Part shown: one piece after another, positions 1-64,000 of the stretch
Layout of the letters: the number at the start of each line of letters is the position of its first letter
Numbering within the stretch: the stretch's first letter is position 1
From: Flavobacterium azizsancarii
Lineage (GTDB): Bacteria > Bacteroidota > Bacteroidia > Flavobacteriales > Flavobacteriaceae
NCBI RefSeq assembly: GCF_027980145.1
Contig: NZ_JAMZNK010000014.1
Span: 1 to 64,000, forward strand
Length of the DNA stretch: 64,000 nucleotides
Direction: 5' to 3'
Made by a program: the position numbers and the translations under genes
The notes under the pieces: generated by a model
Database searches by the model: none
The model's input: only the letters and a program-made list of their open reading frames with translations
Told to the model about the DNA's origin: nothing

Positions 1-43
1 CTTTAGATAACAACAAGATAGTAGCTGATTTTGATCTTTCAAA

Positions 44-198
44 GTGGCACAAATCGAACCGGAAAACTATGACTTATTAACCGAGTGGCACAAATTGAAC
101 CGAAATAGTGGGACTATTCAAACCGAAATAGTGGCACAAATTCACCGAAATGGGTGGCACGGTCCGACCGAAATCACTGGCACAAATCGAACCGAAAT
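44..198. repeat. 23-bp periodic repeat array, probable IS21-type terminal repeats
   Basis: Six copies of a sequence close to GTGGCACAAATCGAACCGAA begin at 44, 85, 108, 131, 154 and 177. The last five are exactly 23 bp apart; the first is 41 bp upstream. Copies differ by a few bases and there are no unique spacers. Multiple short terminal repeats are characteristic of IS21-family ends, where IstA binds. I infer that this is the end of such an element with istA/istB to the left of the window, but no transposase gene is visible here. An open frame from 44 to 253 runs through the repeats and is not a credible gene. Confidence 0.5.
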
Positions 199-253
199 AT
201 CCAATAAGGATTATTCCGTTATGAAAACATTCAAAGCGGTCTCACAAGGGTAG

Positions 254-902
254 CTTTTTTTATACTTATTATTTTTAGGCATTATAATATTTATCTACAA
301 ATTATTTTCAATATTCTACTAAAACTTTCAATAGGCCGGCATGGCAAAAATTATTCCCAAATCTTAAGGAGTTTAGAGCAGGGGTACTATTACTGTCCAA
401 TTTTGCCATAAAATTCGATATGCTGATTTTCCAATTTTTCACTTCATTTTGCTGAAAAAGTAAATTAAATTGTTTTTAAATGACATTTTTTCAAAATTAA
501 ATTCAGGCTTTATTATTTAGAAATTCGTCTTTGAAATTGAAAAAAAGAGATCTACTATTTATTTGTATTAAGAAATTACCTACCTTTATTGTGTTCCACA
601 AACATTAAATTTTCTATTTAAATTAACTTATATAAATTACCTCACCTTCATCTTTGATAAAAATTTAAGATTTCAATAAAAAACGCTGTGTAATTAATTA
701 ATTGAATGACAGGATGTTAAATTTAAAAACAATACTTCATAATTTGTTTTAATTACAAGGTAAATACGTACATTTATTCTTGTAATCTACAAATCTTAAA
801 AAAAAGCTAAAAATAAAAACTGCAATATCAAAGATTTCGTTTATATGTATTTGCGGAATTACAATTATTACTATTAATAAACTTTTTTTAAAAACTAAAA
901 TT
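254..902. other. gene-free AT-rich stretch
   Basis: About 650 bases of very AT-rich sequence between the repeat array and the first ferritin-like gene. I see no conserved coding potential, RNA gene or strong hairpin. The promoter of the ferritin-like pair should lie in the right-hand part. A TATTTG stretch near 850 resembles a poor match to the Bacteroidota -7 element but is not convincing. Confidence 0.4.
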
Positions 903-1649
903 ATGAAAAATGAAGTTAAAATTCATGAAGTTGACCGCTCATTGAATAACAGAAGGAGCTTTCTTAAGCTCAGTGGCTTGGCATTAGCAAGCGCGGGTCT
1001 GGTAATAGCTGGTTGTAGCAACAATGACGATGATAATGAGCCGGAAGACACATCGCTGCCAGGAGTTAGAAATGGCGTCTTTGATTTAGGTTCAGGAGAT
1101 TTTGGAGTATTAACCTATGCTTATGCTCTGGAACAACTGGAAGCGGACTTTTATACTAAAGTTGTAAATTCCACAAGTTTTAATAGCGCTTTTAACGATA
1201 TTGAACGTCAGGTATTAACTGACTTATATCATCATGAAGTAATTCACAGAGATTTTTTTAAAGCTGCTTTAACCGGAGCACTTCCAAATCCTACTACTCA
1301 ATTACTTCCAACTTTGGCTTTTAATTATGGTTCACTAAATTTTAATAGCCGTACCGAAGTTCTTGCCACTGCAAAAGCACTAGAGGATACTGGAGTTGCA
1401 GCTTATAATGGAGCAGGAAAATTAATTAAAAGTGCCGATTATTTACTATTAGCAGGAAAAATTGTTTCAGTAGAAGCAAGGCACGCATCAGCTATTAGAA
1501 GTTTAATTAATCCTAATTCTAAGGACTTTGCTGGCGACGATATCATTAGTACAACAACAGGATTAGATGCTGCTAAAGATCCTTCTAAAATATTACCAAT
1601 TGCAGGAGGCTTTATTACCACAAAATTTACTGCCAAATACTTACCTTAA
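903..1649 (+). CDS. ferritin-like domain lipoprotein with Tat-like signal
   Basis: A 248-residue protein of the ferritin-like family related to desiccation-associated proteins (Ferritin_2 type). The N-terminus carries a twin-arginine motif (R17-R18 followed by SFLK), a hydrophobic stretch and a lipobox ending at C38, followed by an acidic Asp/Asn/Glu linker. This predicts an exported lipoprotein, possibly folded before export. The four-helix core shows the expected carboxylate/His pattern: E77 and E80, E112-x-x-H115, E161, and E191-x-x-H194, so a di-metal site looks intact. The next gene is a paralogue 27 bp downstream, and the two probably form one transcript. Family members are poorly characterised; iron storage, oxidative-stress protection or desiccation tolerance are all only possible roles. 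Confidence 0.85.
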   Translation: MKNEVKIHEVDRSLNNRRSFLKLSGLALASAGLVIAGCSNNDDDNEPEDTSLPGVRNGVFDLGSGDFGVLTYAYALEQLEADFYTKVVNSTSFNSAFNDIERQVLTDLYHHEVIHRDFFKAALTGALPNPTTQLLPTLAFNYGSLNFNSRTEVLATAKALEDTGVAAYNGAGKLIKSADYLLLAGKIVSVEARHASAIRSLINPNSKDFAGDDIISTTTGLDAAKDPSKILPIAGGFITTKFTAKYLP

Positions 1650-1676
1650 ATCTTAACTAGCTAAAACTTAGAAATT

Positions 1677-2489
1677 ATGAATATTTTAAAATTTATAGAA
1701 ACATTTACTGATGATAGCTTAATGAGAAGCACTGGATCAAGAAGAGACAGTTTTAATCAGTTTGGAAACATAGGAAAAACATTGGCATACGCATCAATAC
1801 CATTCGGATTATCGGCTATGGCAAATAAGGCACTCGCAAAAGATATTACTGCAACACCGGCAACTCCAATTGGAGCTTTGCAATTTGCATTAACATTAGA
1901 ATATCTGGAAAATGAATTTTATGCCATGGCATTAGATTCAGGCGTAATTCCGGCATCAGAAAATTCAGGGAGAGATTTAAAAGTTTTCCAACAAATAGCA
2001 GCACACGAATCCAATCATGTTAAATTTTTAATTGCAGGACTCGGCGGACCAGCAAGTGCTAATTTTGTTGCAAAACCTACTTTTGACTTTACAGTTGGCG
2101 GAGCATTTGATCCGTTTGGTGACTATCCAACCTTTTTAGCATTGGCTCAGGCTTTTGAAGATACAGGCGTAAGAGCCTATAAAGGTCAGGCAGCAAATTT
2201 AATTAGCGCACCTGATTTATTGACTGCCGCATTACAAATTCACTCTGTAGAAGCACGCCACGCATCTGAAGTACGACGATTACGCGGATTAAAAGGATGG
2301 ATCTCAAATAGCGAAAGAGGCGCAGGAATGCCACCTGCAACACAAGCCGTTTATGATGGTGAAGGAGTTACTACTCAGGCAGGATTTAATACTTCAACTG
2401 CATTTGGAGCTTCCGCAGGTTCAGAGGCTTATGATGAACCACTTACGACCCAACAAGTTGTTGATATTGCAAATTTATTTATTGTTTAA
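1677..2489 (+). CDS. ferritin-like domain protein, second of tandem pair
   Basis: A 270-residue paralogue of the preceding gene. It has the same helical core with E75 and E78, E111-x-x-H114, E161, and E192-x-x-H195, so the predicted metal ligands are conserved. The N-terminus has an RRDSF motif at residues 22-26 followed by a weakly hydrophobic segment (about 34-50) ending near ALAKD. That could be a Tat-type signal cleaved by signal peptidase I, and there is no lipobox cysteine. The C-terminal 60 residues after the core are Gly/Ala/Thr-rich and not recognised. It lies 27 bp after the lipoprotein paralogue and is followed by a strong terminator at 2511, which supports a two-gene operon. One product would be membrane-tethered and the other soluble in the periplasm. 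Substrate unknown. Confidence 0.82.
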   Translation: MNILKFIETFTDDSLMRSTGSRRDSFNQFGNIGKTLAYASIPFGLSAMANKALAKDITATPATPIGALQFALTLEYLENEFYAMALDSGVIPASENSGRDLKVFQQIAAHESNHVKFLIAGLGGPASANFVAKPTFDFTVGGAFDPFGDYPTFLALAQAFEDTGVRAYKGQAANLISAPDLLTAALQIHSVEARHASEVRRLRGLKGWISNSERGAGMPPATQAVYDGEGVTTQAGFNTSTAFGASAGSEAYDEPLTTQQVVDIANLFIV

Positions 2490-2510
2490 CAAAACAATTC
2501 TAAATATTGA

Positions 2511-2544
2511 ACCACCTTCGAGTTATTGTGAAGGTGGTTTTTTT
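2511..2544 (+). terminator. intrinsic terminator of the ferritin-like operon
   Basis: A perfect 9-bp stem (ACCACCTTC at 2511-2519 pairing with GAAGGTGGT at 2530-2538) with a 10-base loop, followed by a run of T. It starts 22 bases after the stop codon of the second ferritin-like gene. Confidence 0.85.
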
Positions 2545-2994
2545 GTCTTGAAAAAATTTGCTACCTAATAAGTGATATCTACAATTATTCAGACGATTTT
2601 TGCATATAGAAAGCTTACGAAATATATTATTATTAAATAGATCTACTACATTTTTTATCGGAGATTGAGAAAATGTCAAATTTTAGCTGCAAGTATAAAT
2701 GTATCCATTTTTTAATCATGCCTAAAAAAGTTTTAATTTAATAAGTAAAACAAGATAATTTAATGTAAAACTTATTTCCACGAAACTATCTATTTAACTT
2801 TTATGAGTAATTAAATAATGAAAATAATTATTTAAAAAAAGCCATTTCGTAAAATTAGTCACAATTACATTTAATAGTAATTATTTATTTACCGAAATTA
2901 TTCCAAATAAATTAAACGTACTGGTGTAGTGTTTTATTTTTTTAGATCTAAGCCAACATTCGATCTTTAGAGAAAACAAATCAAAATTTCGCAA
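2545..2994. other. gene-free AT-rich stretch
   Basis: About 450 bases with no credible coding sequence on either strand. It separates the ferritin-like operon terminator from the hairpin at the end of the minus-strand fasciclin remnant. Nothing structured was recognised. Confidence 0.4.
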
Positions 2995-3023
2995 TAAAAA
3001 AAACTGAAATTTCAGGTTTTTTT
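2995..3023 (-). terminator. hairpin terminator belonging to the fasciclin remnant
   Basis: CTGAAATTTCAG (3004-3015) is a perfect palindrome flanked by a run of A on the left and a run of T on the right, so it could stop transcription in both directions. The same 12-base core is the centre of the terminator after the intact fasciclin gene (11703-11720). It sits at the equivalent place after the fasciclin remnant on the minus strand, so the two look like copies of one ancestral gene-plus-terminator unit. Confidence 0.6.
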
Positions 3024-3045
3024 ATCAATTAATTTTTTTAGGAAA

Positions 3046-3190
3046 TTACATTTTTGGAAGTAGCACTGTATCCACTACATGTATAACGCCATTCGATTGA
3101 TTTACATCCGCAATTGTAACTTTAGCTTTATTTCCGCTTTAGTCACTAATGTATCGGGTTTTGCGATAGCCTCGCTTAATTTTAGTATTC
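3046..3190 (-). pseudogene. fasciclin-domain gene remnant
   Basis: Reading the minus strand, the sequence ends with ...SNGVIHVVDTVLLPKM-like residues (here VNQSNGVIHVVTDVLLPKM apart from one swapped pair) followed by a stop at 3046-3048. The run before it reads SGNKAKVTIAD. This is nearly identical to the C-terminal 35 residues of the intact fasciclin protein at 11116-11670. The Glu codon of the intact copy has become TAA at 3139-3141, and upstream of about 3150 the similarity collapses into short out-of-register pieces. No start or N-terminal domain is present. It is a dead, truncated paralogue whose terminator is still recognisable next to it. Confidence 0.8.
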
Positions 3191-3361
3191 AACATAATTT
3201 TAATTTTACATGCTACCAATAGAGAGATATGACTTCAATTAACTAAAAACTATATTTGTTTTTAATTAATTGAATTATAAATAAGGCAGTTTTATGGTAT
3301 TGGTCTTAGCTTAAAAAAATAGTATAGAACTATTATTTTAAGCTATTCATTTTAAACCAAA

Positions 3362-3769
3362 TTAATTTCCTCTATAAGTCGAATATCCGTAAGCAGAAAG
3401 CGTGATTGGAACATGGTAATGGTTTTGATCCTTAATCTGAAATACGACTTCTATAAAGGGATAGAAACTGTCGATACCACTCTTTTTAAAATAATCAGCT
3501 GTAAAGTAAGTCAGTTTATAAATTCCTAAATTAGATTGTTGCGAGTTTAAAAAATCTGTTATTCTTCCGTTTGAATCTGTTTTTTTTTCATCAGTGAAAG
3601 ACCATTTTTTTGTTTCTTCATTGTATTGTTCTAATTTAATTGTAACTCCTCTTACTGGTTCTCCTTTTGATACATCCAGGATATGGCTTGAAAGTTGATA
3701 GTTATTTTTTTGAGCAAAAATTACTGTTGAGAAGAGTAGAAAGAGGGATGTTATTATTAATTTTTTCAT
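3362..3769 (-). CDS. uraH: 5-hydroxyisourate hydrolase, exported (transthyretin-like)
   Basis: A 135-residue protein of the transthyretin/HIU hydrolase family, which hydrolyses 5-hydroxyisourate to OHCU in urate degradation. Residues 1-19 form a signal peptide (MKKLIITSLF..., cleavage near FAQ), so the enzyme is predicted to be periplasmic. Family marks are the N-terminal LSSHILDVSKGEP block with H29, R69 in the SNGRI segment, and the C-terminal HYHVP...AYGYSTYRG block (117-134). The family signature normally ends YRGS; here the last residue is Asn (YRGN). The gene lies 22 bp downstream of the GlcG/HbpS-like gene and probably shares its transcript. No uricase or OHCU decarboxylase is in the window, so the pathway context is incomplete. 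Confidence 0.85.
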   Translation of the reverse strand: MKKLIITSLFLLFSTVIFAQKNNYQLSSHILDVSKGEPVRGVTIKLEQYNEETKKWSFTDEKKTDSNGRITDFLNSQQSNLGIYKLTYFTADYFKKSGIDSFYPFIEVVFQIKDQNHYHVPITLSAYGYSTYRGN

Positions 3770-3791
3770 GTTTTTATTTTTAAGGTTAAAA

Positions 3792-4316
3792 TTATTTTGT
3801 TGTAGTAATTCCTAATTCTGCAATTGCTGCAGATTTAGCTATCAAGTCATCATTTTCTGGGTTACCTCCGCCAGCAACTCCGATACTTCCGATTATATTT
3901 CCCTTATACCAAATTGGTATCCCGCCGCTTAAGAGTAACAATTCTGGCAGTGTATTTAAATTTTTTGTGTCTGGATTTTTTTCTGCATTCCTTAGTAGAG
4001 TAAGCGTTGCTGTTTTTGTAGATAGCGCCGTATAAGCCTTTCTTCTCGCTGCTTCGGCATTGTGCGGGCCGACACCATCTGCACGGGTAATTAAAATAAT
4101 TGTTCCTGAAGCGTCTAATAGTGCTATGGAGACCTTTTGGTTTAGTAATGCTGCGGTTTTTGTAACACGCTTATTGATATCTAATGCTGCATCTAAAGTT
4201 AAATTATCAACAGAAGTAACATAATTATTAATTGATAATTCGGCTTTTTGGATTTCTGTATTATTTTGACCGCTACTTGCATTTGCAATTAGCAGAAATA
4301 AAAATATAATTCTCAT
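3792..4316 (-). CDS. GlcG/HbpS-like (DUF336) exported protein
   Basis: A 174-residue protein of the GlcG/HbpS family (DUF336). An N-terminal signal peptide covers roughly residues 1-16. The core shows family features: a VSIALLDASG strand, a GPHNAEAARRKAYTA helix (about 80-95) and a C-terminal GGIPIWYKGNIIGSIGVAGG block. HbpS in Streptomyces binds haem and responds to redox stress, and GlcG-like proteins occur beside diverse catabolic genes; a defined activity for this one is not known. It is transcribed with the downstream exported hydroxyisourate hydrolase (22-bp gap) and follows a Crp/Fnr-type regulator gene, 62 bp away, on the same strand. A redox- or purine-related periplasmic role is plausible but only inferred. 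Confidence 0.75.
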   Translation of the reverse strand: MRIIFLFLLIANASSGQNNTEIQKAELSINNYVTSVDNLTLDAALDINKRVTKTAALLNQKVSIALLDASGTIILITRADGVGPHNAEAARRKAYTALSTKTATLTLLRNAEKNPDTKNLNTLPELLLLSGGIPIWYKGNIIGSIGVAGGGNPENDDLIAKSAAIAELGITTTK

Positions 4317-4378
4317 GATTTTTTTTCTGCAAAGTTAATTGCTGTAGAATTGAAAAATGTTGCCCTATGTCAACGTTT

Positions 4379-4948
4379 TTACAATTTCGATTTTATCCTG
4401 CTTAGGGTAGAAGGAGATATTCCTAAATAGGAAGCCATCATTTTATTTGATATGCGTAGCAACAATTGTGGTTGGTGTTTAATAACCCATTTAACTTTAT
4501 CTAAAGCATCAAAACCTTGAAAGCCATAAATTCTTTTTTGAGCTACAATAAACCCAAGCTCTAAAATTTCAGTGTATAATTTTGCAAATTGAGGTACCTC
4601 GTCAACTAATTTATAAAAATCGATTCTTGAAATACAAAGTAATTCAGACTTTTCTATGGTTTGTAAGTACTCTTCTGCTGGTTTTTGGTCAATAAAACTT
4701 GGTAAAGCAGTAACAAAATTGCCCTCGAAAGCAAAATATCTCGAACTTTCATAGCCATCTTTAGACGCAGTAAACAAACGAACACAGCCTTTGTTTATAA
4801 AATAATAATGATGGCATACTTGGTCATAATTCAGCAGGATTTCCTTTCGCTTTGTTTTTACTAAACTAAAGTACAAAGAAATTTTAAGAAGTGATTGGTC
4901 GTCTATGTCAGTTTTGCTTTTTATGAATTTTTGAAGAGTGGAATACAT
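4379..4948 (-). CDS. Crp/Fnr family transcriptional regulator
   Basis: A 189-residue protein with an N-terminal cyclic-nucleotide-binding-type beta barrel (about 25-115, including the FINKGCVRLF and YFAFEGNFV segments) and a short C-terminal helix-turn-helix ending ISNKMMASYLGISPSTLSRIKSKL. This compact architecture is common in Bacteroidota, where such regulators typically lack the canonical cAMP-binding residues; the ligand is unknown. It lies immediately upstream of the GlcG/HbpS-like and hydroxyisourate hydrolase genes on the same strand, 62 bp away. It is the likely regulator of that pair, or at least co-oriented with it. Confidence 0.85.
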   Translation of the reverse strand: MYSTLQKFIKSKTDIDDQSLLKISLYFSLVKTKRKEILLNYDQVCHHYYFINKGCVRLFTASKDGYESSRYFAFEGNFVTALPSFIDQKPAEEYLQTIEKSELLCISRIDFYKLVDEVPQFAKLYTEILELGFIVAQKRIYGFQGFDALDKVKWVIKHQPQLLLRISNKMMASYLGISPSTLSRIKSKL

Positions 4949-5302
4949 AAGGCTTATTTCCAGATTTTTATCGAGTTGATTCTAGGTTTAGAAAAAATAG
5001 TTTAATAATGTTTGCTATATTTTTGCATGAGTAAAAATATTTGTAAATCAAATAGTTATATTAAGTTTATTGTAAGTATTTATCATGGTATTAAAATTAA
5101 TCTTAAATTAGTATTAAAAAAATCATTAATTAAATGTTGCTATTTATAAACATTAATTTTTATGGTTGCCGTTTTCTTGACTATTCAAATTGTAACGAAT
5201 CTATTGAACTTAATACTGACCTTGCTTGAATTTTAAATAGTTTTCAGTTTCTTCTAAAACTTTTAAATAAGTCAGATAAAAAAGAATAGAATCAATTTTA
5301 TT
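4949..5302. other. intergenic stretch without recognised features
   Basis: About 350 AT-rich bases between two minus-strand genes. It should contain the promoter of the Crp/Fnr regulator near 4950-5050 and the 3' end of the histidine kinase transcript. No strong hairpin or coding signal was seen. Confidence 0.35.
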
Positions 5303-6811
5303 CTAAATAGTAGTTCTAAACTGTTTTAAAGGCAGCGTAACAATAAATTCAGCTCCATTGTCTTTTTCTCCAATAGCTCTGATATCTCCATTATGTCTTT
5401 TTACGATTTTTCTGCAAAGTGCAAGACCAAGACCATTTCCTTCGTACTGATCTTTGGAATGCAGTCTTTCAAAAGCATTAAAAATCCTTTCGTAATGACT
5501 TGAATCCAATCCAATACCATTGTCTTTGATGCTTATTTGCAATAAATCTTTACCATCACTATTTATAATAATAGATGTTATTATAACCCTGGGCGGCTGA
5601 TCTGCTTTTGAAAACTTTAATGCATTGTGAATAAGGTTATAAAAAAGCTGCTGGATCAGTATAGGAGCTCCTTCGATATACGGAAGCTCACTTGCAATTA
5701 GTATGGCGTCTTTCTCTTTTATAATCAGTTCAAGATCTATTTTTATATTTTCAATTATTGCATCGAGATTTATATTGTCAACTGGCTGAGTTGTTTTATT
5801 AATGGTCGAGTAAGACAAAATACCTTCTATAATTGTCTGCATGCGCTCAGCAGAATGTTGAACTTTTTCAAGATATTTTTTTGAGTTTTCCGAAAAATTA
5901 GTTTCAATATCATTTCTTAAAAGACCATTGAAAAATTTAATTTTCCTAACCGGCTCTTTCAGATCATGGCTTACTACATTGGCAAAATGCAGCAAATCAT
6001 CATTTGATTTGCGCAGCTCCTCGGTATTCTCGGCAACCTGTTTTTTAAGTTCATCCGAGAACTGTTTTTGTTCGCTGATGTCCTGTACAATTCCGATAAT
6101 AGTGGTAGGATTACCCTTTTCGTCCTTGATAATTTTACCATTGATTTTAACCCATCGAACAGAATTGTCCTTATTTAAAATTCTTGCCTCATAACACATT
6201 TTTCCAGTAATCTGAGCTTCTTTGTGTGCTTTTTCCCGCATTAACTGATCATCAGGATGCAATTTTGAAATAAGCTGCTCGTTGGCTATTTCTCCTTCAA
6301 CAGACCAGATTTCATTGAAATTTCGCGATGTCTTGATTTTTTTTGTTTTAAGATCTATTTCATATGTTCCCATACCTGAGGAATCCAGTGCCATCCTTAA
6401 TCTTTCATCTGAGTTCAGTATCTGCTGCTGTGCAAGATTAAGATCTGTAACATCTGTAGCTGTATTCATTACGCCATAGATTTTTCCATTGGAATCGTAT
6501 AGCGGTGTAAAACTATAATTAAAATAATGCGTTTGTAATACCTGACTTATTACCAAATCTACCCTTACATTTTTTGCATAGAATGCAAAGCCTGTTTTTA
6601 GCACATTAAGTATCTGTTCAAATATTTGCTGGTTTTCCAGTTCTAGCAGAATTTCTTTGTAACTTTTACCTATAACATCTTCCCCTTTACCCCAGGTTGT
6701 GATCATAGCAGGATTAGCTATTTGAATTTTTAATTCATCGCTGACATAAACTCCTATTGGAAATGGTGCAGTTTCTACTATGCCTTTCAAAATAAGCAAG
6801 TTGTCGTACAT
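5303..6811 (-). CDS. soluble PAS-PAS sensor histidine kinase
   Basis: A 502-residue sensor kinase without obvious membrane segments. Two PAS domains are seen: the first at about 5-125 and the second at about 133-250, ending in the PAC-type GIVQDISEQ motif. A short coiled coil (about 250-275) leads to the dimerisation/phosphoacceptor domain with H282 in the VVSHDLKEP motif. The ATPase domain has N-box residues N392 and N396, DNGIG at 430-434 and GLGLA at 460-464. All catalytic motifs are intact. No response regulator is adjacent, so it is an orphan kinase. PAS domains suggest an intracellular redox, light or small-molecule cue; the nearby photolyase cluster makes light conceivable but there is no direct evidence. 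Confidence 0.88.
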   Translation of the reverse strand: MYDNLLILKGIVETAPFPIGVYVSDELKIQIANPAMITTWGKGEDVIGKSYKEILLELENQQIFEQILNVLKTGFAFYAKNVRVDLVISQVLQTHYFNYSFTPLYDSNGKIYGVMNTATDVTDLNLAQQQILNSDERLRMALDSSGMGTYEIDLKTKKIKTSRNFNEIWSVEGEIANEQLISKLHPDDQLMREKAHKEAQITGKMCYEARILNKDNSVRWVKINGKIIKDEKGNPTTIIGIVQDISEQKQFSDELKKQVAENTEELRKSNDDLLHFANVVSHDLKEPVRKIKFFNGLLRNDIETNFSENSKKYLEKVQHSAERMQTIIEGILSYSTINKTTQPVDNINLDAIIENIKIDLELIIKEKDAILIASELPYIEGAPILIQQLFYNLIHNALKFSKADQPPRVIITSIIINSDGKDLLQISIKDNGIGLDSSHYERIFNAFERLHSKDQYEGNGLGLALCRKIVKRHNGDIRAIGEKDNGAEFIVTLPLKQFRTTI

Positions 6812-6981
6812 AATAGCAGTAGATTTAGTTTTTTTTACGAATGTAGTATTGTTTTATACTTTATTTTTTACAATAATTTATTAAATTATTTCAAAATTCC
6901 AATGATATTAAATCAAATGTTTTTTAACAATATTAATTACGTGCAATCTAATCTCAAACAATAGTCTATTACTAACTAGTG

Positions 6982-7116
6982 TTATTTATTTCTGCATTTA
7001 TCACTGCAATATTTCACTTTGTCCCAAACCTTTTTCCATTTTTTTCTCCATGCAAATGGTCTTTGGCAGACAACGCAGATTTTAGTGGGCAGGTTTTGTT
7101 TCTTAACTCCTCGCAT
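6982..7116 (-). CDS. DUF2256 small zinc-ribbon-like protein
   Basis: A 44-residue protein read on the minus strand from ATG (7114-7116) to TAA (6982-6984). It has paired cysteines C14-V-V-C17 and C37-S-D-K-C41 around a basic Trp-rich centre ([22 protein letters not shown]). This matches the DUF2256 pattern, a tiny putative metal-binding family often found beside cryptochrome/photolyase genes. Its start lies inside the end of the photolyase gene (14-bp overlap), which suggests translational coupling in one transcript. Function is unknown; zinc binding is inferred from the cysteines. The high Lys/Arg content fits nucleic-acid contact, but this is a guess. Confidence 0.82.
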
Positions 7117-8530
7117 TTTGTTGTTTATTTCTAAAACCCCAAACAATATCACTCGCGTATTTTCGAGTTTCCTCTATGTCAACTATAGGATCTGGATAAT
7201 CTGTACCTATCTCGCATTTGTAAAATTGCTGCTCAATACCATTTAATTTCCATGGTTCATGAATTAATTGTAATGGGATTTCCTTTAGTTCAGGCAGCCA
7301 TTTTTTTATAAAAAGGCCTTCTGAATCGTGCTGCTGAGAGTTTTTTATGGGATTATAAATTCTAATAATATTGCCGGTTGTTGTACCCGCCTGCATCTGA
7401 ATCTGCGGATAATGAATTCCGGGTTCGTAATCTAAAAACTGTCTGGCCAGAAAATGCAGTTCCCGCCAGTCCTGCCACAAATTAAATGTAAAAAAGGAAA
7501 CTACCATCGCCCGCATTCTAAAATTGATATAACCTGTTTCAACTAAACATCGCATGCAGGCATCAACAATAGGAACTCCGGTTTTACCCTCCTGCCACGC
7601 TTTTATATAGATTTCGTTTTTGGGTTTTACCAAAGAATCGTAATCTTTGTTTATGTTTTTAAATTCAATTTGACAGTCATTTTCAAATTTTTGCATAAAA
7701 TGACAATGCCAGTGCAGCCTGGAAACAAAATTAAGCATGGCTCTTTTGTTGGGCGATGCTTCATAAAACTGATTGGTATATTGATACACCATTCGCATAC
7801 TAACGTTTCCGTAGGTTAAATAGGGAGATAAACGGCTGCAGCCCTTTCGGCTTAAACCGGGTTTAGAAATATGTTTACTGTAATTGACATGTCTCTCTTT
7901 TGCAAAACTTTCCAAATACCGCCAGGCCCAATATTCTCCTCCCTGTTGAAAGTTTTCATTTCTCTCTGTTATTTCATTACAAAGTAATTTTCCTTGTAGC
8001 TTTTGATAAAAATCAGGAGTTAAATTTTCAAAATTAAAAGTATTGAGTTCAATCATTTTAGGTGCTGCACGCATCGTTTTTTCCCAGCGCTTATCCCAGT
8101 CCTCTCTTGATCGCAGCTTTCTGATTACACCGTGCAGTTGCGATTGTTTCCAAAGAATGTTATGAGCATCAAAAAAAGACTGCATGGCAATATCCCTGTC
8201 AAAAGTTACTTTGTTGCCTATTTCCTGATGCGAAAACACGGTTTGAACATCATAAAGACTGCATAGGTGTTCAAAAACAGTCTGGACTTCTTGATGAAAA
8301 TAATAAATCTGCGTGTCAATTGACTTTAATTTAGACTTCATTTCCTGTAAGGATTCATAAACAAACCGCCAATGACGTACATCAGAATCATCAAAGGCCA
8401 TTATTGAAGGCTCAAAAAAATAAACCAAAAGAAGCGGAATGTTTTCCTGCTGCGCCATAAAAAGAGGTTCGTGATCTGTAAAACGCAGATCACGTTTGAA
8501 CCACATAATATTTATCTTTTTTTTACTCAA
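7103..8530 (-). CDS. cryptochrome/photolyase family flavoprotein
   Basis: A 475-residue member of the DNA photolyase/cryptochrome family. The N-terminal Rossmann-like domain begins [19 protein letters not shown] (6-24). The C-terminal FAD-binding domain includes the [11 protein letters not shown] block (232-242), the [18 protein letters not shown] block (312-329), and the [12 protein letters not shown]...NIIRIYNP block (371-394). Such enzymes use FAD and light to repair UV pyrimidine dimers or 6-4 products, or act as photoreceptors; sequence by eye does not settle which. Length is normal. The start overlaps the end of the flavin reductase gene by 4 bp, and the end overlaps the DUF2256 gene, so it sits in the middle of a tightly coupled minus-strand operon. 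Confidence 0.88.
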
Positions 8531-9177
8531 CTTTTAAGTATTGATGTAATTTCCTTATTGGCTTTTGCATAACTTAAACGGTCCAGCTGTACTGTTTTAT
8601 GATAGCTGTCCAGACCCGAACAAGTAACCGTATTAGCTTTTTCTAAATTGACAAAACCATCTTCAGACAAGCAATCTTCGGGAATAAAAACCTGGACTAT
8701 TTCGCCGATAATCATAGTGGTATTATTGATTGAAATATCTGTTTTTTCTTTAAATTCAATACCTAACTGTATGTTGCTTTCGAGTACAAAAGGAGCTGGA
8801 AAGTTATTTTTATATTCTGCACTGAGTCCTGCAGCATCAAATTCTGAAATTTCTTTGTTGTATCTCGCTGATGTCTGATGTGCTTGTTTATAAATCTTTT
8901 CGTTGATATGATTAATGGTATAAAATCGTGTATCTAAAATATTTCTCATAGTATCACGCTCGGGCGGACTTGGGCGAAAAATCATCCCTATTAATGGCGG
9001 ATTGGCACCAATATGAAAAAAAGAACTAAAAATGGATAAATTAGTGTTTCCCTGACCATCAGAAGTTCCTACTAATGCTACACTTTTAAAACCGCCTAAA
9101 CTATTGATTAAATGCACGGCAGTTTGTTTGTCCATTTTTCCCAGATCACTGGTTTTAAAATTTATTTTGTTTTTCAT
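8527..9177 (-). CDS. flavin reductase-like FMN-binding split-barrel protein
   Basis: A 216-residue protein of the flavin reductase-like family. The core contains the typical segments [20 protein letters not shown] (29-48), [36 protein letters not shown] and, near the C-terminus, a LDRLSYAKA motif. Members bind FMN in a split barrel and reduce flavins or serve as flavin-dependent oxidoreductases. It overlaps the photolyase start by 4 bp (ATGA-type junction), so the two are translationally coupled. A natural inference is that it supplies or handles reduced flavin for the FAD enzyme encoded next to it, but this is not shown by sequence. Confidence 0.82.
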
Positions 9178-9192
9178 TAGTTTGAAATTTTA

Positions 9193-9612
9193 TTAAAAAA
9201 CAGCACTTTTCAAATCGATAAGGATCCATTTTTTATCACTGTTAAGTCTCAAAGTACCTACATGTTCCTTATTCCATTCTTTGGGTCCTATTAGCGAGAG
9301 AAAATCAAAACCATCTGCATCTTTGTATAAATGATATATTTCACCCACAATAGGTTCAAAAGAAAATCTGGCATTGTATACCCGTTCATTCCACTGGAAT
9401 TCTTCGATTAAATCCTGGTATTGCATTTTTAGTTCATTGAATTTGCTTTCAAATTCTCTGTTTACCTTATTGATGCCCATGTTTTTCCAGCCGGTTACAT
9501 CATCTGCCTTTATTACCGGTGCGCCCACACTTGTAGCATACGGCAAAAGGCTTGCATTATAACCATACTGATCATAAAACACTACATTATCCGGTTTATC
9601 TTTTTTGGACAT
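9193..9612 (-). CDS. DUF2452 domain protein
   Basis: A 139-residue protein matching the DUF2452 family as I remember it: an N-terminal KPDNVVFYDQYGYNASLLPYATSVGAPVI segment, a central amphipathic helix rich in Glu/Gln/Lys (about 48-72), and a C-terminal half with SFEPIVGEIYHLYKDADGFDFLSLIGPKEW. No signal peptide or membrane segment, so probably cytoplasmic. It lies 15 bp from the flavin reductase gene and 15 bp from the TIGR03643 gene, within the photolyase operon. Function unknown. Confidence 0.75.
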   Translation of the reverse strand: MSKKDKPDNVVFYDQYGYNASLLPYATSVGAPVIKADDVTGWKNMGINKVNREFESKFNELKMQYQDLIEEFQWNERVYNARFSFEPIVGEIYHLYKDADGFDFLSLIGPKEWNKEHVGTLRLNSDKKWILIDLKSAVF

Positions 9613-9627
9613 CTTCTAATATTTTTA

Positions 9628-9930
9628 TTAACGCTTAGAGATTTTATTATTTGAAATTGCTCTTTGTCTGTTACATTTAAACCTGTCAATTGCCTGAGTC
9701 CTCTTTCCAGCGTGTTTTGTTTTACAATTTTCAATCCTTTCACGCCATAACTTATAACTGCTGAACTTTAATTCTTTCTTCATCAAAGCTTTTACATCAG
9801 CTTCAGATAGACCAAATTGAAATTTTACAGCATCAAAAGGGGTTCGGTCTTCCCATGCCATTTCTATAATTCTGTCAATTTGAACTTCATTCAATACAGT
9901 ATTATCGATCTTTGCAATAATTGATTTCAT
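9628..9930 (-). CDS. TIGR03643 family protein
   Basis: A 100-residue basic protein. The central part (about 20-58) reads as a small helical domain with SEADVKALMKKELKFSSYKLWRERI, and the C-terminal half has the KHAGKR...FKCNRQR motif I associate with TIGR03643, a small conserved family. It is the first gene of the minus-strand photolyase operon and lies 15 bp upstream of the DUF2452 gene. Function unknown. The regular helix-turn-helix-like N-terminal region and positive charge suggest nucleic-acid binding, which is only inference. Confidence 0.72.
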   Translation of the reverse strand: MKSIIAKIDNTVLNEVQIDRIIEMAWEDRTPFDAVKFQFGLSEADVKALMKKELKFSSYKLWRERIENCKTKHAGKRTQAIDRFKCNRQRAISNNKISKR

Positions 9931-11115
9931 TTTATATTGTTTAACAATTATTAAATAACTTTAAACAAAAATAATCTTTTTTATATTTGTTAGAAGCGTA
10001 AAATTGAAATACATTTCATTTTAATTTGCCGGATATAATTTTAGAAAATAGAAATAGATTTTGTTTTTTCAATTTTGACAGAAGAAATGATTGAACTTAA
10101 GGAAAACACATACTAAATTTATGTTCTTACATGCATGCTTTGGAAAAATGCTGAAATTGGCAATGTCTTTCTAATATCTTTTGTTATTAAATATTTTTAA
10201 AAAAGCCTAAAGCGAATTAAGAAAATTTATTTTTAGGATTATAAATCAAAAATAACAAGTAATTTTAAAGTCAATACAAGTTTTTAAAATTGAATTAATT
10301 TTATGCATACAACTTTTAATATCTTCTAGAAGATTCTTAGTATTATGGCTCAAAATCCTGAAAGGGATTATACTTTAGAAGATTTAACTAATTTGGTTAT
10401 ACCTTATTTAGCTAAATCATTACAACAGGATTTATCTATGGAAATTATCAATCAGGCACAAGTTTTAGAGGGCATTAATAGTACTGGATCGTGAAGGATT
10501 AATTATTTTGGATTCAGATTCAGACAAAAGTATTATAAGCATGAAGGGACTTATAAATATAACTTCCACAAGTTTTCTAAATTGATTTTAAGCCTTTTTG
10601 GCTTTCTTTGGTAAAAGTTATAATAAGTATCCTCTATCCTATTTATGACCCTGTAAATCAAGACAAAAAGAACAAAATAGATCCTTTAGTGCCTTTTTTC
10701 GCTTATTTAAGAAGAAAAGCCAACCTTTCGCCTTTGGAATTTAGACAACATTTTAACTAAACGACGCTACAATGCCACTAAAAATACTAGGTTAACATGG
10801 ATGCCAGAATGGAGATGGACCGAAGTCCTAAGCTCGACTTTTACACTATATTTTAATATTTTAACTTTGAACTGTCCACTTAAACTGGGGGTAATATGAA
10901 CCATCAAAAAAAATAAAGAAGACCTAAGTTCACTTCAATTAATCTGCAGTGGTGAAAATTTATAGAACGTTTTATGATTAACAAAAAGATATAAAACACA
11001 GACAAACAATGTTTTTTAAGTTGACCCATTTTTATTTTTTCTTCTTTCTGGACTTTGTTAAAACCAAAAGGAATATTAAAGCGTAAATGACTTTATAACT
11101 TAAAAAAAAAGAATC
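9931..11115. other. gene-poor region with decayed coding fragments
   Basis: About 1.2 kb without an intact recognisable gene. A short frame at 10345-10494 (49 codons, MAQNPERDYTLEDLTNLV...) appears to continue in another frame after about 10470 (ALIVLDREGLIILDSDSD), as if broken by a frameshift. A second fragment at about 10650-10760 reads FFAYLRRKANLSPLEFRQHF then stop, which faintly resembles an EthD-type domain. At 10875-10905 a TGTCCACTTAAACTGGGGGT stretch could be an old insertion-sequence end. The promoters of the photolyase operon (left) and the fasciclin gene (right) must also lie here. Confidence 0.45.
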
Positions 11116-11670
11116 ATGAAAACTAGAAAATTTTTAGCCGTAGCAATCCTGGCATTAGGATTTGGATTTACATCATTTGCACAAAAAACAGTAATGGTTG
11201 GTGGAGCGGCTATGTATCCTAATAAAAATATTATAGAAAACGCGGTAAACTCAAAGGATCATACAACTTTGGTAGCAGCAGTGAAAGCAGCTGGATTGGT
11301 TGAAACTTTACAAGGTAAAGGTCCATTTACTGTTTTTGCCCCAACAAATGAAGCATTTAGTAAATTGCCAGCCGGAACTGTTGAAACATTATTGAAACCT
11401 GAGAATATTAAAACATTACAAACTATTTTGACGTATCATGTAGTGGCAGGTAAAATGAATAGTTCAGATATTGCAAAAGCAATAAAAGCTGGTAAAGGAA
11501 AAGCAACATTAAAAACAGTAAGTGGAGGAACTTTAACTGCGTGGATGGATGGAAAAGATTTGTATATCAGTGACGAAAGTGGAAATAAAGCTAAAGTCAC
11601 AATTTCGGATGTAAATCAATCTAATGGTGTGATACATGTAGTGGACACAGTACTTCTTCCAAAAATGTAG
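11116..11670 (+). CDS. secreted fasciclin-domain protein
   Basis: A 184-residue protein with a signal peptide (about 1-22, ending SFAQ) and a single fasciclin (FAS1) domain covering about 45-182. FAS1 marks seen are the GPFTVFAPTNEAFSKLP segment (H1 region), the ILTYHVVAGK segment, and the C-terminal GVIHVVDTVLLP (H2 region). FAS1 domains act in adhesion and cell-surface interactions; in environmental bacteria their ligands are usually unknown. It stands alone with its own terminator 33 bases after the stop. A degraded paralogue of its C-terminus, with a matching terminator, lies at 2995-3190 on the other strand. Confidence 0.9.
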   Translation: MKTRKFLAVAILALGFGFTSFAQKTVMVGGAAMYPNKNIIENAVNSKDHTTLVAAVKAAGLVETLQGKGPFTVFAPTNEAFSKLPAGTVETLLKPENIKTLQTILTYHVVAGKMNSSDIAKAIKAGKGKATLKTVSGGTLTAWMDGKDLYISDESGNKAKVTISDVNQSNGVIHVVDTVLLPKM

Positions 11671-11695
11671 TTTCCTAAAAATTAAATTGTAATAA

Positions 11696-11726
11696 TAAAA
11701 AGGCCCTGAAATTTCAGGGCTTTTTC
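11696..11726. terminator. bidirectional terminator between fasciclin and SnoaL-like genes
   Basis: GCCCTGAAATTTCAGGGC (11703-11720) is a perfect 18-base palindrome, with A-rich sequence on the left and TTTTT on the right. It lies between converging genes ending at 11670 and 11742, so it can serve both. Its core is shared with the hairpin at 3004-3015. Confidence 0.85.
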
Positions 11727-11741
11727 AATGAAGATCAAGAG

Positions 11742-12113
11742 TTAATAAAAAAACTGTTCAAAAACTATTTTGCCTTCTTGTACTTTATATACACAGATTT
11801 CATCCATTGTGAATCTATCCTTTCCTTTAAATGTCATATCGGCAGACCAAGACACCGTAAAGTAGTCGCCTGCAATCACTGGGTCTGAAATAATACGTCC
11901 ATGAACCTTCTCAACTAAAGATTCAAATAATTGGGATTTTTTCAGAATTTCCTGCAGCCCTTCAACAGTTTTTGGTAGTAGAAAATCGTTGGCTTCGACG
12001 CTGACGCATTTATCGGCATACAATTGCGTTTGTACTTCATAAAATTTATCCTGACGGCACATTTCTATAAATTTAGCTGCAACTTCTTGTGTTGTTAAAA
12101 TAGTTTGTTTCAT
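11742..12113 (-). CDS. SnoaL-like / NTF2-superfamily protein
   Basis: A 123-residue protein with the cone-like NTF2 superfamily pattern: an N-terminal helix (TTQEVAAKFIEMCRQDKFYEVQTQLYA), a Glu/Asp-containing strand, a GLQEILKKSQLFESL helix and C-terminal strands ending DEICVYKVQEGKIVFEQFFY. The family includes SnoaL-type cyclases, isomerases and many proteins of unknown activity; nothing identifies a substrate. It is divergent from an HxlR-type regulator with 126 bp between starts, the usual arrangement for a regulator and its target, so induction by a small toxic or phenolic compound is possible. Confidence 0.75.
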   Translation of the reverse strand: MKQTILTTQEVAAKFIEMCRQDKFYEVQTQLYADKCVSVEANDFLLPKTVEGLQEILKKSQLFESLVEKVHGRIISDPVIAGDYFTVSWSADMTFKGKDRFTMDEICVYKVQEGKIVFEQFFY

Positions 12114-12199
12114 TTTAAATTGGATATTTATTTCATAATCTTATTTCAGGGGCCAAAGTTATGGCATATAAATTACCATATAATGCTCCTTTCCCAAAG

Positions 12200-12211
12200 G
12201 GAAGCGCTTCC
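12200..12211. promoter_or_regulatory. candidate operator between SnoaL-like gene and HxlR regulator
   Basis: GGAAGCGCTTCC is a perfect 12-base palindrome 29 bases upstream of the HxlR start, in the divergent promoter region. Its GC-rich core stands out from the AT-rich surroundings. Regulators of the HxlR family bind as dimers to palindromes near their own promoters. The assignment is inferred only from position and symmetry. Confidence 0.35.
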
Positions 12212-12239
12212 TTTTAGGAAAGTTTATTACCTTTCGACT

Positions 12240-12599
12240 ATGAAAAAACAAGAAAAAAAAGTAGTTCAAGACTCGGCAGAATGCGCCCAATCACTCAGAA
12301 ATGTAATTGATGCTATGTTTGTTCTTAATGGAAAATGGAAACTTGCGCTAATACTCTGTATTTCTCAATCTCCAAAGCGTTTTTCTGAAATTCAAAATGA
12401 TATTCCTATAACACCTAAGGTTTTAGCGAATGAACTAAAGCATTTGGAATTAAATAATTTTATAAAACGTAACGTTTTTCCAACGACACCAATCACAATT
12501 ATATATGAAGCAACCGAGTACTGTCAAACTTTAAAAAGTGTTATATGTGAACTAGATTCATGGGGACAGCTGCATAGAAAAGTTATGACGGAAAACTAA
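12240..12599 (+). CDS. HxlR-family winged-helix regulator
   Basis: A 119-residue regulator starting at MKKQEKK. The open frame extends upstream to 12105, but that part overlaps the start of the divergent gene and has no family similarity, so the internal ATG at 12240 is chosen. The core is a typical HxlR domain: LNGKWKLALILCI (recognition of the GKWK motif), SPKRFSEIQNDIPITPKVLANELKHLELNNFIKR, then the wing and a C-terminal dimerisation helix. HxlR proteins respond to reactive aldehydes, quinones or oxidants in characterised cases. It probably controls the divergent SnoaL-like gene. Confidence 0.82.
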   Translation: MKKQEKKVVQDSAECAQSLRNVIDAMFVLNGKWKLALILCISQSPKRFSEIQNDIPITPKVLANELKHLELNNFIKRNVFPTTPITIIYEATEYCQTLKSVICELDSWGQLHRKVMTEN

Positions 12600-12853
12600 G
12601 GAAGTTCAGATAAAAAATCCGGTATTTCAAAAAAAAAGAAACATGAAATTCTGAATCTTTTTTAATTTTTAAAATCTAAATTAAAGCCAAAAAGTATTCT
12701 ACTAATGAATCTCGTAAAGCTATAATATGATAAACCGAATCCCTTTCAAAAGTTTAACATACACTTAAAACATTACGGGTTCGAACCGTAAAACTCAATA
12801 AACACAAGGGTTTAGCAATCAATGAAATTTACCGTTGATTTTGTCGAACCATC

Positions 12854-12895
12854 AAAAGCCTGTAAAAACAAGGGGTTACAGGCTTTTGTTTTTTT
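12854..12895 (+). terminator. strong intrinsic terminator in the scar region
   Basis: AAAAGCCTGTAA (12854-12865) pairs perfectly with TTACAGGCTTTT (12876-12887) over 12 bp with a 10-base loop, followed by GTTTTTTTATT. No intact gene ends just upstream; the nearest is the HxlR gene at 12599. It may have belonged to a lost tRNA or gene. Confidence 0.7.
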
Positions 12896-13147
12896 ATTGT
12901 GACCGTGATGGGGTTCGAACCTTAATACTTTTCGCAATAATTAATGTTTTTTGACCTACACCAAAGAGTCCATTATTCTTTTAATATCTTAATTAATTTC
13001 GTCACAAAGTTAGAGAATAGCTTACGGGCGCTAGCAAAAAATCCCCCCATAAATGCAGCAAAAAATTCCTGCTTTATTGCGTTGCTTTTTGCGCTTGCTA
13101 AGCGATTCCCGGTGGATGTTCCATAATTAATTTAAAATATAGAAATT

Positions 13148-13408
13148 ATGGAAACTTTAAATCAAAACTGGCAGACTGTATCTGAAATTGAACTGATCTA
13201 CAAAAAAAAAGTAAAAAACTCAGAAAGACCACAAATCAAATCTTAAAAATACGCATACAAACTCGCTCTTTCAGCTTGGGATTATAATAAAATAGAATTC
13301 TTTGAGCAGTTCAAGGTATTACTTTTGAATCAAGCTCACAAAGCACTTGGAATTATTATGATTATTTTAGATTCTAAATATATATTCTTCACTAAGATAA
13401 AAATTTAA
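13148..13408 (+). pseudogene. radC-like (JAB domain) gene remnant
   Basis: From ATG at 13148 the frame reads METLNQNWQTVSEIELIYKK...RPQIKS, then a TAA at 13244-13246, then continues in the same frame KYAYKLALSAWDYNKIEFFEQFKVLLLNQAHKALG before drifting into unrelated residues and stopping at 13406-13408. This resembles the N-terminal part of the short RadC-like JAB-domain proteins common on Bacteroidota mobile elements. The catalytic JAMM motif (HxH and downstream Ser/Asp) is missing. It is therefore broken both by an internal stop and by loss of the C-terminal half. Confidence 0.72.
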
Positions 13409-13696
13409 TCATAATTCACATAAAATGAGAGACTTAATTTTAACTTTAAAGATGACTTTGACTTTTTTTTAAAATTTTATTATTCAGGACTGAATAATTT
13501 TAATTTAAAACTCACTTATAACTTTCAAATCCTCCAATAAAAGGTTCGAATTCTTTACTATCAGGGTCTATATTTATTAATATTTATATTGACCATTATG
13601 GGATTTGAACGAAAATTTAATATTACTTAAATATTTATTTTATTTAAATCATCCACAAAATGGTTCGAGAATTGTACCGTTAGGGCTACCAAGACA

Positions 13697-13722
13697 AAAG
13701 CTCCAGAGAAATCTAGAGCTTT
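13697..13722 (-). terminator. terminator of the GntR-type regulator gene
   Basis: On the minus strand, AAAGCTCTAG pairs with CTGGAGCTTT (one mismatch) around an 6-base loop, followed by TTTTGTCTTG. It starts 24 bases after the regulator stop codon. Confidence 0.6.
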
Positions 13723-13745
13723 GTTCATTATAAAAAATAAAATTC

Positions 13746-14786
13746 CTAAATAGAATTTCGATCAATAAAATTAAAAGGTACTTTTACATCTCCTTTTTCT
13801 TTATTCAGGATCATTCTGGCTGCGGTTTCCCCCATGACATTAAAATCGGTAGACATTACCGTTATTCCCAATAGTTCTTTCAGGGGTGTATCATTATATG
13901 AGATCACACCAATATCTTTACCCAAGACAAACTCTTCATCGCGAATTTGTTTCATTAAATTCACCAGATCAGATTCTTCGATCGTGATAAATAAATCCCC
14001 TTTTTTAAGGATCATATCATCATAAACTTCACTTAGGACTTCAAAATTGATTTCATGTTCTACACAAAACTTTTTAAACCCATGTAAAATTCTTCTCGGA
14101 TAAGGATAAACAGCCTTGTCAGGATATACCAGAATTAGTTTATTGTATTTGCTTATTTTCGAAAGACCTTCTTTTAATGCATTATAAATATCATTCTCAA
14201 AATCCTGATAAATCTTAATGATTTCACCTTCCATTCCCAGTTTAATATTATCCATTAAAACCAGTTTTTCGTCAGGTATTGACTGAATTGCTTTTGCTAC
14301 TTCATTGGTAAAACTTAAATGCTTTAATTCGTCGGTTTTAAAGTGAGTTGTAATCACATAATAATCATAAGCACCTTCGAACTTGTCTAATAAGTTTAGA
14401 AACAGCGTTTCATCGCAATGATAAATATGCAAATCAGTATGCGCATTGGCTCCAATTGTATTGATAAAAGAGTTGTAAGTTTTCATTTTATAGGCACTCA
14501 GTTTATTAAGTACAAACAAAATATTGACTTTAGATTCAAGTTTAGTTCGGGTAATATAGTATCCTTTACCTCGAATAGACGAGATTATTTTTCGTTCTTT
14601 CAGAATATTATACGCCTTTTCTACAGTGTCTCTCGACATATAAAATTCTTCGCTAAAACTATTTATTGAGGGAATTTTTTGATTTATTTTTAAATTTCCG
14701 TTAGCAATATTCTGCAGGATTGAGTCTACAATTTGTTTGTATTTAGGAACCCTGGAATCTTCATCTATTTTAATTAGTTTAATCAT
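13746..14786 (-). CDS. GntR-family regulator with sugar-binding-type effector domain, probable rhamnose regulator
   Basis: A 346-residue regulator if started at MIKLIKIDEDS (14784-14786). The frame extends 16 codons further to 14834, but those residues precede the normal GntR start and are less likely. The N-terminal winged helix (about 1-75) has VPKYKQIVDSILQNI, SINSFSEEFYMSRDTVEKAYNILKERKII and the RGKGYYIT wing. The rest (about 85-340) resembles the LacI/periplasmic-binding-protein-type effector domain, not the usual GntR FCD or UTRA domain; LVYPDKAVYPYPRR and EFVLGKDIGVISYND fit that fold. It is divergent from rhaT and the rhamnose genes with about 390 bp between, so I infer that it senses L-rhamnose or a catabolite. 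Confidence 0.8.
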   Translation of the reverse strand: MIKLIKIDEDSRVPKYKQIVDSILQNIANGNLKINQKIPSINSFSEEFYMSRDTVEKAYNILKERKIISSIRGKGYYITRTKLESKVNILFVLNKLSAYKMKTYNSFINTIGANAHTDLHIYHCDETLFLNLLDKFEGAYDYYVITTHFKTDELKHLSFTNEVAKAIQSIPDEKLVLMDNIKLGMEGEIIKIYQDFENDIYNALKEGLSKISKYNKLILVYPDKAVYPYPRRILHGFKKFCVEHEINFEVLSEVYDDMILKKGDLFITIEESDLVNLMKQIRDEEFVLGKDIGVISYNDTPLKELLGITVMSTDFNVMGETAARMILNKEKGDVKVPFNFIDRNSI

Positions 14787-15175
14787 TTTGTCTGGCTTGT
14801 ATATTAATTGACAACTTGCTGCAACATAATTCATGAATTATAGCCTGCAATCAAAGTTTTCTCTAAAATATATAAAATAACACCTTCTGGTATTTTTCTC
14901 ACAAAACCTCTGCAATTAAATAAGGCTTATTTTATGTTTTTGATGATTTGTTTGTTTTTGGCAAATTGAGGATATAATAATTACGAAATCGATTGCTAAA
15001 ATAGAAATTTTAAATTTATATTTCCAATATAATCAGATTGTTCTTTGTAATAATTCTCAGATTTAACATAAATAATAAAAGTATAAAGGATAGTACAGGA
15101 CAGTTTTCTTTTTTCTATTCTATTATTTTACAAAACCAAATTAACTATCACATTTAACCAAAAACTAAATCATTA
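14787..15175. promoter_or_regulatory. divergent regulatory region of the rhamnose locus
   Basis: About 390 bases between the regulator start and rhaT. Within it, AGGATAGT (15088-15095) and AGGACAGT (15098-15105) form a direct repeat ten bases apart, about one helical turn, roughly 70-90 bases upstream of rhaT. This could be an operator for the divergent GntR-type regulator. I did not find the same pair upstream of the rhaI gene. The remaining sequence is AT-rich with no other clear signal. Confidence 0.35.
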
Positions 15176-16225
15176 ATGGAATCATTATTAGGAATTATTT
15201 TTCATTCTATCGGAGGTTTCTCTTCAGGTAGTTTTTATATGCCTTTTAAGAAAGTAAAGGATTGGGCCTGGGAAAGCTACTGGATTGTAGGCGGATTTTT
15301 TTCCTGGTTAATAGTACCGCCAATTGCTGCTTATTTAACGATTCCAAATTTTGCTGAGATTATTACCACCGCCGCACCATCAATAAAAGCATTCACATTT
15401 TCGATGGGACTTATTTGGGGAGTTGGAGGATTAACTTATGGTTTAGGCGTTCGCTACTTAGGGATGTCATTAGGGAATTCTATTATTCTTGGATTCTGTT
15501 CTGCTTTTGGCGCTCTGGTTCCTTCTATTTATTATGATTTATACCCAACAGCCGGTAAAATTTCATTTAGTGATATGCTCTCAAATCCAGGCGGACAAAT
15601 GGTTTTGGCTGGAGTAGCAGTTTGTCTTTTAGGAATTGCCATTTCCGGAAAAGCGGGAATCTTAAAAGAAAAAGATTTTGCCAGTGGGCATGAGGATAAA
15701 GACAAAGATTTTAGTTTGGTAAAAGGTTTAATTATAGCGGTTATTTCAGGTATCCTGAGTTCGTTTTTTAACTATGGGATCGAAGCCGGAAAACCAATGG
15801 CAGAAGTAGCTATTGATTATGGTTGTAACCCTTTATTTCAAAATAATGTTACCTATATCGTTTTAATGTGGGGCGGATTGACTACCAATTTTATCTGGTG
15901 CATGTACCTTAATTTCAAAAATAAAACTTTCTCAGATTACACCAATAAAAACACACCAATTGCTAAAAATATACTGTGGTCGGCGATGGCAGGAACCATG
16001 TGGTTTTTACAGTTTTTCTTTTACGGAATGGGAGAAAGTAAATTAGGAAATGGTGCCAGTTCTTGGATTCTGCACATGGCAACTATTATTCTGACCGCTA
16101 ATCTTTGGGGATTTTATTTGAAAGAATGGAAAGGTGTTTCTCAAAAGACATTCAGAACTTTTCTATGCGGAATAGGACTAATTATGCTGTCGATTGTTTT
16201 GGTCGGAATTGGAAATTCATTATAA
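15176..16225 (+). CDS. rhaT: L-rhamnose/proton symporter RhaT
   Basis: A 349-residue inner-membrane transporter with about ten hydrophobic segments. It matches the RhaT family in length and in its opening (GIIFHSIGGFSSGSFYMPFKKVKDWAWESYW) and later blocks (GLIWGVGGLTYGLGVRYLGMSLGNSIILG; FFYGMGESKLGNGASSWILHMA). RhaT imports L-rhamnose with protons. It is the first gene of the rhamnose operon, 25 bp before the aldolase/dehydrogenase gene, and divergent from the GntR-type regulator. Confidence 0.93.
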   Translation: MESLLGIIFHSIGGFSSGSFYMPFKKVKDWAWESYWIVGGFFSWLIVPPIAAYLTIPNFAEIITTAAPSIKAFTFSMGLIWGVGGLTYGLGVRYLGMSLGNSIILGFCSAFGALVPSIYYDLYPTAGKISFSDMLSNPGGQMVLAGVAVCLLGIAISGKAGILKEKDFASGHEDKDKDFSLVKGLIIAVISGILSSFFNYGIEAGKPMAEVAIDYGCNPLFQNNVTYIVLMWGGLTTNFIWCMYLNFKNKTFSDYTNKNTPIAKNILWSAMAGTMWFLQFFFYGMGESKLGNGASSWILHMATIILTANLWGFYLKEWKGVSQKTFRTFLCGIGLIMLSIVLVGIGNSL

Positions 16226-16250
16226 ATACACAAAATATAACATAACAACA

Positions 16251-18392
16251 ATGTCGAATATAAATATAAAAAATATGACTTTTAAGCATGTAAGCTATCT
16301 TTGGGATGACGCTAAGGCACAGGAACTGGCAGGAGATGAAGTAGCGCTTTTCATTTATCGTTCTAATTTATTAGGGGCCGATCTAAGACTGACTAACTAT
16401 GGTGGTGGAAACACTTCAGTAAAAATTACTGATAAAGACCCGCTAACCGGAGAAAGCTCTGAAGTCATGTGGATTAAAGGTTCTGGTGGAGACATTGGTA
16501 CATTAACAAAATCCGGTTGTGCAGCGCTATATTTAGACAGGCTTCGCAATCTCGAGAATCTATACAGAGGCATTGAGTTTGAGGATGAAATGGTAGAATT
16601 ATTCAATCACTGTATTTTCGACTTAGCTTCAAAAGCACCTTCTATAGATACACCTTTACACGGTTTCTTACCTTTTAAACATATTGACCATTTACATCCT
16701 GATGCAGCAATTGCAATCGCTGCAGCCAAGGACGGAGCTAAAATTACTGAAGAATTATTCGATGGTGAAATTGGCTGGGTAGGATGGCAGCGTCCCGGTT
16801 TTGACCTTGGACTTCAGTTAAGAAGTTGTCTGGAAGAAGCAGAGAAAAATGGTAAAAAATTACGCGGGATCATGCTGGGTTCTCACGGTTTATTTACCTG
16901 GGGAGATACAGCATACGAAAGTTATGTCAACACGTTGGAAGTAATCGAGAAATGTGCGGAATACTTAGAGAATAACTACGGAAAAAAACGTCCTGTTTTT
17001 GGAGGTAAAAAAATAGAAAGTCTGCTTGAAGCTGATCGTAAATTAAGAGCAGCAAAAGTAGCACCAATCTTAAGAGGTTTCTGTTCCTCAGAGCGTCAGA
17101 TGATTGGTCATTATACAGATGATGCGAGAGTTTTGGAATTCATTAATTCTAATGATTTATCCAAACTGGCACCTCTTGGAACTTCTTGTCCGGATCACTT
17201 TTTACGTACCAAAATCAGTCCTTTGGTTTTAACTTTAGAACCAAACGAAGATTTATCAGATGTAGAGGCAATTAAAGCAAAATTAACACCTGCTTTTAAG
17301 GCGTATCGTGAGATGTATAAAGACTACTACAATACGTGCAAAAAGTCGAATTCGCCAGCCATGCGTGACCCAAATCCGGTTGTGATTTTATATCCGGGAG
17401 TTGGTATGTTTACGTTTGCCAAAGATAAAACGATGGCACGTCTTGCATCTGAATATTATATCAATGCGGTAAACGTGATGAAAGGTGCCGAGGCAGTTTC
17501 TGAATATACTTCGTTACCGCGTCAGGAAGCATTTGATATCGAATATTGGCTGTTGGAAGAGGCAAAATTACAGCGTATGCCCAAACCTAAAGCATTATCA
17601 GGAAGAGTCGCTGTTATCACAGGTTCTGCCGGAGGAATTGGTAAGGCTATTGCCAAAAAATTTGCTCAGGAAGGTGCGTGTGTAGTAATTAATGATATTA
17701 ACGAGGAACGTCTGGAAACTGCTGCAGCCGAGTTTATTAAATTGTTTGGTAAAGATGCTGTTTCGAGTACTTTACTTAATGTTACGGATGAAAAAAGTAC
17801 TGAAAAAGCATTGGACGAAGCTTGTCTGGCTTTTGGTGGTGCTGATATCATTGTAAACAATGCAGGAATTAGTATTTCTAAATCAATTGCAGAGCATACT
17901 CTGGAAGAATGGGACAGATTATATAATATTTTGGTAAAAGGGCAATTTATTGTTTCTAAAGCTGGAATCGAAGTAATGCGCAAACAAGGATTTGGAGGAG
18001 ACATCGTAAATATTGTTTCTAAAAATGCTGTGGTTGCAGGACCAAATAATCCAGGATATGGTTCAGCAAAAGCAGCTCAGGCGCATTTAACACGACTTAT
18101 GGCTGCCGAATTAGGCGCAGACAAAATTCGTGTAAACACAGTAAATCCTGATGCAGTAATCTCAGACTCGAATATTTGGTCTGGAGGTTGGGCAGAAGGT
18201 CGTGCAAAAGCATATGGTATTACGGTAGAAGAATTACCCGCTTATTATGCAAAACGTACGTTACTCAATGAAATTATATTGCCCGATGATATTGCAAACG
18301 CTTGTTTCGCTTTTGTGGGAGGTTTACTCGATAAATCAACAGGAAATGCCCTGAACGTAGACGGCGGAGTATCAATGGGCTTTTACAGATAG
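16251..18392 (+). CDS. rhaEW: bifunctional rhamnulose-1-phosphate aldolase / L-lactaldehyde dehydrogenase
   Basis: A 713-residue fusion. The start at MSNINIKN (16251) is chosen because the frame's earlier ATG at 16194 lies inside rhaT. Residues about 20-430 form a class II aldolase domain with metal-binding His in the PLHGFLPFKHIDHLHPDA and GSHGLFTWG segments; it cleaves L-rhamnulose 1-phosphate into DHAP and L-lactaldehyde. Residues about 450-713 are a short-chain dehydrogenase with the TGSAGGIG nucleotide motif (457-464), NNAG and the catalytic Y603-x3-K607; it oxidises L-lactaldehyde to L-lactate. The symbol RhaEW is used for this fusion in published reconstructions. The product lactate is the substrate of lutABC downstream. 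A terminator follows at 18441. Confidence 0.93.
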   Translation: MSNINIKNMTFKHVSYLWDDAKAQELAGDEVALFIYRSNLLGADLRLTNYGGGNTSVKITDKDPLTGESSEVMWIKGSGGDIGTLTKSGCAALYLDRLRNLENLYRGIEFEDEMVELFNHCIFDLASKAPSIDTPLHGFLPFKHIDHLHPDAAIAIAAAKDGAKITEELFDGEIGWVGWQRPGFDLGLQLRSCLEEAEKNGKKLRGIMLGSHGLFTWGDTAYESYVNTLEVIEKCAEYLENNYGKKRPVFGGKKIESLLEADRKLRAAKVAPILRGFCSSERQMIGHYTDDARVLEFINSNDLSKLAPLGTSCPDHFLRTKISPLVLTLEPNEDLSDVEAIKAKLTPAFKAYREMYKDYYNTCKKSNSPAMRDPNPVVILYPGVGMFTFAKDKTMARLASEYYINAVNVMKGAEAVSEYTSLPRQEAFDIEYWLLEEAKLQRMPKPKALSGRVAVITGSAGGIGKAIAKKFAQEGACVVINDINEERLETAAAEFIKLFGKDAVSSTLLNVTDEKSTEKALDEACLAFGGADIIVNNAGISISKSIAEHTLEEWDRLYNILVKGQFIVSKAGIEVMRKQGFGGDIVNIVSKNAVVAGPNNPGYGSAKAAQAHLTRLMAAELGADKIRVNTVNPDAVISDSNIWSGGWAEGRAKAYGITVEELPAYYAKRTLLNEIILPDDIANACFAFVGGLLDKSTGNALNVDGGVSMGFYR

Positions 18393-18440
18393 ATTGTTAA
18401 GTTTTTTTAAGTTTGTTTAAAGCAAAAGTGGTTTTTTGTG

Positions 18441-18478
18441 ATCTAACGTTCGATAGCATTCGAGCGTTAGATTTTTTT
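18441..18478 (+). terminator. terminator or attenuator after the aldolase/dehydrogenase gene
   Basis: ATCTAACG (18441-18448) pairs with CGTTAGAT (18465-18472), with further TTCGA/TCGA pairing in the loop, followed by a run of T. It separates rhaT-rhaEW from the isomerase gene, so the locus is probably two transcripts or has partial read-through. Confidence 0.75.
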
Positions 18479-18590
18479 AGGATATAATAGCCCTGGAAAA
18501 CCCATTAAAATAGCATAAAATAGTAACGTTAAACCAGAGTTCAATTTATATAATTTATATATTGTAATCTCTATTAAAAGATAAAATAAT

Positions 18591-19865
18591 ATGTTAATCG
18601 GATCAGACAATATAGCATCTCATAATGAGGAATTATTAAAAAAACACCAGAATAAATTTGCTTTTACAGTTTCAGAAATTGTTGATACACAAGTAATTAT
18701 TCAGAAATTAATAGACTTTCAAATTGCAATTCCATCCTGGGCTTTAGGAACAGGAGGAACAAGATTCGGACGTTTTGCCGGAGGTGGAGAACCACGTTCT
18801 ATCGAAGAAAAAATCGAAGATGTAGGTTTGCTTCACGCTTTAAACAATGCTTCAGGAGCAATTTCTTTGCATATTCCGTGGGATATTCCACAAGATTATA
18901 AAGCAATCAAAAATCTTGCGGCGCAGCACAATCTAAGATTTGATGCCATGAACTCCAATACCTTTCAGGATCAGGCAGGTCAGGAGAATTCGTATAAATT
19001 CGGATCATTACAAAATGTAAATAAAGCAGTTCGTAAACAGGCCATTGCGCACAATATAGAAGTAATCAAACACGGAATAGAACTAGGGTCAGAATCGCTA
19101 ACAATTTGGCTGGCTGATGGTTCTTCTTTTCCAGGACAATTGAACTTTAGAAAAGCGTACCAAAATACATTAGAAAGTCTGGAAGAAATCTATGATGCAT
19201 TACCTTCTAACTGGAAATTATTTTTAGAATACAAATGTGCTGAACCCAACTTTTATTCCACTACAGTTGCAGATTGGGGACAATCGTATTCCTATGTAAA
19301 AAAATTAGGAGACAAAGCACAAACCCTTGTTGATTTAGGACACCATTTGCCAAATGCCAATATCGAACAAATCGTTTCTTTATTACTTATGGAAGAAAAA
19401 CTAGGAGGTTTCCATTTTAATGATTCAAAATACGGAGACGACGATTTAACTGCTGGAGCTTTAAAACCATACCAGTTATTCTTAATCTTTAATGAATTAG
19501 TTGAAGGAATGGACGCCAGAGGAATGAATCACGCGAAGGATTTAGGCTGGATGATTGACGCTTCACACAACATAAAAGATCCTTTAGAAGATTTATTACA
19601 ATCTGTAGAAGCCATTATGATTGCTTATGCTCAGGCGCTTTTGGTAGATAGAAAAGCTTTAGAAATTGCACAGCAGGAAAATGATGTGGTAAAAGCGCAG
19701 GAAATTCTGCAGGATGCTTTCCGTACAGATGTTCGTGCAGTAGTTGCTGAGGCCCGTTTACGTTCAGGTGCGGCATTAAATCCAGTTGAATTGTACCGTA
19801 GTCTTTCGGTTAGAAAAAATCTAATAGGAGAAAGAGGTTTAAAAACGATGGCTACAGGCTTATAA
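18591..19865 (+). CDS. rhaI: L-rhamnose isomerase (Pseudomonas stutzeri type)
   Basis: A 424-residue TIM-barrel sugar isomerase of the RhaI type, distinct from E. coli RhaA. It interconverts L-rhamnose and L-rhamnulose. Metal-site segments are visible: a Glu in FLEYKCAEPNFYSTTVADWG, Asp and His in TLVDLGHHLPNAN, and His/Asp in GGFHFNDSKYGDDDLTAG, which fit the two-metal centre of this family. N-terminal SWALGTGGTRFGRF is also typical. It lies after a terminator and before the kinase gene, with an unusual nested inverted repeat in the 138-bp gap. Confidence 0.9.
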   Translation: MLIGSDNIASHNEELLKKHQNKFAFTVSEIVDTQVIIQKLIDFQIAIPSWALGTGGTRFGRFAGGGEPRSIEEKIEDVGLLHALNNASGAISLHIPWDIPQDYKAIKNLAAQHNLRFDAMNSNTFQDQAGQENSYKFGSLQNVNKAVRKQAIAHNIEVIKHGIELGSESLTIWLADGSSFPGQLNFRKAYQNTLESLEEIYDALPSNWKLFLEYKCAEPNFYSTTVADWGQSYSYVKKLGDKAQTLVDLGHHLPNANIEQIVSLLLMEEKLGGFHFNDSKYGDDDLTAGALKPYQLFLIFNELVEGMDARGMNHAKDLGWMIDASHNIKDPLEDLLQSVEAIMIAYAQALLVDRKALEIAQQENDVVKAQEILQDAFRTDVRAVVAEARLRSGAALNPVELYRSLSVRKNLIGERGLKTMATGL

Positions 19866-19873
19866 ATAGAGTT

Positions 19874-20000
19874 ATGAATTATGAGTTATAAGTTCATAAA
19901 CTATTTTGTTTTTACCAATCCTTTGATGTAAAAACAAAAAGACGGAGCAAAAATCATAATTCTGTAATTCATAATTAATAACTTATAATTCATAATTAAT
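19874..20000. repeat. nested inverted repeats between rhaI and the kinase gene
   Basis: An outer imperfect inverted repeat joins 19874-19894 and 19980-20000 (19 of 21 positions complementary). Inside it, TTTTGTTTTTAC (19904-19915) pairs perfectly with GTAAAAACAAAA (19928-19939) around a 12-base loop. A direct repeat ATTCATAATTAAT occurs at 19967 and 19988. The whole fills nearly all of the gap between two operon genes. It could be a small non-coding mobile repeat, or a structured mRNA segment that sets expression of the kinase relative to the isomerase. Confidence 0.6.
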
Positions 20001-20003
20001 TAA

Positions 20004-21365
20004 ATGAATGTAGTTGCAATTTTTGACATTGGCAAAACAAACAAAAAGGTATTTTTATTTGATGAAAATTATAAAATTGTTTGGGAAAAATCAGTGAATC
20101 TTGATGAAACTGTCGATGAAGATGGTTTTCCCTGCGAAGATATTGAAGTGCTAAAAAACTGGATATCCGAACGTTTATCAGAAATAGAAAACAGGACGGA
20201 TTACGTTCTAAAAGCCATCAATTTTAGTACCTATGGTGCTAGTTTTGTCTACATTGATGAAAAAGGAAAAGTTTTAACTCCTCTGTATAATTATTTGAAA
20301 GAGTATCCGGAGGAGTTAAAAAATGACTTTTATACTAAATACAAAGGAAAAGAGGTTTTTGCAGTAAAAACAGCTTCTCCTGTTTTAGGAAGTCTGAATT
20401 CCGGGATGCAGATTTACAGATTCAAAGAAGAAAACCCGGAACTATTCAAACAGGTAAAATACTGTTTGCATTTACCGCAATATTTAAGTTTTCTTTTAAC
20501 CAATGAGCCTTACGCTGATATTACAAGTATTGGATGCCACACTAATCTTTGGAATTTCAAGAAGATGAAGTATCATAAGTGGCTCAAAAACGAAAACATT
20601 TCAGATAAAATCCCACCGCTTCATTACGGAAAACATACCATTAAAAAGCAAGACGGATTAGCCATTGGCGTTGGTTTGCACGATAGTTCATCTGCGATTA
20701 TTCCCTACACCATAAACTTTACAGAGCCTTTCGTTTTACTGTCTACAGGAACATGGAGTATTTCCCTGAATCCGTTCAATAACAAACAATTGACTTTTGA
20801 AGAATTGCAACAAGATTGTTTGTGTTACATGCAATATACTGATGAACCTGTAAAAGCAGCCCGTCTGTTTTCAGGGAACGAACATGAAGTGCAGACCAAA
20901 AGATTAGCAGCACATTTTAATGTGCCGGTTGATATTTATAAAGAGGTATATTTTGATAAAAAGATAGTTTCAAATTTAAGAGCGATAAACTTTCAAATCA
21001 TTTATCCAAAGAAATATGATTTTGATATTCTGAAAGAATGTCCTTTTCAAAAAAGAGATTTGAAGAATTTTAAAAACTACGAAATAGCGTATCATCAATT
21101 GATGCTTGACCTTGTTGAACAACAGGTTTTTTCGACTAATTTAGTAATTCATAATAGTGCTGTAAAAAAGATTTTTGTGGATGGAGGTTTTAGTAAAAAT
21201 TCAATTTTCATGAATTTACTCGCAGAAGCTTATCCCGATATAGAAGTTTATGCGGCTTCGATGGCACAGGCAAGTGCATTGGGTGCTGCGCTAGCGATTC
21301 ATCAAAACTGGAATCCTAAACCGATCCAGAATGATTTGATTGATTTGAAATTTTACAAACACTAA
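20004..21365 (+). CDS. rhaK: FGGY-family rhamnulokinase
   Basis: A 453-residue sugar kinase of the FGGY family. The N-terminal phosphate-binding segment is VVAIFDIGKTNKKVFLFD (3-20); the second ATP-site segment is VLLSTGTWSISLNPF (about 249-263); and the adenosine segment is IFVDGGFSKNSIFMNLLAEA near the C-terminus. In this locus it should phosphorylate L-rhamnulose to L-rhamnulose 1-phosphate, the aldolase substrate. Bacterial FGGY kinases for fuculose and rhamnulose are hard to tell apart by eye, so the substrate comes from context. It lies between the isomerase and lutA genes. Confidence 0.85.
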   Translation: MNVVAIFDIGKTNKKVFLFDENYKIVWEKSVNLDETVDEDGFPCEDIEVLKNWISERLSEIENRTDYVLKAINFSTYGASFVYIDEKGKVLTPLYNYLKEYPEELKNDFYTKYKGKEVFAVKTASPVLGSLNSGMQIYRFKEENPELFKQVKYCLHLPQYLSFLLTNEPYADITSIGCHTNLWNFKKMKYHKWLKNENISDKIPPLHYGKHTIKKQDGLAIGVGLHDSSSAIIPYTINFTEPFVLLSTGTWSISLNPFNNKQLTFEELQQDCLCYMQYTDEPVKAARLFSGNEHEVQTKRLAAHFNVPVDIYKEVYFDKKIVSNLRAINFQIIYPKKYDFDILKECPFQKRDLKNFKNYEIAYHQLMLDLVEQQVFSTNLVIHNSAVKKIFVDGGFSKNSIFMNLLAEAYPDIEVYAASMAQASALGAALAIHQNWNPKPIQNDLIDLKFYKH

Positions 21366-21465
21366 AAATAGAATTAATTCCGCAATCACGATTGCGAGAT
21401 AAAAAAAAAGATAAAAAAAAACTTTGTGACTTTGTATCTCACACGGGTTTAAAAAATATAAAAAA

Positions 21466-22206
21466 ATGAAAATCGGATTATTTATACCGTGTTATGTAGA
21501 TCAGTTTTATCCAAAAGTAGGTATTGCCACCTATGAACTTTTGCAGAAATTAGATTGCGATGTTCATTTTCCAATGGGACAAACCTGCTGTGGTCAACCT
21601 ATGGCAAACAGCGGATACCAATATTTAACCAAAGGCTGCGATGCTAATTTTATCGCCAATTTTGCAGGATTCGATTATATTGTCTGCCCATCGGGAAGTT
21701 GCGTTTTACATGTAAAGGAACATTTACATGACCAGAATCAAGAAGAAGTAGCCGCAGAGATGAGAAGGAAAGTATTTGAACTAACAGAGTTTATTACCGA
21801 TATTCTAAAAGTAGATTCCATCCACGGAAATTTCCCGTACAGAGTAGGAATGCACGTAAGTTGTCACGGTCAGCGTGGATTAAAGCTTTCGCAGATGACA
21901 GAGCTTAATGCCCCATTTTTTTCTAAACCAGAACAATTATTGCACAATATAAAAGGATTGGACTTGGTTTCGTTATCCAGAAAAGATGAATGCTGTGGTT
22001 TTGGAGGAACATTCTGTGTGACCGAAGAAGCCGTTTCTGTAAAAATGGGACAAGACCGAATAAAGGATCATGAAAACCAGCATGTAGATTATATTACAGG
22101 TGGGGATATGTCGTGTCTGATGCATTTAGAAGGAATTCTGAAAAGACAAAAAAGCCCGATCAAAACCATTCATATCGCCGAAATTTTAAATTCACTAGGA
22201 AATTAG
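21466..22206 (+). CDS. lutA: L-lactate utilisation protein LutA ((Fe-S)-binding)
   Basis: A 246-residue protein with two cysteine-rich CCG domains: MGQTCCGQPMANSGY in the first half and KDECCGFGGTFCV in the second, together with single Cys at FIPCYVDQF and VSCHGQRG. This is the LutA/YkgE pattern. LutA, LutB and LutC together oxidise L-lactate to pyruvate in bacteria that lack other lactate dehydrogenases. Here it follows the rhamnose kinase on the same strand and would use the L-lactate made by the dehydrogenase half of the aldolase fusion. Confidence 0.9.
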   Translation: MKIGLFIPCYVDQFYPKVGIATYELLQKLDCDVHFPMGQTCCGQPMANSGYQYLTKGCDANFIANFAGFDYIVCPSGSCVLHVKEHLHDQNQEEVAAEMRRKVFELTEFITDILKVDSIHGNFPYRVGMHVSCHGQRGLKLSQMTELNAPFFSKPEQLLHNIKGLDLVSLSRKDECCGFGGTFCVTEEAVSVKMGQDRIKDHENQHVDYITGGDMSCLMHLEGILKRQKSPIKTIHIAEILNSLGN

Positions 22207-22313
22207 GTGATTTTAAAATTAAACTTAAAATTCTTTTTACCAGTAAGAGATTAAATAATTTAAGTTAAAGCTTTATAAACTTAATCTCTTAATGGTGAAA
22301 TAAATAAGAAAAA

Positions 22314-23714
22314 ATGTCTTCAAAAAAAATAATCGAACACAGCCAGGCCGCCACGCATTTTAATAAAGATGTAGAACGCGTAAACTGGCACGACGAAACA
22401 CTTTGGTTTGTCCGTGAAAAGCGTGATAAGTCGGCGCATCAAATACCAGATTGGGAATTGCTTCGCGAAACCGCTTCACAGATTAAAAACAATGTGCTTT
22501 CTAATATTCATGATTATTTGATTGAATTTGAAGCCAATGCGCAGAAAAATGGTATCATCGTACATTGGGCGGCCGATGCAAAACAACACAACGAAATTGT
22601 ACATTCGATTATGGCAAAGCACGATGTAAAGCAAATGGTGAAATCAAAATCAATGCTTACAGAAGAATGCCATTTGAATGATTATTTAGCCGAAAAAGGC
22701 ATCGAAGTGATTGATTCAGACTTAGGAGAATATATTGTTCAGCTTCGTAAAGAACCGCCTAGCCATATTGTTTTGCCTGCCATTCACCTAAAAAAAGAAG
22801 ATGTAAGTGAAACTTTTCATGAACATCTGGGAACAGAAAAAGGTAATATTGACCCTCAATATCTAACCGAATCAGCTCGTTTGAGTTTACGAAATACCTT
22901 CTTAACCAGAAAAGTAGCGTTGACCGGAGTTAACTTTGCGATTGCAGAAACGGGTGAAATCGTAGTGTGTACCAATGAAGGAAACGCAGACATGGGCGCA
23001 CATCTAGCCGATGTTCATATTGCCAGTATGGGATTTGAGAAACTAATTCCCGAGCGCAAACATTTAGGTGTTTTCCTGAGATTATTGGCCAGAAGTGCAA
23101 CTGGACAGCCTATTACCACATTCTCAAGTCATTTCAAAAAGCCTAGGGACGGAAAAGAAATTCATATCGTGATTGTCGATAACGGTAGGAGTACGCAACT
23201 GGGAAGAGAAGATTTTAGAAATTCCCTTAAATGCATTCGTTGTGGTGCGTGTATGAATACGTGCCCTGTTTACAGACGAAGTGGCGGACACAGTTATCAC
23301 AATGCCGTTGCAGGACCAATTGGTTCTATATTGGCGCCCAATCTGGACATGAGTAAAAATGCCGACTTACCATTTGCAAGTACACTTTGTGGTTCTTGTA
23401 CCAATGTTTGTCCTGTAAAAATTGATATACACGACCAATTGTATAAATGGCGTCAGGTTTTGGTAAAAGAAGGACATACACCAACATCCAAAACAATTGC
23501 AATGAATACCATGGCGAAAGTTCTCGCTAATCCAACGATTTTTAATATCGCAGGAAAATCAGGGCGTTTTGTGATGAAAAACATTCCAGGGCTAGTCAAT
23601 AATAAAATGAACAAATGGTACGACCAGCGAGAAATGCCAGACGTTCCAGAGGAATCTTTTAGAGAATGGTACAAGAAAAATTCAAGAGAAGCAAAAGCAA
23701 AAGACAATGAGTAG
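22314..23714 (+). CDS. lutB: L-lactate utilisation iron-sulfur protein LutB
   Basis: A 466-residue protein with a LUD domain in the N-terminal two thirds and a ferredoxin-type cluster region near the C-terminus. The first cluster has C307, C310, C313 and C317 (CIRCGACMNTCP); the second has C359, C362 and C366 (CGSCTNVCPVKID), with its fourth ligand elsewhere. It is expected to carry two [4Fe-4S] clusters and move electrons from lactate oxidation. It sits 107 bp after lutA, and its end overlaps lutC by 8 bp. Confidence 0.92.
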   Translation: MSSKKIIEHSQAATHFNKDVERVNWHDETLWFVREKRDKSAHQIPDWELLRETASQIKNNVLSNIHDYLIEFEANAQKNGIIVHWAADAKQHNEIVHSIMAKHDVKQMVKSKSMLTEECHLNDYLAEKGIEVIDSDLGEYIVQLRKEPPSHIVLPAIHLKKEDVSETFHEHLGTEKGNIDPQYLTESARLSLRNTFLTRKVALTGVNFAIAETGEIVVCTNEGNADMGAHLADVHIASMGFEKLIPERKHLGVFLRLLARSATGQPITTFSSHFKKPRDGKEIHIVIVDNGRSTQLGREDFRNSLKCIRCGACMNTCPVYRRSGGHSYHNAVAGPIGSILAPNLDMSKNADLPFASTLCGSCTNVCPVKIDIHDQLYKWRQVLVKEGHTPTSKTIAMNTMAKVLANPTIFNIAGKSGRFVMKNIPGLVNNKMNKWYDQREMPDVPEESFREWYKKNSREAKAKDNE

Positions 23715-24294
23715 TAAAGCGGATATTTTAAATAAAATAAAGCAAAATCAACCTGCTTTTATTACAGACTTGCCTGATCTGAATCTTTTAAGTTCAGAGA
23801 ATGCTGATGTGCTGGCAACCTATAAAACGGTACTGCAAAATATTGGAGGTGATCTAGTAGAAGTAGCTAGTTACGCTGAAATCCTTGATTATATAAAGAA
23901 AAATTATGCACTCGAAAAACGCATCATAACCACAATTTCGGAGCTTTCTGAAATTGCATCTTTAGACTGGACGAGTGATGATCCGCATTCGCTTGCCGAT
24001 GTGGAACTAAATGTGATAAAAGCTCATTTTGGTGTAGCCGAAAATAGTGCACTTTGGGTTACAGATGATGTACTTGGACAACGTATATCGCCTTTTATTG
24101 CACAATATTTAGCTATTATAGTTCATAAAAATGATATTTTGGCCACCATGCATCAGGCCTATGAAAGAATTGGCAATCAGCAGTATGGTTTCGGAACTTT
24201 TATCGCAGGACCATCAAAAACAGCTGATATCGAGCAGTCATTAGTTCTTGGAGCACATGGTGCAAGAGGATTGATTGTTTTTATGTTGGATTAA
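23707..24294 (+). CDS. lutC: L-lactate utilisation protein LutC
   Basis: A 195-residue LUD-domain protein, the third subunit of the LutABC lactate oxidation system. Seen features are the DPHSLADVELNVIKAHFGVAENSALWV segment, the IVHKNDILATMHQAYERI helix and the C-terminal FIAGPSKTADIEQSLVLGAHGARGL block, all typical of the family. It overlaps lutB by 8 bp, so the two are translationally coupled. It is the last gene of the rhamnose-to-pyruvate module. Confidence 0.9.
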   Translation: MSSKADILNKIKQNQPAFITDLPDLNLLSSENADVLATYKTVLQNIGGDLVEVASYAEILDYIKKNYALEKRIITTISELSEIASLDWTSDDPHSLADVELNVIKAHFGVAENSALWVTDDVLGQRISPFIAQYLAIIVHKNDILATMHQAYERIGNQQYGFGTFIAGPSKTADIEQSLVLGAHGARGLIVFMLD

Positions 24295-24300
24295 AAATCG

Positions 24301-24360
24301 TTGGGTATAATTTTCCGTGCTCAGACATAACTTTTATATGTTAAAAGCAATTATACCCAA
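24301..24360. terminator. long hairpin between converging lutC and oxidoreductase genes
   Basis: TTGGGTATAATT (24301-24312) pairs perfectly with AATTATACCCAA (24349-24360), with a smaller TAAC/GTTA pairing in the 36-base loop. It sits directly after the lutC stop and between converging genes. There is no clear T-run, so it may be a 3'-end stabilising structure or weak bidirectional terminator. Confidence 0.5.
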
Positions 24361-24381
24361 TGAGTTAATTATAAAAAAGAT

Positions 24382-24969
24382 TCAAATCGATTTGGAGTCT
24401 AAGAAGGCTAGGTGTTTGATTTTCTTTAGCCATTGTAATGTGTCACTTTCGGTTAATTCATTCAAAGGTCCAATAAAATCACTTTCGATAGGAGATATTC
24501 CACAGTAAGCTAAAATCCCTTCTTTTAATTGTACTAGTCCGCTTGACTTATAGATTTCGTTGTAAATAGTTAGGGATAAATCTCCTGCGGTTGTAATAAT
24601 TCTTCCTGTTTTTCCTTTTAATAATCCTTGGGTAACACCTTTCTCATCCCTCTTAAAGGTAATACCCGGAAGAAATGTCCTGTCGAAAAAACCTTTCATA
24701 ATTGCTGGCATACCCAGCCACCACATAGGATGTATCCATACGGTATGTTCACTCCACTTAATATCCTCCAAGGCTTTTACCAAGTCAGGTTCCAATTCCA
24801 TTCTTTGAGAATAACCGAACTCTAAATTAGCATTGAAGTTGAGCGCTCCGATGGCGATATAGCGAACTTGTGAACCGTTTTGTTTGGCAGAATTAATGTA
24901 AGTCTCTACAATTGCACTGTTTAAATTTTCTTTATCAGGATGCCCATTTATAACTACTATTTTTTTCAT
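24382..24969 (-). CDS. NAD(P)H-dependent oxidoreductase, flavodoxin fold
   Basis: A 195-residue protein of the MdaB/KefF-like NAD(P)H:quinone oxidoreductase family. It begins KKIVVINGHPDKENLN, the typical FMN-binding first strand and loop, and has the WSEHTVWIHPMWWLGMPAIMKGFFDRTFLPG segment characteristic of the family and a TTAGD loop. Such proteins use FMN or FAD to reduce quinones or xenobiotics by two electrons. Its start overlaps the end of the upstream esterase gene by 4 bp, so they are co-translated. The pair is divergent from an AraC regulator that is the likely controller. Confidence 0.88.
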   Translation of the reverse strand: MKKIVVINGHPDKENLNSAIVETYINSAKQNGSQVRYIAIGALNFNANLEFGYSQRMELEPDLVKALEDIKWSEHTVWIHPMWWLGMPAIMKGFFDRTFLPGITFKRDEKGVTQGLLKGKTGRIITTAGDLSLTIYNEIYKSSGLVQLKEGILAYCGISPIESDFIGPLNELTESDTLQWLKKIKHLAFLDSKSI

Positions 24970-25934
24970 TTTTCAGGATTTAAAATTTCATTGTATAATT
25001 GAACTTGCTGTGTATAAAAAGCATCAGATAATTGACATGGAAAAAAATCAAAGGCGTGCACAGCTCCTTGTATTTCCAATAGATTAACTGCAATACCGGC
25101 CTGTTGTAATTTTGCAGCATATTTTTTTCCTTCGTCTCTCAGAGGATCCAATTCGCATACTATGATTGTTGCAGTTGGTAAATCTTTGAAATTGTCTTCC
25201 AATAACGGCACTGCATATCTTGGCGGCTTATCGATCAGGTGTGGTAAATAATGTTTCCACATCCATTGTGCTGCTTTTTTGCTTTGCATAGGAGCATTTG
25301 CTAAGTCTTGCATTGATTGGGTTTTCAGGCGATGATCCATTGCTGGATAAAGTAAATACTGGTGCTGAATTTCTACTTGCTTTTTATCTCTTGCCAGATG
25401 GGCAAGAGAAGCAGCAATAGTTGCTCCGGCGCTGCTTCCACCAATGATAATGTTGTTTTTATCCCCTTGGATATCCCCCGCATATTCAGACAACCAGAGC
25501 AGCGCATCATATCCATCTTCCAGAGCAGCCGGAAAAGGATCTTCAGGCGCCAATCGGTAATCGAGAGAAACAATTACTGCATTAATATCGATTGCCAATC
25601 TGAAAAATAAAAAATCATATTGCTCTGGAGTTCCATATATAAAAGCTCCTCCATGAAAATAAAGCAATACTGGTAAGGTACCTTTTTTGGCAGGTTTGTA
25701 TGTTCTCAATGAGATGGTACGTTTATTTTTAGAAGAAGGAATCTGAATATTTTCCAGATGTAACTCATCAGGTATTTCAGCAGATTCTTCCTTTAATGAC
25801 AATGTTAATTCCTTGGCTCTAATTTGCGCTGGATCATTCTCCAGCAAGCTTTCATAGTCTATCTGCATGTACTCACTTTTGATAATAGCCTGCCAAAGGT
25901 TGCTATCTATATTCTTCAAATTGGTGTTTTTCAT
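24966..25934 (-). CDS. HSL-type alpha/beta hydrolase (esterase)
   Basis: A 322-residue alpha/beta hydrolase of the hormone-sensitive lipase-like group. The oxyanion-hole segment is YFHGGAFIYGTPEQY, the nucleophile elbow is GGSSAGA, the acidic residue is in VCELDPLRDEG and the histidine is in QGAVHAFDFF, so the catalytic triad is complete. No signal peptide is apparent, suggesting a cytoplasmic carboxylesterase acting on small esters. It is translationally coupled to the flavodoxin-fold oxidoreductase. The combination suggests detoxification or use of an ester- or quinone-type compound, but the substrate is not identifiable. Confidence 0.88.
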   Translation of the reverse strand: MKNTNLKNIDSNLWQAIIKSEYMQIDYESLLENDPAQIRAKELTLSLKEESAEIPDELHLENIQIPSSKNKRTISLRTYKPAKKGTLPVLLYFHGGAFIYGTPEQYDFLFFRLAIDINAVIVSLDYRLAPEDPFPAALEDGYDALLWLSEYAGDIQGDKNNIIIGGSSAGATIAASLAHLARDKKQVEIQHQYLLYPAMDHRLKTQSMQDLANAPMQSKKAAQWMWKHYLPHLIDKPPRYAVPLLEDNFKDLPTATIIVCELDPLRDEGKKYAAKLQQAGIAVNLLEIQGAVHAFDFFPCQLSDAFYTQQVQLYNEILNPEK

Positions 25935-26058
25935 ATTCAGTGATTTTTATAATTCAACACAACCTTAACTTATAATCCTTATTTGTGCTTGGCAAAAGTA
26001 GACCGGTAAAGCGCCTTATTACAGGTATATTTCAAGCCTATTTAGGTATCTTTACCAT

Positions 26059-26907
26059 ATGGGAAGAGAAAATATTTATCAGTCACTCGAAGTATTTTAT
26101 GAAAAAATCGATACATGTCCACTGCGTGACAGGCAGTTTAATTTTTTTGAAATGGTTTATGTTATATCAGGTAATGGAAGCTATTGTACAAATGGAAATA
26201 AAGTAGATTTTAGGTCGGGAGACTTATTTTTGACTACGCCCAATGATTGCCATGAATTTGACCTATATGGTATTTGTGAGTTTATAGTGGTTCGTTTTGG
26301 TGAAAATTATATTAGAGAATATCAATGGAAAAGCATCGATCATATTGAATGTCTTTTATATTATGCTTCTGATTTGACAGGTTCGGTTTTGGCGGGCCAT
26401 CAAGATAAACAAATGGTTCGTATCCTTATGGGGCAGCTAGGGCAGACTATTGAGCATGACAATATTTATAACCAAGACCTGATTGCTCACTTAGTAAATG
26501 CGATTATTGTTATTGCTGCAAGAAATATATCAGCGGTTAAACCAAAAAATATTTCTCCAAGTGCAGATGTACGTATTATGCAAATATTGGATTATATTCA
26601 AGAGCATATACGTAATCCCGAACGCTTGAAAATAGCAGTAATTGCAGATCTATTTGGGTTATCGCCAACTTATCTTGGCAGTTATTTTCGTAAGCAATGT
26701 AGCGAAACCATTCAGCATTATATTTCTTCTTACAGGATCCGCCTGATAGAGCACAGACTACAATTTAGCGATAAAAGAGTTCATGAGATAGCAGATGAAT
26801 TTGGATTTTCGGATGAAAGTCATGTTAATAAATTTTTTAAAAGACACAAAGGGATGAGCCTGAGAAGTTTTAGAATGAAGGGAACAAAACAAAGCTTTGC
26901 AGGTTAA
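26059..26907 (+). CDS. AraC-family transcriptional regulator
   Basis: A 282-residue regulator with an N-terminal cupin-like sensing domain (FFEMVYVISGNGSYCTNGNKVDFRSGDLFLTTPNDCHEFDLYG, about 28-72) and a C-terminal double helix-turn-helix (about 175-275; DLFGLSPTYLGSYFRKQ and VHEIADEFGFSDESHVNKFFKRHKG). It is divergent from the esterase/oxidoreductase pair with 124 bp between the starts and is their probable regulator. The cupin part suggests a small-molecule inducer. Confidence 0.88.
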   Translation: MGRENIYQSLEVFYEKIDTCPLRDRQFNFFEMVYVISGNGSYCTNGNKVDFRSGDLFLTTPNDCHEFDLYGICEFIVVRFGENYIREYQWKSIDHIECLLYYASDLTGSVLAGHQDKQMVRILMGQLGQTIEHDNIYNQDLIAHLVNAIIVIAARNISAVKPKNISPSADVRIMQILDYIQEHIRNPERLKIAVIADLFGLSPTYLGSYFRKQCSETIQHYISSYRIRLIEHRLQFSDKRVHEIADEFGFSDESHVNKFFKRHKGMSLRSFRMKGTKQSFAG

Positions 26908-27171
26908 TTATCTATGTGTATAGTATCGTCTTATTTAACAGGAACAACGCGCCTTATCAGTAAGTCAGAGCGTTTTTTAAGTATCGCTGTTTTTGATTAA
27001 GATATTTCAATACTAAGTTGCAAAGATCAAATAAAAGTTTAATTTTACCTTATCATATATCCTTCCCGCTTGTCTGTGCAAAGTAATCCTTCCTAATTAT
27101 TTTGGCAAGTTGTTGGTTCAGTAAGGTATTTTTTTTGAAAACTATTTTCATTTACATAAACTCATAATTTC

Positions 27172-29916
27172 ATGTATCCATTTGTAAAATATATTTTGCT
27201 GCTATTTTTAGCATCATTAACTTTAGTTTCGTGCAGTCAAAAACAGGGAGATAAAATAAAAGTTGGTTTTTCGCAAGCAATGACCACAGACGATTGGCGC
27301 AAACAAATGACCAGTTCGATAAAAATTGAAGCTTCTCTCAGACCTGAAGTCGATTTAAAAATTACTGACGCCAATAACAATGTCAATAAACAAATTGAAG
27401 ATATAGAGCGATTTATAGCCAATAAAGTAGATGTAATTATTGTATCTCCAATCCAGTCCAAACCCTTAACTGCAGTTGTAGAGAAGTCGATTAAAGCCGG
27501 AATTCCGGTTCTTGTTGTAGACCGCAAGATCGATGGCGAAAATTACACGGCTTATCTTGGAGCTGATAATATTGAAATTGGAAGAGTTGCCGCCCGATAT
27601 ATCATCTCACACAGCAAAGCTTCAGGCAAAATAGTCGAAATTACAGGCGCAAACGGTTCTTCACCGGCCTATGAGCGCAGTCTGGGATTTGATCAGATCA
27701 TTAAAGGCAATAAACGTTTTACGATTGTCAATACCATTCACGGCAATTGGGAAAAAGAATCTGTTAATGCGCCCTTAAAAACAATTCTTTTACAAAATCC
27801 TGATGTTGAATACATTTTTGCCCATAACGATCGAATGGCATTGAGCGCCTGGGAAACGGCAAAGACAGTTGGATTAGAGAATAAAATTAAATTTTTAGGT
27901 GTAGACGGATTAAATTCTGTAAACGGAGGGATTGAACTGGTTAAAAGCGGCGTTTTAAACGGAACCATTTTATATCCTACGGGAGGAAATGAAGCTTTGA
28001 AACTGGCTTTAAAAATGTACCATAAAGAACCTGTTTCTAAGAACAATATTCTAAATACCATTGTGATCGACCAGAACAATGCTGAAATTATCGAGAACCA
28101 AATGGATAAGGTAGATCAGCAACAAGCGGTTATTGAGTCGCAGCAGGGAGCCATAAAAGTACAGGAAAAAGAGTATGCTTCCCAGAACAATCTGGTACGT
28201 TTGCTGAGTTTTTTCTTAGTGATTATTTTGAGTCTGACCATTTACAGTATTTATTCGACGATTTCTATTTCAAAAAAGAAAAAACAGCTTGAAAATATCA
28301 ATCAAACCGTAATCTGTCAAAATAGTGAAATACAGGAAATGGCAAAGATTGCATCGAAAAGCAACGAAGCGAAACTGAATTTCTTTACCGGACTTTCCCA
28401 TGAATTTAAAACTCCAATAACGCTGATTATGAGTTATGTGGAGTCCCTGATCGAAAATGAAAAAATCAAAGGAACCGCGCTTATTGACGAGGTAAAACTT
28501 ATTCATAAAAACTCGAACAGATTACTGCGGTTAATAAATCAGCTACTGGATTTTAGAAAAATAGAAGAGCAAAAATTTACCCTAAGAGCTTCTAGAACTA
28601 AGATTTATGATTTTACCAATGAGGTAATGACTAATTTTAAAGGCGAAGCTGCCCGCAGAAATATCGATTTTCAGCTGACGATGAAAAATAAAAATCTGGA
28701 GTTGTTTATCGATAGAGGACTTATGGATAAAGTGTACTTCAACTTGCTTTCCAATGCTTTTAAATTCACACCGGATAACGGAAAAATAGCCATTTCGATT
28801 CTCGAAAATCAGGATAATACAGTAAAAATAAACTTTAAGGATTCGGGAATTGGAATTCCTGAAAATGAATTGTCCAACGTGTTTAGTCCATTTTTTAAAG
28901 CTTCAAACAATAATAAAAACAGTTCAGGAATTGGACTTCATTTGTCTAAAGAATTTGTGCTTTTGCATCACGGTACGATCGAACTCAAATCAAAACAAGG
29001 AAGTGAATTCGTGATTACTTTATTGAAAGCAAACAGTCATTTACAGCCTTCAGAGATTGTAAATGAAATAGAAAATCTCAATATTACTCCAAATCTTATA
29101 ACAGATAATTTAGATATAGAACCTGATTTTAAAGAAGTAAACACAATTGCTGAATCAGAGAAACATTCCCTTTTAATCATAGAAGACAATATTGATCTAG
29201 TATCATTTTTAAAAGCAAAATTATCCGGTGAATATATGGTGTACGCTTCTGATGGAAGTGATGCTATTGAAAAAGCAATGGAAATTGTTCCCGATATCAT
29301 TATTTGCGATATCAATTTAGTAGACAAAGATGGTTATGAAATTAGTAGAGAATTAAAAAAAGATCTGCGCTCTTCCCATATTCCTATTATTATTCTAACA
29401 GCGCAAAGCAACAAAGAATCGGTGTTAAAAGGATTGCAGAGCGGGGTTGATCAATATTTAACAAAACCATTTAGTCTTTCTATTTTAAAACAATCCATTT
29501 CGAGTTTGCTTTTCAACAGAGAAAAACTTCGTTATTATTACACCAATAATATTTACCGTGTTGAACCTGAGTCTAAATTTGGCAATCAGGAACAAACTTT
29601 CATAACCAAGATGAATGATATTATTAAGAAGAATGTTGAAAATCCTAAGTTTTCTGTCGAGGATTTAGCCGACAAGCTCGGAGTTTCAAGAGTTCAGTTG
29701 TACCGAAAAGTAAAAGCAATTATAGGAATCAATATTAGTGATCATATCAATAATGTCAAATTAGAGAAAGCTGCTGAGCTTTTAAAGTCTAATCAGATGA
29801 ATATTTCTGAGATTGCGTACTCACTTGGATTCTCTTCTCCCAATTATTTTTCTACAGCTTTTAAGAATAAATTTGGAATTTCTCCTAAAGAATACAAAAC
29901 ATCAAATTCTAATTAA
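27172..29916 (+). CDS. hybrid two-component regulator with periplasmic sugar-binding sensor domain (fructan PUL)
   Basis: A 914-residue one-protein signalling system. Residues 1-21 are a signal with a lipobox-like cysteine at C21. Residues about 28-305 form a LacI/ribose-binding-like periplasmic domain (KVGFSQAMTTDDWR; VDVIIVSPIQSKPLTAVV; PVLVVDRKIDGENYTAYLGADN; EYIFAHNDRMA). One membrane segment lies near 342-362. Then come the kinase core with H410 in GLSHEFKTP, an ATPase domain with GIGLHLSKEF, a receiver with D713, and an AraC-type DNA-binding domain (about 815-912). The best-studied relative, BT1754 of Bacteroides thetaiotaomicron, has this architecture and senses fructose for a fructan locus. 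Its position next to a GH32/SusCD/fructokinase set strongly supports the same role. A C21 lipid anchor plus a membrane helix would be odd; cleavage may not occur. Confidence 0.9.
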   Translation: MYPFVKYILLLFLASLTLVSCSQKQGDKIKVGFSQAMTTDDWRKQMTSSIKIEASLRPEVDLKITDANNNVNKQIEDIERFIANKVDVIIVSPIQSKPLTAVVEKSIKAGIPVLVVDRKIDGENYTAYLGADNIEIGRVAARYIISHSKASGKIVEITGANGSSPAYERSLGFDQIIKGNKRFTIVNTIHGNWEKESVNAPLKTILLQNPDVEYIFAHNDRMALSAWETAKTVGLENKIKFLGVDGLNSVNGGIELVKSGVLNGTILYPTGGNEALKLALKMYHKEPVSKNNILNTIVIDQNNAEIIENQMDKVDQQQAVIESQQGAIKVQEKEYASQNNLVRLLSFFLVIILSLTIYSIYSTISISKKKKQLENINQTVICQNSEIQEMAKIASKSNEAKLNFFTGLSHEFKTPITLIMSYVESLIENEKIKGTALIDEVKLIHKNSNRLLRLINQLLDFRKIEEQKFTLRASRTKIYDFTNEVMTNFKGEAARRNIDFQLTMKNKNLELFIDRGLMDKVYFNLLSNAFKFTPDNGKIAISILENQDNTVKINFKDSGIGIPENELSNVFSPFFKASNNNKNSSGIGLHLSKEFVLLHHGTIELKSKQGSEFVITLLKANSHLQPSEIVNEIENLNITPNLITDNLDIEPDFKEVNTIAESEKHSLLIIEDNIDLVSFLKAKLSGEYMVYASDGSDAIEKAMEIVPDIIICDINLVDKDGYEISRELKKDLRSSHIPIIILTAQSNKESVLKGLQSGVDQYLTKPFSLSILKQSISSLLFNREKLRYYYTNNIYRVEPESKFGNQEQTFITKMNDIIKKNVENPKFSVEDLADKLGVSRVQLYRKVKAIIGINISDHINNVKLEKAAELLKSNQMNISEIAYSLGFSSPNYFSTAFKNKFGISPKEYKTSNSN

Positions 29917-30140
29917 TACAAAAGCATTCCATTTTATGTATCAATTTTGTACCAAATGTAACATAATCGAAACTACATGGTTTTCGTAATTAAATTTCAA
30001 TAAGTATAAAACCTTGTAAATAAGACAGTTAATTCTTTTGTGTCAATCTATCAATATTTAAGGAATTAAATTGTAACATCATTAAAAATAAGTTGTTTTT
30101 TTTGCGGATATCTTAGCGATAAGTTTTTAATACATCTACA

Positions 30141-31499
30141 ATGAACAAGATATTGATTTGGTCTGTTACTGCTGCACTGGCAGGTTTTCTATTCGGTTTT
30201 GATACCGTAGTTATTTCTGGAGCTGATAAACAATTACAGCTTCTATGGCATTCATCTGATGCTTTTCATGGATCTGTTGTTATGGCAATGGCACTTTGGG
30301 GAACTGTTATAGGAGCCATTTTTGGAGGAATTCCAACCAATAAAATAGGACGTAAAAAGACATTGTTCTGGATCGGAATCTTATATTTTATTTCTGCCAT
30401 TGGTGCTGCTTTTGCAAACGATCCTTATGTATTTGCCGCTTTCAGGTTTATAGGCGGTTTAGGTGTTGGCGCCTCAACTATTGCTGCTCCGGCTTATGTA
30501 TCAGAAATTGCTCCGCCAGAGAAACGCGGACGTTTGGTAGCGTTGTATCAGTTCAATATTGTATTAGGAATTCTAATTGCCTTTATATCCAATTTCTTTT
30601 TAAAGGATATCGGAGAAAATGCGTGGCGCTGGATGGTAGGAGTTCAGGCGATTCCATCCGTTATTTATATTCTTTTTATTCTTACAATCCCAGAAAGTCC
30701 AAGATGGTTATTGTCTAGAAACCGTGACGAAGAAGCCCGTAAAGTTTTGTTTCAAATTGATCCCACTGCGGATCTAAAAGATATAATGGATGATTCCAGA
30801 GAAAACGGAGTTACCAAACATGAGAATATCTTCATGAAAAAATATCGTTTTCCGTTGATGTTGGCTTTTTTAATTGCCTTTTTCAATCAGTTTTCAGGAA
30901 TCAATGCCTTTTTATATTACGCCCCAAGAATTTTTCAAGAAGCAGGTTTAGGACAAAATACCGCTTTACTGAGCAGTATCGGCATTGGGATTACCAATCT
31001 TATATTTACCTTAATCGGAGTAGCATTAATTGACAAATTAGGAAGAAAGTTGTTAATGTACATTGGTTCTGTAGGATATATTATTTCCCTTGGATTAGTC
31101 TCTGCTTCGTTTTATTACAATTGGGGAGGATTATCAGTACCAATTTTCCTTTTCTTATTTATTGCTTCACACGCCATTGGGCAGGGAGCCGTGATCTGGG
31201 TTTTCATCTCAGAAATTTTTCCTAACCATATCCGCGCGTCGGGACAAGCTTTCGGGAGTTCCGTACACTGGGTTTTAGCGGCCATTATTCCCTCTTTAAT
31301 TCCGATGCTTTTTTCAGAAATCGGACCTGATGTGGTATTCTTAATTTTTGCACTGATGATGGTGCTGCAGTTGCTCTTCGTAATTTTTATAATGCCTGAA
31401 ACTAAAGGAATCTCTTTAGAAGTATTAAGTGAAAATCTAACCAAAAAAAATATCAAAAAACATGACATCAAAGAAACATCTACCGCTGGCATTTTATAG
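30141..31499 (+). CDS. MFS sugar porter (fructose or sucrose uptake)
   Basis: A 452-residue major facilitator with twelve predicted membrane segments and sugar-porter family signatures: GGIPTNKIGRKKTLFW, RFIGGLGVGASTIAAPAYVSEIAPPEKRGRL, PESPRWLL, GINAFLYYAPRIF and C-terminal PETKG. It belongs to the XylE/GLUT-like group that imports monosaccharides by proton symport. As the first gene after the fructose-type sensor and overlapping the GH32 gene by 38 bp, it most likely brings fructose across the inner membrane. The C-terminal tail is highly basic. Confidence 0.88.
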   Translation: MNKILIWSVTAALAGFLFGFDTVVISGADKQLQLLWHSSDAFHGSVVMAMALWGTVIGAIFGGIPTNKIGRKKTLFWIGILYFISAIGAAFANDPYVFAAFRFIGGLGVGASTIAAPAYVSEIAPPEKRGRLVALYQFNIVLGILIAFISNFFLKDIGENAWRWMVGVQAIPSVIYILFILTIPESPRWLLSRNRDEEARKVLFQIDPTADLKDIMDDSRENGVTKHENIFMKKYRFPLMLAFLIAFFNQFSGINAFLYYAPRIFQEAGLGQNTALLSSIGIGITNLIFTLIGVALIDKLGRKLLMYIGSVGYIISLGLVSASFYYNWGGLSVPIFLFLFIASHAIGQGAVIWVFISEIFPNHIRASGQAFGSSVHWVLAAIIPSLIPMLFSEIGPDVVFLIFALMMVLQLLFVIFIMPETKGISLEVLSENLTKKNIKKHDIKETSTAGIL

Positions 31500-33069
31500 T
31501 GCAATGGTACTTTCTATTGGAGGATGCAAACCTTATTCGGCTTTTGCACAAACCACTGCTGTTGCAACAAACATTGCTACAGAAGAAAAAATGTACCGTC
31601 CTAATTTTCATTTTACTCCAAAAAATGGCTGGATGAATGATCCTAACGGAATGTTCTATGCTGATGGTTATTATCATTTGTATTACCAGCATTATCCTGA
31701 AAAAAGTGTTTGGGGACCTATGCATTGGGGGCACGCCATTAGTAAAGATTTAATCAAATGGGAGGAACAGCCAATTGCACTCTATCCTGAAAAAGACAAA
31801 TATATTTTTTCTGGAAGTGCTGTTGTCGATACGCATAATACATCGGGTTTAGGTACCGGAAAAACGGCTCCTATTGTGGCGATTTATACGCTGCATGATA
31901 TGACCAAAGAAAAAGAAGGAAAGATTGATGTAGAGCAGCAGGATATTGCGTATTCGAATGACAATGGTTTTACATGGCAGAAATTTGAACAAGGAAATCC
32001 AGTGATTAAAAATCCCGGAATTCGTGATTTTCGTGATCCAAAAGTAAATTGGGATGAAACCCATCAACAATGGATAATGTCTTTGGCAGCACAGGACAGA
32101 ACTCAGTTTTACGCTTCAAAAGATCTTAAAAACTGGAAATATTTATCAGAGTTCGGAAAAAATATTGGCGCTCACGGAGGAGTTTGGGAATGCCCTGATT
32201 TCTTTGAGATAAAAGTAAAAGGAACCAATGAATCCAAATGGGTTTTAATTCAGAATTTGAATCCCGGCGGCGCGAACGGAGGATCGGGAACACAATATTT
32301 CATTGGTGATTTCGACGGAACAAATTTTACATTAGAATCTAATTTTGCTAAAAAAATAGAACAAGAAAAAGCGGCATGGCTTGATTACGGAAAAGATAAT
32401 TATGCAGGCGTGACCTGGAATAATATTCCAAGTGCTGACGGACGAAGATTATTTATTGGCTGGATGTCGAATTGGGATTATGCACAACAAGTTCCAACAC
32501 AATCCTGGAGAAGCGCCACAACAATTGCGCGTGAACTTCAGGTAATCAAAAAAGGGAACGATTATACTTTGATTAATTTTCCTGTAAAAGAAATAAACAA
32601 ATACATTGGTAAAACAATCAAAGTGAAAAGCCTGAAAGGGAAAGGAAAATTAGTGTTGGTTCAAGCAGGGAAAATTGATTTGACTAAGGCGATGCTTCAT
32701 TTTAATATCAGAAATCTTAAACAGGACACCTACACTTTTACACTTTCAAATGCAAATGGAGAAACGGTGACTTTCGGAATTAATAATACAGAACATTATT
32801 TATTTGTGGATCGCTTGAAATCAGGAAAAATTGATTTCTCAGAAAAGTTTGCCTCAACAATTACCAAAGCAGCTTTAGACGGAAGTCAAAAAGAAGGGAT
32901 TTTTAAAATCATTCTGGACAAAACATCTATCGAAATATTTTACAACAATGGTGAAAAAGTAATTACTGAAATCTTTTTCCCAAACCAGCCGTATACCACT
33001 CTTTGCGTTTCTTCAAAAAATGGCGTTGAGCTGAGTAACTTAGAAATTAACCAATTAAATGTAAACTAA
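31462..33069 (+). CDS. GH32 fructan hydrolase lipoprotein (levanase/inulinase/invertase type)
   Basis: A 535-residue glycoside hydrolase family 32 enzyme. The start at 31462 lies within the end of the transporter gene; it gives a good lipoprotein signal (KKHLPLAFYSAMVLSIGG before C22), whereas the later ATG at 31504 would lack the basic n-region. The five-bladed propeller shows all three catalytic acids: D60 in GWMNDPNG, D192 in FRDPK and E243 in WECPD. A C-terminal beta-sandwich (about 375-535) completes the usual architecture. It would release fructose from fructans or sucrose at the cell surface or periplasmic face. Exo or endo action and linkage preference cannot be told by eye. Confidence 0.92.
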   Translation: MTSKKHLPLAFYSAMVLSIGGCKPYSAFAQTTAVATNIATEEKMYRPNFHFTPKNGWMNDPNGMFYADGYYHLYYQHYPEKSVWGPMHWGHAISKDLIKWEEQPIALYPEKDKYIFSGSAVVDTHNTSGLGTGKTAPIVAIYTLHDMTKEKEGKIDVEQQDIAYSNDNGFTWQKFEQGNPVIKNPGIRDFRDPKVNWDETHQQWIMSLAAQDRTQFYASKDLKNWKYLSEFGKNIGAHGGVWECPDFFEIKVKGTNESKWVLIQNLNPGGANGGSGTQYFIGDFDGTNFTLESNFAKKIEQEKAAWLDYGKDNYAGVTWNNIPSADGRRLFIGWMSNWDYAQQVPTQSWRSATTIARELQVIKKGNDYTLINFPVKEINKYIGKTIKVKSLKGKGKLVLVQAGKIDLTKAMLHFNIRNLKQDTYTFTLSNANGETVTFGINNTEHYLFVDRLKSGKIDFSEKFASTITKAALDGSQKEGIFKIILDKTSIEIFYNNGEKVITEIFFPNQPYTTLCVSSKNGVELSNLEINQLNVN

Positions 33070-33092
33070 CCTTAAAACCAAAACCACTAACT

Positions 33093-36000
33093 ATGAAAAC
33101 CAAACTCATTTATTTTCTATTTTTCTTCTTTCCAATGCTGGTTATGACCGCGCAGGAAACAGGAATTAAGGGAACAGTAATTTCGTCAGACGACGGAATG
33201 CCACTTCCCGGAGCAACGGTACTTATTGCGGGAACAAATACCAGTACAGTAACAGATTTTGATGGAAATTTCTCTTTTCAAGAGGTAACTTCAGATGCAA
33301 AGATTGTCGTTTCTTTTATCGGATACAGCCCACAATCGATTGAAGTTAAAGGGCAAAAAACATTCAATATTACTTTAAAAGTAGACAACAACCAGCTCAA
33401 TGAAGTGGTTGTAACGGGATACTCCAAACAAAAGAAAACCGATATTACAGGAGCCGTGGCCGTTGTAAACATGAAGGAAGTCATGACACAACCAGAGCCT
33501 AACCCAATAAAAGCGCTGCAGGGAAGAGTTGCAGGGGTAAAAGTTTCGTCTGATGGTTCTCCGAGCGGAGCTAATACAAAAGTTGTGATTCGTGGAGTAG
33601 GAACCTTAAACAACACAGACCCTCTTTATGTAATTGACGGAATGCCAACAAAATCCGGAATGCACGAATTAAATCCAAATGATATTGAATCGATTCAGGT
33701 TTTAAAAGACGCTTCATCGGCTAGTATTTACGGTTCCCGTGCTTCAAACGGAGTAATTATCATTACTACCAAAAAAGGAAAAGAGGGTAAAATGAGAATT
33801 AATTTCAGCACTTATACTTCTTTTTCAAATTATTCCAGAAAACAGGAAGTATTAGATGCTAATCAATTTGGTCAGGCTTTATGGCAGGCAAATATTAACG
33901 ACGGCTTAAATCCAAACAATAATAATTTACGTTATCAGTTTGACTGGTCTGTAAACAATAACAAACCACAACTAAACAAAGTGTTGATTCCTGAATATCT
34001 AGATGCGAATCAAACCCTGAAAGCTTCGGATACAGATTGGTACGATGCAATTTCGCAAACCGGAATCGCGAATTCGTATGATTTATCTGTTTCTAATGCA
34101 TCAGATAAAGGAAGTTATGTTTTTTCTTTGGGGTATTATGGGAACGAAGGTGTTGTAAAAACGACTGATTTCGAAAGGATTTCTGCCAGAATGAATGGTT
34201 CTTATAAATATTTTGACGGTAAACTGGTAATTGGAGAAAATTTCTCGATGACGCGTACCAATGAGGTTACAGATCCAGGAGTTCTTGATCCTGCGCTTCG
34301 TGCTTTACCGATAATTCCGGTGCGTACTGTAGACGGAAAAGGCTGGGGAGGACCAGTAGGAGGAATGAACGACAGGCAAAATCCTGTTCGACTTTTAGAA
34401 TATAACAAAGACAATAAATATGATTATTTGCGTCTTTTCGGAAATATGTATGCTGATTTAGAGATCATCAAAAATCTGCATATCAAAAGTAGTTTTGGTA
34501 TTGATTATGGATCTTATAAAAAACGAACGCTGCAAAGAAGTTATCAATCAGGTTATCTGAAAAACGATCAGTCATCAGTAACCATTGATCAGTCGGTAAG
34601 TGATAAATGGACTTGGACGAATACTGCCATTTACAGTTTGAATTTCGGAAAAAGCAACCTGAATTTGATGGCAGGAACAGAGATGTACAAAGATGTTTAT
34701 GATACGACAACTTTACGTAAAAATGACTTTTTGATAGAAACTCCTGATTATATGTATCCAGATGCTGGAACTGGAGAATCGTTTACCAGCGGAACTTCGA
34801 CAACCTATTCTTTGCTGTCATATTTTGGAAAAGTAGATTATGAGTTTGATAACCGTTATTTACTTTCAGGTACGATTCGTCGTGACGGATCATCCCGTTT
34901 TGGAAAAAACAATCAATTTGGAACCTTTCCAGCAGTTTCGGCAGGATGGAGAATCAGCAATGAAAATTTCATTAAAAATAATGCGCCTGTTTTCTCTGAT
35001 TTAAAACTAAGAGCAGGTTGGGGACAAACCGGAAATCAGGAAATCAGTAATACTGCGGTTTACAGTTTGTATTTGGCAAGTTATGCAGGCGGAAGTCCAA
35101 CTTGGGCTACTTCTTACGGTACAGCTTATGATATTGCAGGAAACGGAAACGGTTTGCTTCCGTCTGGTTTTATTGCCACTCAGTCAGGAAATGATAATTT
35201 AAAATGGGAAACCACTACGCAAACCAACATAGGTTTAGATTTTGGATTATTCAAACAAAAATTAAGCGGTTCTGTAGATTATTACATCAAAAAAACAGAT
35301 GATATTCTGGTTTTACCACCTTATTTAGGTGTAATTGGCGAAGGCGGAAATCGTTGGGTAAACGGTGCTTCGATGCAGAATGAAGGCTGGGAAGTTAGTT
35401 TAGGATACCATGACGAAACCTCATTTGGACTTAAATATGATATTTCGGCGAATGTTTCAGCCAATAAAAACAAGATTACAAAATTGCCTGATGAAGTACG
35501 AAATAGCTACGGAGGAGATGGACTTGACGATAATATCTTAGGTCGTCCAATTAACTCAATGTACGGTTATGTAGCTGACGGACTCTTTAAAAGTCAGGGC
35601 GAAGTAGATAACTCGGCCACTCAGGAAGGAAAAGGCCTAGGAAGAATTCGTTACAAAGATTTAAACGAAGACGGAGTTATTACAGATAAAGACCGTACCT
35701 GGATAGGAAATCCAAATCCGGGATTGACGTATGGTTTTAATTTGGGATTAGGGTATAAAAACTGGGATTTTACCACTTTCTGGGAAGGAGCAAGTGATGT
35801 TGATGTCATAAATAATACAAAATACCAAACTGATTTCTGGAGCGTAGATGACGTAGGTTCTAATAAAGGAACACGTTTATTAAACGCCTGGTCTGTTGAT
35901 AATCCTAATTCTACTATTCCTGCCTTAACTACTGTAGACAGGAATGCAGAATCAAGATTTTCGACTTATTATGTAGAAAACGGAAACTATCTTAAACTTC

Positions 36001-36197
36001 GTGTCTTGCAGGTAGGATACAGTTTACCAAAAGATCTGTTGAAAAAAATGAATTTCGATAGCTTTAGATTGTACATCAGCGGTCAAAATTTACTGATCAT
36101 TGATGCCAAAAGTTTTACTGGTGTAGATCCTGAAAATGCAGGATTTGGATATCCGCAGCCAACGACTTTTACGGCTGGTCTTAATTTTACTTTATAA
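33093..36197 (+). CDS. SusC-like TonB-dependent transporter of the fructan PUL
   Basis: A 1034-residue outer-membrane importer. It has a signal peptide (about 1-21), an N-terminal carboxypeptidase-regulatory-like beta-sandwich (GIKGTVISSDDGMPLPGATVLI...; about 24-105), a TonB box and plug domain (NEVVVTGYSKQKKTDITGAV...; VIRGVGTLNNTDPLYVIDG; SIYGSRASNGVIIITTKKG), and a long C-terminal barrel. Length and order are normal for SusC/RagA proteins. It is paired with the SusD-like gene 22 bp downstream. Together they should bind and import fructo-oligosaccharides; the substrate is inferred from GH32 and fructokinase. Confidence 0.93.
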   Translation: MKTKLIYFLFFFFPMLVMTAQETGIKGTVISSDDGMPLPGATVLIAGTNTSTVTDFDGNFSFQEVTSDAKIVVSFIGYSPQSIEVKGQKTFNITLKVDNNQLNEVVVTGYSKQKKTDITGAVAVVNMKEVMTQPEPNPIKALQGRVAGVKVSSDGSPSGANTKVVIRGVGTLNNTDPLYVIDGMPTKSGMHELNPNDIESIQVLKDASSASIYGSRASNGVIIITTKKGKEGKMRINFSTYTSFSNYSRKQEVLDANQFGQALWQANINDGLNPNNNNLRYQFDWSVNNNKPQLNKVLIPEYLDANQTLKASDTDWYDAISQTGIANSYDLSVSNASDKGSYVFSLGYYGNEGVVKTTDFERISARMNGSYKYFDGKLVIGENFSMTRTNEVTDPGVLDPALRALPIIPVRTVDGKGWGGPVGGMNDRQNPVRLLEYNKDNKYDYLRLFGNMYADLEIIKNLHIKSSFGIDYGSYKKRTLQRSYQSGYLKNDQSSVTIDQSVSDKWTWTNTAIYSLNFGKSNLNLMAGTEMYKDVYDTTTLRKNDFLIETPDYMYPDAGTGESFTSGTSTTYSLLSYFGKVDYEFDNRYLLSGTIRRDGSSRFGKNNQFGTFPAVSAGWRISNENFIKNNAPVFSDLKLRAGWGQTGNQEISNTAVYSLYLASYAGGSPTWATSYGTAYDIAGNGNGLLPSGFIATQSGNDNLKWETTTQTNIGLDFGLFKQKLSGSVDYYIKKTDDILVLPPYLGVIGEGGNRWVNGASMQNEGWEVSLGYHDETSFGLKYDISANVSANKNKITKLPDEVRNSYGGDGLDDNILGRPINSMYGYVADGLFKSQGEVDNSATQEGKGLGRIRYKDLNEDGVITDKDRTWIGNPNPGLTYGFNLGLGYKNWDFTTFWEGASDVDVINNTKYQTDFWSVDDVGSNKGTRLLNAWSVDNPNSTIPALTTVDRNAESRFSTYYVENGNYLKLRVLQVGYSLPKDLLKKMNFDSFRLYISGQNLLIIDAKSFTGVDPENAGFGYPQPTTFTAGLNFTL

Positions 36198-36218
36198 TAA
36201 AAGCTTAAATCAAAAAAC

Positions 36219-37910
36219 ATGAAAAAATTAGTATATATAACTGCTTTTTTAGTACTTGGAATGTTGGGTTCCTGTTCTGATTTTCTGGAGAATGACCCTC
36301 GTGGCGTACTTTCAGAAGAAGATATTGTGACACCGCAATCAGTAGAAGGATTTATGAATGCGGCCTATGCACAATTAGGAAATGATCATTATGATTCGCC
36401 TTATAGTTTATGGCCTTTTGGGAATGTGCGTTCTGATGATGCTTACAAAGGCGGAAGCGGAACTAATGATCTTCAGGATTTTCACTTTTTCGAAGTGTCT
36501 AATAATATCCGACCTGATTTTGGTGAATTAGACAATTTCTGGTACATCAGTTATGTTGGGGTTTCCAGAACGAATAAAGCCTTGAAAGCATTAGAACAAA
36601 TATCAGAAGCTGATTTTCCGTTGAAAAAAACACGTATGGCTGAAATGCGTTTCTTGAGAGGCCATTTTTATTTTATGCTGAAAATTATGTTCAGGAATGT
36701 TCCTTATATTACAGAAGATATTGCGGTCGAAAATTACAAAACGATCTCCAACAAAGCACTTTCAAACGAAGAACTTTGGAACAAAATTGCCGAAGATTTT
36801 CAGGCTGCAGCCGACGCTTTGCCGGAAACACAGCCACAAGTAGGTCGTGCGACTCAAAAAGCAGCTTATGCCTATTTAGCCAAAACACGTTTGTATCAGG
36901 CGTATACACAAGATGAAACGTATAAAGTTACCGGAATCAACCAACAACATTTACAGGAAGTAATTACAGCTACGGATAAAGTAATTGGAAAAGCAAGTTT
37001 AGAACCTGATTTTGCCAATAACTTCTTGCCTGGTAATTTTGAAAACGGAGCAGAATCGATCTTCTCAATTCAGTTTTCAGACAACGACGGAACTTTATAC
37101 GGAAGATTAAATTTCTCCGATGTACTTTCAACTCCACAAGGTTTAGGATGCTGCGATTTTCATAAGCCAAGTCAAAACTTAGTAAACGCCTTTAAAACCG
37201 GAGCAAATGGTTTACCTGAATTTGATACTTATAACGATCAGGATTTTGATTATAAAAACAGAGATGCCAATACGGTTGATCCAAGATTGTATCATACTGT
37301 TGCGATGCCGGGATTGCCTTATAAATACGATCCTGAATTTCTTTATGTTGAAGCCTGGGTTAGATCTCCGGGAACGTATGGTTATTTTGCCTCATTAAAA
37401 GAAAATGTAGCACCAAGCTGTAGTTGTGTGGTGAATATTGATCCGTTTTATGGAAACTCGAAAAACAGAATTCAGATTCGTTATGCCGATGTGATTTTAA
37501 TGCGCGCCGAAGCTTTGATTGAATTAGGAAGACAATCAGAAGCCTTGCCATTAATTAATCAGATCAGAGAACGTGCAGCGCAAAGTACAGGACGATTGCC
37601 GTATGCAAAAAACTTTAAAATCAATACTTACGTTGACGGAAACAATTGCAACTGGACACAGGATTTTGCCCGAAAAGCATTGCGTTGGGAGCGCCGTTTA
37701 GAATTGGCTATGGAAGGAAATCGTTTCTTCGATTTAGTTCGCTGGGGTGTAACTGATGAAGTGATGAATAAATTTTATACCGAAGAAAAAACAAAGCGCA
37801 CCTATTATCAGGATGCCTTTTTTGATGCGCATAAAGAGGAATATTGCCCAATTCCGTTGAAGCAAATTAATTTTAGCCAGGGAGTATACAAACAAAATCC
37901 AGGTTATTAA
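36219..37910 (+). CDS. SusD-like lipoprotein of the fructan PUL
   Basis: A 563-residue SusD/RagB outer-membrane lipoprotein. The signal ends with a lipobox at C19 (MLGSC), followed by SDFLENDPRG. TPR-like helices are seen in the N-terminal half (MRFLRGHFYFML; KAAYAYLAKTRLYQAY) and the C-terminal YADVILMRAEALIELGR...LINQIRERA and ERRLELAMEGNRFFDLVRWG segments are typical. It forms the glycan-binding lid over the SusC partner. Located 22 bp after susC in the same operon. Confidence 0.92.
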   Translation: MKKLVYITAFLVLGMLGSCSDFLENDPRGVLSEEDIVTPQSVEGFMNAAYAQLGNDHYDSPYSLWPFGNVRSDDAYKGGSGTNDLQDFHFFEVSNNIRPDFGELDNFWYISYVGVSRTNKALKALEQISEADFPLKKTRMAEMRFLRGHFYFMLKIMFRNVPYITEDIAVENYKTISNKALSNEELWNKIAEDFQAAADALPETQPQVGRATQKAAYAYLAKTRLYQAYTQDETYKVTGINQQHLQEVITATDKVIGKASLEPDFANNFLPGNFENGAESIFSIQFSDNDGTLYGRLNFSDVLSTPQGLGCCDFHKPSQNLVNAFKTGANGLPEFDTYNDQDFDYKNRDANTVDPRLYHTVAMPGLPYKYDPEFLYVEAWVRSPGTYGYFASLKENVAPSCSCVVNIDPFYGNSKNRIQIRYADVILMRAEALIELGRQSEALPLINQIRERAAQSTGRLPYAKNFKINTYVDGNNCNWTQDFARKALRWERRLELAMEGNRFFDLVRWGVTDEVMNKFYTEEKTKRTYYQDAFFDAHKEEYCPIPLKQINFSQGVYKQNPGY

Positions 37911-38097
37911 TTTTTTGTGAAACAATAAAGAGGTTGAAAAGTATTATTGTATCTTACAATAACGTAAAAATGAATTTAAAAAATCGCATTTGCGAAAGAT
38001 ACAAAAGTAGATTGTAGTAATCTGAAGGTTAGTTTTTACTGTCTCTAGCCTTGAGATTACACACTCGGAATAACAATAATGTAAAAATAGTTTTAGA

Positions 38098-39000
38098 ATG
38101 AATAACGGAAAAAAACTTAAAGCTGTAGCTTATGGAGAAGTACTTTGGGATGTTTTTGATCATGTAAAAAAGATTGGAGGTGCACCATTAAACGTAGCTT
38201 TACGAATGAAAACTTTAGGTTGCGAGGTAGCCATGATTAGTTGTGTAGGTAATGATCAAGACGGAGACGCCATAATAGATCAGGTAAAAAGCATGGGACT
38301 TGAAACCAATGCGATTATGCAATCAGAAAATTTCCCGACAGGATTAGTAAATGTAACATTAAACGAGCGTGGTTCTGCTACCTATGAAATTGCTTATCCA
38401 TCTGCCTGGGATAAAATTGTGCTGAATGATTTTGCAAAAAAAGTCGTTGCTGATGCTGATGTTTTAATTTACGGAAGTTTGGTCTGCAGAGACGAAGTCT
38501 CCAGGGAATCTCTGGAAGAATTGTTGCAAACAGATGTGTACAAGGTTTTTGATGTGAATTTAAGAAAACCCCATTATTCCTATGAAACCTTAGACCAGTT
38601 AATGCATTCGGCTAATTTTATAAAGTTCAATGATGAAGAATTGTTGGAAATAGCCGCAGCTATGCATTCTCCTTTTACCAGTTTGGAAGAGAACATGCAT
38701 TTTGTTGCAGACAAAACAAAAGCAACTGGGATATGTGTAACCAAAGGAAAACACGGGGCTTTGTTATTGTGGGAAGGTAAACTCTATGATAACGAAGGTT
38801 ATCCTGTAGAAGTGGCCGATACAGTAGGAGCAGGCGACTCATTTTTGGCGGCATTAACCAGCTGGTTACTTACAGGAAAAGATCCTCAGTCCTCCATTGA
38901 TTTTGCTTGCGCAATAGGCGCTTTAGTAGCTTCGTCTCCGGGCGCAAATCCGATAATTTCAGCATCTAAAATTGAAGAATTAATGGCTAAAGTTTCATAA
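38098..39000 (+). CDS. PfkB-family fructokinase
   Basis: A 300-residue carbohydrate kinase of the PfkB/ribokinase family. The N-terminal signature is KKIGGAPLNVALRMKTLGCEVAMIS and the catalytic motif is ADTVGAGDSFLAAL with the base D247. In this context it should convert fructose, released by GH32 and imported by the MFS porter, to fructose 6-phosphate. It lies 187 bp after the SusD gene with no terminator seen in between, and a strong terminator follows, so it probably ends the fructan operon or is a separately transcribed member. Confidence 0.87.
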   Translation: MNNGKKLKAVAYGEVLWDVFDHVKKIGGAPLNVALRMKTLGCEVAMISCVGNDQDGDAIIDQVKSMGLETNAIMQSENFPTGLVNVTLNERGSATYEIAYPSAWDKIVLNDFAKKVVADADVLIYGSLVCRDEVSRESLEELLQTDVYKVFDVNLRKPHYSYETLDQLMHSANFIKFNDEELLEIAAAMHSPFTSLEENMHFVADKTKATGICVTKGKHGALLLWEGKLYDNEGYPVEVADTVGAGDSFLAALTSWLLTGKDPQSSIDFACAIGALVASSPGANPIISASKIEELMAKVS

Positions 39001-39043
39001 CTATTTTAGCCTTTATTGCTTTTTGAAGAACAAAGAAGTAAAA

Positions 39044-39069
39044 GCCACTCTTTTTAGAGTGGTTTTTTT
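39044..39069 (+). terminator. terminator after the fructokinase gene
   Basis: CCACTCT (39045-39051) pairs with AGAGTGG (39056-39062) with a 4-base loop, followed by seven T. It lies 45 bases after the fructokinase stop and just before the converging HxlR gene. Confidence 0.88.
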
Positions 39070-39089
39070 ATTATAGAGATTCGCTTCTT

Positions 39090-39488
39090 TTATTGCTGTT
39101 CTATTAAGTTTTCTGCTTCGGCAGTATTTTTTTGAAGCATCGTTTCTCTGTGTTCGGCTCCCCAATTGCTTATTAAGCCCCAGATTGGTACTAGTTTCAG
39201 GCTAATTTCAGTAAGTTCGTATTCTACTCTGGGCGGTACTTCGGCATAAACAGTACGTTTTACCATTCCGTCTCGTTCTAATTCGCGCAATTGCAAAGTA
39301 AGCATGCGCTCTGTAATGTTGCATATTTGGTTTCTTAATTCTCCAAATCTCAATTTTCCTTTTTCAAGTTTGCATAATATCAACAGTTTCCATCGCCCGC
39401 CCACAAGGCAAACTGCATAAGTCAGGTCGCAGGAGGTGATATAGTTTCTGTTCTCTGTATTTGTAGATGTTTCTTTTCTTTTTGCCAT
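39090..39488 (-). CDS. HxlR-family transcriptional regulator
   Basis: A 132-residue winged-helix regulator with the classic HxlR core: CLVGGRWKLLILCKLEKGKLRFGELRNQICNITERMLTLQLRELERDGMVKRTVYAEVPPRVEYELTE in four consecutive parts, and a C-terminal helix with WGAEH. It is divergent from an MFS exporter gene with about 207 bp between starts, the common layout for a repressor controlling an efflux pump. It is probably not part of the fructan PUL. Confidence 0.88.
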   Translation of the reverse strand: MAKRKETSTNTENRNYITSCDLTYAVCLVGGRWKLLILCKLEKGKLRFGELRNQICNITERMLTLQLRELERDGMVKRTVYAEVPPRVEYELTEISLKLVPIWGLISNWGAEHRETMLQKNTAEAENLIEQQ

Positions 39489-39695
39489 TACTTACTTTTT
39501 TGTTAGTACCCTACATTGGGATGTATGCGGTACAAAATTAGGCTACTCAATGTAGTTTTGCAACCCTAATCAAAATAGTTACAAATATGTTTAAATACCC
39601 GTTCTCTCTTATTATAGTAAAAGCAACAATAGAAATACCCATTCAGCAACAAAAAATCAAAAACGCGATTTATTCATTTCTAAATTCTGGAAGTA

Positions 39696-40883
39696 ATGAA
39701 GCTAAATAAAAAAATTGCATACGTGGGTTGCCTTGGGATGATAGGCATCATAACGACTGAATTTGGAATAATTGGAATTTTGCCGCAAATTGCCGTTTAT
39801 TACGAAATTACAATCGATAAGGCAGCGTATCTGTTGAGTGCTTTTGCACTTGTTATTGCGCTTACCGGTCCGTTTATGACCTTGCTATTTTCGGGTTTTG
39901 ACAGAAAAAAGATCATGCTCACCACTATTTTTATCTTTTTGCTATCAACTGTCGTTTCTGCGTTTTCACCGCCTTTTTGGCTTTTGATGATTGTTCGAAT
40001 GTTACCTGCCTTTCTGCAGCCGGTTTATATCGCCACTGCAATTGCCGCCGCCGTAGCGTCTGGAGAAAAAAGCCAGGAGAATCAGTTAATGGGAATTGTT
40101 CTTGGCGGAATCGCATTGGCAATGGTTACAACCGTGCCGTTTGCTACCTATCTAGCAAGTATTTTTACGTGGCAGATTTCATTTTTTGTTCAGGCGCTCG
40201 TAAGTGTACTAGCATTATTTACAATTTTCAGGATTATGCCTGGGGGAGAAATACCAGAGAAAAAAACATACGGAAGCCAGGTTAAAATTCTAAAAGATAA
40301 ATCCTTTGTTTTAAGTACTGCAATGAATTTTTTCATGATTGCATCGTGGTTTTCTACTTATAGTTATTTTGCTGATTATTTGATAAAAACCAGAGAAGTA
40401 GACATGGCGGCCATTAGTTATCTTTTGCTTTTGTTTGGCGTTGTTGGCGTTTTCTCTAATTGGCTCTCCGGAAAAATGCTAACGAGAAGTATAACAAAAA
40501 CAGTTGCCTTTTTTCTTTTGGGAACTGTAATTATTCCGGTAATACTTATTTATTCCGCAGACAGCGTCTGGATAACTATACTTGTTGTTGCTCTTTGGGG
40601 ATTTTTTTATGCGCCATGTTTTTTAAACGCATCGGCTTATATGATTTCGGCGGCACCAAAATCTCTTGAGTTTGCGAATAGTCTGGCAACCTCATTTGGA
40701 AATCTCGGTGTATTTCTTGGTACAGCCGTTGGAGGCTGGATTATTTCGCAAAGTACGATTAGTAATATTCCCTGGGCAGGAATGGGGTTCGGTATGATAT
40801 CATTGTTGATGGTTGCCTTTAGAAGCATTTTAGAAAATCGGAATAAAAAGACAGTACTCATTAATACTGGAAGTAATTTATAA
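39696..40883 (+). CDS. MFS transporter (AraJ/DHA1-type exporter)
   Basis: A 395-residue major facilitator with twelve hydrophobic segments. The opening MIGIITTEFGIIGILPQIAVYYEITIDKAAYLLSAFALVIALTGP matches the DHA1 efflux group related to AraJ/YdhP, and FDRKKIML is the loop motif. Such transporters export drugs, dyes or sugars. It is divergent from the HxlR regulator and is its likely target. No other gene follows in the operon; a terminator is at 40908. Confidence 0.85.
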   Translation: MKLNKKIAYVGCLGMIGIITTEFGIIGILPQIAVYYEITIDKAAYLLSAFALVIALTGPFMTLLFSGFDRKKIMLTTIFIFLLSTVVSAFSPPFWLLMIVRMLPAFLQPVYIATAIAAAVASGEKSQENQLMGIVLGGIALAMVTTVPFATYLASIFTWQISFFVQALVSVLALFTIFRIMPGGEIPEKKTYGSQVKILKDKSFVLSTAMNFFMIASWFSTYSYFADYLIKTREVDMAAISYLLLLFGVVGVFSNWLSGKMLTRSITKTVAFFLLGTVIIPVILIYSADSVWITILVVALWGFFYAPCFLNASAYMISAAPKSLEFANSLATSFGNLGVFLGTAVGGWIISQSTISNIPWAGMGFGMISLLMVAFRSILENRNKKTVLINTGSNL

Positions 40884-40907
40884 AATACCTTCCGTTACAT
40901 TTAGAAT

Positions 40908-40946
40908 TACCCTCAAAAAGTTACGTACTATTTGAGGGTATTTTAA
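40908..40946 (+). terminator. terminator after the MFS exporter gene
   Basis: TACCCTCAAA (40908-40917) pairs perfectly with TTTGAGGGTA (40931-40940) around a 13-base loop, followed by TTTT. It starts 25 bases after the stop codon. Confidence 0.82.
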
Positions 40947-41285
40947 TTACTTGAAAATGTATAATATGAAAAAAGAAAGGTATGATTTACTAAAACTCTT
41001 AATTATAAAACAATGGTTTAAAATAAGTAAGAAATTTTGTCTTTTAATGTTTTTGTTTAACGCATTGATTGCGTTTTTATTATTCAATGATTTTTGTCAT
41101 ATTTTCTGTTAATGTTTTTACATAAATATATTTATTTGATAACTTTTGTGTGTTTGTAAAATTTTAATTAATTGATATTTAAGGTTTTAATGTATCTTTT
41201 TTGTAAACTTTTTACATTTCATTTTTTTTAGAGTTTATTTGGTTCTAAATTTACAACTCGTAAAAAACTTCAAAATATTATAATC
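40947..41285. other. gap upstream of the ribonucleotide reductase
   Basis: About 340 very AT-rich bases. An open frame of 48 codons at 40966-41112 (basic N-terminus, then a hydrophobic FCLLMFLFNALIAFLLF stretch) could encode a tiny membrane protein, but there is no other support. I looked for a cobalamin riboswitch before the B12-dependent enzyme and saw no B12-box-like sequence or suitable hairpins. The promoter of the reductase should lie in the right half. Confidence 0.35.
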
Positions 41286-43841
41286 ATGGATGAATTATTA
41301 GCTGCAAAAAATGAAACAATTATTTACACTCAGGATGAAGCGATTCAGGCCTCTTTAGAATATTTTAAAGGAGACAGTCTGGCGGCAACAGTTTGGGTAA
41401 GCAAGTATGCTCTTAAAGATTCTCAGGGTAATATTTTTGAAAAATCACCTGATGATATGCACCGTCGTATTGCATCAGAAATTGTGCGAATCGAAAATAA
41501 ATATGCAGATCCGCTTACAGAAAAAGAAGTTTTTGATCTGATCAAAGATTTTAAATACCTGGTGCCACAGGGAAGCCCGATGACTGGTATTGGAAATCCG
41601 TTTCAGGTGGCCTCATTGTCTAATTGTTTTGTGATAGGTAATGACAATTCAGATTCCTATGGCGGCATTATGAAAACAGATCAGGAACAAGTCCAGCTCA
41701 TGAAAAGAAGAGGAGGAGTAGGTCATGATTTGTCGCACATTCGCCCGAAAGGTTCGCCGGTTAAAAATTCAGCATTGACCTCTACAGGATTGGTGCCGTT
41801 TATGGAACGCTATTCCAATTCAACACGTGAAGTAGCGCAGGATGGTCGTCGAGGTGCTTTAATGCTTTCCGTTTCTGTAAATCATCCCGATGCCGCCGAT
41901 TTTATTGATGCCAAAATGGAGCAGGGAAAAGTGACCGGAGCCAATGTATCTGTTCGAATTGATGATTTGTTTATGAAAGCAGTAAAACAAGATGCTTTAT
42001 ACGAACAAAAATATCCCATATTTAGTGATAATCCATTGTATTCCAAAGAAATTAAAGCAAAAGAACTTTGGAATAAAATTATTCATAATGCCTGGAAATC
42101 AGCAGAACCCGGAATTTTATTCTGGGATACCATCATAAATGAATCATTACCGGACTGTTATGCTGATTTAGGATATAAAACCTTATCGACAAACCCGTGT
42201 GGCGAAATCCCGCTTTGTGCTTACGATTCTTGTCGTTTGCTGGCTATAAACCTGTTTTCGTATGTTAATGATTCGTTTACCCAAAAAGCTTCTTTTGACT
42301 TTGAGCTTTTCAAAAAACACGTTGCGGCAGCCCAAAGAATAATGGATGATATTATTGATCTGGAACTCGAGAAGATTGATGCCATTTTAGAAAAAATCAA
42401 TCAGGATCCGGAAAGCGAAGAAGTAAAACTAGTCGAGAAAAATCTTTGGTTAAACATCAAACATAAAGCAAATGAAGGACGCCGTACTGGAATTGGGATT
42501 ACTGCCGAAGGAGATATGCTGGCAGCACTAGGTTTGCGTTACGGAAGTGATGAAGGTGTTTTGTTTGCTGAAAAAATACAAAAGACACTCGCAATAGAAG
42601 CCTACCGTGGGTCTGTGAATTTGGCTAAACAACGGGGAATGTTTGCTATTTATGATGCTAAAAGAGAAAAAAATAATCCGTTTTTACTTCGATTAAAAGA
42701 AGCTGATACTGAGCTGTATAATGAAATGCAGCAGTACGGACGCCGAAATATTGCTTTATTAACAATTGCGCCAACGGGTACAACAAGTTTAATGACCCAG
42801 ACGACCTCAGGTATAGAACCAGTTTTTCTGCCGGTTTACAAACGCAGAAGAAAAGTAAACCCAAATGATAGAGATGCACGCGTTGATTTTGTAGACGAAG
42901 TAGGAGACAGTTGGGAAGAATATGTGGTATTTCATCACAGATTTAAGGAGTGGATGCTTATTAACGGATATGATACTTCGAGAAATTACAGTCAGCAAGA
43001 AATTGATGTATTGGTAGAAAAATCACCTTATTATAAAGCAACAAGTAATGATATTGATTGGCTGAGCAAAGTAAGAATGCAGGGCAAAATCCAGAAATGG
43101 GTCGATCACTCTATTTCGGTTACTATTAATGTTCCGAATGAAACTCCTGAAGAAATGGTGAATAAGTTGTATATGGAAGCATGGGAGGCAGGATGTAAAG
43201 GCGTTACTGTTTATCGTGATGGTTCACGCTCCGGGGTTTTGATTGCCAATACAGAAAAGAAAGAAGAAACTTCAGAAATACAAACAAGTGTTTTTTCTGC
43301 CAAGCGTCCTCAGGTATTAGAGGCTGATGTCGTTCGTTTTCAAAATAGTAAAGACAAATGGATCGCTTTTATTGGATTACTGGAAGGCAGGCCTTATGAA
43401 ATTTTTACAGGTTTGGTAGATGATGAAGACGGTATTTTGATTCCGCGTTGGGTTACTGAGGGACTAATTATCAAGAATAAAAATGAAGACGGAAATACCC
43501 GTTACGATTTTCAATATAAAAATACCCGAGGTTATAAAACCACTATCGAAGGGCTTTCTCATAAATTTAATCCGGAATATTGGAATTATGCCAAACTAAT
43601 ATCAAGTACATTACGACACGGAATGCCAATTGATAAAGTGGTGGAGCTAATTGGCAGTTTGCAATTAGACAGTGAATCTATTAATACCTGGAAAAATGGT
43701 GTATCACGTGCACTGAAACGCTATATCGTAGACGGAACTGAAGCCCGCGGACAGAAATGCAGCAATTGCAACTCAAGTAATCTTATTTATCAGGAAGGAT
43801 GTCTTACTTGCAGTGATTGCGGTTCCTCTAAATGTGGTTAA
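41286..43841 (+). CDS. nrdJ: adenosylcobalamin-dependent (class II) ribonucleotide reductase
   Basis: An 851-residue class II ribonucleoside reductase that makes deoxyribonucleotides with adenosylcobalamin and needs no oxygen. Active-site features are seen: a redox cysteine C114 in SLSNCFVIG, the N303-P-C305-G-E307 motif bearing the radical cysteine and general base, a second-site ALLTIAPTGTTSLM loop, and a C-terminal Cys-rich tail (CSNCNSSNLIYQEGCLTC...) that may bind zinc and hand on electrons. No N-terminal ATP-cone was recognised. About 100 residues (about 675-790) form an extra C-terminal region before the Cys tail, usual in the long NrdJ subgroup. It stands alone between unrelated genes. 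Confidence 0.92.
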   Translation: MDELLAAKNETIIYTQDEAIQASLEYFKGDSLAATVWVSKYALKDSQGNIFEKSPDDMHRRIASEIVRIENKYADPLTEKEVFDLIKDFKYLVPQGSPMTGIGNPFQVASLSNCFVIGNDNSDSYGGIMKTDQEQVQLMKRRGGVGHDLSHIRPKGSPVKNSALTSTGLVPFMERYSNSTREVAQDGRRGALMLSVSVNHPDAADFIDAKMEQGKVTGANVSVRIDDLFMKAVKQDALYEQKYPIFSDNPLYSKEIKAKELWNKIIHNAWKSAEPGILFWDTIINESLPDCYADLGYKTLSTNPCGEIPLCAYDSCRLLAINLFSYVNDSFTQKASFDFELFKKHVAAAQRIMDDIIDLELEKIDAILEKINQDPESEEVKLVEKNLWLNIKHKANEGRRTGIGITAEGDMLAALGLRYGSDEGVLFAEKIQKTLAIEAYRGSVNLAKQRGMFAIYDAKREKNNPFLLRLKEADTELYNEMQQYGRRNIALLTIAPTGTTSLMTQTTSGIEPVFLPVYKRRRKVNPNDRDARVDFVDEVGDSWEEYVVFHHRFKEWMLINGYDTSRNYSQQEIDVLVEKSPYYKATSNDIDWLSKVRMQGKIQKWVDHSISVTINVPNETPEEMVNKLYMEAWEAGCKGVTVYRDGSRSGVLIANTEKKEETSEIQTSVFSAKRPQVLEADVVRFQNSKDKWIAFIGLLEGRPYEIFTGLVDDEDGILIPRWVTEGLIIKNKNEDGNTRYDFQYKNTRGYKTTIEGLSHKFNPEYWNYAKLISSTLRHGMPIDKVVELIGSLQLDSESINTWKNGVSRALKRYIVDGTEARGQKCSNCNSSNLIYQEGCLTCSDCGSSKCG

Positions 43842-43876
43842 GATTTAACCACTAAGTTTTTTTATTGTTAGGTTTT

Positions 43877-44137
43877 GCCACGAAGACGCTAAGACACAAA
43901 GTTTTTTTACTGCAAGGTTTTGCAACAAAGGCACTAGGACACAAAGTTTTTTTTTCTTGCCACGAAGACGCGAAGGCACAAAGTTTTTTTTACAATCTTT
44001 ATGATTTAAGACTTTGTGTCTTAGTTCCTTCGTGGCATACTTTTTTTTAGCCAAAGCTAAATAGGGAATCTTTGTGCCTTACTGCCTTTGTGGCATCTAA
44101 CCTGTTAAAATTCTTAGTGTCTTAGCGTCTTCGTGGC
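43877..44137. repeat. cluster of six 25-bp repeats, three direct and three inverted
   Basis: Six 25-base units related to GCCACGAAGACGCTAAGACA (then CAAAG). Three read forward at 43877-43901, 43922-43946 and 43959-43983; three read in reverse at 44012-44036, 44070-44094 and 44113-44137. Each is followed or preceded by T-rich sequence. The forward and reverse sets can pair into a long hairpin. They fill the gap after the ribonucleotide reductase and before the hybrid regulator. Open frames here (for example 43845-44054 minus) merely run through the repeats. Related sequence (GACACAAAG) occurs at 57213-57300. Confidence 0.8.
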
Positions 44138-44338
44138 ATTCTTTTTAAGTAAATATTTGCGCGTTTGTGGTATTTCTTTTTTTCACGTAGGGATTAGTTT
44201 ATTAAAAGTAAAGAGCATCGATAAAATCCTATAAGCATTGCGCTGAAAGTATTTTTTGTAGATTGTTTGTTATGAAATATAGATAAAATTAGCTTATAAT
44301 TGTACTGCTAACGCAAGATCAAAAAAACAGTTTTTATT

Positions 44339-47300
44339 TTGAAGTATTTAGTTCCTCTTTTTATACTACTATTTGGTTTTCCTCCATTAAGTTATGCTCA
44401 GGATAATCCAGTCAAATTCCTTGATATTTCTGATGGTTTGTCGAACAATTCTATAACTACAATTTTTCAGGACAACAACGGTTATATGTGGTTTGGAACT
44501 TATGACGGATTAAATCGTTATGATGGTTATAGTTTTAAAGTTTTTCGTAACCGAATCAATGATAAAAAATCACTGTTCTTCAATACAGTTTATAATATCG
44601 AAGGAGATGCTAAAAATAATATATGGGTAGGAGGTTCAAACGGTGTTTGCATTTACAATAAAACTACTGCAACATTTCATCCTGTACAATACACCATTTC
44701 TAATAAAAAAGCAGTTATTTTAAAGGATATTATTCATCAGATGCGTGCTGTTTCTGATAATTTGGTTTTGATTGCCTCTCAGAGCTTAGGGTTATTAGCT
44801 TTCGAAAATGGTTCTTTTGTCGGGAAACATATTGCGCTAAATATTCCGGGAAATCGCATCACAGTTAATGCTTATGACGCCATAGCGATTCAGGATGATA
44901 AAAAAAATAATCATGCCTGGATCTATATTAAAAATGTAGGGGTTTGCAGTTATAACTATAAATCTAAAAATTTGAAAGTCGTTTTTCCGCTTTCTAAAGA
45001 AGTAAAAGCAATGAAACTGGCTGCTGATGGGAATTTATTACTGGGAACAGATGAAGGACTTTTTCTGTTTAATACCAAATCAGGAGTGCTTTCTGAGAAT
45101 TATTTTTCGACAAAATGCAATGTAACAGATCTTCTGGTAGACAGAAAGAAAGAAATCTGGATTGCAACAGACGGTTCAGGAATTTACAAAGTTATTGGTA
45201 CAAATAAAAAAGCAGTTCCGGCTAATGCGATAAAAGACAACGAGCTTGCAAAAAGCAACTCCGTCTGGAGTTTATACGAAGACAGATCAGGTAATAAATG
45301 GTTTGGCTCATTGCGCGGAGGGATAAGTATGCTCAGCAATACGCCTAAATATTTTAAAAATATAAAATACAACTCAAAAGATCAGGTTGAAAACTTTATT
45401 TTGTCATTTTGCGAAGACGAAAAAAACAATGTATGGGTGGGTACAGATGGTGCAGGATTAAAATATTGGGACCGAAAAAACAATACATATACCAATTACA
45501 GTAATAAGCTCTCCAGTAAATTTATTACCAGCATTGTACGGGATCAAAATAATGATATCTGGGTTTCGACCTGGGCAGGCGGTGTAAATAAAATTAATCC
45601 AAAGAACAATTCGGTAACATCATATTCCTGTTATAATCCCACTACAAAACACATAGAGAAAAATATCTGGTTTGTTTACAAAGATTCACAGGCGAATATC
45701 TGGGCAAGCGCTACAAATGAGGGGGCCTTATATCTCTTTGACAGGCAAAAAAACAGTTTTACACTTTTTGATCCGTCGGTTACGAATTTGCAATGTATTA
45801 CTGAAACCAGTGACGGAAAATTGTGGGCAGGAAATTATACGTCATTATTTTCTATCGAAAAAGCAACCCGAAAAATAAGTACAATTTCCATTGGAAATCC
45901 TGTAAGATATATTCACGAAGACAGGGATAAAAACCTTTGGCTAGGAACTCAGGAAGGCGGATTATTATTGTTTGACCGAAAAACAACTACTTTCAAAAGG
46001 TTAACAATAGACGACGGCTTGCCTTCTAATACAGTATTAAGGTTGCTGGAAGATAAAGAAGGAAATCTCTGGATAAGTACCTACAATGGTATTTGTAGAT
46101 ACGATAAAAAGAGAAAAACATTTCGTAATTTCTCTGTCAACGATGGCTTGCAAAGCAATCAGTTTAGTTTTAACGCCGGACTTAAACTCTCTACAGGAGA
46201 ATTTTTGTTTGGAGGAATAAATGGTTTTAATGCCTTTTTTCCTGAAGCAATAAAAGGATTCAATCAGAAGAATAATATATTGTTATCTGATTTTTATGTC
46301 AACAATCAACCCATAGAAGAAAGCAAAAGTAACTTAGAATGGGATTCGGGTAAAATTAAAAAAGTGAGCCTGCCATATGATCAAACTACATTATCGCTTG
46401 AGTTTGTAGCTCTGGACTATAATAATGCCGACAAAATCAATTATGCCTATTACCTAGAAGGCTGGGATGAGCAATGGAATTATGTGGGTCAGGCCCGAAA
46501 AGCCAATTATGCCCGATTAACGGAAGGAAAATATACTTTTAAAGTAAAAACAACCAATTTTAAAGGAGGCTGGAACAAAGAAGTCAGCCTCATTACTATT
46601 GAAGTTTTACCACCATGGTACAGAACCTGGTGGGCCTATTCTTTGTATTTATTAGCAGGTATAGGAGCCGTTTTTGCATATCTGCAATACAATAAAAACA
46701 AAGAAAAACTAAAATACAAAGTTAAAATAGCCGAACTCGAAAGCAAGAAAGAAAAAGAAATTGCAGAGAAACAGTCCTCTATGTTTACCTATATCTCTCA
46801 TGAGTTTAGAACGCCGCTTTCGTTGATTATAAATCCTTTGAAAAAAGCGGTTCAGAAAGAAAGTGTCGAAAACGGATCTTCGGGAAGTGATTTGGCGATT
46901 GCGCATAGAAATGCCAGAAGACTTTTGAGTCTGGTAGATCAGCTATTGCTTTTTAGAAAAGCCGAAAATGATGCAGATTCATTGAGATTATCGCCTATAA
47001 ATGTTAATAACCTTTGCAATGAAGTGTACCAATGTTTTGTCAATCAGGCAAAAGATAAAAGTATTCGATATCATTTTCTGATTCCGGATCATGAAATTGT
47101 GATCATTGGCGATTATGAAAAAATCGAAATTTCGTTGTTCAATTTAATGTCCAATGCTTTTAAGTACACACCAATTGGCGGAGAAATAAATCTTAGACTA
47201 ACGGAAAACGATCACGAAATTTACTTAGAAATTTCGGATAACGGAGACGGAATCGACCAAAAAGATATTGAGGTAATTTTTGAAAAATTCAAACAAGTAA

Positions 47301-48382
47301 AATCAAAAGTTTCAATAGGTACAGGTTTTGGAATTGGACTTTATATTGTTAAATATTTTGTAGACAAACACAAAGGAACTGTAAGCTGTAGCAGTGAAAT
47401 AGGCAAAGGAAGTATTTTTAAACTGACGTTCCTTAAAGGAGACAGTCATTTTGATAATATTGAGATTACAAATGAAGTTCCGCAACGAAGTCAATTATTT
47501 GATGAATTAATGATCGATGATTCAGAAGAGAGTATTCAGCTTTCGAATACTTCGATTTCAGAGCAGGATTTCCAGAAAATTATGCTTACTGAAAAACGAA
47601 CGGTTTTAATTATTGATGATAATGTTGAAATAAGAGCTTATCTTATCAAACTGTTTTCAGATTCTTATATCGTTTACAGTGCTCAGAACGGAGAAGAAGG
47701 TTTAAGGCTCACCAATAAGCACATGCCCGATTTGGTTATTAGCGACATCACAATGGAAGAAATGGACGGCTTGGAATTGTGTCGAAAAATAAAGGAAAAT
47801 AATGCATTATCCCATATTCCGGTTATTTTATTAACGGCATCAAAAAATCCGGAAACCCATCTTCAGGGAATCAACGACGGGGCTGATGATTATATTACCA
47901 AACCTTTTGATGATGATATATTAGTCGCTAGGGTAGAATCATTATTAAGAAACCGAAGCAATTTGCGTACTTATTTCTTAGATAGCATAACGCTTAAAGA
48001 AAACACTCAAAAAGTACCACAGGAATATCAGGAAATCCTGAAAAAGTGTATTGATATTGTAGAAGCCAACATTCATAAAAGAGATTTTACGATTAAAAAC
48101 TTTGCCCTTGAAATGGGCATGAGCCATAGAACGTTATACACAAAAATTAAAATCATCTCCGGACAGACTTTAAATGCTTTTATTCGTTCGGTTAGAATTC
48201 GAAGAGCGGCAATGTTAATGCTTACTGAAGATATCAATATTACTCAGGCTAGTGCCGAAGTTGGCTTTGAAGATCCTAAATATTTCAGACAGCAGTTTGT
48301 AAAACTCTTTGGAATGACACCTTCAGAATACATAAAAAAATACAAGAGTTCTTTCAACTCGGATCTTAATGTTATTAAATAA
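44339..48382 (+). CDS. hybrid two-component system regulator with beta-propeller sensor (HTCS)
   Basis: A 1347-residue hybrid regulator of the kind that controls PULs. The start is a TTG: the in-frame stop at 44309-44311 lies upstream with no ATG after it, and the TTG gives a clean signal peptide (KYLVPLFILLFGFPPLSYAQ). Residues about 22-660 are two-component-regulator propeller repeats, many with a DNNGYMWFGTYDGL-like motif. A Y_Y_Y domain (about 680-755), one membrane helix (about 765-785), kinase core with H821 in YISHEFRTP, an ATPase domain, a receiver with D1136, and an AraC-type DNA-binding domain (about 1250-1345) follow. It should sense a glycan fragment in the periplasm and activate the downstream SusCD/GH30/GH2/GH27 genes. 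Confidence 0.92.
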   Translation: MKYLVPLFILLFGFPPLSYAQDNPVKFLDISDGLSNNSITTIFQDNNGYMWFGTYDGLNRYDGYSFKVFRNRINDKKSLFFNTVYNIEGDAKNNIWVGGSNGVCIYNKTTATFHPVQYTISNKKAVILKDIIHQMRAVSDNLVLIASQSLGLLAFENGSFVGKHIALNIPGNRITVNAYDAIAIQDDKKNNHAWIYIKNVGVCSYNYKSKNLKVVFPLSKEVKAMKLAADGNLLLGTDEGLFLFNTKSGVLSENYFSTKCNVTDLLVDRKKEIWIATDGSGIYKVIGTNKKAVPANAIKDNELAKSNSVWSLYEDRSGNKWFGSLRGGISMLSNTPKYFKNIKYNSKDQVENFILSFCEDEKNNVWVGTDGAGLKYWDRKNNTYTNYSNKLSSKFITSIVRDQNNDIWVSTWAGGVNKINPKNNSVTSYSCYNPTTKHIEKNIWFVYKDSQANIWASATNEGALYLFDRQKNSFTLFDPSVTNLQCITETSDGKLWAGNYTSLFSIEKATRKISTISIGNPVRYIHEDRDKNLWLGTQEGGLLLFDRKTTTFKRLTIDDGLPSNTVLRLLEDKEGNLWISTYNGICRYDKKRKTFRNFSVNDGLQSNQFSFNAGLKLSTGEFLFGGINGFNAFFPEAIKGFNQKNNILLSDFYVNNQPIEESKSNLEWDSGKIKKVSLPYDQTTLSLEFVALDYNNADKINYAYYLEGWDEQWNYVGQARKANYARLTEGKYTFKVKTTNFKGGWNKEVSLITIEVLPPWYRTWWAYSLYLLAGIGAVFAYLQYNKNKEKLKYKVKIAELESKKEKEIAEKQSSMFTYISHEFRTPLSLIINPLKKAVQKESVENGSSGSDLAIAHRNARRLLSLVDQLLLFRKAENDADSLRLSPINVNNLCNEVYQCFVNQAKDKSIRYHFLIPDHEIVIIGDYEKIEISLFNLMSNAFKYTPIGGEINLRLTENDHEIYLEISDNGDGIDQKDIEVIFEKFKQVKSKVSIGTGFGIGLYIVKYFVDKHKGTVSCSSEIGKGSIFKLTFLKGDSHFDNIEITNEVPQRSQLFDELMIDDSEESIQLSNTSISEQDFQKIMLTEKRTVLIIDDNVEIRAYLIKLFSDSYIVYSAQNGEEGLRLTNKHMPDLVISDITMEEMDGLELCRKIKENNALSHIPVILLTASKNPETHLQGINDGADDYITKPFDDDILVARVESLLRNRSNLRTYFLDSITLKENTQKVPQEYQEILKKCIDIVEANIHKRDFTIKNFALEMGMSHRTLYTKIKIISGQTLNAFIRSVRIRRAAMLMLTEDINITQASAEVGFEDPKYFRQQFVKLFGMTPSEYIKKYKSSFNSDLNVIK

Positions 48383-48518
48383 TAATGTTGTCATTTTTGA
48401 TAGCGATAATGAAAATCAATTTCATGTTTTTTTAAATGAATTAATTCATTCTACGCATTTCAAATACCCAATCTTGTCATTTCGATTTCTATGATAAAAC
48501 AAAATCTTTTTTTTCAGG

Positions 48519-48594
48519 AGCTAATCCAGCTATCTGCTCCAATCTTTTGTTCCGAAACCCGGAACAAAAGGATTTCCACTTCTATCGGGGCTAG
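48519..48594. repeat. REP-like structured repeat unit
   Basis: GGAGCTAATCCAGCTATCTG then CTCC is followed by a hairpin in which ATCTTTTGTTCCG (48542-48554) pairs with CGGAACAAAAGGAT (48560-48573, one bulge), then TTTCCACTTCTATCGGGGCT. From memory, units with this order recur in Flavobacterium genomes as dispersed intergenic repeats. Function unknown; they may act as terminators or are remnants of mobile sequences. Confidence 0.55.
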
Positions 48595-48665
48595 GGAAAT
48601 CATGTTCATAAGAATGTTTTCGTTTAATATTTCATTTCGACAAGATTTGATCACAATCTTGTTCA

Positions 48666-48809
48666 TTTCGACCGAAGAGAGACTCGAGCCGATAGCGAAC
48701 AGACAAAGTAAATCACACTCGTAATTCCACAAAAACTGACGATTCTCTTTGCTGAATTTGTAATGCGATTTACTTTGTCTGTCCGCTATCGAGTCTCCCT
48801 TCGATCGAA
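48666..48809. repeat. long imperfect inverted repeat (possible MITE)
   Basis: The arm 48666-48715 and the arm 48765-48809 are complementary over about 45 bases with a few mismatches and a 5-base gap (for example GACAAAGTAAATC pairs with GATTTACTTTGTC). The central loop is about 50 bases. The arms begin with TTTCGACCGAAG-like sequence. No coding capacity. It could be a miniature inverted-repeat element; flanking target duplications were not obvious. Confidence 0.65.
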
Positions 48810-49171
48810 GATGACAACAGAACTCTCGGTATGATAAAGAGGTACTCAAAGAAACCGCAAACGTTTTAGAATTGAAGATGCTGTTTTATTTCGTGATTGC
48901 ATATAATTCAAAAATAAGTAGTTATTTTTTTGTACTCCTTAATTTTTAATCCAAAATAATAGTTAATTACAATTTTGACCTCCTTTTTTTTCCATTTTAC
49001 CCCTCCTTAAAAGTGTTAATTAGACATTTCTTTGCAGTGATAGTTAATCATTTAAGTGGTTTACTATTCATTGAATAAGTGTTTTTGTTTTAAGATAAGT
49101 TTTGTCTTTTTAAGGAATTGAGCCTTCTTTAAAATAGGTTAGTAAGAGTTGGTTTTACCTACATACTTATC

Positions 49172-49197
49172 AAACCCGCAGTGAAGGCTGCGGGTTT
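49172..49197 (+). terminator. GC-rich hairpin upstream of the SGBP gene
   Basis: AAACCCGCAG (49172-49181) pairs perfectly with CTGCGGGTTT (49188-49197) around a 6-base loop. It lacks a long T-run and lies about 290 bases upstream of the next gene, so it may be a leader hairpin or a weak terminator of the regulator transcript. Confidence 0.4.
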
Positions 49198-49487
49198 AAA
49201 ATAAAGAGTTATTCAATTAGATAATTAATGTAGTTGTTCAATTTGTCAATTAAAAAATTAGCACAGTTTTTATTATCAAATTATCTAATTGACACATTAT
49301 GACATTATCACATTTACTAATTATAAAACCATTAACCAAACCCAATAATATGAAAAGAATCAGATAATCAATGTTATTCTGTTTTCCCTAAATGCAGAAG
49401 CAATAATAACCACACAAAGTAACCTTCATGATTAATACCACGATCACTTTTAGAATAAACTAACTAACCAACCTTAAAAATCAAAAA

Positions 49488-50882
49488 ATGAAAAAAAATG
49501 TATTTTTATTTTTTCTTGCTGTTTTTGCTGTCCTTACTGGATGTCAAAATAATGAATCTGGTTTTCCAAGTTCTGATAATCCTACTGTTGTTGTATCAAC
49601 AAAGGAAATTTACGGAGCACCAAGTAGAAAATTTGAAATTAAAGCCGCTTTGGCTGATGATTTGGGATTACAAAGCGTGAGAATTCAAATCCCGGAATTA
49701 GCATTGGATAAAGTCATTGCTTTTGCAACAGATCCCTTACTGACAAAGTATGATTTGAGCTATTTCTTCGAAGTTCCTGCTAACAAAGGAACCTCAGAAG
49801 CTTTCAAAATAAAACTGACTATTACCGATGTGTCAGGTAATGCAATTGATGAAGAGATCAATTTACGTCTTGACGGAGAATTTGCTGCACCATCTATCAC
49901 CATGATTACTCCAAAAGAAGGAGCCGTAATTTTATTGTCGACCAGTAATAAAATGCCTGTGAATTTTGTTGTAAATGACGATTCAGGAATCGATTATATT
50001 CAAATTCAATGTGCTGCTTTAGGTATCGACGAAAAAGTGCAATTAACAGATGCGCCTCAATCGTATAGCTTTAGTAAAATCTACACATTACCTGTAACGG
50101 CTGATAATTATGTATTAACCATTACGGCGAAAGACAAATTTGCGATTCCAAATACAGGAACATTAAACGTAAATGTTGTTGCTACAAATGAATATCCGGC
50201 AATTTATCTGTGCGATCAGCCAAAAGGCACTAACCTTACTACTGATGCAGTGGGTGTACCCATGTATTTTCATGATAAAAACGGACAAGATTTCGAATTT
50301 AAATATTATACGGATAAAGACAATAAGGAAATTTATTTCTTAGGTCAGGAATCTGATTTCGCCCCTCATTGTTTTGGATTAAATCCTTTAGGAGAATTAG
50401 TGGATGATGTTGCTTCGACACCAATTATTTTACCAACCAAAGGATATTATGTAATCAAAGTAAATCCGAATACCCTAAAATATACTGCAACCAAATATAC
50501 GCCTTCAAGCAAAGTCTGGGCTGATGTTGCTAACGGATTATGGCATGACGAAGAAGCAAAAAGAAAACCTTTTGTGAGTGTTTGCGGGGCCGGAATTCAG
50601 GGGGCTGACTGGGATACCTGGACAGCATGGGCTCAGACAGGATTACACCTGGCTAATAACCCAAATAACCCGTACCAATTAGTTGGAGAGTATACTTTGA
50701 CAGGTACTATGGAAGCGACTTTTACCGGTCAATGGTGGAGTCCGTCCTGGAGATTAATCAAAAATGGTATTGCTACAATGTCACCGGGAGAAAACGGAAA
50801 CGGTAAATATCCGGCAGCTCCGGGAGTTTACAAAGTAGTGTTGGATACGGAATTGGAGAGAGTCTTTATCACAAAAAAATAG
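49488..50882 (+). CDS. surface lipoprotein, probable glycan-binding (SusE/SGBP-like)
   Basis: A 464-residue lipoprotein with lipobox C19 (VLTGC). It contains two or three Ig-like beta-sandwich repeats in the first half (SSDNPTVVVSTKEIYGAPSRKFEIKAAL; PSITMITPKEGAVILLS) and a C-terminal half with many aromatic residues (LWHDEE, DWDTWTAWAQTG, GQWWSPSWRL) that ends with a PGVYKVVLDTELERVFITKK strand. This modular design resembles surface glycan-binding proteins encoded with SusCD pairs, although no family is recognised with certainty. It is unusual in being placed upstream of SusC, 42 bp away. It probably binds the PUL's polysaccharide at the cell surface. Confidence 0.68.
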   Translation: MKKNVFLFFLAVFAVLTGCQNNESGFPSSDNPTVVVSTKEIYGAPSRKFEIKAALADDLGLQSVRIQIPELALDKVIAFATDPLLTKYDLSYFFEVPANKGTSEAFKIKLTITDVSGNAIDEEINLRLDGEFAAPSITMITPKEGAVILLSTSNKMPVNFVVNDDSGIDYIQIQCAALGIDEKVQLTDAPQSYSFSKIYTLPVTADNYVLTITAKDKFAIPNTGTLNVNVVATNEYPAIYLCDQPKGTNLTTDAVGVPMYFHDKNGQDFEFKYYTDKDNKEIYFLGQESDFAPHCFGLNPLGELVDDVASTPIILPTKGYYVIKVNPNTLKYTATKYTPSSKVWADVANGLWHDEEAKRKPFVSVCGAGIQGADWDTWTAWAQTGLHLANNPNNPYQLVGEYTLTGTMEATFTGQWWSPSWRLIKNGIATMSPGENGNGKYPAAPGVYKVVLDTELERVFITKK

Positions 50883-50923
50883 TTGTTATAGTGCTATAAC
50901 ATTTAATTAAAAAATATCGTAAG

Positions 50924-53900
50924 ATGAAATATAGATTTATATGGTTATTTATTGTCCTGTTGTGCAGCGTCGCAACATTTGGACAAATAACAGTAAAAGG
51001 AACTGTTAAGGATAAAGGCAATGTGCCAATTCCGGGAGTGAACGTAGCAGTAAAAGGAACTGCTACAACAGGAGCTACAGATTTCGATGGTAATTTCACC
51101 ATCTCTGTTCCTAGTAATAATGCTCAGATTGAATTTTCTTTTATTGGTTTTGCCAATAAAACAGTTGCTGTTGGGGACAAAACAGTTCTTAATATTACCC
51201 TTGAGGAATCCAGTCAGGTTCTTGATGAGATTGTTGTGGTAGGTTATGCTGCCGTAAAAAAGAGCGATGTAACCAGTTCTATTTCTTCGATAAAAGGAAA
51301 AGAACTTCAAACGATGACTGTAGGTAATGTTGCCGAATCTTTGCAAGGTAAAGTTGCGGGGGTTCAGGTTACAGGACAAGGTGGTCCGGGAGCGCAGCCA
51401 AGAGTTTTAATTCGCGGTATCTCGACTGTAAATCTTAGTACAGATCCGCTTTATGTGATTGATGGAATTCCGATGGGAACAAGCATTAACTTTTTAAGCA
51501 ACAACGAAATCGAGTCTATGGAGGTTCTAAAAGATGCCTCTGCAAGTGCTATTTACGGTTCACGTGCTTCTAACGGAGTTATTTTGATTACGACCAAAAA
51601 AGGTAAAGCAGGAAAAACCAGATTCAATTTTGATATGAGCTCGGGTATGCAAATTATGAACAATCCTTATAATATGGCCAATGCCCAAAGCTACGCTACC
51701 ATTATCAATAAGGCATATAATAATTCAGGTTATGCTGATTATTTGCCAAACCCGTCTCAGTACAATGGAAAAACGACAGACTGGTGGAAAGCGGGAATCA
51801 AGTCCGGTGCACCTGTAACCAATGCTTCGCTTGGAGTTAGCGGGGGTTCTGACACACATACCTATTCGATAAGTTTAAACTATTATAACTCAGAATCTAT
51901 TTATGAAGTTGGTGGATGGGAAAGAATCACGATGAGAATCAATAATGATTTTAAATTCTCAGATAAATTCTCCGCGGGAATTACCTTAAATCCTCGTTAT
52001 GAAACTTGGGGCGCTCCTAATAACTGGGCTGATTTTGATAAAATTGATCCAATTACGCCAATTTATAAGCCGGCAGATCAATTAACTGGTTTAGAAAATG
52101 AATACAGCATTTATGCACGTTCTCCGTCTTATGTTTGGAATCCTGTTGCAGCCGTAAAACGTTATGATGATTTTACAGATCAGTACAACTTAAATACAAA
52201 TGGATATTTACAATATCAGCCTATCAAAGGGTTGGTGATTCGTACGCAGGCTTCTATTGAAGTGGGAGATAAAACACAAAGCATTTTCAAACCTGATTTT
52301 GTAATTGATGCAGCGCATGAAAAAGCGGAGATTAATAGTGTAGAAAGAACAAACACGACAAATGTAGACTGGACATGGCAAAATACTGCTACTTATACCA
52401 GATCATTTGCCGGGAAGCACAATGCCTCTTTAATGATTGGTAACACCATGGAAGAGTACAATGGCAATGATCTTTGGGGATACGGAGAAGGTGTTCCTAA
52501 CAATTCAGAAGAGATGCGAGAAGTAAATGCTGCTACCAAAAACCGTAATAGTAAGGGAAACAGCTGGTCGAATTCATTGATGTCTTACATTTCGCGTTTT
52601 TCTTATAACTATGACAATAAATATTATTTCACAGGGACTTTCAGACGTGATGGTTCTTCTAAATTCATGACCAATAACAAATGGGCAAATTTCCCTTCCG
52701 CTTCTGTTTCATGGAGAATTTTAAACGAAGGATTTATGGAACCTGCAAAAGAGGTATTAAGTGATTTAAGATTCAGGGCAGGTTGGGGTAAAGTAGGTAA
52801 TCAGGGTTTACCTGCAGCGGTTTATCAATCGAATATAGGGCAGGGATTTTATCCAATAGGAGGTATTATTGCAGATACTTCATTCCCGTCCTCAATGGCA
52901 AACAAAGACATTAAATGGGAAACTGTTGAAGATATCAGTTTTGGACTTGATTTTGGATTCTGGAAAAACAAACTTTCAGGATCTTTAGAGTACTATCAAA
53001 AGAAAACAAATGATATGTTGTTCAAAAAACAATTTCCAACCTATAGTGGTTTTCCTGATTATTCGACAATCTGGACAAACGTAGGTTCAATGCAATCCAG
53101 CGGTATCGATTTGTTGGTTTCATATAAAGACAAAAAAGGAGACTTTAGTTATGGAGTAGATGTAACTTTTACCACAGTAAACGTAGAAATGCTTTCATTG
53201 TCCTCTGAAGGAGAAAGACTTTACGGAGCAGGAAACAGAACATTGACCGTAAAAGGGGAACAACCAGGATATTTTTACGGATATGTAGCGGACGGATTAT
53301 TCCAGAATCAAACACAATTGAATGCTCATACAGACGAGCACGGAACAAAATTACAGCCGTATGCTCAGGTTGGGGATATCCGTTTTAAAGATGTGAACGG
53401 TGACGGAAAAATAGACGATAAAGACCGTACAAAAATTGGTTCTCCATGGGCAGATTATAATGTTGGTCTAAATCTGACTTTTGCCTACAAGCAATTTGAT
53501 TTGGTAGCGAATTTCTATTCAAGTATTGGCAATGATATCGTCAACGAAAACATTAAAGATTTATACAACGGTGCAAGCTTAACAAATAAAGTAAGCGGAT
53601 TAGAGCAAATGGCATGGCATGGCGAAGGAACTTCCAATTACGTTCCGCGTTTGTCTAAAGACGATAACAATGAAAATTTCACAAAATTCTCTTCTTTTTA
53701 TGTTGAAGATGGATCTTTTGTTCGCATGAAAAATTTACAGTTTGGATTTTCATTCTACAATAAATTTGGTTTAGATAAATTGAGAATCTCATTGTCAGGA
53801 CAGAACTTATGGACCTGGACAAAATATACCGGAGTAGATCCTGAAGTTGCAGGTGGTGATGAGAAAAAAGATGACAGAGTGAAAGGGTCAGGTTTTGGAG

Positions 53901-53956
53901 GATGGAATTATCCGGTTCAGCCAACCATTTTGATGGGACTTAATGTAGCATTTTAA
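50924..53956 (+). CDS. SusC-like TonB-dependent transporter of the second PUL
   Basis: A 1010-residue outer-membrane importer. It shows a signal peptide (about 1-21), a carboxypeptidase-regulatory-like N-terminal domain (TVKGTVKDKGNVPIPGVNVAVKGTATTGATDFDGNF), a TonB box (IVVVGYAAVKKSDVTSSI), the plug (LIRGISTVNLSTDPLYVIDGIP; AIYGSRASNGVILITTKKG) and a C-terminal barrel. It is typical SusC/RagA in length. The SusD partner follows 12 bp later. Substrate inferred as a galactan-type oligosaccharide from the downstream enzymes. Confidence 0.93.
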   Translation: MKYRFIWLFIVLLCSVATFGQITVKGTVKDKGNVPIPGVNVAVKGTATTGATDFDGNFTISVPSNNAQIEFSFIGFANKTVAVGDKTVLNITLEESSQVLDEIVVVGYAAVKKSDVTSSISSIKGKELQTMTVGNVAESLQGKVAGVQVTGQGGPGAQPRVLIRGISTVNLSTDPLYVIDGIPMGTSINFLSNNEIESMEVLKDASASAIYGSRASNGVILITTKKGKAGKTRFNFDMSSGMQIMNNPYNMANAQSYATIINKAYNNSGYADYLPNPSQYNGKTTDWWKAGIKSGAPVTNASLGVSGGSDTHTYSISLNYYNSESIYEVGGWERITMRINNDFKFSDKFSAGITLNPRYETWGAPNNWADFDKIDPITPIYKPADQLTGLENEYSIYARSPSYVWNPVAAVKRYDDFTDQYNLNTNGYLQYQPIKGLVIRTQASIEVGDKTQSIFKPDFVIDAAHEKAEINSVERTNTTNVDWTWQNTATYTRSFAGKHNASLMIGNTMEEYNGNDLWGYGEGVPNNSEEMREVNAATKNRNSKGNSWSNSLMSYISRFSYNYDNKYYFTGTFRRDGSSKFMTNNKWANFPSASVSWRILNEGFMEPAKEVLSDLRFRAGWGKVGNQGLPAAVYQSNIGQGFYPIGGIIADTSFPSSMANKDIKWETVEDISFGLDFGFWKNKLSGSLEYYQKKTNDMLFKKQFPTYSGFPDYSTIWTNVGSMQSSGIDLLVSYKDKKGDFSYGVDVTFTTVNVEMLSLSSEGERLYGAGNRTLTVKGEQPGYFYGYVADGLFQNQTQLNAHTDEHGTKLQPYAQVGDIRFKDVNGDGKIDDKDRTKIGSPWADYNVGLNLTFAYKQFDLVANFYSSIGNDIVNENIKDLYNGASLTNKVSGLEQMAWHGEGTSNYVPRLSKDDNNENFTKFSSFYVEDGSFVRMKNLQFGFSFYNKFGLDKLRISLSGQNLWTWTKYTGVDPEVAGGDEKKDDRVKGSGFGGWNYPVQPTILMGLNVAF

Positions 53957-53967
53957 TAAAAAACAAC

Positions 53968-55569
53968 ATGAAAAAAACGATATTATCAATACTAGCTTTT
54001 TCTCTAATTGCAGTTTCATGCAGTGATTTTATTGAAAAAGACCAAAGAGGAACTCAAACTTTAGAAAACTACTTTAAGACCGCACAGGAATGTGAAAACT
54101 ATGCCAATGAATTAACACAAAGATTATTACTGGCAAAGGATTGGTATGCTTTGGTTGCACCAAGAGTGACCAACGAAATGTCTACCGATGATGCCTGGAT
54201 GGGAAACACAGGACAGGATAATAGTGCACACAGACCAGCTTCGCAATATTTGATTACACCGGATAATATGGGAGATATGAACAGTATTTATACAGCGCAT
54301 TATTACACCATTCAATCGGCAAATATTGGTTTAGAGAAAATGGCGGTTTCGCCAATTTCTGATGCTCAGAAAAATCAGTATATGGGCGAATCCTTATTTG
54401 TTCGTGCGTATTGTTATTATGAATTAGTGAACCTTTTTGGAGCGATTCCTTTGTATACAAAATCACTTGGAACCGCAGATTTAAAACTCCAACGCAGTCC
54501 TGCTGTAGAAGTTTACGCTCAAATTGAAGCTGATCTTAAAGAATCTGCTTCAAAATTAGAAAATACTCCCGTAGCAAGAAACGGAAGAATCAATAAATGG
54601 GCGGCTTATGCTTTATTGGCACGTGTTTCCTTATTTCAGGAAAAATGGGCAGAAGCCAGATTGTACTCCAACAAAGTAATTACAGAAGGGCCTTTTGCTT
54701 TAGAAACGGATTTCATTAATATCTGGAATGTGAACAATCATAACGGTGTTGAATCTATTTTAGAAGCGCAATCTTCATCTGTACAAGACAAAGATTTGGG
54801 AGCTGCTTTACCAACTTTGGCAGGGGCCAGAGGAGAAGACAAGAAAAATTTTCCAAGTAATGATACCAAGGATGTTCTTGATGGATGGGGATGGTGTATG
54901 CCAACCAGCGATCTTGAAAATGCCTACCTTTCTGAAAATGATATAATTCGCCGCAGAAGTACCATTACAAAATGGGGAGAAGCCGCTTACGGTGATGAGG
55001 TTTTAAACCCGACCCATAAATTCAGTTTAAATGATAATAAATCAGGACGTATTATTCGTAAATATTATATCCCTGTAGCTACGCGCCGTGCGTTAGATAA
55101 AAAAGACAATCATTTACCATTGAATATTCCGTTGATTCGTTTGGCAGAGATGTATTTAACTAGAGCAGAAGCAAGTTATCATACTGGAGCAGATGCTTTG
55201 GGAGATATCAATATTATCAGAGCCCGTGTAAAATTGGATCCTAAAACTGGATTATCAGGACCAACATTACTGCGACAAATCTACAAAGAACGTCGTCTGG
55301 AACTGGCTTTCGAAGGATTGCGTTTGTTTGACATCCGTCGTGAAAAAGATCCCAATACAGGAAGACCGGTTATCGAATCCTTAATGGGGCCTAACGGAAC
55401 TTTTGTACAATACAATCTAAGTTCTACAGATCCTTATGAAACAACCAATTTAAGGGAACCTCAGGATAAAGGAATCAATTTTAATCCTGCAAAACACTTA
55501 TTGTGGCCAATACCACAGTTAGAAATTGATTTAAGTGGAGGAGTAATAACTCAAAACCCTAATTATTAA
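53968..55569 (+). CDS. SusD-like lipoprotein of the second PUL
   Basis: A 533-residue SusD/RagB lipoprotein with lipobox C18 (AVSC) and SDFIEKDQRGTQTLENYF, the common opening of the family. Helical repeats (SLFVRAYCYYELVNLFGAIPLY; WAAYALLARVSLFQEKWAEA) and the C-terminal LIRLAEMYLTRAEASYHTG and ERRLELAFEGLRLFDIRR segments fit. It caps the SusC partner. The GH30 gene starts two bases after its stop, so they are tightly coupled. Confidence 0.93.
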   Translation: MKKTILSILAFSLIAVSCSDFIEKDQRGTQTLENYFKTAQECENYANELTQRLLLAKDWYALVAPRVTNEMSTDDAWMGNTGQDNSAHRPASQYLITPDNMGDMNSIYTAHYYTIQSANIGLEKMAVSPISDAQKNQYMGESLFVRAYCYYELVNLFGAIPLYTKSLGTADLKLQRSPAVEVYAQIEADLKESASKLENTPVARNGRINKWAAYALLARVSLFQEKWAEARLYSNKVITEGPFALETDFINIWNVNNHNGVESILEAQSSSVQDKDLGAALPTLAGARGEDKKNFPSNDTKDVLDGWGWCMPTSDLENAYLSENDIIRRRSTITKWGEAAYGDEVLNPTHKFSLNDNKSGRIIRKYYIPVATRRALDKKDNHLPLNIPLIRLAEMYLTRAEASYHTGADALGDINIIRARVKLDPKTGLSGPTLLRQIYKERRLELAFEGLRLFDIRREKDPNTGRPVIESLMGPNGTFVQYNLSSTDPYETTNLREPQDKGINFNPAKHLLWPIPQLEIDLSGGVITQNPNY

Positions 55570-55570
55570 A

Positions 55571-57208
55571 ATGAGATTAATAAACAATAATAAAGTAAGT
55601 CTGCTATGTGCAGGCTTACTTTTAGCTAACTTATTTTTAGTAAGCTGTGATTCAGAAAACAACGGAAATTCAGATACTGAGAATACTACAGCTGAATTGA
55701 GTATTAATCTGGATGCCAATCTTCAAACGATGGAAAGCTTTGGCGCTTCTGATGCGTGGCAATGTAATTTTATTGGTAAAAATTGGCCTTCGGATAAAAA
55801 AAATAAAATCGCCGATTTACTATTCAGTAAGGAGCTTGATGCAGAAGGAAATCCAAAAGGAATTGGATTATCATTATGGCGTTTCAATCTTGGTTCAGGA
55901 AGTGCAGAACAAGGCGAAGCAAGTGATATTACAGATGAGTGGCGACGTACAGAATGTTTTACCACTGATGGAATTAGCTATAATATGAACAAACAAGCCG
56001 GTCAGGTTTGGTTTATGAAAGCAGCCAGAGAACGTGGTTTAGAGAAATTGCTGGCTTTCGCCAACAGTGCGCCGGTGTATTTAACACAAAACGGAAAAGC
56101 ACATGCATCGATTAAAGAGTTTTATAATCTAAAAGATGGAAAATGGTCAGATTTAGCTGATTTCTGGACCACTTCTTTAGATAAACTAAAATCAGAGCAA
56201 GGTTTAACAATCGATTATGTATCTCCGTTTAATGAGCCACAATACGAATGGGACGGTTCAGGACAAGAGGGTTCGCCGGCAACCAATACTAATATCTACA
56301 GTTTTGTAAAAGTTTTATCTCCAAAATTACAGTCAAAAGGATTGAGTTCTGAGATTGTAGTAGGAGAAACAGCCGCTTACGAGCATTTATATAAAACCGT
56401 TTCAGGTAAAGAAAGCAGATCGAATCAAATCGATTATTTCTTTGGGGTAAATTCGGCTAAAAATATTGCAGGATTACCCAACGTAAAGAAAACCATTTCA
56501 GGACACAGCTATTGGCAGGCATGGCCTTTGACAGAATTGGTATATTCAAGACAATTGGCTGGAACAAAAACGCAATCAGTGGCAGGTTTAAGCCTTTGGT
56601 CATCAGAGTATTGTGTTTTAGAAACTCCGGGAACAACTGAATTACCGGGTGGAGCAGGTCCGGGAAGGGATCTTGGGATTCAGACCGCACTTTGGACTGC
56701 ACGTATTATTAGCACTGACATTGCTGTTGGGGGAGTTTCGTCATGGCAATGGTGGACGGCGATTAGCCGTGGAGATTATAAAGACGGATTAATTCATGTT
56801 GATGACGGTTCAAGCAACGGAGCAGGAAATGCGGATTATTGCAAAAACGACGGTTATGTCAGAGATGCTAAAACACTTTGGGCTTTAGGAAACTTCTCGT
56901 TTTTCGTAAAACCAGGAATGGTAAGAGTTCAGGTTCCAAGCGTAGATAATGCCACTTCGGTGAATGGTGTAATGATAACTGCATACAAAGATGCCGCAAC
57001 AAAAAAATTAGTAGTTGTAGCAGTTAACGTTGGCAAATCGGGAAAAGCCTATAAAATGAATCTTTCAGGTGGTGCTTTAACAGATAATAAACTAACGCCT
57101 TATACAACTTCTGACGCCTTGAGTTTGAAAAAAGGAACTGCTGTAGAGGCTACTAATTTTGAAATTCCGGCCAGGTCAATTGTGACTTATGTGGGGAGTT
57201 ATAAATAA
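55571..57208 (+). CDS. GH30 glycoside hydrolase, lipoprotein
   Basis: A 545-residue family 30 glycoside hydrolase with a lipobox at C26 (LVSC), so it is probably anchored at the outer membrane. Catalytic residues are E222 in SPFNEPQ (acid/base) and E346 in LWSSEYCVLE (nucleophile). The N-terminal MESFGASDAWQCNFIGKNW and WRFNLGSGSAEQG segments frame the barrel, and a C-terminal beta-sandwich (about 460-545) completes the fold. GH30 includes endo-beta-1,6-galactanases, glucanases and xylanases. With GH2, GH27 and GH43 neighbours, a beta-1,6-galactanase is a reasonable guess. A close paralogue is next door; only this copy has the lipid anchor. Confidence 0.85.
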   Translation: MRLINNNKVSLLCAGLLLANLFLVSCDSENNGNSDTENTTAELSINLDANLQTMESFGASDAWQCNFIGKNWPSDKKNKIADLLFSKELDAEGNPKGIGLSLWRFNLGSGSAEQGEASDITDEWRRTECFTTDGISYNMNKQAGQVWFMKAARERGLEKLLAFANSAPVYLTQNGKAHASIKEFYNLKDGKWSDLADFWTTSLDKLKSEQGLTIDYVSPFNEPQYEWDGSGQEGSPATNTNIYSFVKVLSPKLQSKGLSSEIVVGETAAYEHLYKTVSGKESRSNQIDYFFGVNSAKNIAGLPNVKKTISGHSYWQAWPLTELVYSRQLAGTKTQSVAGLSLWSSEYCVLETPGTTELPGGAGPGRDLGIQTALWTARIISTDIAVGGVSSWQWWTAISRGDYKDGLIHVDDGSSNGAGNADYCKNDGYVRDAKTLWALGNFSFFVKPGMVRVQVPSVDNATSVNGVMITAYKDAATKKLVVVAVNVGKSGKAYKMNLSGGALTDNKLTPYTTSDALSLKKGTAVEATNFEIPARSIVTYVGSYK

Positions 57209-57212
57209 GAGT

Positions 57213-57320
57213 AAAAATTAACCGCAAGGACACAAAGAAAGACCGCAAAAGTTCGCAAAACTGATAATAAACTTTGCGAACCTTGCAAAAACTTAGCGCG
57301 CTAGCGGTTGAAAAACAAAA
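57213..57320. repeat. inverted repeat between the two GH30 genes
   Basis: GTTCGCAAA (57251-57259) pairs with TTTGCGAAC (57273-57281), and AACCGCAAGG near 57219 pairs loosely with GCTAGCGGTT near 57301. The sequence GGACACAAAG resembles the 25-bp units at 43877-44137. It is non-coding and may modify expression between the two paralogous enzymes. Confidence 0.55.
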
Positions 57321-57327
57321 AGAATAA

Positions 57328-58914
57328 ATGAGAAAAGTATACATCTCGCTTTTATTGGTCATGGGTTCGCTGTCATATGCACAGCGAACCGTAACCATTA
57401 GCACGGATAATGTAGTGCAAACCATGGATGGTTTTGGTGGTTCTGATGCCTGGAGATGCCAGTTTGTAGGTAAAAATTGGCCGGATCAAAAAAAGAATGC
57501 TATGGCAGATTTGCTTTTTAGTAAAGAAATTGACGCACAGGGAAATCCTAAAGGAATCGGGCTTTCGATCTGGAGATTTAATCTGGGATCAGGAAGCACA
57601 GAACAAGGCGAAAAAAGTAAAGTTTCAGACCAATGGAGAAGAAGTGAATCTTTTCTGCAAGCTGACGGAACTTACGATTTCAATAAACAAGAAGGACAAA
57701 GATGGTTTTTGCAAGCGGCGAAAAAACGTGGTGTCGAAAAATTCCTGATTTTTACCAATAGTCCGCCGGTTTATATGACCAGAAACGGATTATCATTTGC
57801 AAGTCAAAAGAATAAACTGAATCTAAAAGACGGTGCAATTCCAAAATTTACCGATTTTTTAGTTCAAAGTATTCAGGGTTTGGAAAAGAAAGAAGGAATT
57901 AAATTTGACTATATAAGTCCAATTAATGAACCACAATGGGAGTGGATGCCAAAAGACGGCGATACCAATAGCCAGGAAGGAACTCCGGCTACGAATCAGG
58001 AAATTTATGATTTGACCAAATCACTTTCAGGAAAACTCAAAGCCAATAAAATGAGTACAGAAATCGTCATTGCTGAAGCCGCCCAAATCGATTATTTATA
58101 TGAAAATGTAAATAACGAAAACCGCGACAAGCAAATCGATTATTTCTTTGGAAAAACAAAAACAAACGTTTCAAAATTACCGAATGTAAAAACCGTTATT
58201 TTAGGACACAGTTATTTTACTACCTGGCCAATCGAGAAACAAGTTTTAAGCCGAAAATTAATTGCAGCGAACATTAAACAAAATCCGGGACTAAAATATT
58301 GGCAGTCTGAATATTGTATCTTAGAAAATCCCGGAGAAGCAGAGATTCCGGGAGGCTCAGGAGGAGGCAGGGATTTAGGAATGCAAACCGCTTTGTTTGT
58401 AGCACGTTTGATTCATAATGATATTGCCGTTGCCAATGCCGCTTCGTGGCAATGGTGGACATCGATCACCCGAGTAGATTATAAAGACGGTTTGATTTAT
58501 CTCGACGATGGCAAAAGCAACGGAGGAACAGCGCCGGATTATGTGAAGAATGACGGTGAATTTCACGATTCAAAATTGCTTTGGGCTTTAGGAAATTATT
58601 CTTTGTTCGTACGTCCAGGAATGCTGAGAGTCGATATTCCCAACCAAAATGATCTTGAGGCTGCAAAAGATGTAATGTTAACCGCTTACAAAGATGTCGA
58701 AAACAAAAAGCTAATCGTAGTTGCCATAAATTGTGGGAAATCAGCCCAAAAATACAAGTTTGACTTATCGAAAGGAGTAATAAAAAATGATGTATTTACG
58801 CCTTATACAACTTCTGATACTTCAAATTTAAAAAGAGGAAATAGCCAGAAAATCGATAATCTCGAAATTCCCGCAAAATCGATAGTGACTTTTGTGGGGG
58901 AGATGGAGTATTAG
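57328..58914 (+). CDS. GH30 glycoside hydrolase, secreted paralogue
   Basis: A 528-residue family 30 enzyme very similar to the preceding one over its whole length. Here the N-terminus is a standard signal peptide (MRKVYISLLLVMGSLSYAQ) without lipobox, so it should be periplasmic or secreted rather than anchored. Catalytic acids are E201 in SPINEPQ and E328 in YWQSEYCILE. The motif MDGFGGSDAWRCQFVGKNW matches the paralogue. The duplication gives an anchored and a soluble form of what looks like the same activity, and may split surface and periplasmic steps. Substrate as for the first copy. Confidence 0.85.
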   Translation: MRKVYISLLLVMGSLSYAQRTVTISTDNVVQTMDGFGGSDAWRCQFVGKNWPDQKKNAMADLLFSKEIDAQGNPKGIGLSIWRFNLGSGSTEQGEKSKVSDQWRRSESFLQADGTYDFNKQEGQRWFLQAAKKRGVEKFLIFTNSPPVYMTRNGLSFASQKNKLNLKDGAIPKFTDFLVQSIQGLEKKEGIKFDYISPINEPQWEWMPKDGDTNSQEGTPATNQEIYDLTKSLSGKLKANKMSTEIVIAEAAQIDYLYENVNNENRDKQIDYFFGKTKTNVSKLPNVKTVILGHSYFTTWPIEKQVLSRKLIAANIKQNPGLKYWQSEYCILENPGEAEIPGGSGGGRDLGMQTALFVARLIHNDIAVANAASWQWWTSITRVDYKDGLIYLDDGKSNGGTAPDYVKNDGEFHDSKLLWALGNYSLFVRPGMLRVDIPNQNDLEAAKDVMLTAYKDVENKKLIVVAINCGKSAQKYKFDLSKGVIKNDVFTPYTTSDTSNLKRGNSQKIDNLEIPAKSIVTFVGEMEY

Positions 58915-59012
58915 TTTTCAGTCATAGTTCAAACTTGAAACTTGAAACTTGAAACAAAAAAATAACAACTAAAAAATAACAAAAGCTTAGCAACTTAGAA
59001 CCTTAAAAAAAA

Positions 59013-61433
59013 ATGTTTAAAAAAAAGATCTTACTACCCGTATTTCTCTTTTCGTGTTTGTCTGCATTCAGTCAGATCTCGTTTGGAGATTCAAAGAAAA
59101 TCAATAACAACTGGAAGTTCAATCTTCAGGATACTCCGGAGGCTCAAAAACAAGCTTACGACGATAGCAAATGGCAATCAGTAAGTGTACCGCATGACTG
59201 GAGCGTAAAAGGACAATTGAGCCCAACTTTGGCAAGTTGTACCGGTTACTTGCCCGGCGGAATTGGCTGGTACCGCAAATCGGTTACGATTCCTCAAAAT
59301 AAAACAGGCGAAAAAGTATATTTATATTTTGAAGGAGTGTACAACAGAAGCGAAGTTTTTATCAACGGGCATTCATTAGGGAAACGTCCAAATGGTTATA
59401 TTTCTTTTGCTTATGATGCCACGCCGTATGTAAAATATGGTGGAGAAAACACCATTTCGGTTCGTGTAGATCACAGTCAGAGTGCTGATTCAAGATGGTA
59501 CACAGGATCAGGAATTTATCGTGATGTCTGGTTGGTATATTCAAATCCGGTTCATATTGCACAATGGGGAGTTTATGCCTATCCTGAAGTAAAAAAAGGA
59601 AGAGGAACGTTGAATGTGGAGGTTGAGGTAGAAAATGGTTCAGCTGTAAAATCAACTCTTACCGTTATCAATGAACTGATCTCAAAAGACGGAAAATCTG
59701 TTGAAAAATCTTCTACTAAAGTAGACGTTGCTGCGAACAAAAACGAAAAAATCTCGACTAAAATAAATGTAAAAGATCCACAATTATGGGATTTAGAAAA
59801 TCCGAATTTATATCAGCTTAAAACAACTGTTTTCAAAGACGGAAAACTAATAGATGAAACGGTTACGAAAACAGGTTTCAGAGATTTCAAATTCGATTCC
59901 AACAATGGTTTTGCATTAAACGGAAAATGGATGAAGATGAAAGGGGTTTGTTTACACCATGACGCAGGAGTTTTAGGATCTGCAGTACCAAGAGAAGTTT
60001 GGGAAACAAGATTGAAAACACTAAAAGAAATAGGTGTAAATGCCATTCGTACGAGCCACAATCCGCAAGCCCCGGTTTTCTACGAACTTTGCGATGAGTT
60101 AGGATTATTGGTTTTAAACGAAGCTTATGATGAATGGGAATTCCCAAAACGTAAATGGCTGGAAGGCTGGAATTACGGAACTCCGGGATTCGAAGGCACG
60201 TTTGATATTTTTGCAGACTACGGCGAAAAAGATCTTGAAGATTTTGTGCGCCGTGACAGAAACCATCTTTCGGTTTTTGCATGGAGTATTGGTAATGAAG
60301 TAGATTATCCAAATGATCCGTATTCTCATCCGGTTCTGGACAAAGGAAAAGAAGGTTTTGGACAAGCGGCTTATGGCGGTTATAAAAAAGATGCTCCGGA
60401 TGCGATGCGTCTTGGAGTAATTGCAAAACGTTTGGTTGCTGCAGTAAAAAAATACGATGAATCACGTCCAACAACTGCAGGCTTAGCGGGTGTTGCGATG
60501 TCGAACGAAACAGAATATCCAGGAGTTTTAGACATTACAGGATACAATTATACCGAAAGTAAATACCAATCAGATCACGAAAAATATCCAAACAGAGTTA
60601 TTTTTGGAAGTGAAAATGTGCACGATATGGAACCTTGGTTGGCGGTAAAAAACAACAAACATATCTTCGGTCAATTCTTATGGACAGGGATCGATTATTT
60701 AGGAGAATCAGGAAGATGGCCTTCAAGAGGATTTTATTCAGGATTGGTTGATTTTGCGGGAGTAATCAAACCTAGAGGATATTTCCGTCAGTCACTTTGG
60801 TCAGATAAACCAATGACTTATGTCGGAACTTATCCATTAAAAGATGTAAAAGATATTTCTAAAGATGCATGGGCCATCTGGAATTATACTCAAGGTGAAA
60901 AAATCCGAGTAGTAGTGTATACCAATGCAGCAAAAGCCCGTTTAGAATTAAACGGAAAAGTAGTTGGTGAGACAAAAGCATACGACCAAAAAACAGGAAT
61001 TATCTATTGGGATATTCCATTTGCTGCAGGAAAATTGGAAGCGGTTGGTTTAAGCAAAGATGATAAGGAAGTAAGCAGATATTCGATTACAACAACTCAA
61101 CAACCTGTTGAATTGGCAATTGCAGATAAAAACATCATCATTACAAAAGACAAAGGAGTTGCTAAAATCATGGTTCAGGTTCAGGATCAAAATGGTTTGC
61201 CGGTAATGCTTTCAGACAATGAAGTAACGTGTACTATCACCGGTCCCGGAGTTTTATTAGGACTGGAAGCTGGAAACAACAGCGATATGACGGATTATAC
61301 TGATAACGTTCAGAGAGTGTATCACGGTCATATTGCAGCCTATATTCAGGCAACCGGAGAAGCGCAGCCGATAAAAGTAACGTTTACAAGTCAATGGTTA
61401 AAACCGGTTGAGGTTACGATAAATGTAAAATAA
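59013..61433 (+). CDS. GH2 family glycoside hydrolase, beta-galactosidase-like
   Basis: An 806-residue family 2 enzyme with a signal peptide (about 1-20). The order is a jelly-roll sugar-binding domain (about 25-180), an Ig-like domain (about 185-285), a TIM barrel (about 290-600) and C-terminal beta domains. The acid/base is E429 in SIGNEVDYPND and the nucleophile is E534 in FGSENVHDM. The segment IFGQFLWTGIDYLGESGRWPSRG is typical of Bacteroidota beta-galactosidases. It would remove terminal beta-galactose from oligosaccharides imported by SusCD. Other beta-linked sugars cannot be excluded. Confidence 0.88.
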   Translation: MFKKKILLPVFLFSCLSAFSQISFGDSKKINNNWKFNLQDTPEAQKQAYDDSKWQSVSVPHDWSVKGQLSPTLASCTGYLPGGIGWYRKSVTIPQNKTGEKVYLYFEGVYNRSEVFINGHSLGKRPNGYISFAYDATPYVKYGGENTISVRVDHSQSADSRWYTGSGIYRDVWLVYSNPVHIAQWGVYAYPEVKKGRGTLNVEVEVENGSAVKSTLTVINELISKDGKSVEKSSTKVDVAANKNEKISTKINVKDPQLWDLENPNLYQLKTTVFKDGKLIDETVTKTGFRDFKFDSNNGFALNGKWMKMKGVCLHHDAGVLGSAVPREVWETRLKTLKEIGVNAIRTSHNPQAPVFYELCDELGLLVLNEAYDEWEFPKRKWLEGWNYGTPGFEGTFDIFADYGEKDLEDFVRRDRNHLSVFAWSIGNEVDYPNDPYSHPVLDKGKEGFGQAAYGGYKKDAPDAMRLGVIAKRLVAAVKKYDESRPTTAGLAGVAMSNETEYPGVLDITGYNYTESKYQSDHEKYPNRVIFGSENVHDMEPWLAVKNNKHIFGQFLWTGIDYLGESGRWPSRGFYSGLVDFAGVIKPRGYFRQSLWSDKPMTYVGTYPLKDVKDISKDAWAIWNYTQGEKIRVVVYTNAAKARLELNGKVVGETKAYDQKTGIIYWDIPFAAGKLEAVGLSKDDKEVSRYSITTTQQPVELAIADKNIIITKDKGVAKIMVQVQDQNGLPVMLSDNEVTCTITGPGVLLGLEAGNNSDMTDYTDNVQRVYHGHIAAYIQATGEAQPIKVTFTSQWLKPVEVTINVK

Positions 61434-61449
61434 GAAAATGGGAACCGAA

Positions 61450-61480
61450 GACCTAACAGGTTTTTAAAACCTGTTAGGTC
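61450..61480. repeat. 31-base perfect palindrome after the GH2 gene
   Basis: GACCTAACAGGTTTT (61450-61464) and AAAACCTGTTAGGTC (61466-61480) are exact inverted copies around one base. It begins 17 bases after the stop of the GH2 gene. It can fold as a hairpin and may act as a terminator or processing site that lowers expression of the following genes. From memory, this palindrome recurs in Flavobacterium genomes. Confidence 0.75.
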
Positions 61481-61605
61481 TAATCAATGCAATGTTATAA
61501 ATAATTAATCTGTTCACATTTTTTGTTAAGCGACAGGTTAATTGTATATACCATTCAAAAGTTTATTATATTTAAAATGTAGTATTCACATTTATTCAGA
61601 TTGAC

Positions 61606-62976
61606 ATGAAAATAAAAAATACAATTGCGCTTGCGATAGGAGTTGTTTTAGTATCGGTTTCAACCCAGGCACAAACGACAACATTCAAAAAAGGCGAATT
61701 CAAACAATGGGCACAAACGCCTCCAATGGGTTGGAATAGCTGGGATTGTTATGGTTCGACTGTCGAAGAACACGAAGTAAAAGCCAATGCCGATTATATG
61801 GTAAAAAACCTAAAAAAGTTTGGTTGGGAATATGTTGTGGTTGACATCAGATGGTTTGTAGAAAATGACAAAGCAGGAGGATACAACCAGAAAGATCCGC
61901 GTTATGTAATGGATCAGTACGGAAGATATCTACCTGCGCTAAATCGTTTTCCATCAGCAAAAGACGGACAAGGATTTAAACCTTTAGCAGATTATATTCA
62001 CAAGAAAGGATTGAAATTCGGAATTCACATCATGCGTGGAATCCCTAAAAAAGCGGTTGAAGACAAATTGCCAATAAAAGGAGCAAACGGAATCACAGCG
62101 GATCAAATCTATACGACAGCCTTGCAGTGCGAATGGTTAAGAGACAATTATACTATTGTAGCCGATAAACCCGGAGCACAGGAATATTATGATTCATTAT
62201 TTGAATTATATGCACAATGGGGCGTAGATTTTATCAAGATTGATGATTTATCAAGACCATATCACGAAGGAGAAATCAACTTAATCAGAAATGCGATTGA
62301 CAAATGCGGACGTAAAATCGTACTGAGCACATCACCGGGAGAAACTCCTATAGAAGCCGCTGCGCACGTAACAAATCATGCAAACATGTGGCGTATGGTT
62401 GATGATGTTTGGGACACTTGGCCACACATTACACATTTGATGAGTGTTGCTCAAAAATGGTACCCTTATATTGCACCCGGAGCATGGCCGGACTGTGATA
62501 TGATTCCGTTAGGGCGTATCTCGTTAAGAGGAGAACGTGGAGAAGACAGAATGTCCCGTTTGACCAAAGATGAACAATATACACTGATTACTTTCTTCAA
62601 TATCTTTAAGTCTCCTTTGTTTTTTGGTGGAGATTTACCAAGCAACGATGCTTTTACCTTATCATTATTAACCAATAAAGAAGTGGTAAAAATGCACAAA
62701 GAAAGTACAGATGTACAACAGCTTTTTCAGAAAGATGGAAAAATTGCCGTGATCTCAAAAAATCTTAAAGACGGCAGTGTTTATTTGGCATTATTCAATA
62801 TCTCAGATACTGCAACAGAAAATATTTCAGTAAATCTTTCTGACCTTGGAATTTCGGGTTCGGTTCAGGTTTCTAATCTATGGACGGGTGAAAAATCAAA
62901 TATTGCGTCGGCAGCGATTTCAGCAACACTTAAACCGCACAGTTCAGTTTTATACCAATTAAAAAGTAAAAAATAA
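61606..62976 (+). CDS. GH27 alpha-galactosidase or beta-L-arabinopyranosidase-like enzyme
   Basis: A 456-residue family 27 enzyme with a signal peptide (1 to about 22). The barrel opens PPMGWNSWDCYG (35-46). The catalytic nucleophile is D213 in DFIKIDDLS, and the acid/base by alignment with human alpha-galactosidase A is D267 in WRMVDDVWDTW. A C-terminal all-beta domain covers about 375-456. Classical members remove terminal alpha-galactose; some members remove beta-L-arabinopyranose from arabinogalactan. The nucleophile motif is IKIDD rather than LKYDNC, a variant that leaves the sugar specificity open. It overlaps the next gene at the TAATG junction. Confidence 0.85.
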   Translation: MKIKNTIALAIGVVLVSVSTQAQTTTFKKGEFKQWAQTPPMGWNSWDCYGSTVEEHEVKANADYMVKNLKKFGWEYVVVDIRWFVENDKAGGYNQKDPRYVMDQYGRYLPALNRFPSAKDGQGFKPLADYIHKKGLKFGIHIMRGIPKKAVEDKLPIKGANGITADQIYTTALQCEWLRDNYTIVADKPGAQEYYDSLFELYAQWGVDFIKIDDLSRPYHEGEINLIRNAIDKCGRKIVLSTSPGETPIEAAAHVTNHANMWRMVDDVWDTWPHITHLMSVAQKWYPYIAPGAWPDCDMIPLGRISLRGERGEDRMSRLTKDEQYTLITFFNIFKSPLFFGGDLPSNDAFTLSLLTNKEVVKMHKESTDVQQLFQKDGKIAVISKNLKDGSVYLALFNISDTATENISVNLSDLGISGSVQVSNLWTGEKSNIASAAISATLKPHSSVLYQLKSKK

Positions 62977-64000
62977 TGAAAAAAATACAGTTTAGCCTCG
63001 GATTATTTTTAGTGTTTTTTACTTTATTACAAGCGCAGAATACACCAAAAGGAACACCGCCTGCTATTGCAGATAAAGATTTAACCGCTTACTTGTTCGT
63101 TTATTTTACAGGAAATAATGTCGAAGAAGAAGCAGTACATTACGCCGTTAGTGCTGATGGATATCATTATTATCACCTGAACAATAATAAACCTGTTATT
63201 GATAGTAAAACGATCAGCTCAACGGGAGGCGTTCGTGATCCTCATATTTTACGTGGCGATGATGGTAAAACTTTTTATATGGTTTTAACTGATATGACTT
63301 CGTCAAAAGGCTGGGACAGTAATCGAGCCATGATTTTACTAAAAAGTACAGATCTTGTCAATTGGGAGAGTAGTTTGGTTAACATTCAAACGGCTTTTAC
63401 GGGAAATGAAAATTTAAAACGAGTTTGGGCACCACAAACCATTTATGATGCAAAAGCAGGAAAGTATCTTGTCTACTTTAGTTTGCAATATGCCGGAGGT
63501 CCGGATAAAATTTATTACGCTTATGCAAATAAGGATTTCACAGCATTAGAAAGTGCTCCGAAACTTTTATTTGTACCAAAGTCTGAAAGAGCGTGTATTG
63601 ACGGAGATATTATTGAAAAAGATGGAGTATATCATCTTTTCTATAAAACCGAAACGGAGAAAGCAGGAATAAAAGTAGCCACAACAACGGATCTAACATC
63701 TGGAAAATGGGTTGAAAATGACAATTACCTGCAACAAACAAAAGATGGAGTTGAAGGTTCAAGTGTTTTTAAACTCAATAACTCTGATGATTATATTTTA
63801 ATGTATGATGTCTATACAAAAGGAAAATATCAGTTTACAAAAACGAAGGATCTTGAAAATTTTACGGTAATTGACAACGATATTTCAATGGATTTTAATC
63901 CGCGTCACGGAACAATTTTGCCAATTACCAGATCTGAATTAAAAAAGCTTACTGCGAAATGGAGAATGCCTGAAAAATTTCCAAAATTAAATAATAATCC
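62976..64000 (+). CDS. GH43-like glycoside hydrolase, partial (cut by window end)
   Basis: The coding sequence starts at ATG 62976, sharing one base with the GH27 stop (TAATG), and stays open for 341 codons to the window edge. A signal peptide (about 1-22, ending LLQAQ) is followed by a five-bladed-propeller-like fold: AYLFVYFTGN, SSTGGVRDPHILRGDDGKTFYMV, RVWAPQTIYDAKAGKYLVYFS, RACIDGDIIEKDGVYHLFYK and VEGSSVFK. The Asp in VRDPH, the Asp in IDGD and the Glu in VEGS match the three acids of GH43. Such enzymes remove arabinofuranose, xylose or galactose. Specificity is not clear, and the C-terminal part is unseen. Confidence 0.78.
   Translation, partial: MKKIQFSLGLFLVFFTLLQAQNTPKGTPPAIADKDLTAYLFVYFTGNNVEEEAVHYAVSADGYHYYHLNNNKPVIDSKTISSTGGVRDPHILRGDDGKTFYMVLTDMTSSKGWDSNRAMILLKSTDLVNWESSLVNIQTAFTGNENLKRVWAPQTIYDAKAGKYLVYFSLQYAGGPDKIYYAYANKDFTALESAPKLLFVPKSERACIDGDIIEKDGVYHLFYKTETEKAGIKVATTTDLTSGKWVENDNYLQQTKDGVEGSSVFKLNNSDDYILMYDVYTKGKYQFTKTKDLENFTVIDNDISMDFNPRHGTILPITRSELKKLTAKWRMPEKFPKLNNN

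Follow-up and report, generated by a model that had tools for sequence, protein, structure and literature searches.

Photolyases are usually regarded as stand-alone enzymes. In Pseudomonas, the available part of one report describes LitR-controlled light-inducible genes, among them a photolyase, SDR, FolE, cryB and unannotated genes, which are arranged in compact operons (PMC9758184). A proximity cluster of photolyase and photolyase-related genes in proteorhodopsin-bearing marine Flavobacteriia is described in the available part of a second source (PMC5932025). The window analyzed here, a stretch of 64,000 nucleotides from Flavobacterium azizsancarii, has a compact photolyase-bearing operon like the former system. 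With the latter it has the bacterial class and the clustering of such genes in common. Unlike the Pseudomonas system, as far as that source describes it, the two flanking genes scanned in the window encode a PAS histidine kinase and a cNMP-binding regulator, neither of which is LitR.

The operon consists of five open reading frames on the minus strand. The first gene (9628..9930, 100 aa) encodes a DUF2805/TIGR03643 protein (PF10985, E 2.1e-33, 114.9 bits against a cut-off of 22.5; TIGR03643, 110.3 bits against 66.55), and it is followed by the genes for a DUF2452 protein (9193..9612, 139 aa; PF10504, E 7.8e-13, 48.6 bits against 25), a flavin reductase-like (split-barrel) protein (8527..9177, 216 aa; PF01613, E 2.1e-17, 64.1 bits against 27), a photolyase-family flavoprotein of a divergent clade, named PHRx here (7103..8530, 475 aa, TTG start), and a DUF2256 protein (6982..7116, 44 aa, ATG start; PF10013, E 8e-22, 77.6 bits against 25). 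PHRx was placed in the photolyase/cryptochrome superfamily by PF00875 (DNA_photolyase, E 3e-19, 69.9 bits) and PF03441 (FAD_binding_7, E 6e-65, 218.9 bits), and the Pfam matches of all five proteins exceed the curated cut-offs. From DUF2805 to DUF2256 the intergenic gaps are 15, 15, -4, and -14 bp. The TTG start of the photolyase overlaps the stop of the flavin reductase by 4 bp, and there is a 14-bp overlap between the end of the photolyase gene and the start of DUF2256. The DUF2256 frame is also open from a GTG further upstream, at 7152. The tight packing, the family names, the gaps and the overlaps given in the preliminary description were all borne out by the open reading frames, Pfam and TIGR03643.

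Upstream of DUF2805, TATTTTTG (9966..9973, minus strand) is a weak candidate for a Bacteroidota-type -7 element, according to the consensus that we assume for this phylum. The TAnnTTTG pattern occurs 83 times on both strands of the 64 kb, so this site carries little weight, and no -33 element matching it was found. Scans of sigma-70 promoters (16 promoter-like sites compared with 17.4 expected by shuffling) and of terminators (3 compared with 1.9) were uninformative.

To describe the conservation of gene order, 80 related loci were compared, which are those closest to the window DUF2805 among the matches listed and which lean to Flavobacterium, and are thus not a fair sample. The identical order DUF2805-DUF2452-flavin reductase-photolyase-DUF2256 on one strand was observed in seven of them (L062, L064, L065, L066, L067, L069, and L078), which is more than chance. 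The operon runs on into the gene of a DPRP (iron-sulphur type) photolyase in six of these seven loci, and a DASH cryptochrome gene comes after DPRP in five of those six; the DASH identity was confirmed for L064 and L069, and the DPRP identity for L065. Because six of the seven loci extend into more photolyase-family genes, the operon of the window is a shortened form. We give about an even chance to the reading that it is a photorepair operon for light or UV stress, reduced from a longer Flavobacterium photolyase operon.

The linkage between DUF2805 and photolyases was frequent, not universal. A photolyase-family gene lies within 6 kb of DUF2805 in 27 of the 50 complete DUF2805 loci, and in 19 of the 50 this distance includes neither a photolyase nor DUF2256 nor the reductase. 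The neighborhood is variable, including SDR, FolE, ABC1 kinase, TetR, NmrA/DUF2867, and phytoene synthase genes, and an SDR gene is found within 6 kb in 20 of the complete loci. Such surroundings would also be expected if the five genes were co-regulated under light stress but had no dedicated functional link. The operon would then be one section of a broader light-response neighborhood of Bacteroidota (SDR, FolE, ABC1 kinase, TetR, and phytoene synthase as well as DPRP and DASH), and the reductase and the small proteins would have roles in flavin, pterin or stress chemistry in general. In Pseudomonas, photolyase, SDR and FolE genes also belong to light-inducible sets, as described in the available part of PMC9758184, which points in the same direction. 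However, closer coupling is suggested by the overlapping starts and stops, by the gene order that is fixed among Flavobacterium-like loci, and by the small partial sets that other classes retain. We regard this alternative as possible but doubtful.

The co-occurrence of the families was then counted in 148 Bacteroidota genomes. DUF2805 and DUF2256 occurred together in 38 of them (Fisher 3e-21; the genomes are related, and Fisher values overstate their independence), and the two genes lie within 10 kb of each other in 14 of these 38, compared with about 0.5% per pair under random placement. DUF2256 was found in 50 genomes (one under the Pfam cut-off), including all 20 PHRx genomes, and it lies within 10 kb of PHRx in 12 of the 20, for which random placement likewise gives about 0.5%. 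The linkages DUF2805-DUF2256 and DUF2805-reductase were each observed in six Bacteroidota families, DUF2256-PHRx and DUF2256-reductase in four, and DUF2805-PHRx and reductase-PHRx in two. A strict tie of the reductase to PHRx was dropped, since 13 of the 24 genomes with a flavin reductase orthologue have no PHRx, and the two genes are within 10 kb in just 3 of the 11 genomes having both. The orthologue cut-offs were E<1e-70 for PHRx and E<1e-40 for the reductase, picked after the score gap was seen; seven DUF2805 paralogue matches were set apart before counting, and the survey counts of "any photolyase" are to be read as "at least." DUF2452 was linked in 1 of 12 cases in this survey, the one being the window itself. 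It was found in 12 of the 80 DUF2805 loci with a profile built from the window protein alone, which would miss remote members. Its linkage is limited to Flavobacterium-like loci, and DUF2452 may be a lineage-specific addition. Co-occurrence beyond close relatives, which the preliminary description had proposed to look for, was found for all families except DUF2452, that is, for four of the five, across Bacteroidota families and in Pseudomonadota.

Partial sets were observed in other bacteria. In Vibrio pelagius, PHRx is followed directly by the flavin reductase, with DUF2805 nearby. Salinivibrio and Tritonibacter carry a PHRx-DUF2256 pair, Novosphingobium has DPRP-DUF2256-PHRx, and Acinetobacter has DUF2805/DUF2256/DPRP, while DUF2256 stands with DPRP in Rhizobium, Vibrio parahaemolyticus, and Sphingomonas. 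DPRP (PF04244) photolyases, e.g., Agrobacterium PhrB, thus have the neighborhood and the DUF2256 neighbor in common with PHRx, but they belong to another Pfam N-terminal family; PF04244 (FeS-BCP) was not among the Pfam matches of PHRx up to E 1, and no match to it was found in the window's genome. Among 14 control genomes, DUF2256 was present in two (Caulobacter and Synechococcus elongatus), both of which are among the three with DPRP. Photolyase-family genes were absent from the stretch in 7 of the 14 DUF2256 plasmid loci examined (from 14 genera, out of 59 plasmid records). Four of 43 DUF2805 plasmid records were examined, a photolyase was absent at the one cyanobacterial and the one Pseudoalteromonas DUF2805 locus examined, and DUF2805 had no match in phages. 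Given the plasmid loci and the restricted range of DUF2452, the five genes are not a fixed unit. Since several genes of the operon recur together in distant bacteria, they are probably a repair kit for sunlight damage.

The least expected part of the operon was the PHRx photolyase. Sixteen members from three phyla were compared, with positions given in what we take to be E. coli numbering. Three residues that are invariant in the compared class I and DASH proteins are replaced in all 16 (E274R, N341F, and N378H), and the two substrate positions carry M345A/S and W384M in 16 of 16, unlike both class I and DASH. In the tryptophan triad 382-359-306, W359 is kept, and W382 and W306 are absent in every member, although the W306 column is loosely aligned and 4 of 17 DASH proteins also have no tryptophan there. 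W277, R342, and D372 are kept. The signature NFRMR[AS] / GIH[YF] / MQ[AS]G was present in 39 of 39 sequences. In Deinococcus, seven of seven plasmid records are annotated with a fusion of a clade member to uracil-DNA glycosylase, which was verified by Pfam and motif in one record.

According to the available part of a published residue table, the substrate positions are M/W in class I, Q/Y in DASH and H/W in eukaryotic-type 6-4 photolyases, and PHRx fits no class listed there (PMC7560933). Class I CPD photolyase shares the two-domain family and W277, R342, W359, and D372 with PHRx, and was rejected as its identity on the basis of A/S and M at the substrate positions, Arg 274, His 378, and the incomplete triad. 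Cry-DASH, which has the same Pfam domains and whose gene is often a neighbor in the longer operon, was rejected because PHRx has A/S and M instead of Q and Y and reaches 137 bits with TIGR02765 (cut-off 317), below which the Vibrio and Tritonibacter members also fall. The eukaryotic-type 6-4 identity was rejected for A/S and M instead of H and W. In a tree of 39 sequences rooted with DASH, the 16 PHRx sequences formed a single clade (ultrafast bootstrap 89), and class I was the nearest clade. No ORF of Novosphingobium passed the filter, and its gene is not part of this tree; it scored 433 bits with the PHRx profile, and the signature was not found in its matched segment, the part searched. The best NCBIfam score of PHRx (152 bits) is below every photolyase cut-off, and the class I-type copy of the genome (G000:C156) is also below the cut-offs, with 347 and 320 bits. 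These cut-offs were dropped as a divider, and because they fail to separate the two, the separation of PHRx from class I rests on the residues and the tree. The best reading of these data is that PHRx is a distinct photolyase type, whose active site is systematically rebuilt. Since key residues for repair in class I enzymes are replaced, PHRx may have a changed activity on lesions or none at all. The lesion-binding and FAD-facing residues are uniformly replaced and PHRx matches no class of the residue table, which would also agree with a photoenzyme for another substrate (RNA, a base that has been modified or deaminated, or a molecule other than a nucleic acid), with the small proteins acting in that pathway. 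But the photolyase domains are generally conserved, including W277, R342, and D372, and the glycosylase fusion points to DNA, which makes this alternative very unlikely.

The solved relative of the flavin reductase is 3fge (E 5.6e-65, residues 6-205), listed as "putative flavin reductase with split barrel domain"; the reductase alignment contained 10 sequences. The reductase gene adjoins DPRP at L147, and an SDR gene at a locus without a photolyase in the stretch. A flavin redox path common to the reductase and the photolyase, as suggested in the preliminary description, is plausible. Because PHRx has neither the FAD-proximal nor the surface tryptophan of the electron-transfer chain, we propose that the co-translated reductase would keep the flavin reduced chemically.

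For the small proteins, the literature found by family name, as far as its available parts go, gives no tested function for bacterial DUF2805, DUF2452 or DUF2256, in agreement with the earlier statement that three of the five families have no known function. DUF2805 has a predicted helix-turn-helix-like core and a basic C-terminal tail ending in NKISKR (alignment of 26), and its AlphaFold2 model contains four helices (mean pLDDT 72). Foldseek gave no match at E<=0.001 (best E 1.4), the best VIA-align Z was 4.6, with all values below 5 and several HTH rows among the top, and profiles of solved structures gave nothing better than E 0.047. DUF2805 as a proven HTH protein was rejected on these values, and the HTH-like fold is a weak prediction. 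The genome has a second DUF2805 copy (G000:C92), a distant paralogue with 25% identity that adjoins a fatty acid hydroxylase gene, and no photolyase was seen in its 13 kb stretch. The DUF2452 model (alignment of 30) shows a long helix and, after it, a small beta sheet (mean pLDDT 73, residues 1-35 below 50), with no Foldseek match at E<=0.001. In DUF2256, four cysteines, C14, C17, C37, and C41 (CxxC ... CxxxC), are invariant in 18 of 18 aligned sequences, and the protein is a probable zinc ribbon; its best match to solved structures was ribosomal L24 at E 0.13. The available part of PMC4047054 groups DUF2256 with TRASH-type metal-binding domains.

The HTH-like prediction and basic tail of DUF2805, as well as the loss of class I repair residues in PHRx, which photoreceptors may also undergo, could indicate a light-signaling unit, with PHRx as a cryptochrome-like sensor and DUF2805 as its DNA-binding output. 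Plant or animal cryptochromes have a long C-terminal extension. PHRx, with 475 aa, does not, 23 of the 41 DUF2805 genomes are without PHRx, and the Deinococcus members of the clade carry a fused DNA repair glycosylase, so signaling appears quite unlikely. The preliminary description had left repair and signaling side by side; in light of the fusion, repair fits better, without proof, and signaling is less favored.

In the photorepair reading, the genome would have PHRx in addition to its class I-type photolyase, and this second enzyme would use light and reduced FAD for the reversal of a nucleic acid UV lesion. DUF2805 and DUF2256 would be small accessory factors of photolyases that bind nucleic acid or a partner, and the operon would be induced by light. 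A more far-reaching proposal is that PHRx represents a separate, unnamed class of photoenzymes (His for Asn facing flavin N5, no classical Trp chain), which would be reduced by a dedicated reductase and not by self-photoreduction, with DUF2256 and DUF2805 assisting bacterial photolyases in general as accessory factors, and which would act on a lesion beyond the class I enzyme. We consider this proposal unlikely as a whole; uracil-containing dimers are one example of such a lesion, at which the Deinococcus fusion hints.

If the photorepair reading is true, an operon with a reductase and two widespread small proteins suggests that accessory factors take part in bacterial photorepair, and the roles of DUF2805 and DUF2256 become testable through simple deletions. 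Furthermore, the three-phylum PHRx clade, with its rebuilt active site and its glycosylase fusion in Deinococcus, would test which residues photorepair needs and whether an outside supply of reduced flavin works.

The preliminary description had noted five tightly packed genes at 6982-9930. They are open reading frames on the minus strand, namely DUF2805/TIGR03643 (9930-9628), DUF2452 (9612-9193), a flavin reductase (9177-8527), a photolyase (8530-7103) and DUF2256 (7116-6982). The sequence confirmed the stated coordinates, the two gaps of 15 bp each and the two overlaps, one of 4 bp and one of 14 bp, and in profile scans all five family names scored above the curated cut-offs. The photolyase starts with TTG inside the stop of the reductase, and in a close relative (locus L062) it likewise has 475 aa, with an identical 4-bp overlap. 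The window lies on contig C55, in a genome of 5.84 Mb, and judged by DUF2805 its nearest named relatives among the matches listed belong to Flavobacterium. A PAS-containing histidine kinase gene (5303-6811, relatives in one other mapped locus, L042) lies on the same strand 170 bp downstream of DUF2256, and the next gene encodes a cNMP-binding regulator (4379-4948, relatives in three mapped loci, L032, L034 and L038). On the plus strand, a short open stretch (10344-10495) was judged by eye to resemble a truncated gene.

The photolyase falls in a divergent clade that we call PHRx. Among the matches listed, the 80 loci most like the window's DUF2805, which lean to Flavobacterium, were compared. 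The order DUF2805-DUF2452-reductase-PHRx-DUF2256 on one strand was found in seven of them (L062, L064, L065, L066, L067, L069 and L078), and in L068 and L070 the reductase was the sole member not found. The loci with full or near-full order were mostly Flavobacterium, while L065 was assigned to Bacteroidetes, L068 to Flavobacteriaceae and L078 to a Sphingobacterium metagenome bin. In six of the seven full-order loci the operon extends into a gene for an iron-sulphur type photolyase (DPRP, PF04244), and in five of those six on into a Cry-DASH (DASH) gene; NCBIfam or Pfam checks covered two of the DASH genes and one of the DPRP genes. The operon of L062 ends after DUF2256, as in the window, and a genome search gave no DPRP match in the window's genome. 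Since the longer operon is found in six of seven full-order loci and the window's operon, ending after DUF2256, lies in a genome with no DPRP match found, the window operon is a shortened version of the longer one.

In 148 Bacteroidota genomes, DUF2256 was found in 50 (above the Pfam cut-off in 49), main-type DUF2805 in 41, the reductase orthologue in 24, PHRx in 20 and DUF2452 in 18. DUF2805 and DUF2256 occurred together in 38 genomes, and DUF2256 was present in every PHRx genome (20/20). Random placement would give about 0.5% linkage per pair at 10 kb. Within this distance lay DUF2805-DUF2256 in 14/38 genomes (six families), DUF2805-reductase in 8/21 (six families), DUF2256-PHRx in 12/20 (four families), DUF2805-PHRx in 7/18 and reductase-PHRx in 3/11 (two families each), and DUF2805-DUF2452 in 1/12, which was the window itself. 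These values are undercounted because many assemblies are drafts, and the relatedness of the genomes biases them the opposite way. Of the 80 listed matches, 50 loci had 6 kb on either side of DUF2805; within it stood a photolyase-family gene in 27, DUF2256 in 26, an SDR family gene in 20 and the reductase in 10, with any of photolyase, DUF2256 or reductase in 31 and none in 19. Bacteroidota neighbours of the operon families included SDR, DPRP photolyase, DASH cryptochrome, GTP cyclohydrolase I, ABC1 kinase, a TetR regulator, NmrA/DUF2867 and occasionally phytoene synthase.

A family of short photolyase-like proteins (about 310-400 aa) frequently adjoined DUF2805 (L036:7442-8572, L037:2280-3383, L023:7811-8944 and four similar genes elsewhere); FAD_binding_7 was the sole Pfam match of the one member scanned, that of L036. 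A distant DUF2805 paralogue, found in seven genomes, all of the window's genus, adjoins a fatty acid hydroxylase gene (L059:6562-6843, G000:C92), and relatives of this hydroxylase occur close to main-type DUF2805 in L024 and L025 as well.

In other classes and phyla, PHRx is directly followed by the reductase in Vibrio pelagius, where about 1.4 kb separates the photolyase gene from DUF2805. PHRx-DUF2256 pairs occur in Salinivibrio and Tritonibacter, and DUF2256 stands between the DPRP and PHRx genes in Novosphingobium. DUF2805, DUF2256 and DPRP adjoin one another in Acinetobacter haemolyticus, and DUF2256 adjoins DPRP or lies one gene away in Rhizobium, Sphingomonas and Vibrio parahaemolyticus. 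In seven of the 14 DUF2256 plasmid loci examined (Azospirillum, Erwinia, Hirschia, Spirosoma, Agrobacterium, Thioclava and Salipiger), neither annotation nor profile search showed a photolyase-family gene up to 5 kb away, and none lay within 10 kb of DUF2805 in Tolypothrix and Pseudoalteromonas. In the 14 control genomes neither DUF2805 nor DUF2452 was found; DUF2256 was found in two (Caulobacter and Synechococcus elongatus) and DPRP in three, including both of those. On the Thioclava plasmid (L162:5001-5797), the gene immediately after DUF2256 encodes an SOS response-associated peptidase, another link to DNA damage without a photolyase. On a Persicobacter plasmid (L147:9992-12137), a reductase orthologue directly precedes a DPRP gene; the reductase therefore pairs with another photolyase type too.

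The signature NFRMR[AS], GIH[YF] and MQ[AS]G was found in 39/39 distinct aligned PHRx orthologues. Sixteen PHRx sequences (Bacteroidota, Gamma- and Alphaproteobacteria, Deinococcus) were compared with six class I-type and 17 DASH sequences, at positions that we take to follow E. coli numbering. E274, N341 and N378, invariant in the class I-type and DASH sequences compared, were replaced by R, F and H in 16/16 PHRx. W277, R342, W359 and D372 were retained, while W382 and W306 were lost, the W306 column being loosely aligned. At the two substrate positions all 16 PHRx sequences carry A/S and M, as against M and W in class I and Q and Y in DASH; in the available portion of PMC7560933, the class table lists no class with the PHRx pair. 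PHRx formed a single clade adjoining class I (39-sequence tree, support 89). A search of solved structures found no close relative, the best match being 1np7 (E 3.5e-39), presumably a DASH protein. The window's genome carries a second photolyase, class I-type by residues, between phytoene synthase and NmrA/DUF2867 genes (G000:C156).

In Deinococcus, PHRx-clade photolyases carry a fused uracil-DNA glycosylase domain, by annotation in 7/7 plasmid records (H80, H82, H83, H85, H87, H89 and H92), and one fusion was verified by Pfam and motif. The label under the PHRx match in all seven records is uracil-DNA glycosylase only. The Deinococcus proteolyticus plasmid encodes a 757-aa protein (L159:3998-6271) with a PHRx-type photolyase and a C-terminal uracil-DNA glycosylase domain.

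Among the small proteins, DUF2805 was predicted with middling confidence (pLDDT 72) as an HTH-like arrangement of four helices; its basic tail is conserved in the alignment, and structure comparison of the model gave weak matches. Four cysteines are invariant in aligned DUF2256, which is counted among TRASH-type metal-binding domains in the available text of PMC4047054. DUF2452 was predicted as a small sheet with a long helix, and a structure search with this model returned no confident match. The literature searched, which covers few subscription journals, held no paper naming TIGR03643, and the accessible text on the names and Pfam numbers of DUF2256, DUF2805 and DUF2452 gave no tested bacterial function. 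A paper on human C1orf50 reportedly names DUF2452.

Under searches for photolyase with flavin reductase, photolyase classes and photolyase-glycosylase fusion, again with few subscription journals covered, the accessible text of the matches listed did not describe the operon, the PHRx clade or the glycosylase fusion, which does not prove that no such paper exists. The nearest published relatives found, as far as their available text goes, were a cluster of photolyase-related genes from marine Flavobacteriia (PMC5932025), Pseudomonas light-inducible genes (PMC9758184), light-responsive operons containing RudS (PMC11417400) and a cyanobacterial UV-B operon with two photolyases (PMC9649867).

As PHRx lacks two members of the tryptophan chain, we propose that the reductase may supply reduced flavin, which is the weakest step of the mechanism since 13 of the 24 reductase genomes are without PHRx. 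DUF2256 and DUF2805 may act as accessory factors, and PHRx would repair a UV lesion in DNA, as a second-line enzyme alongside class I.
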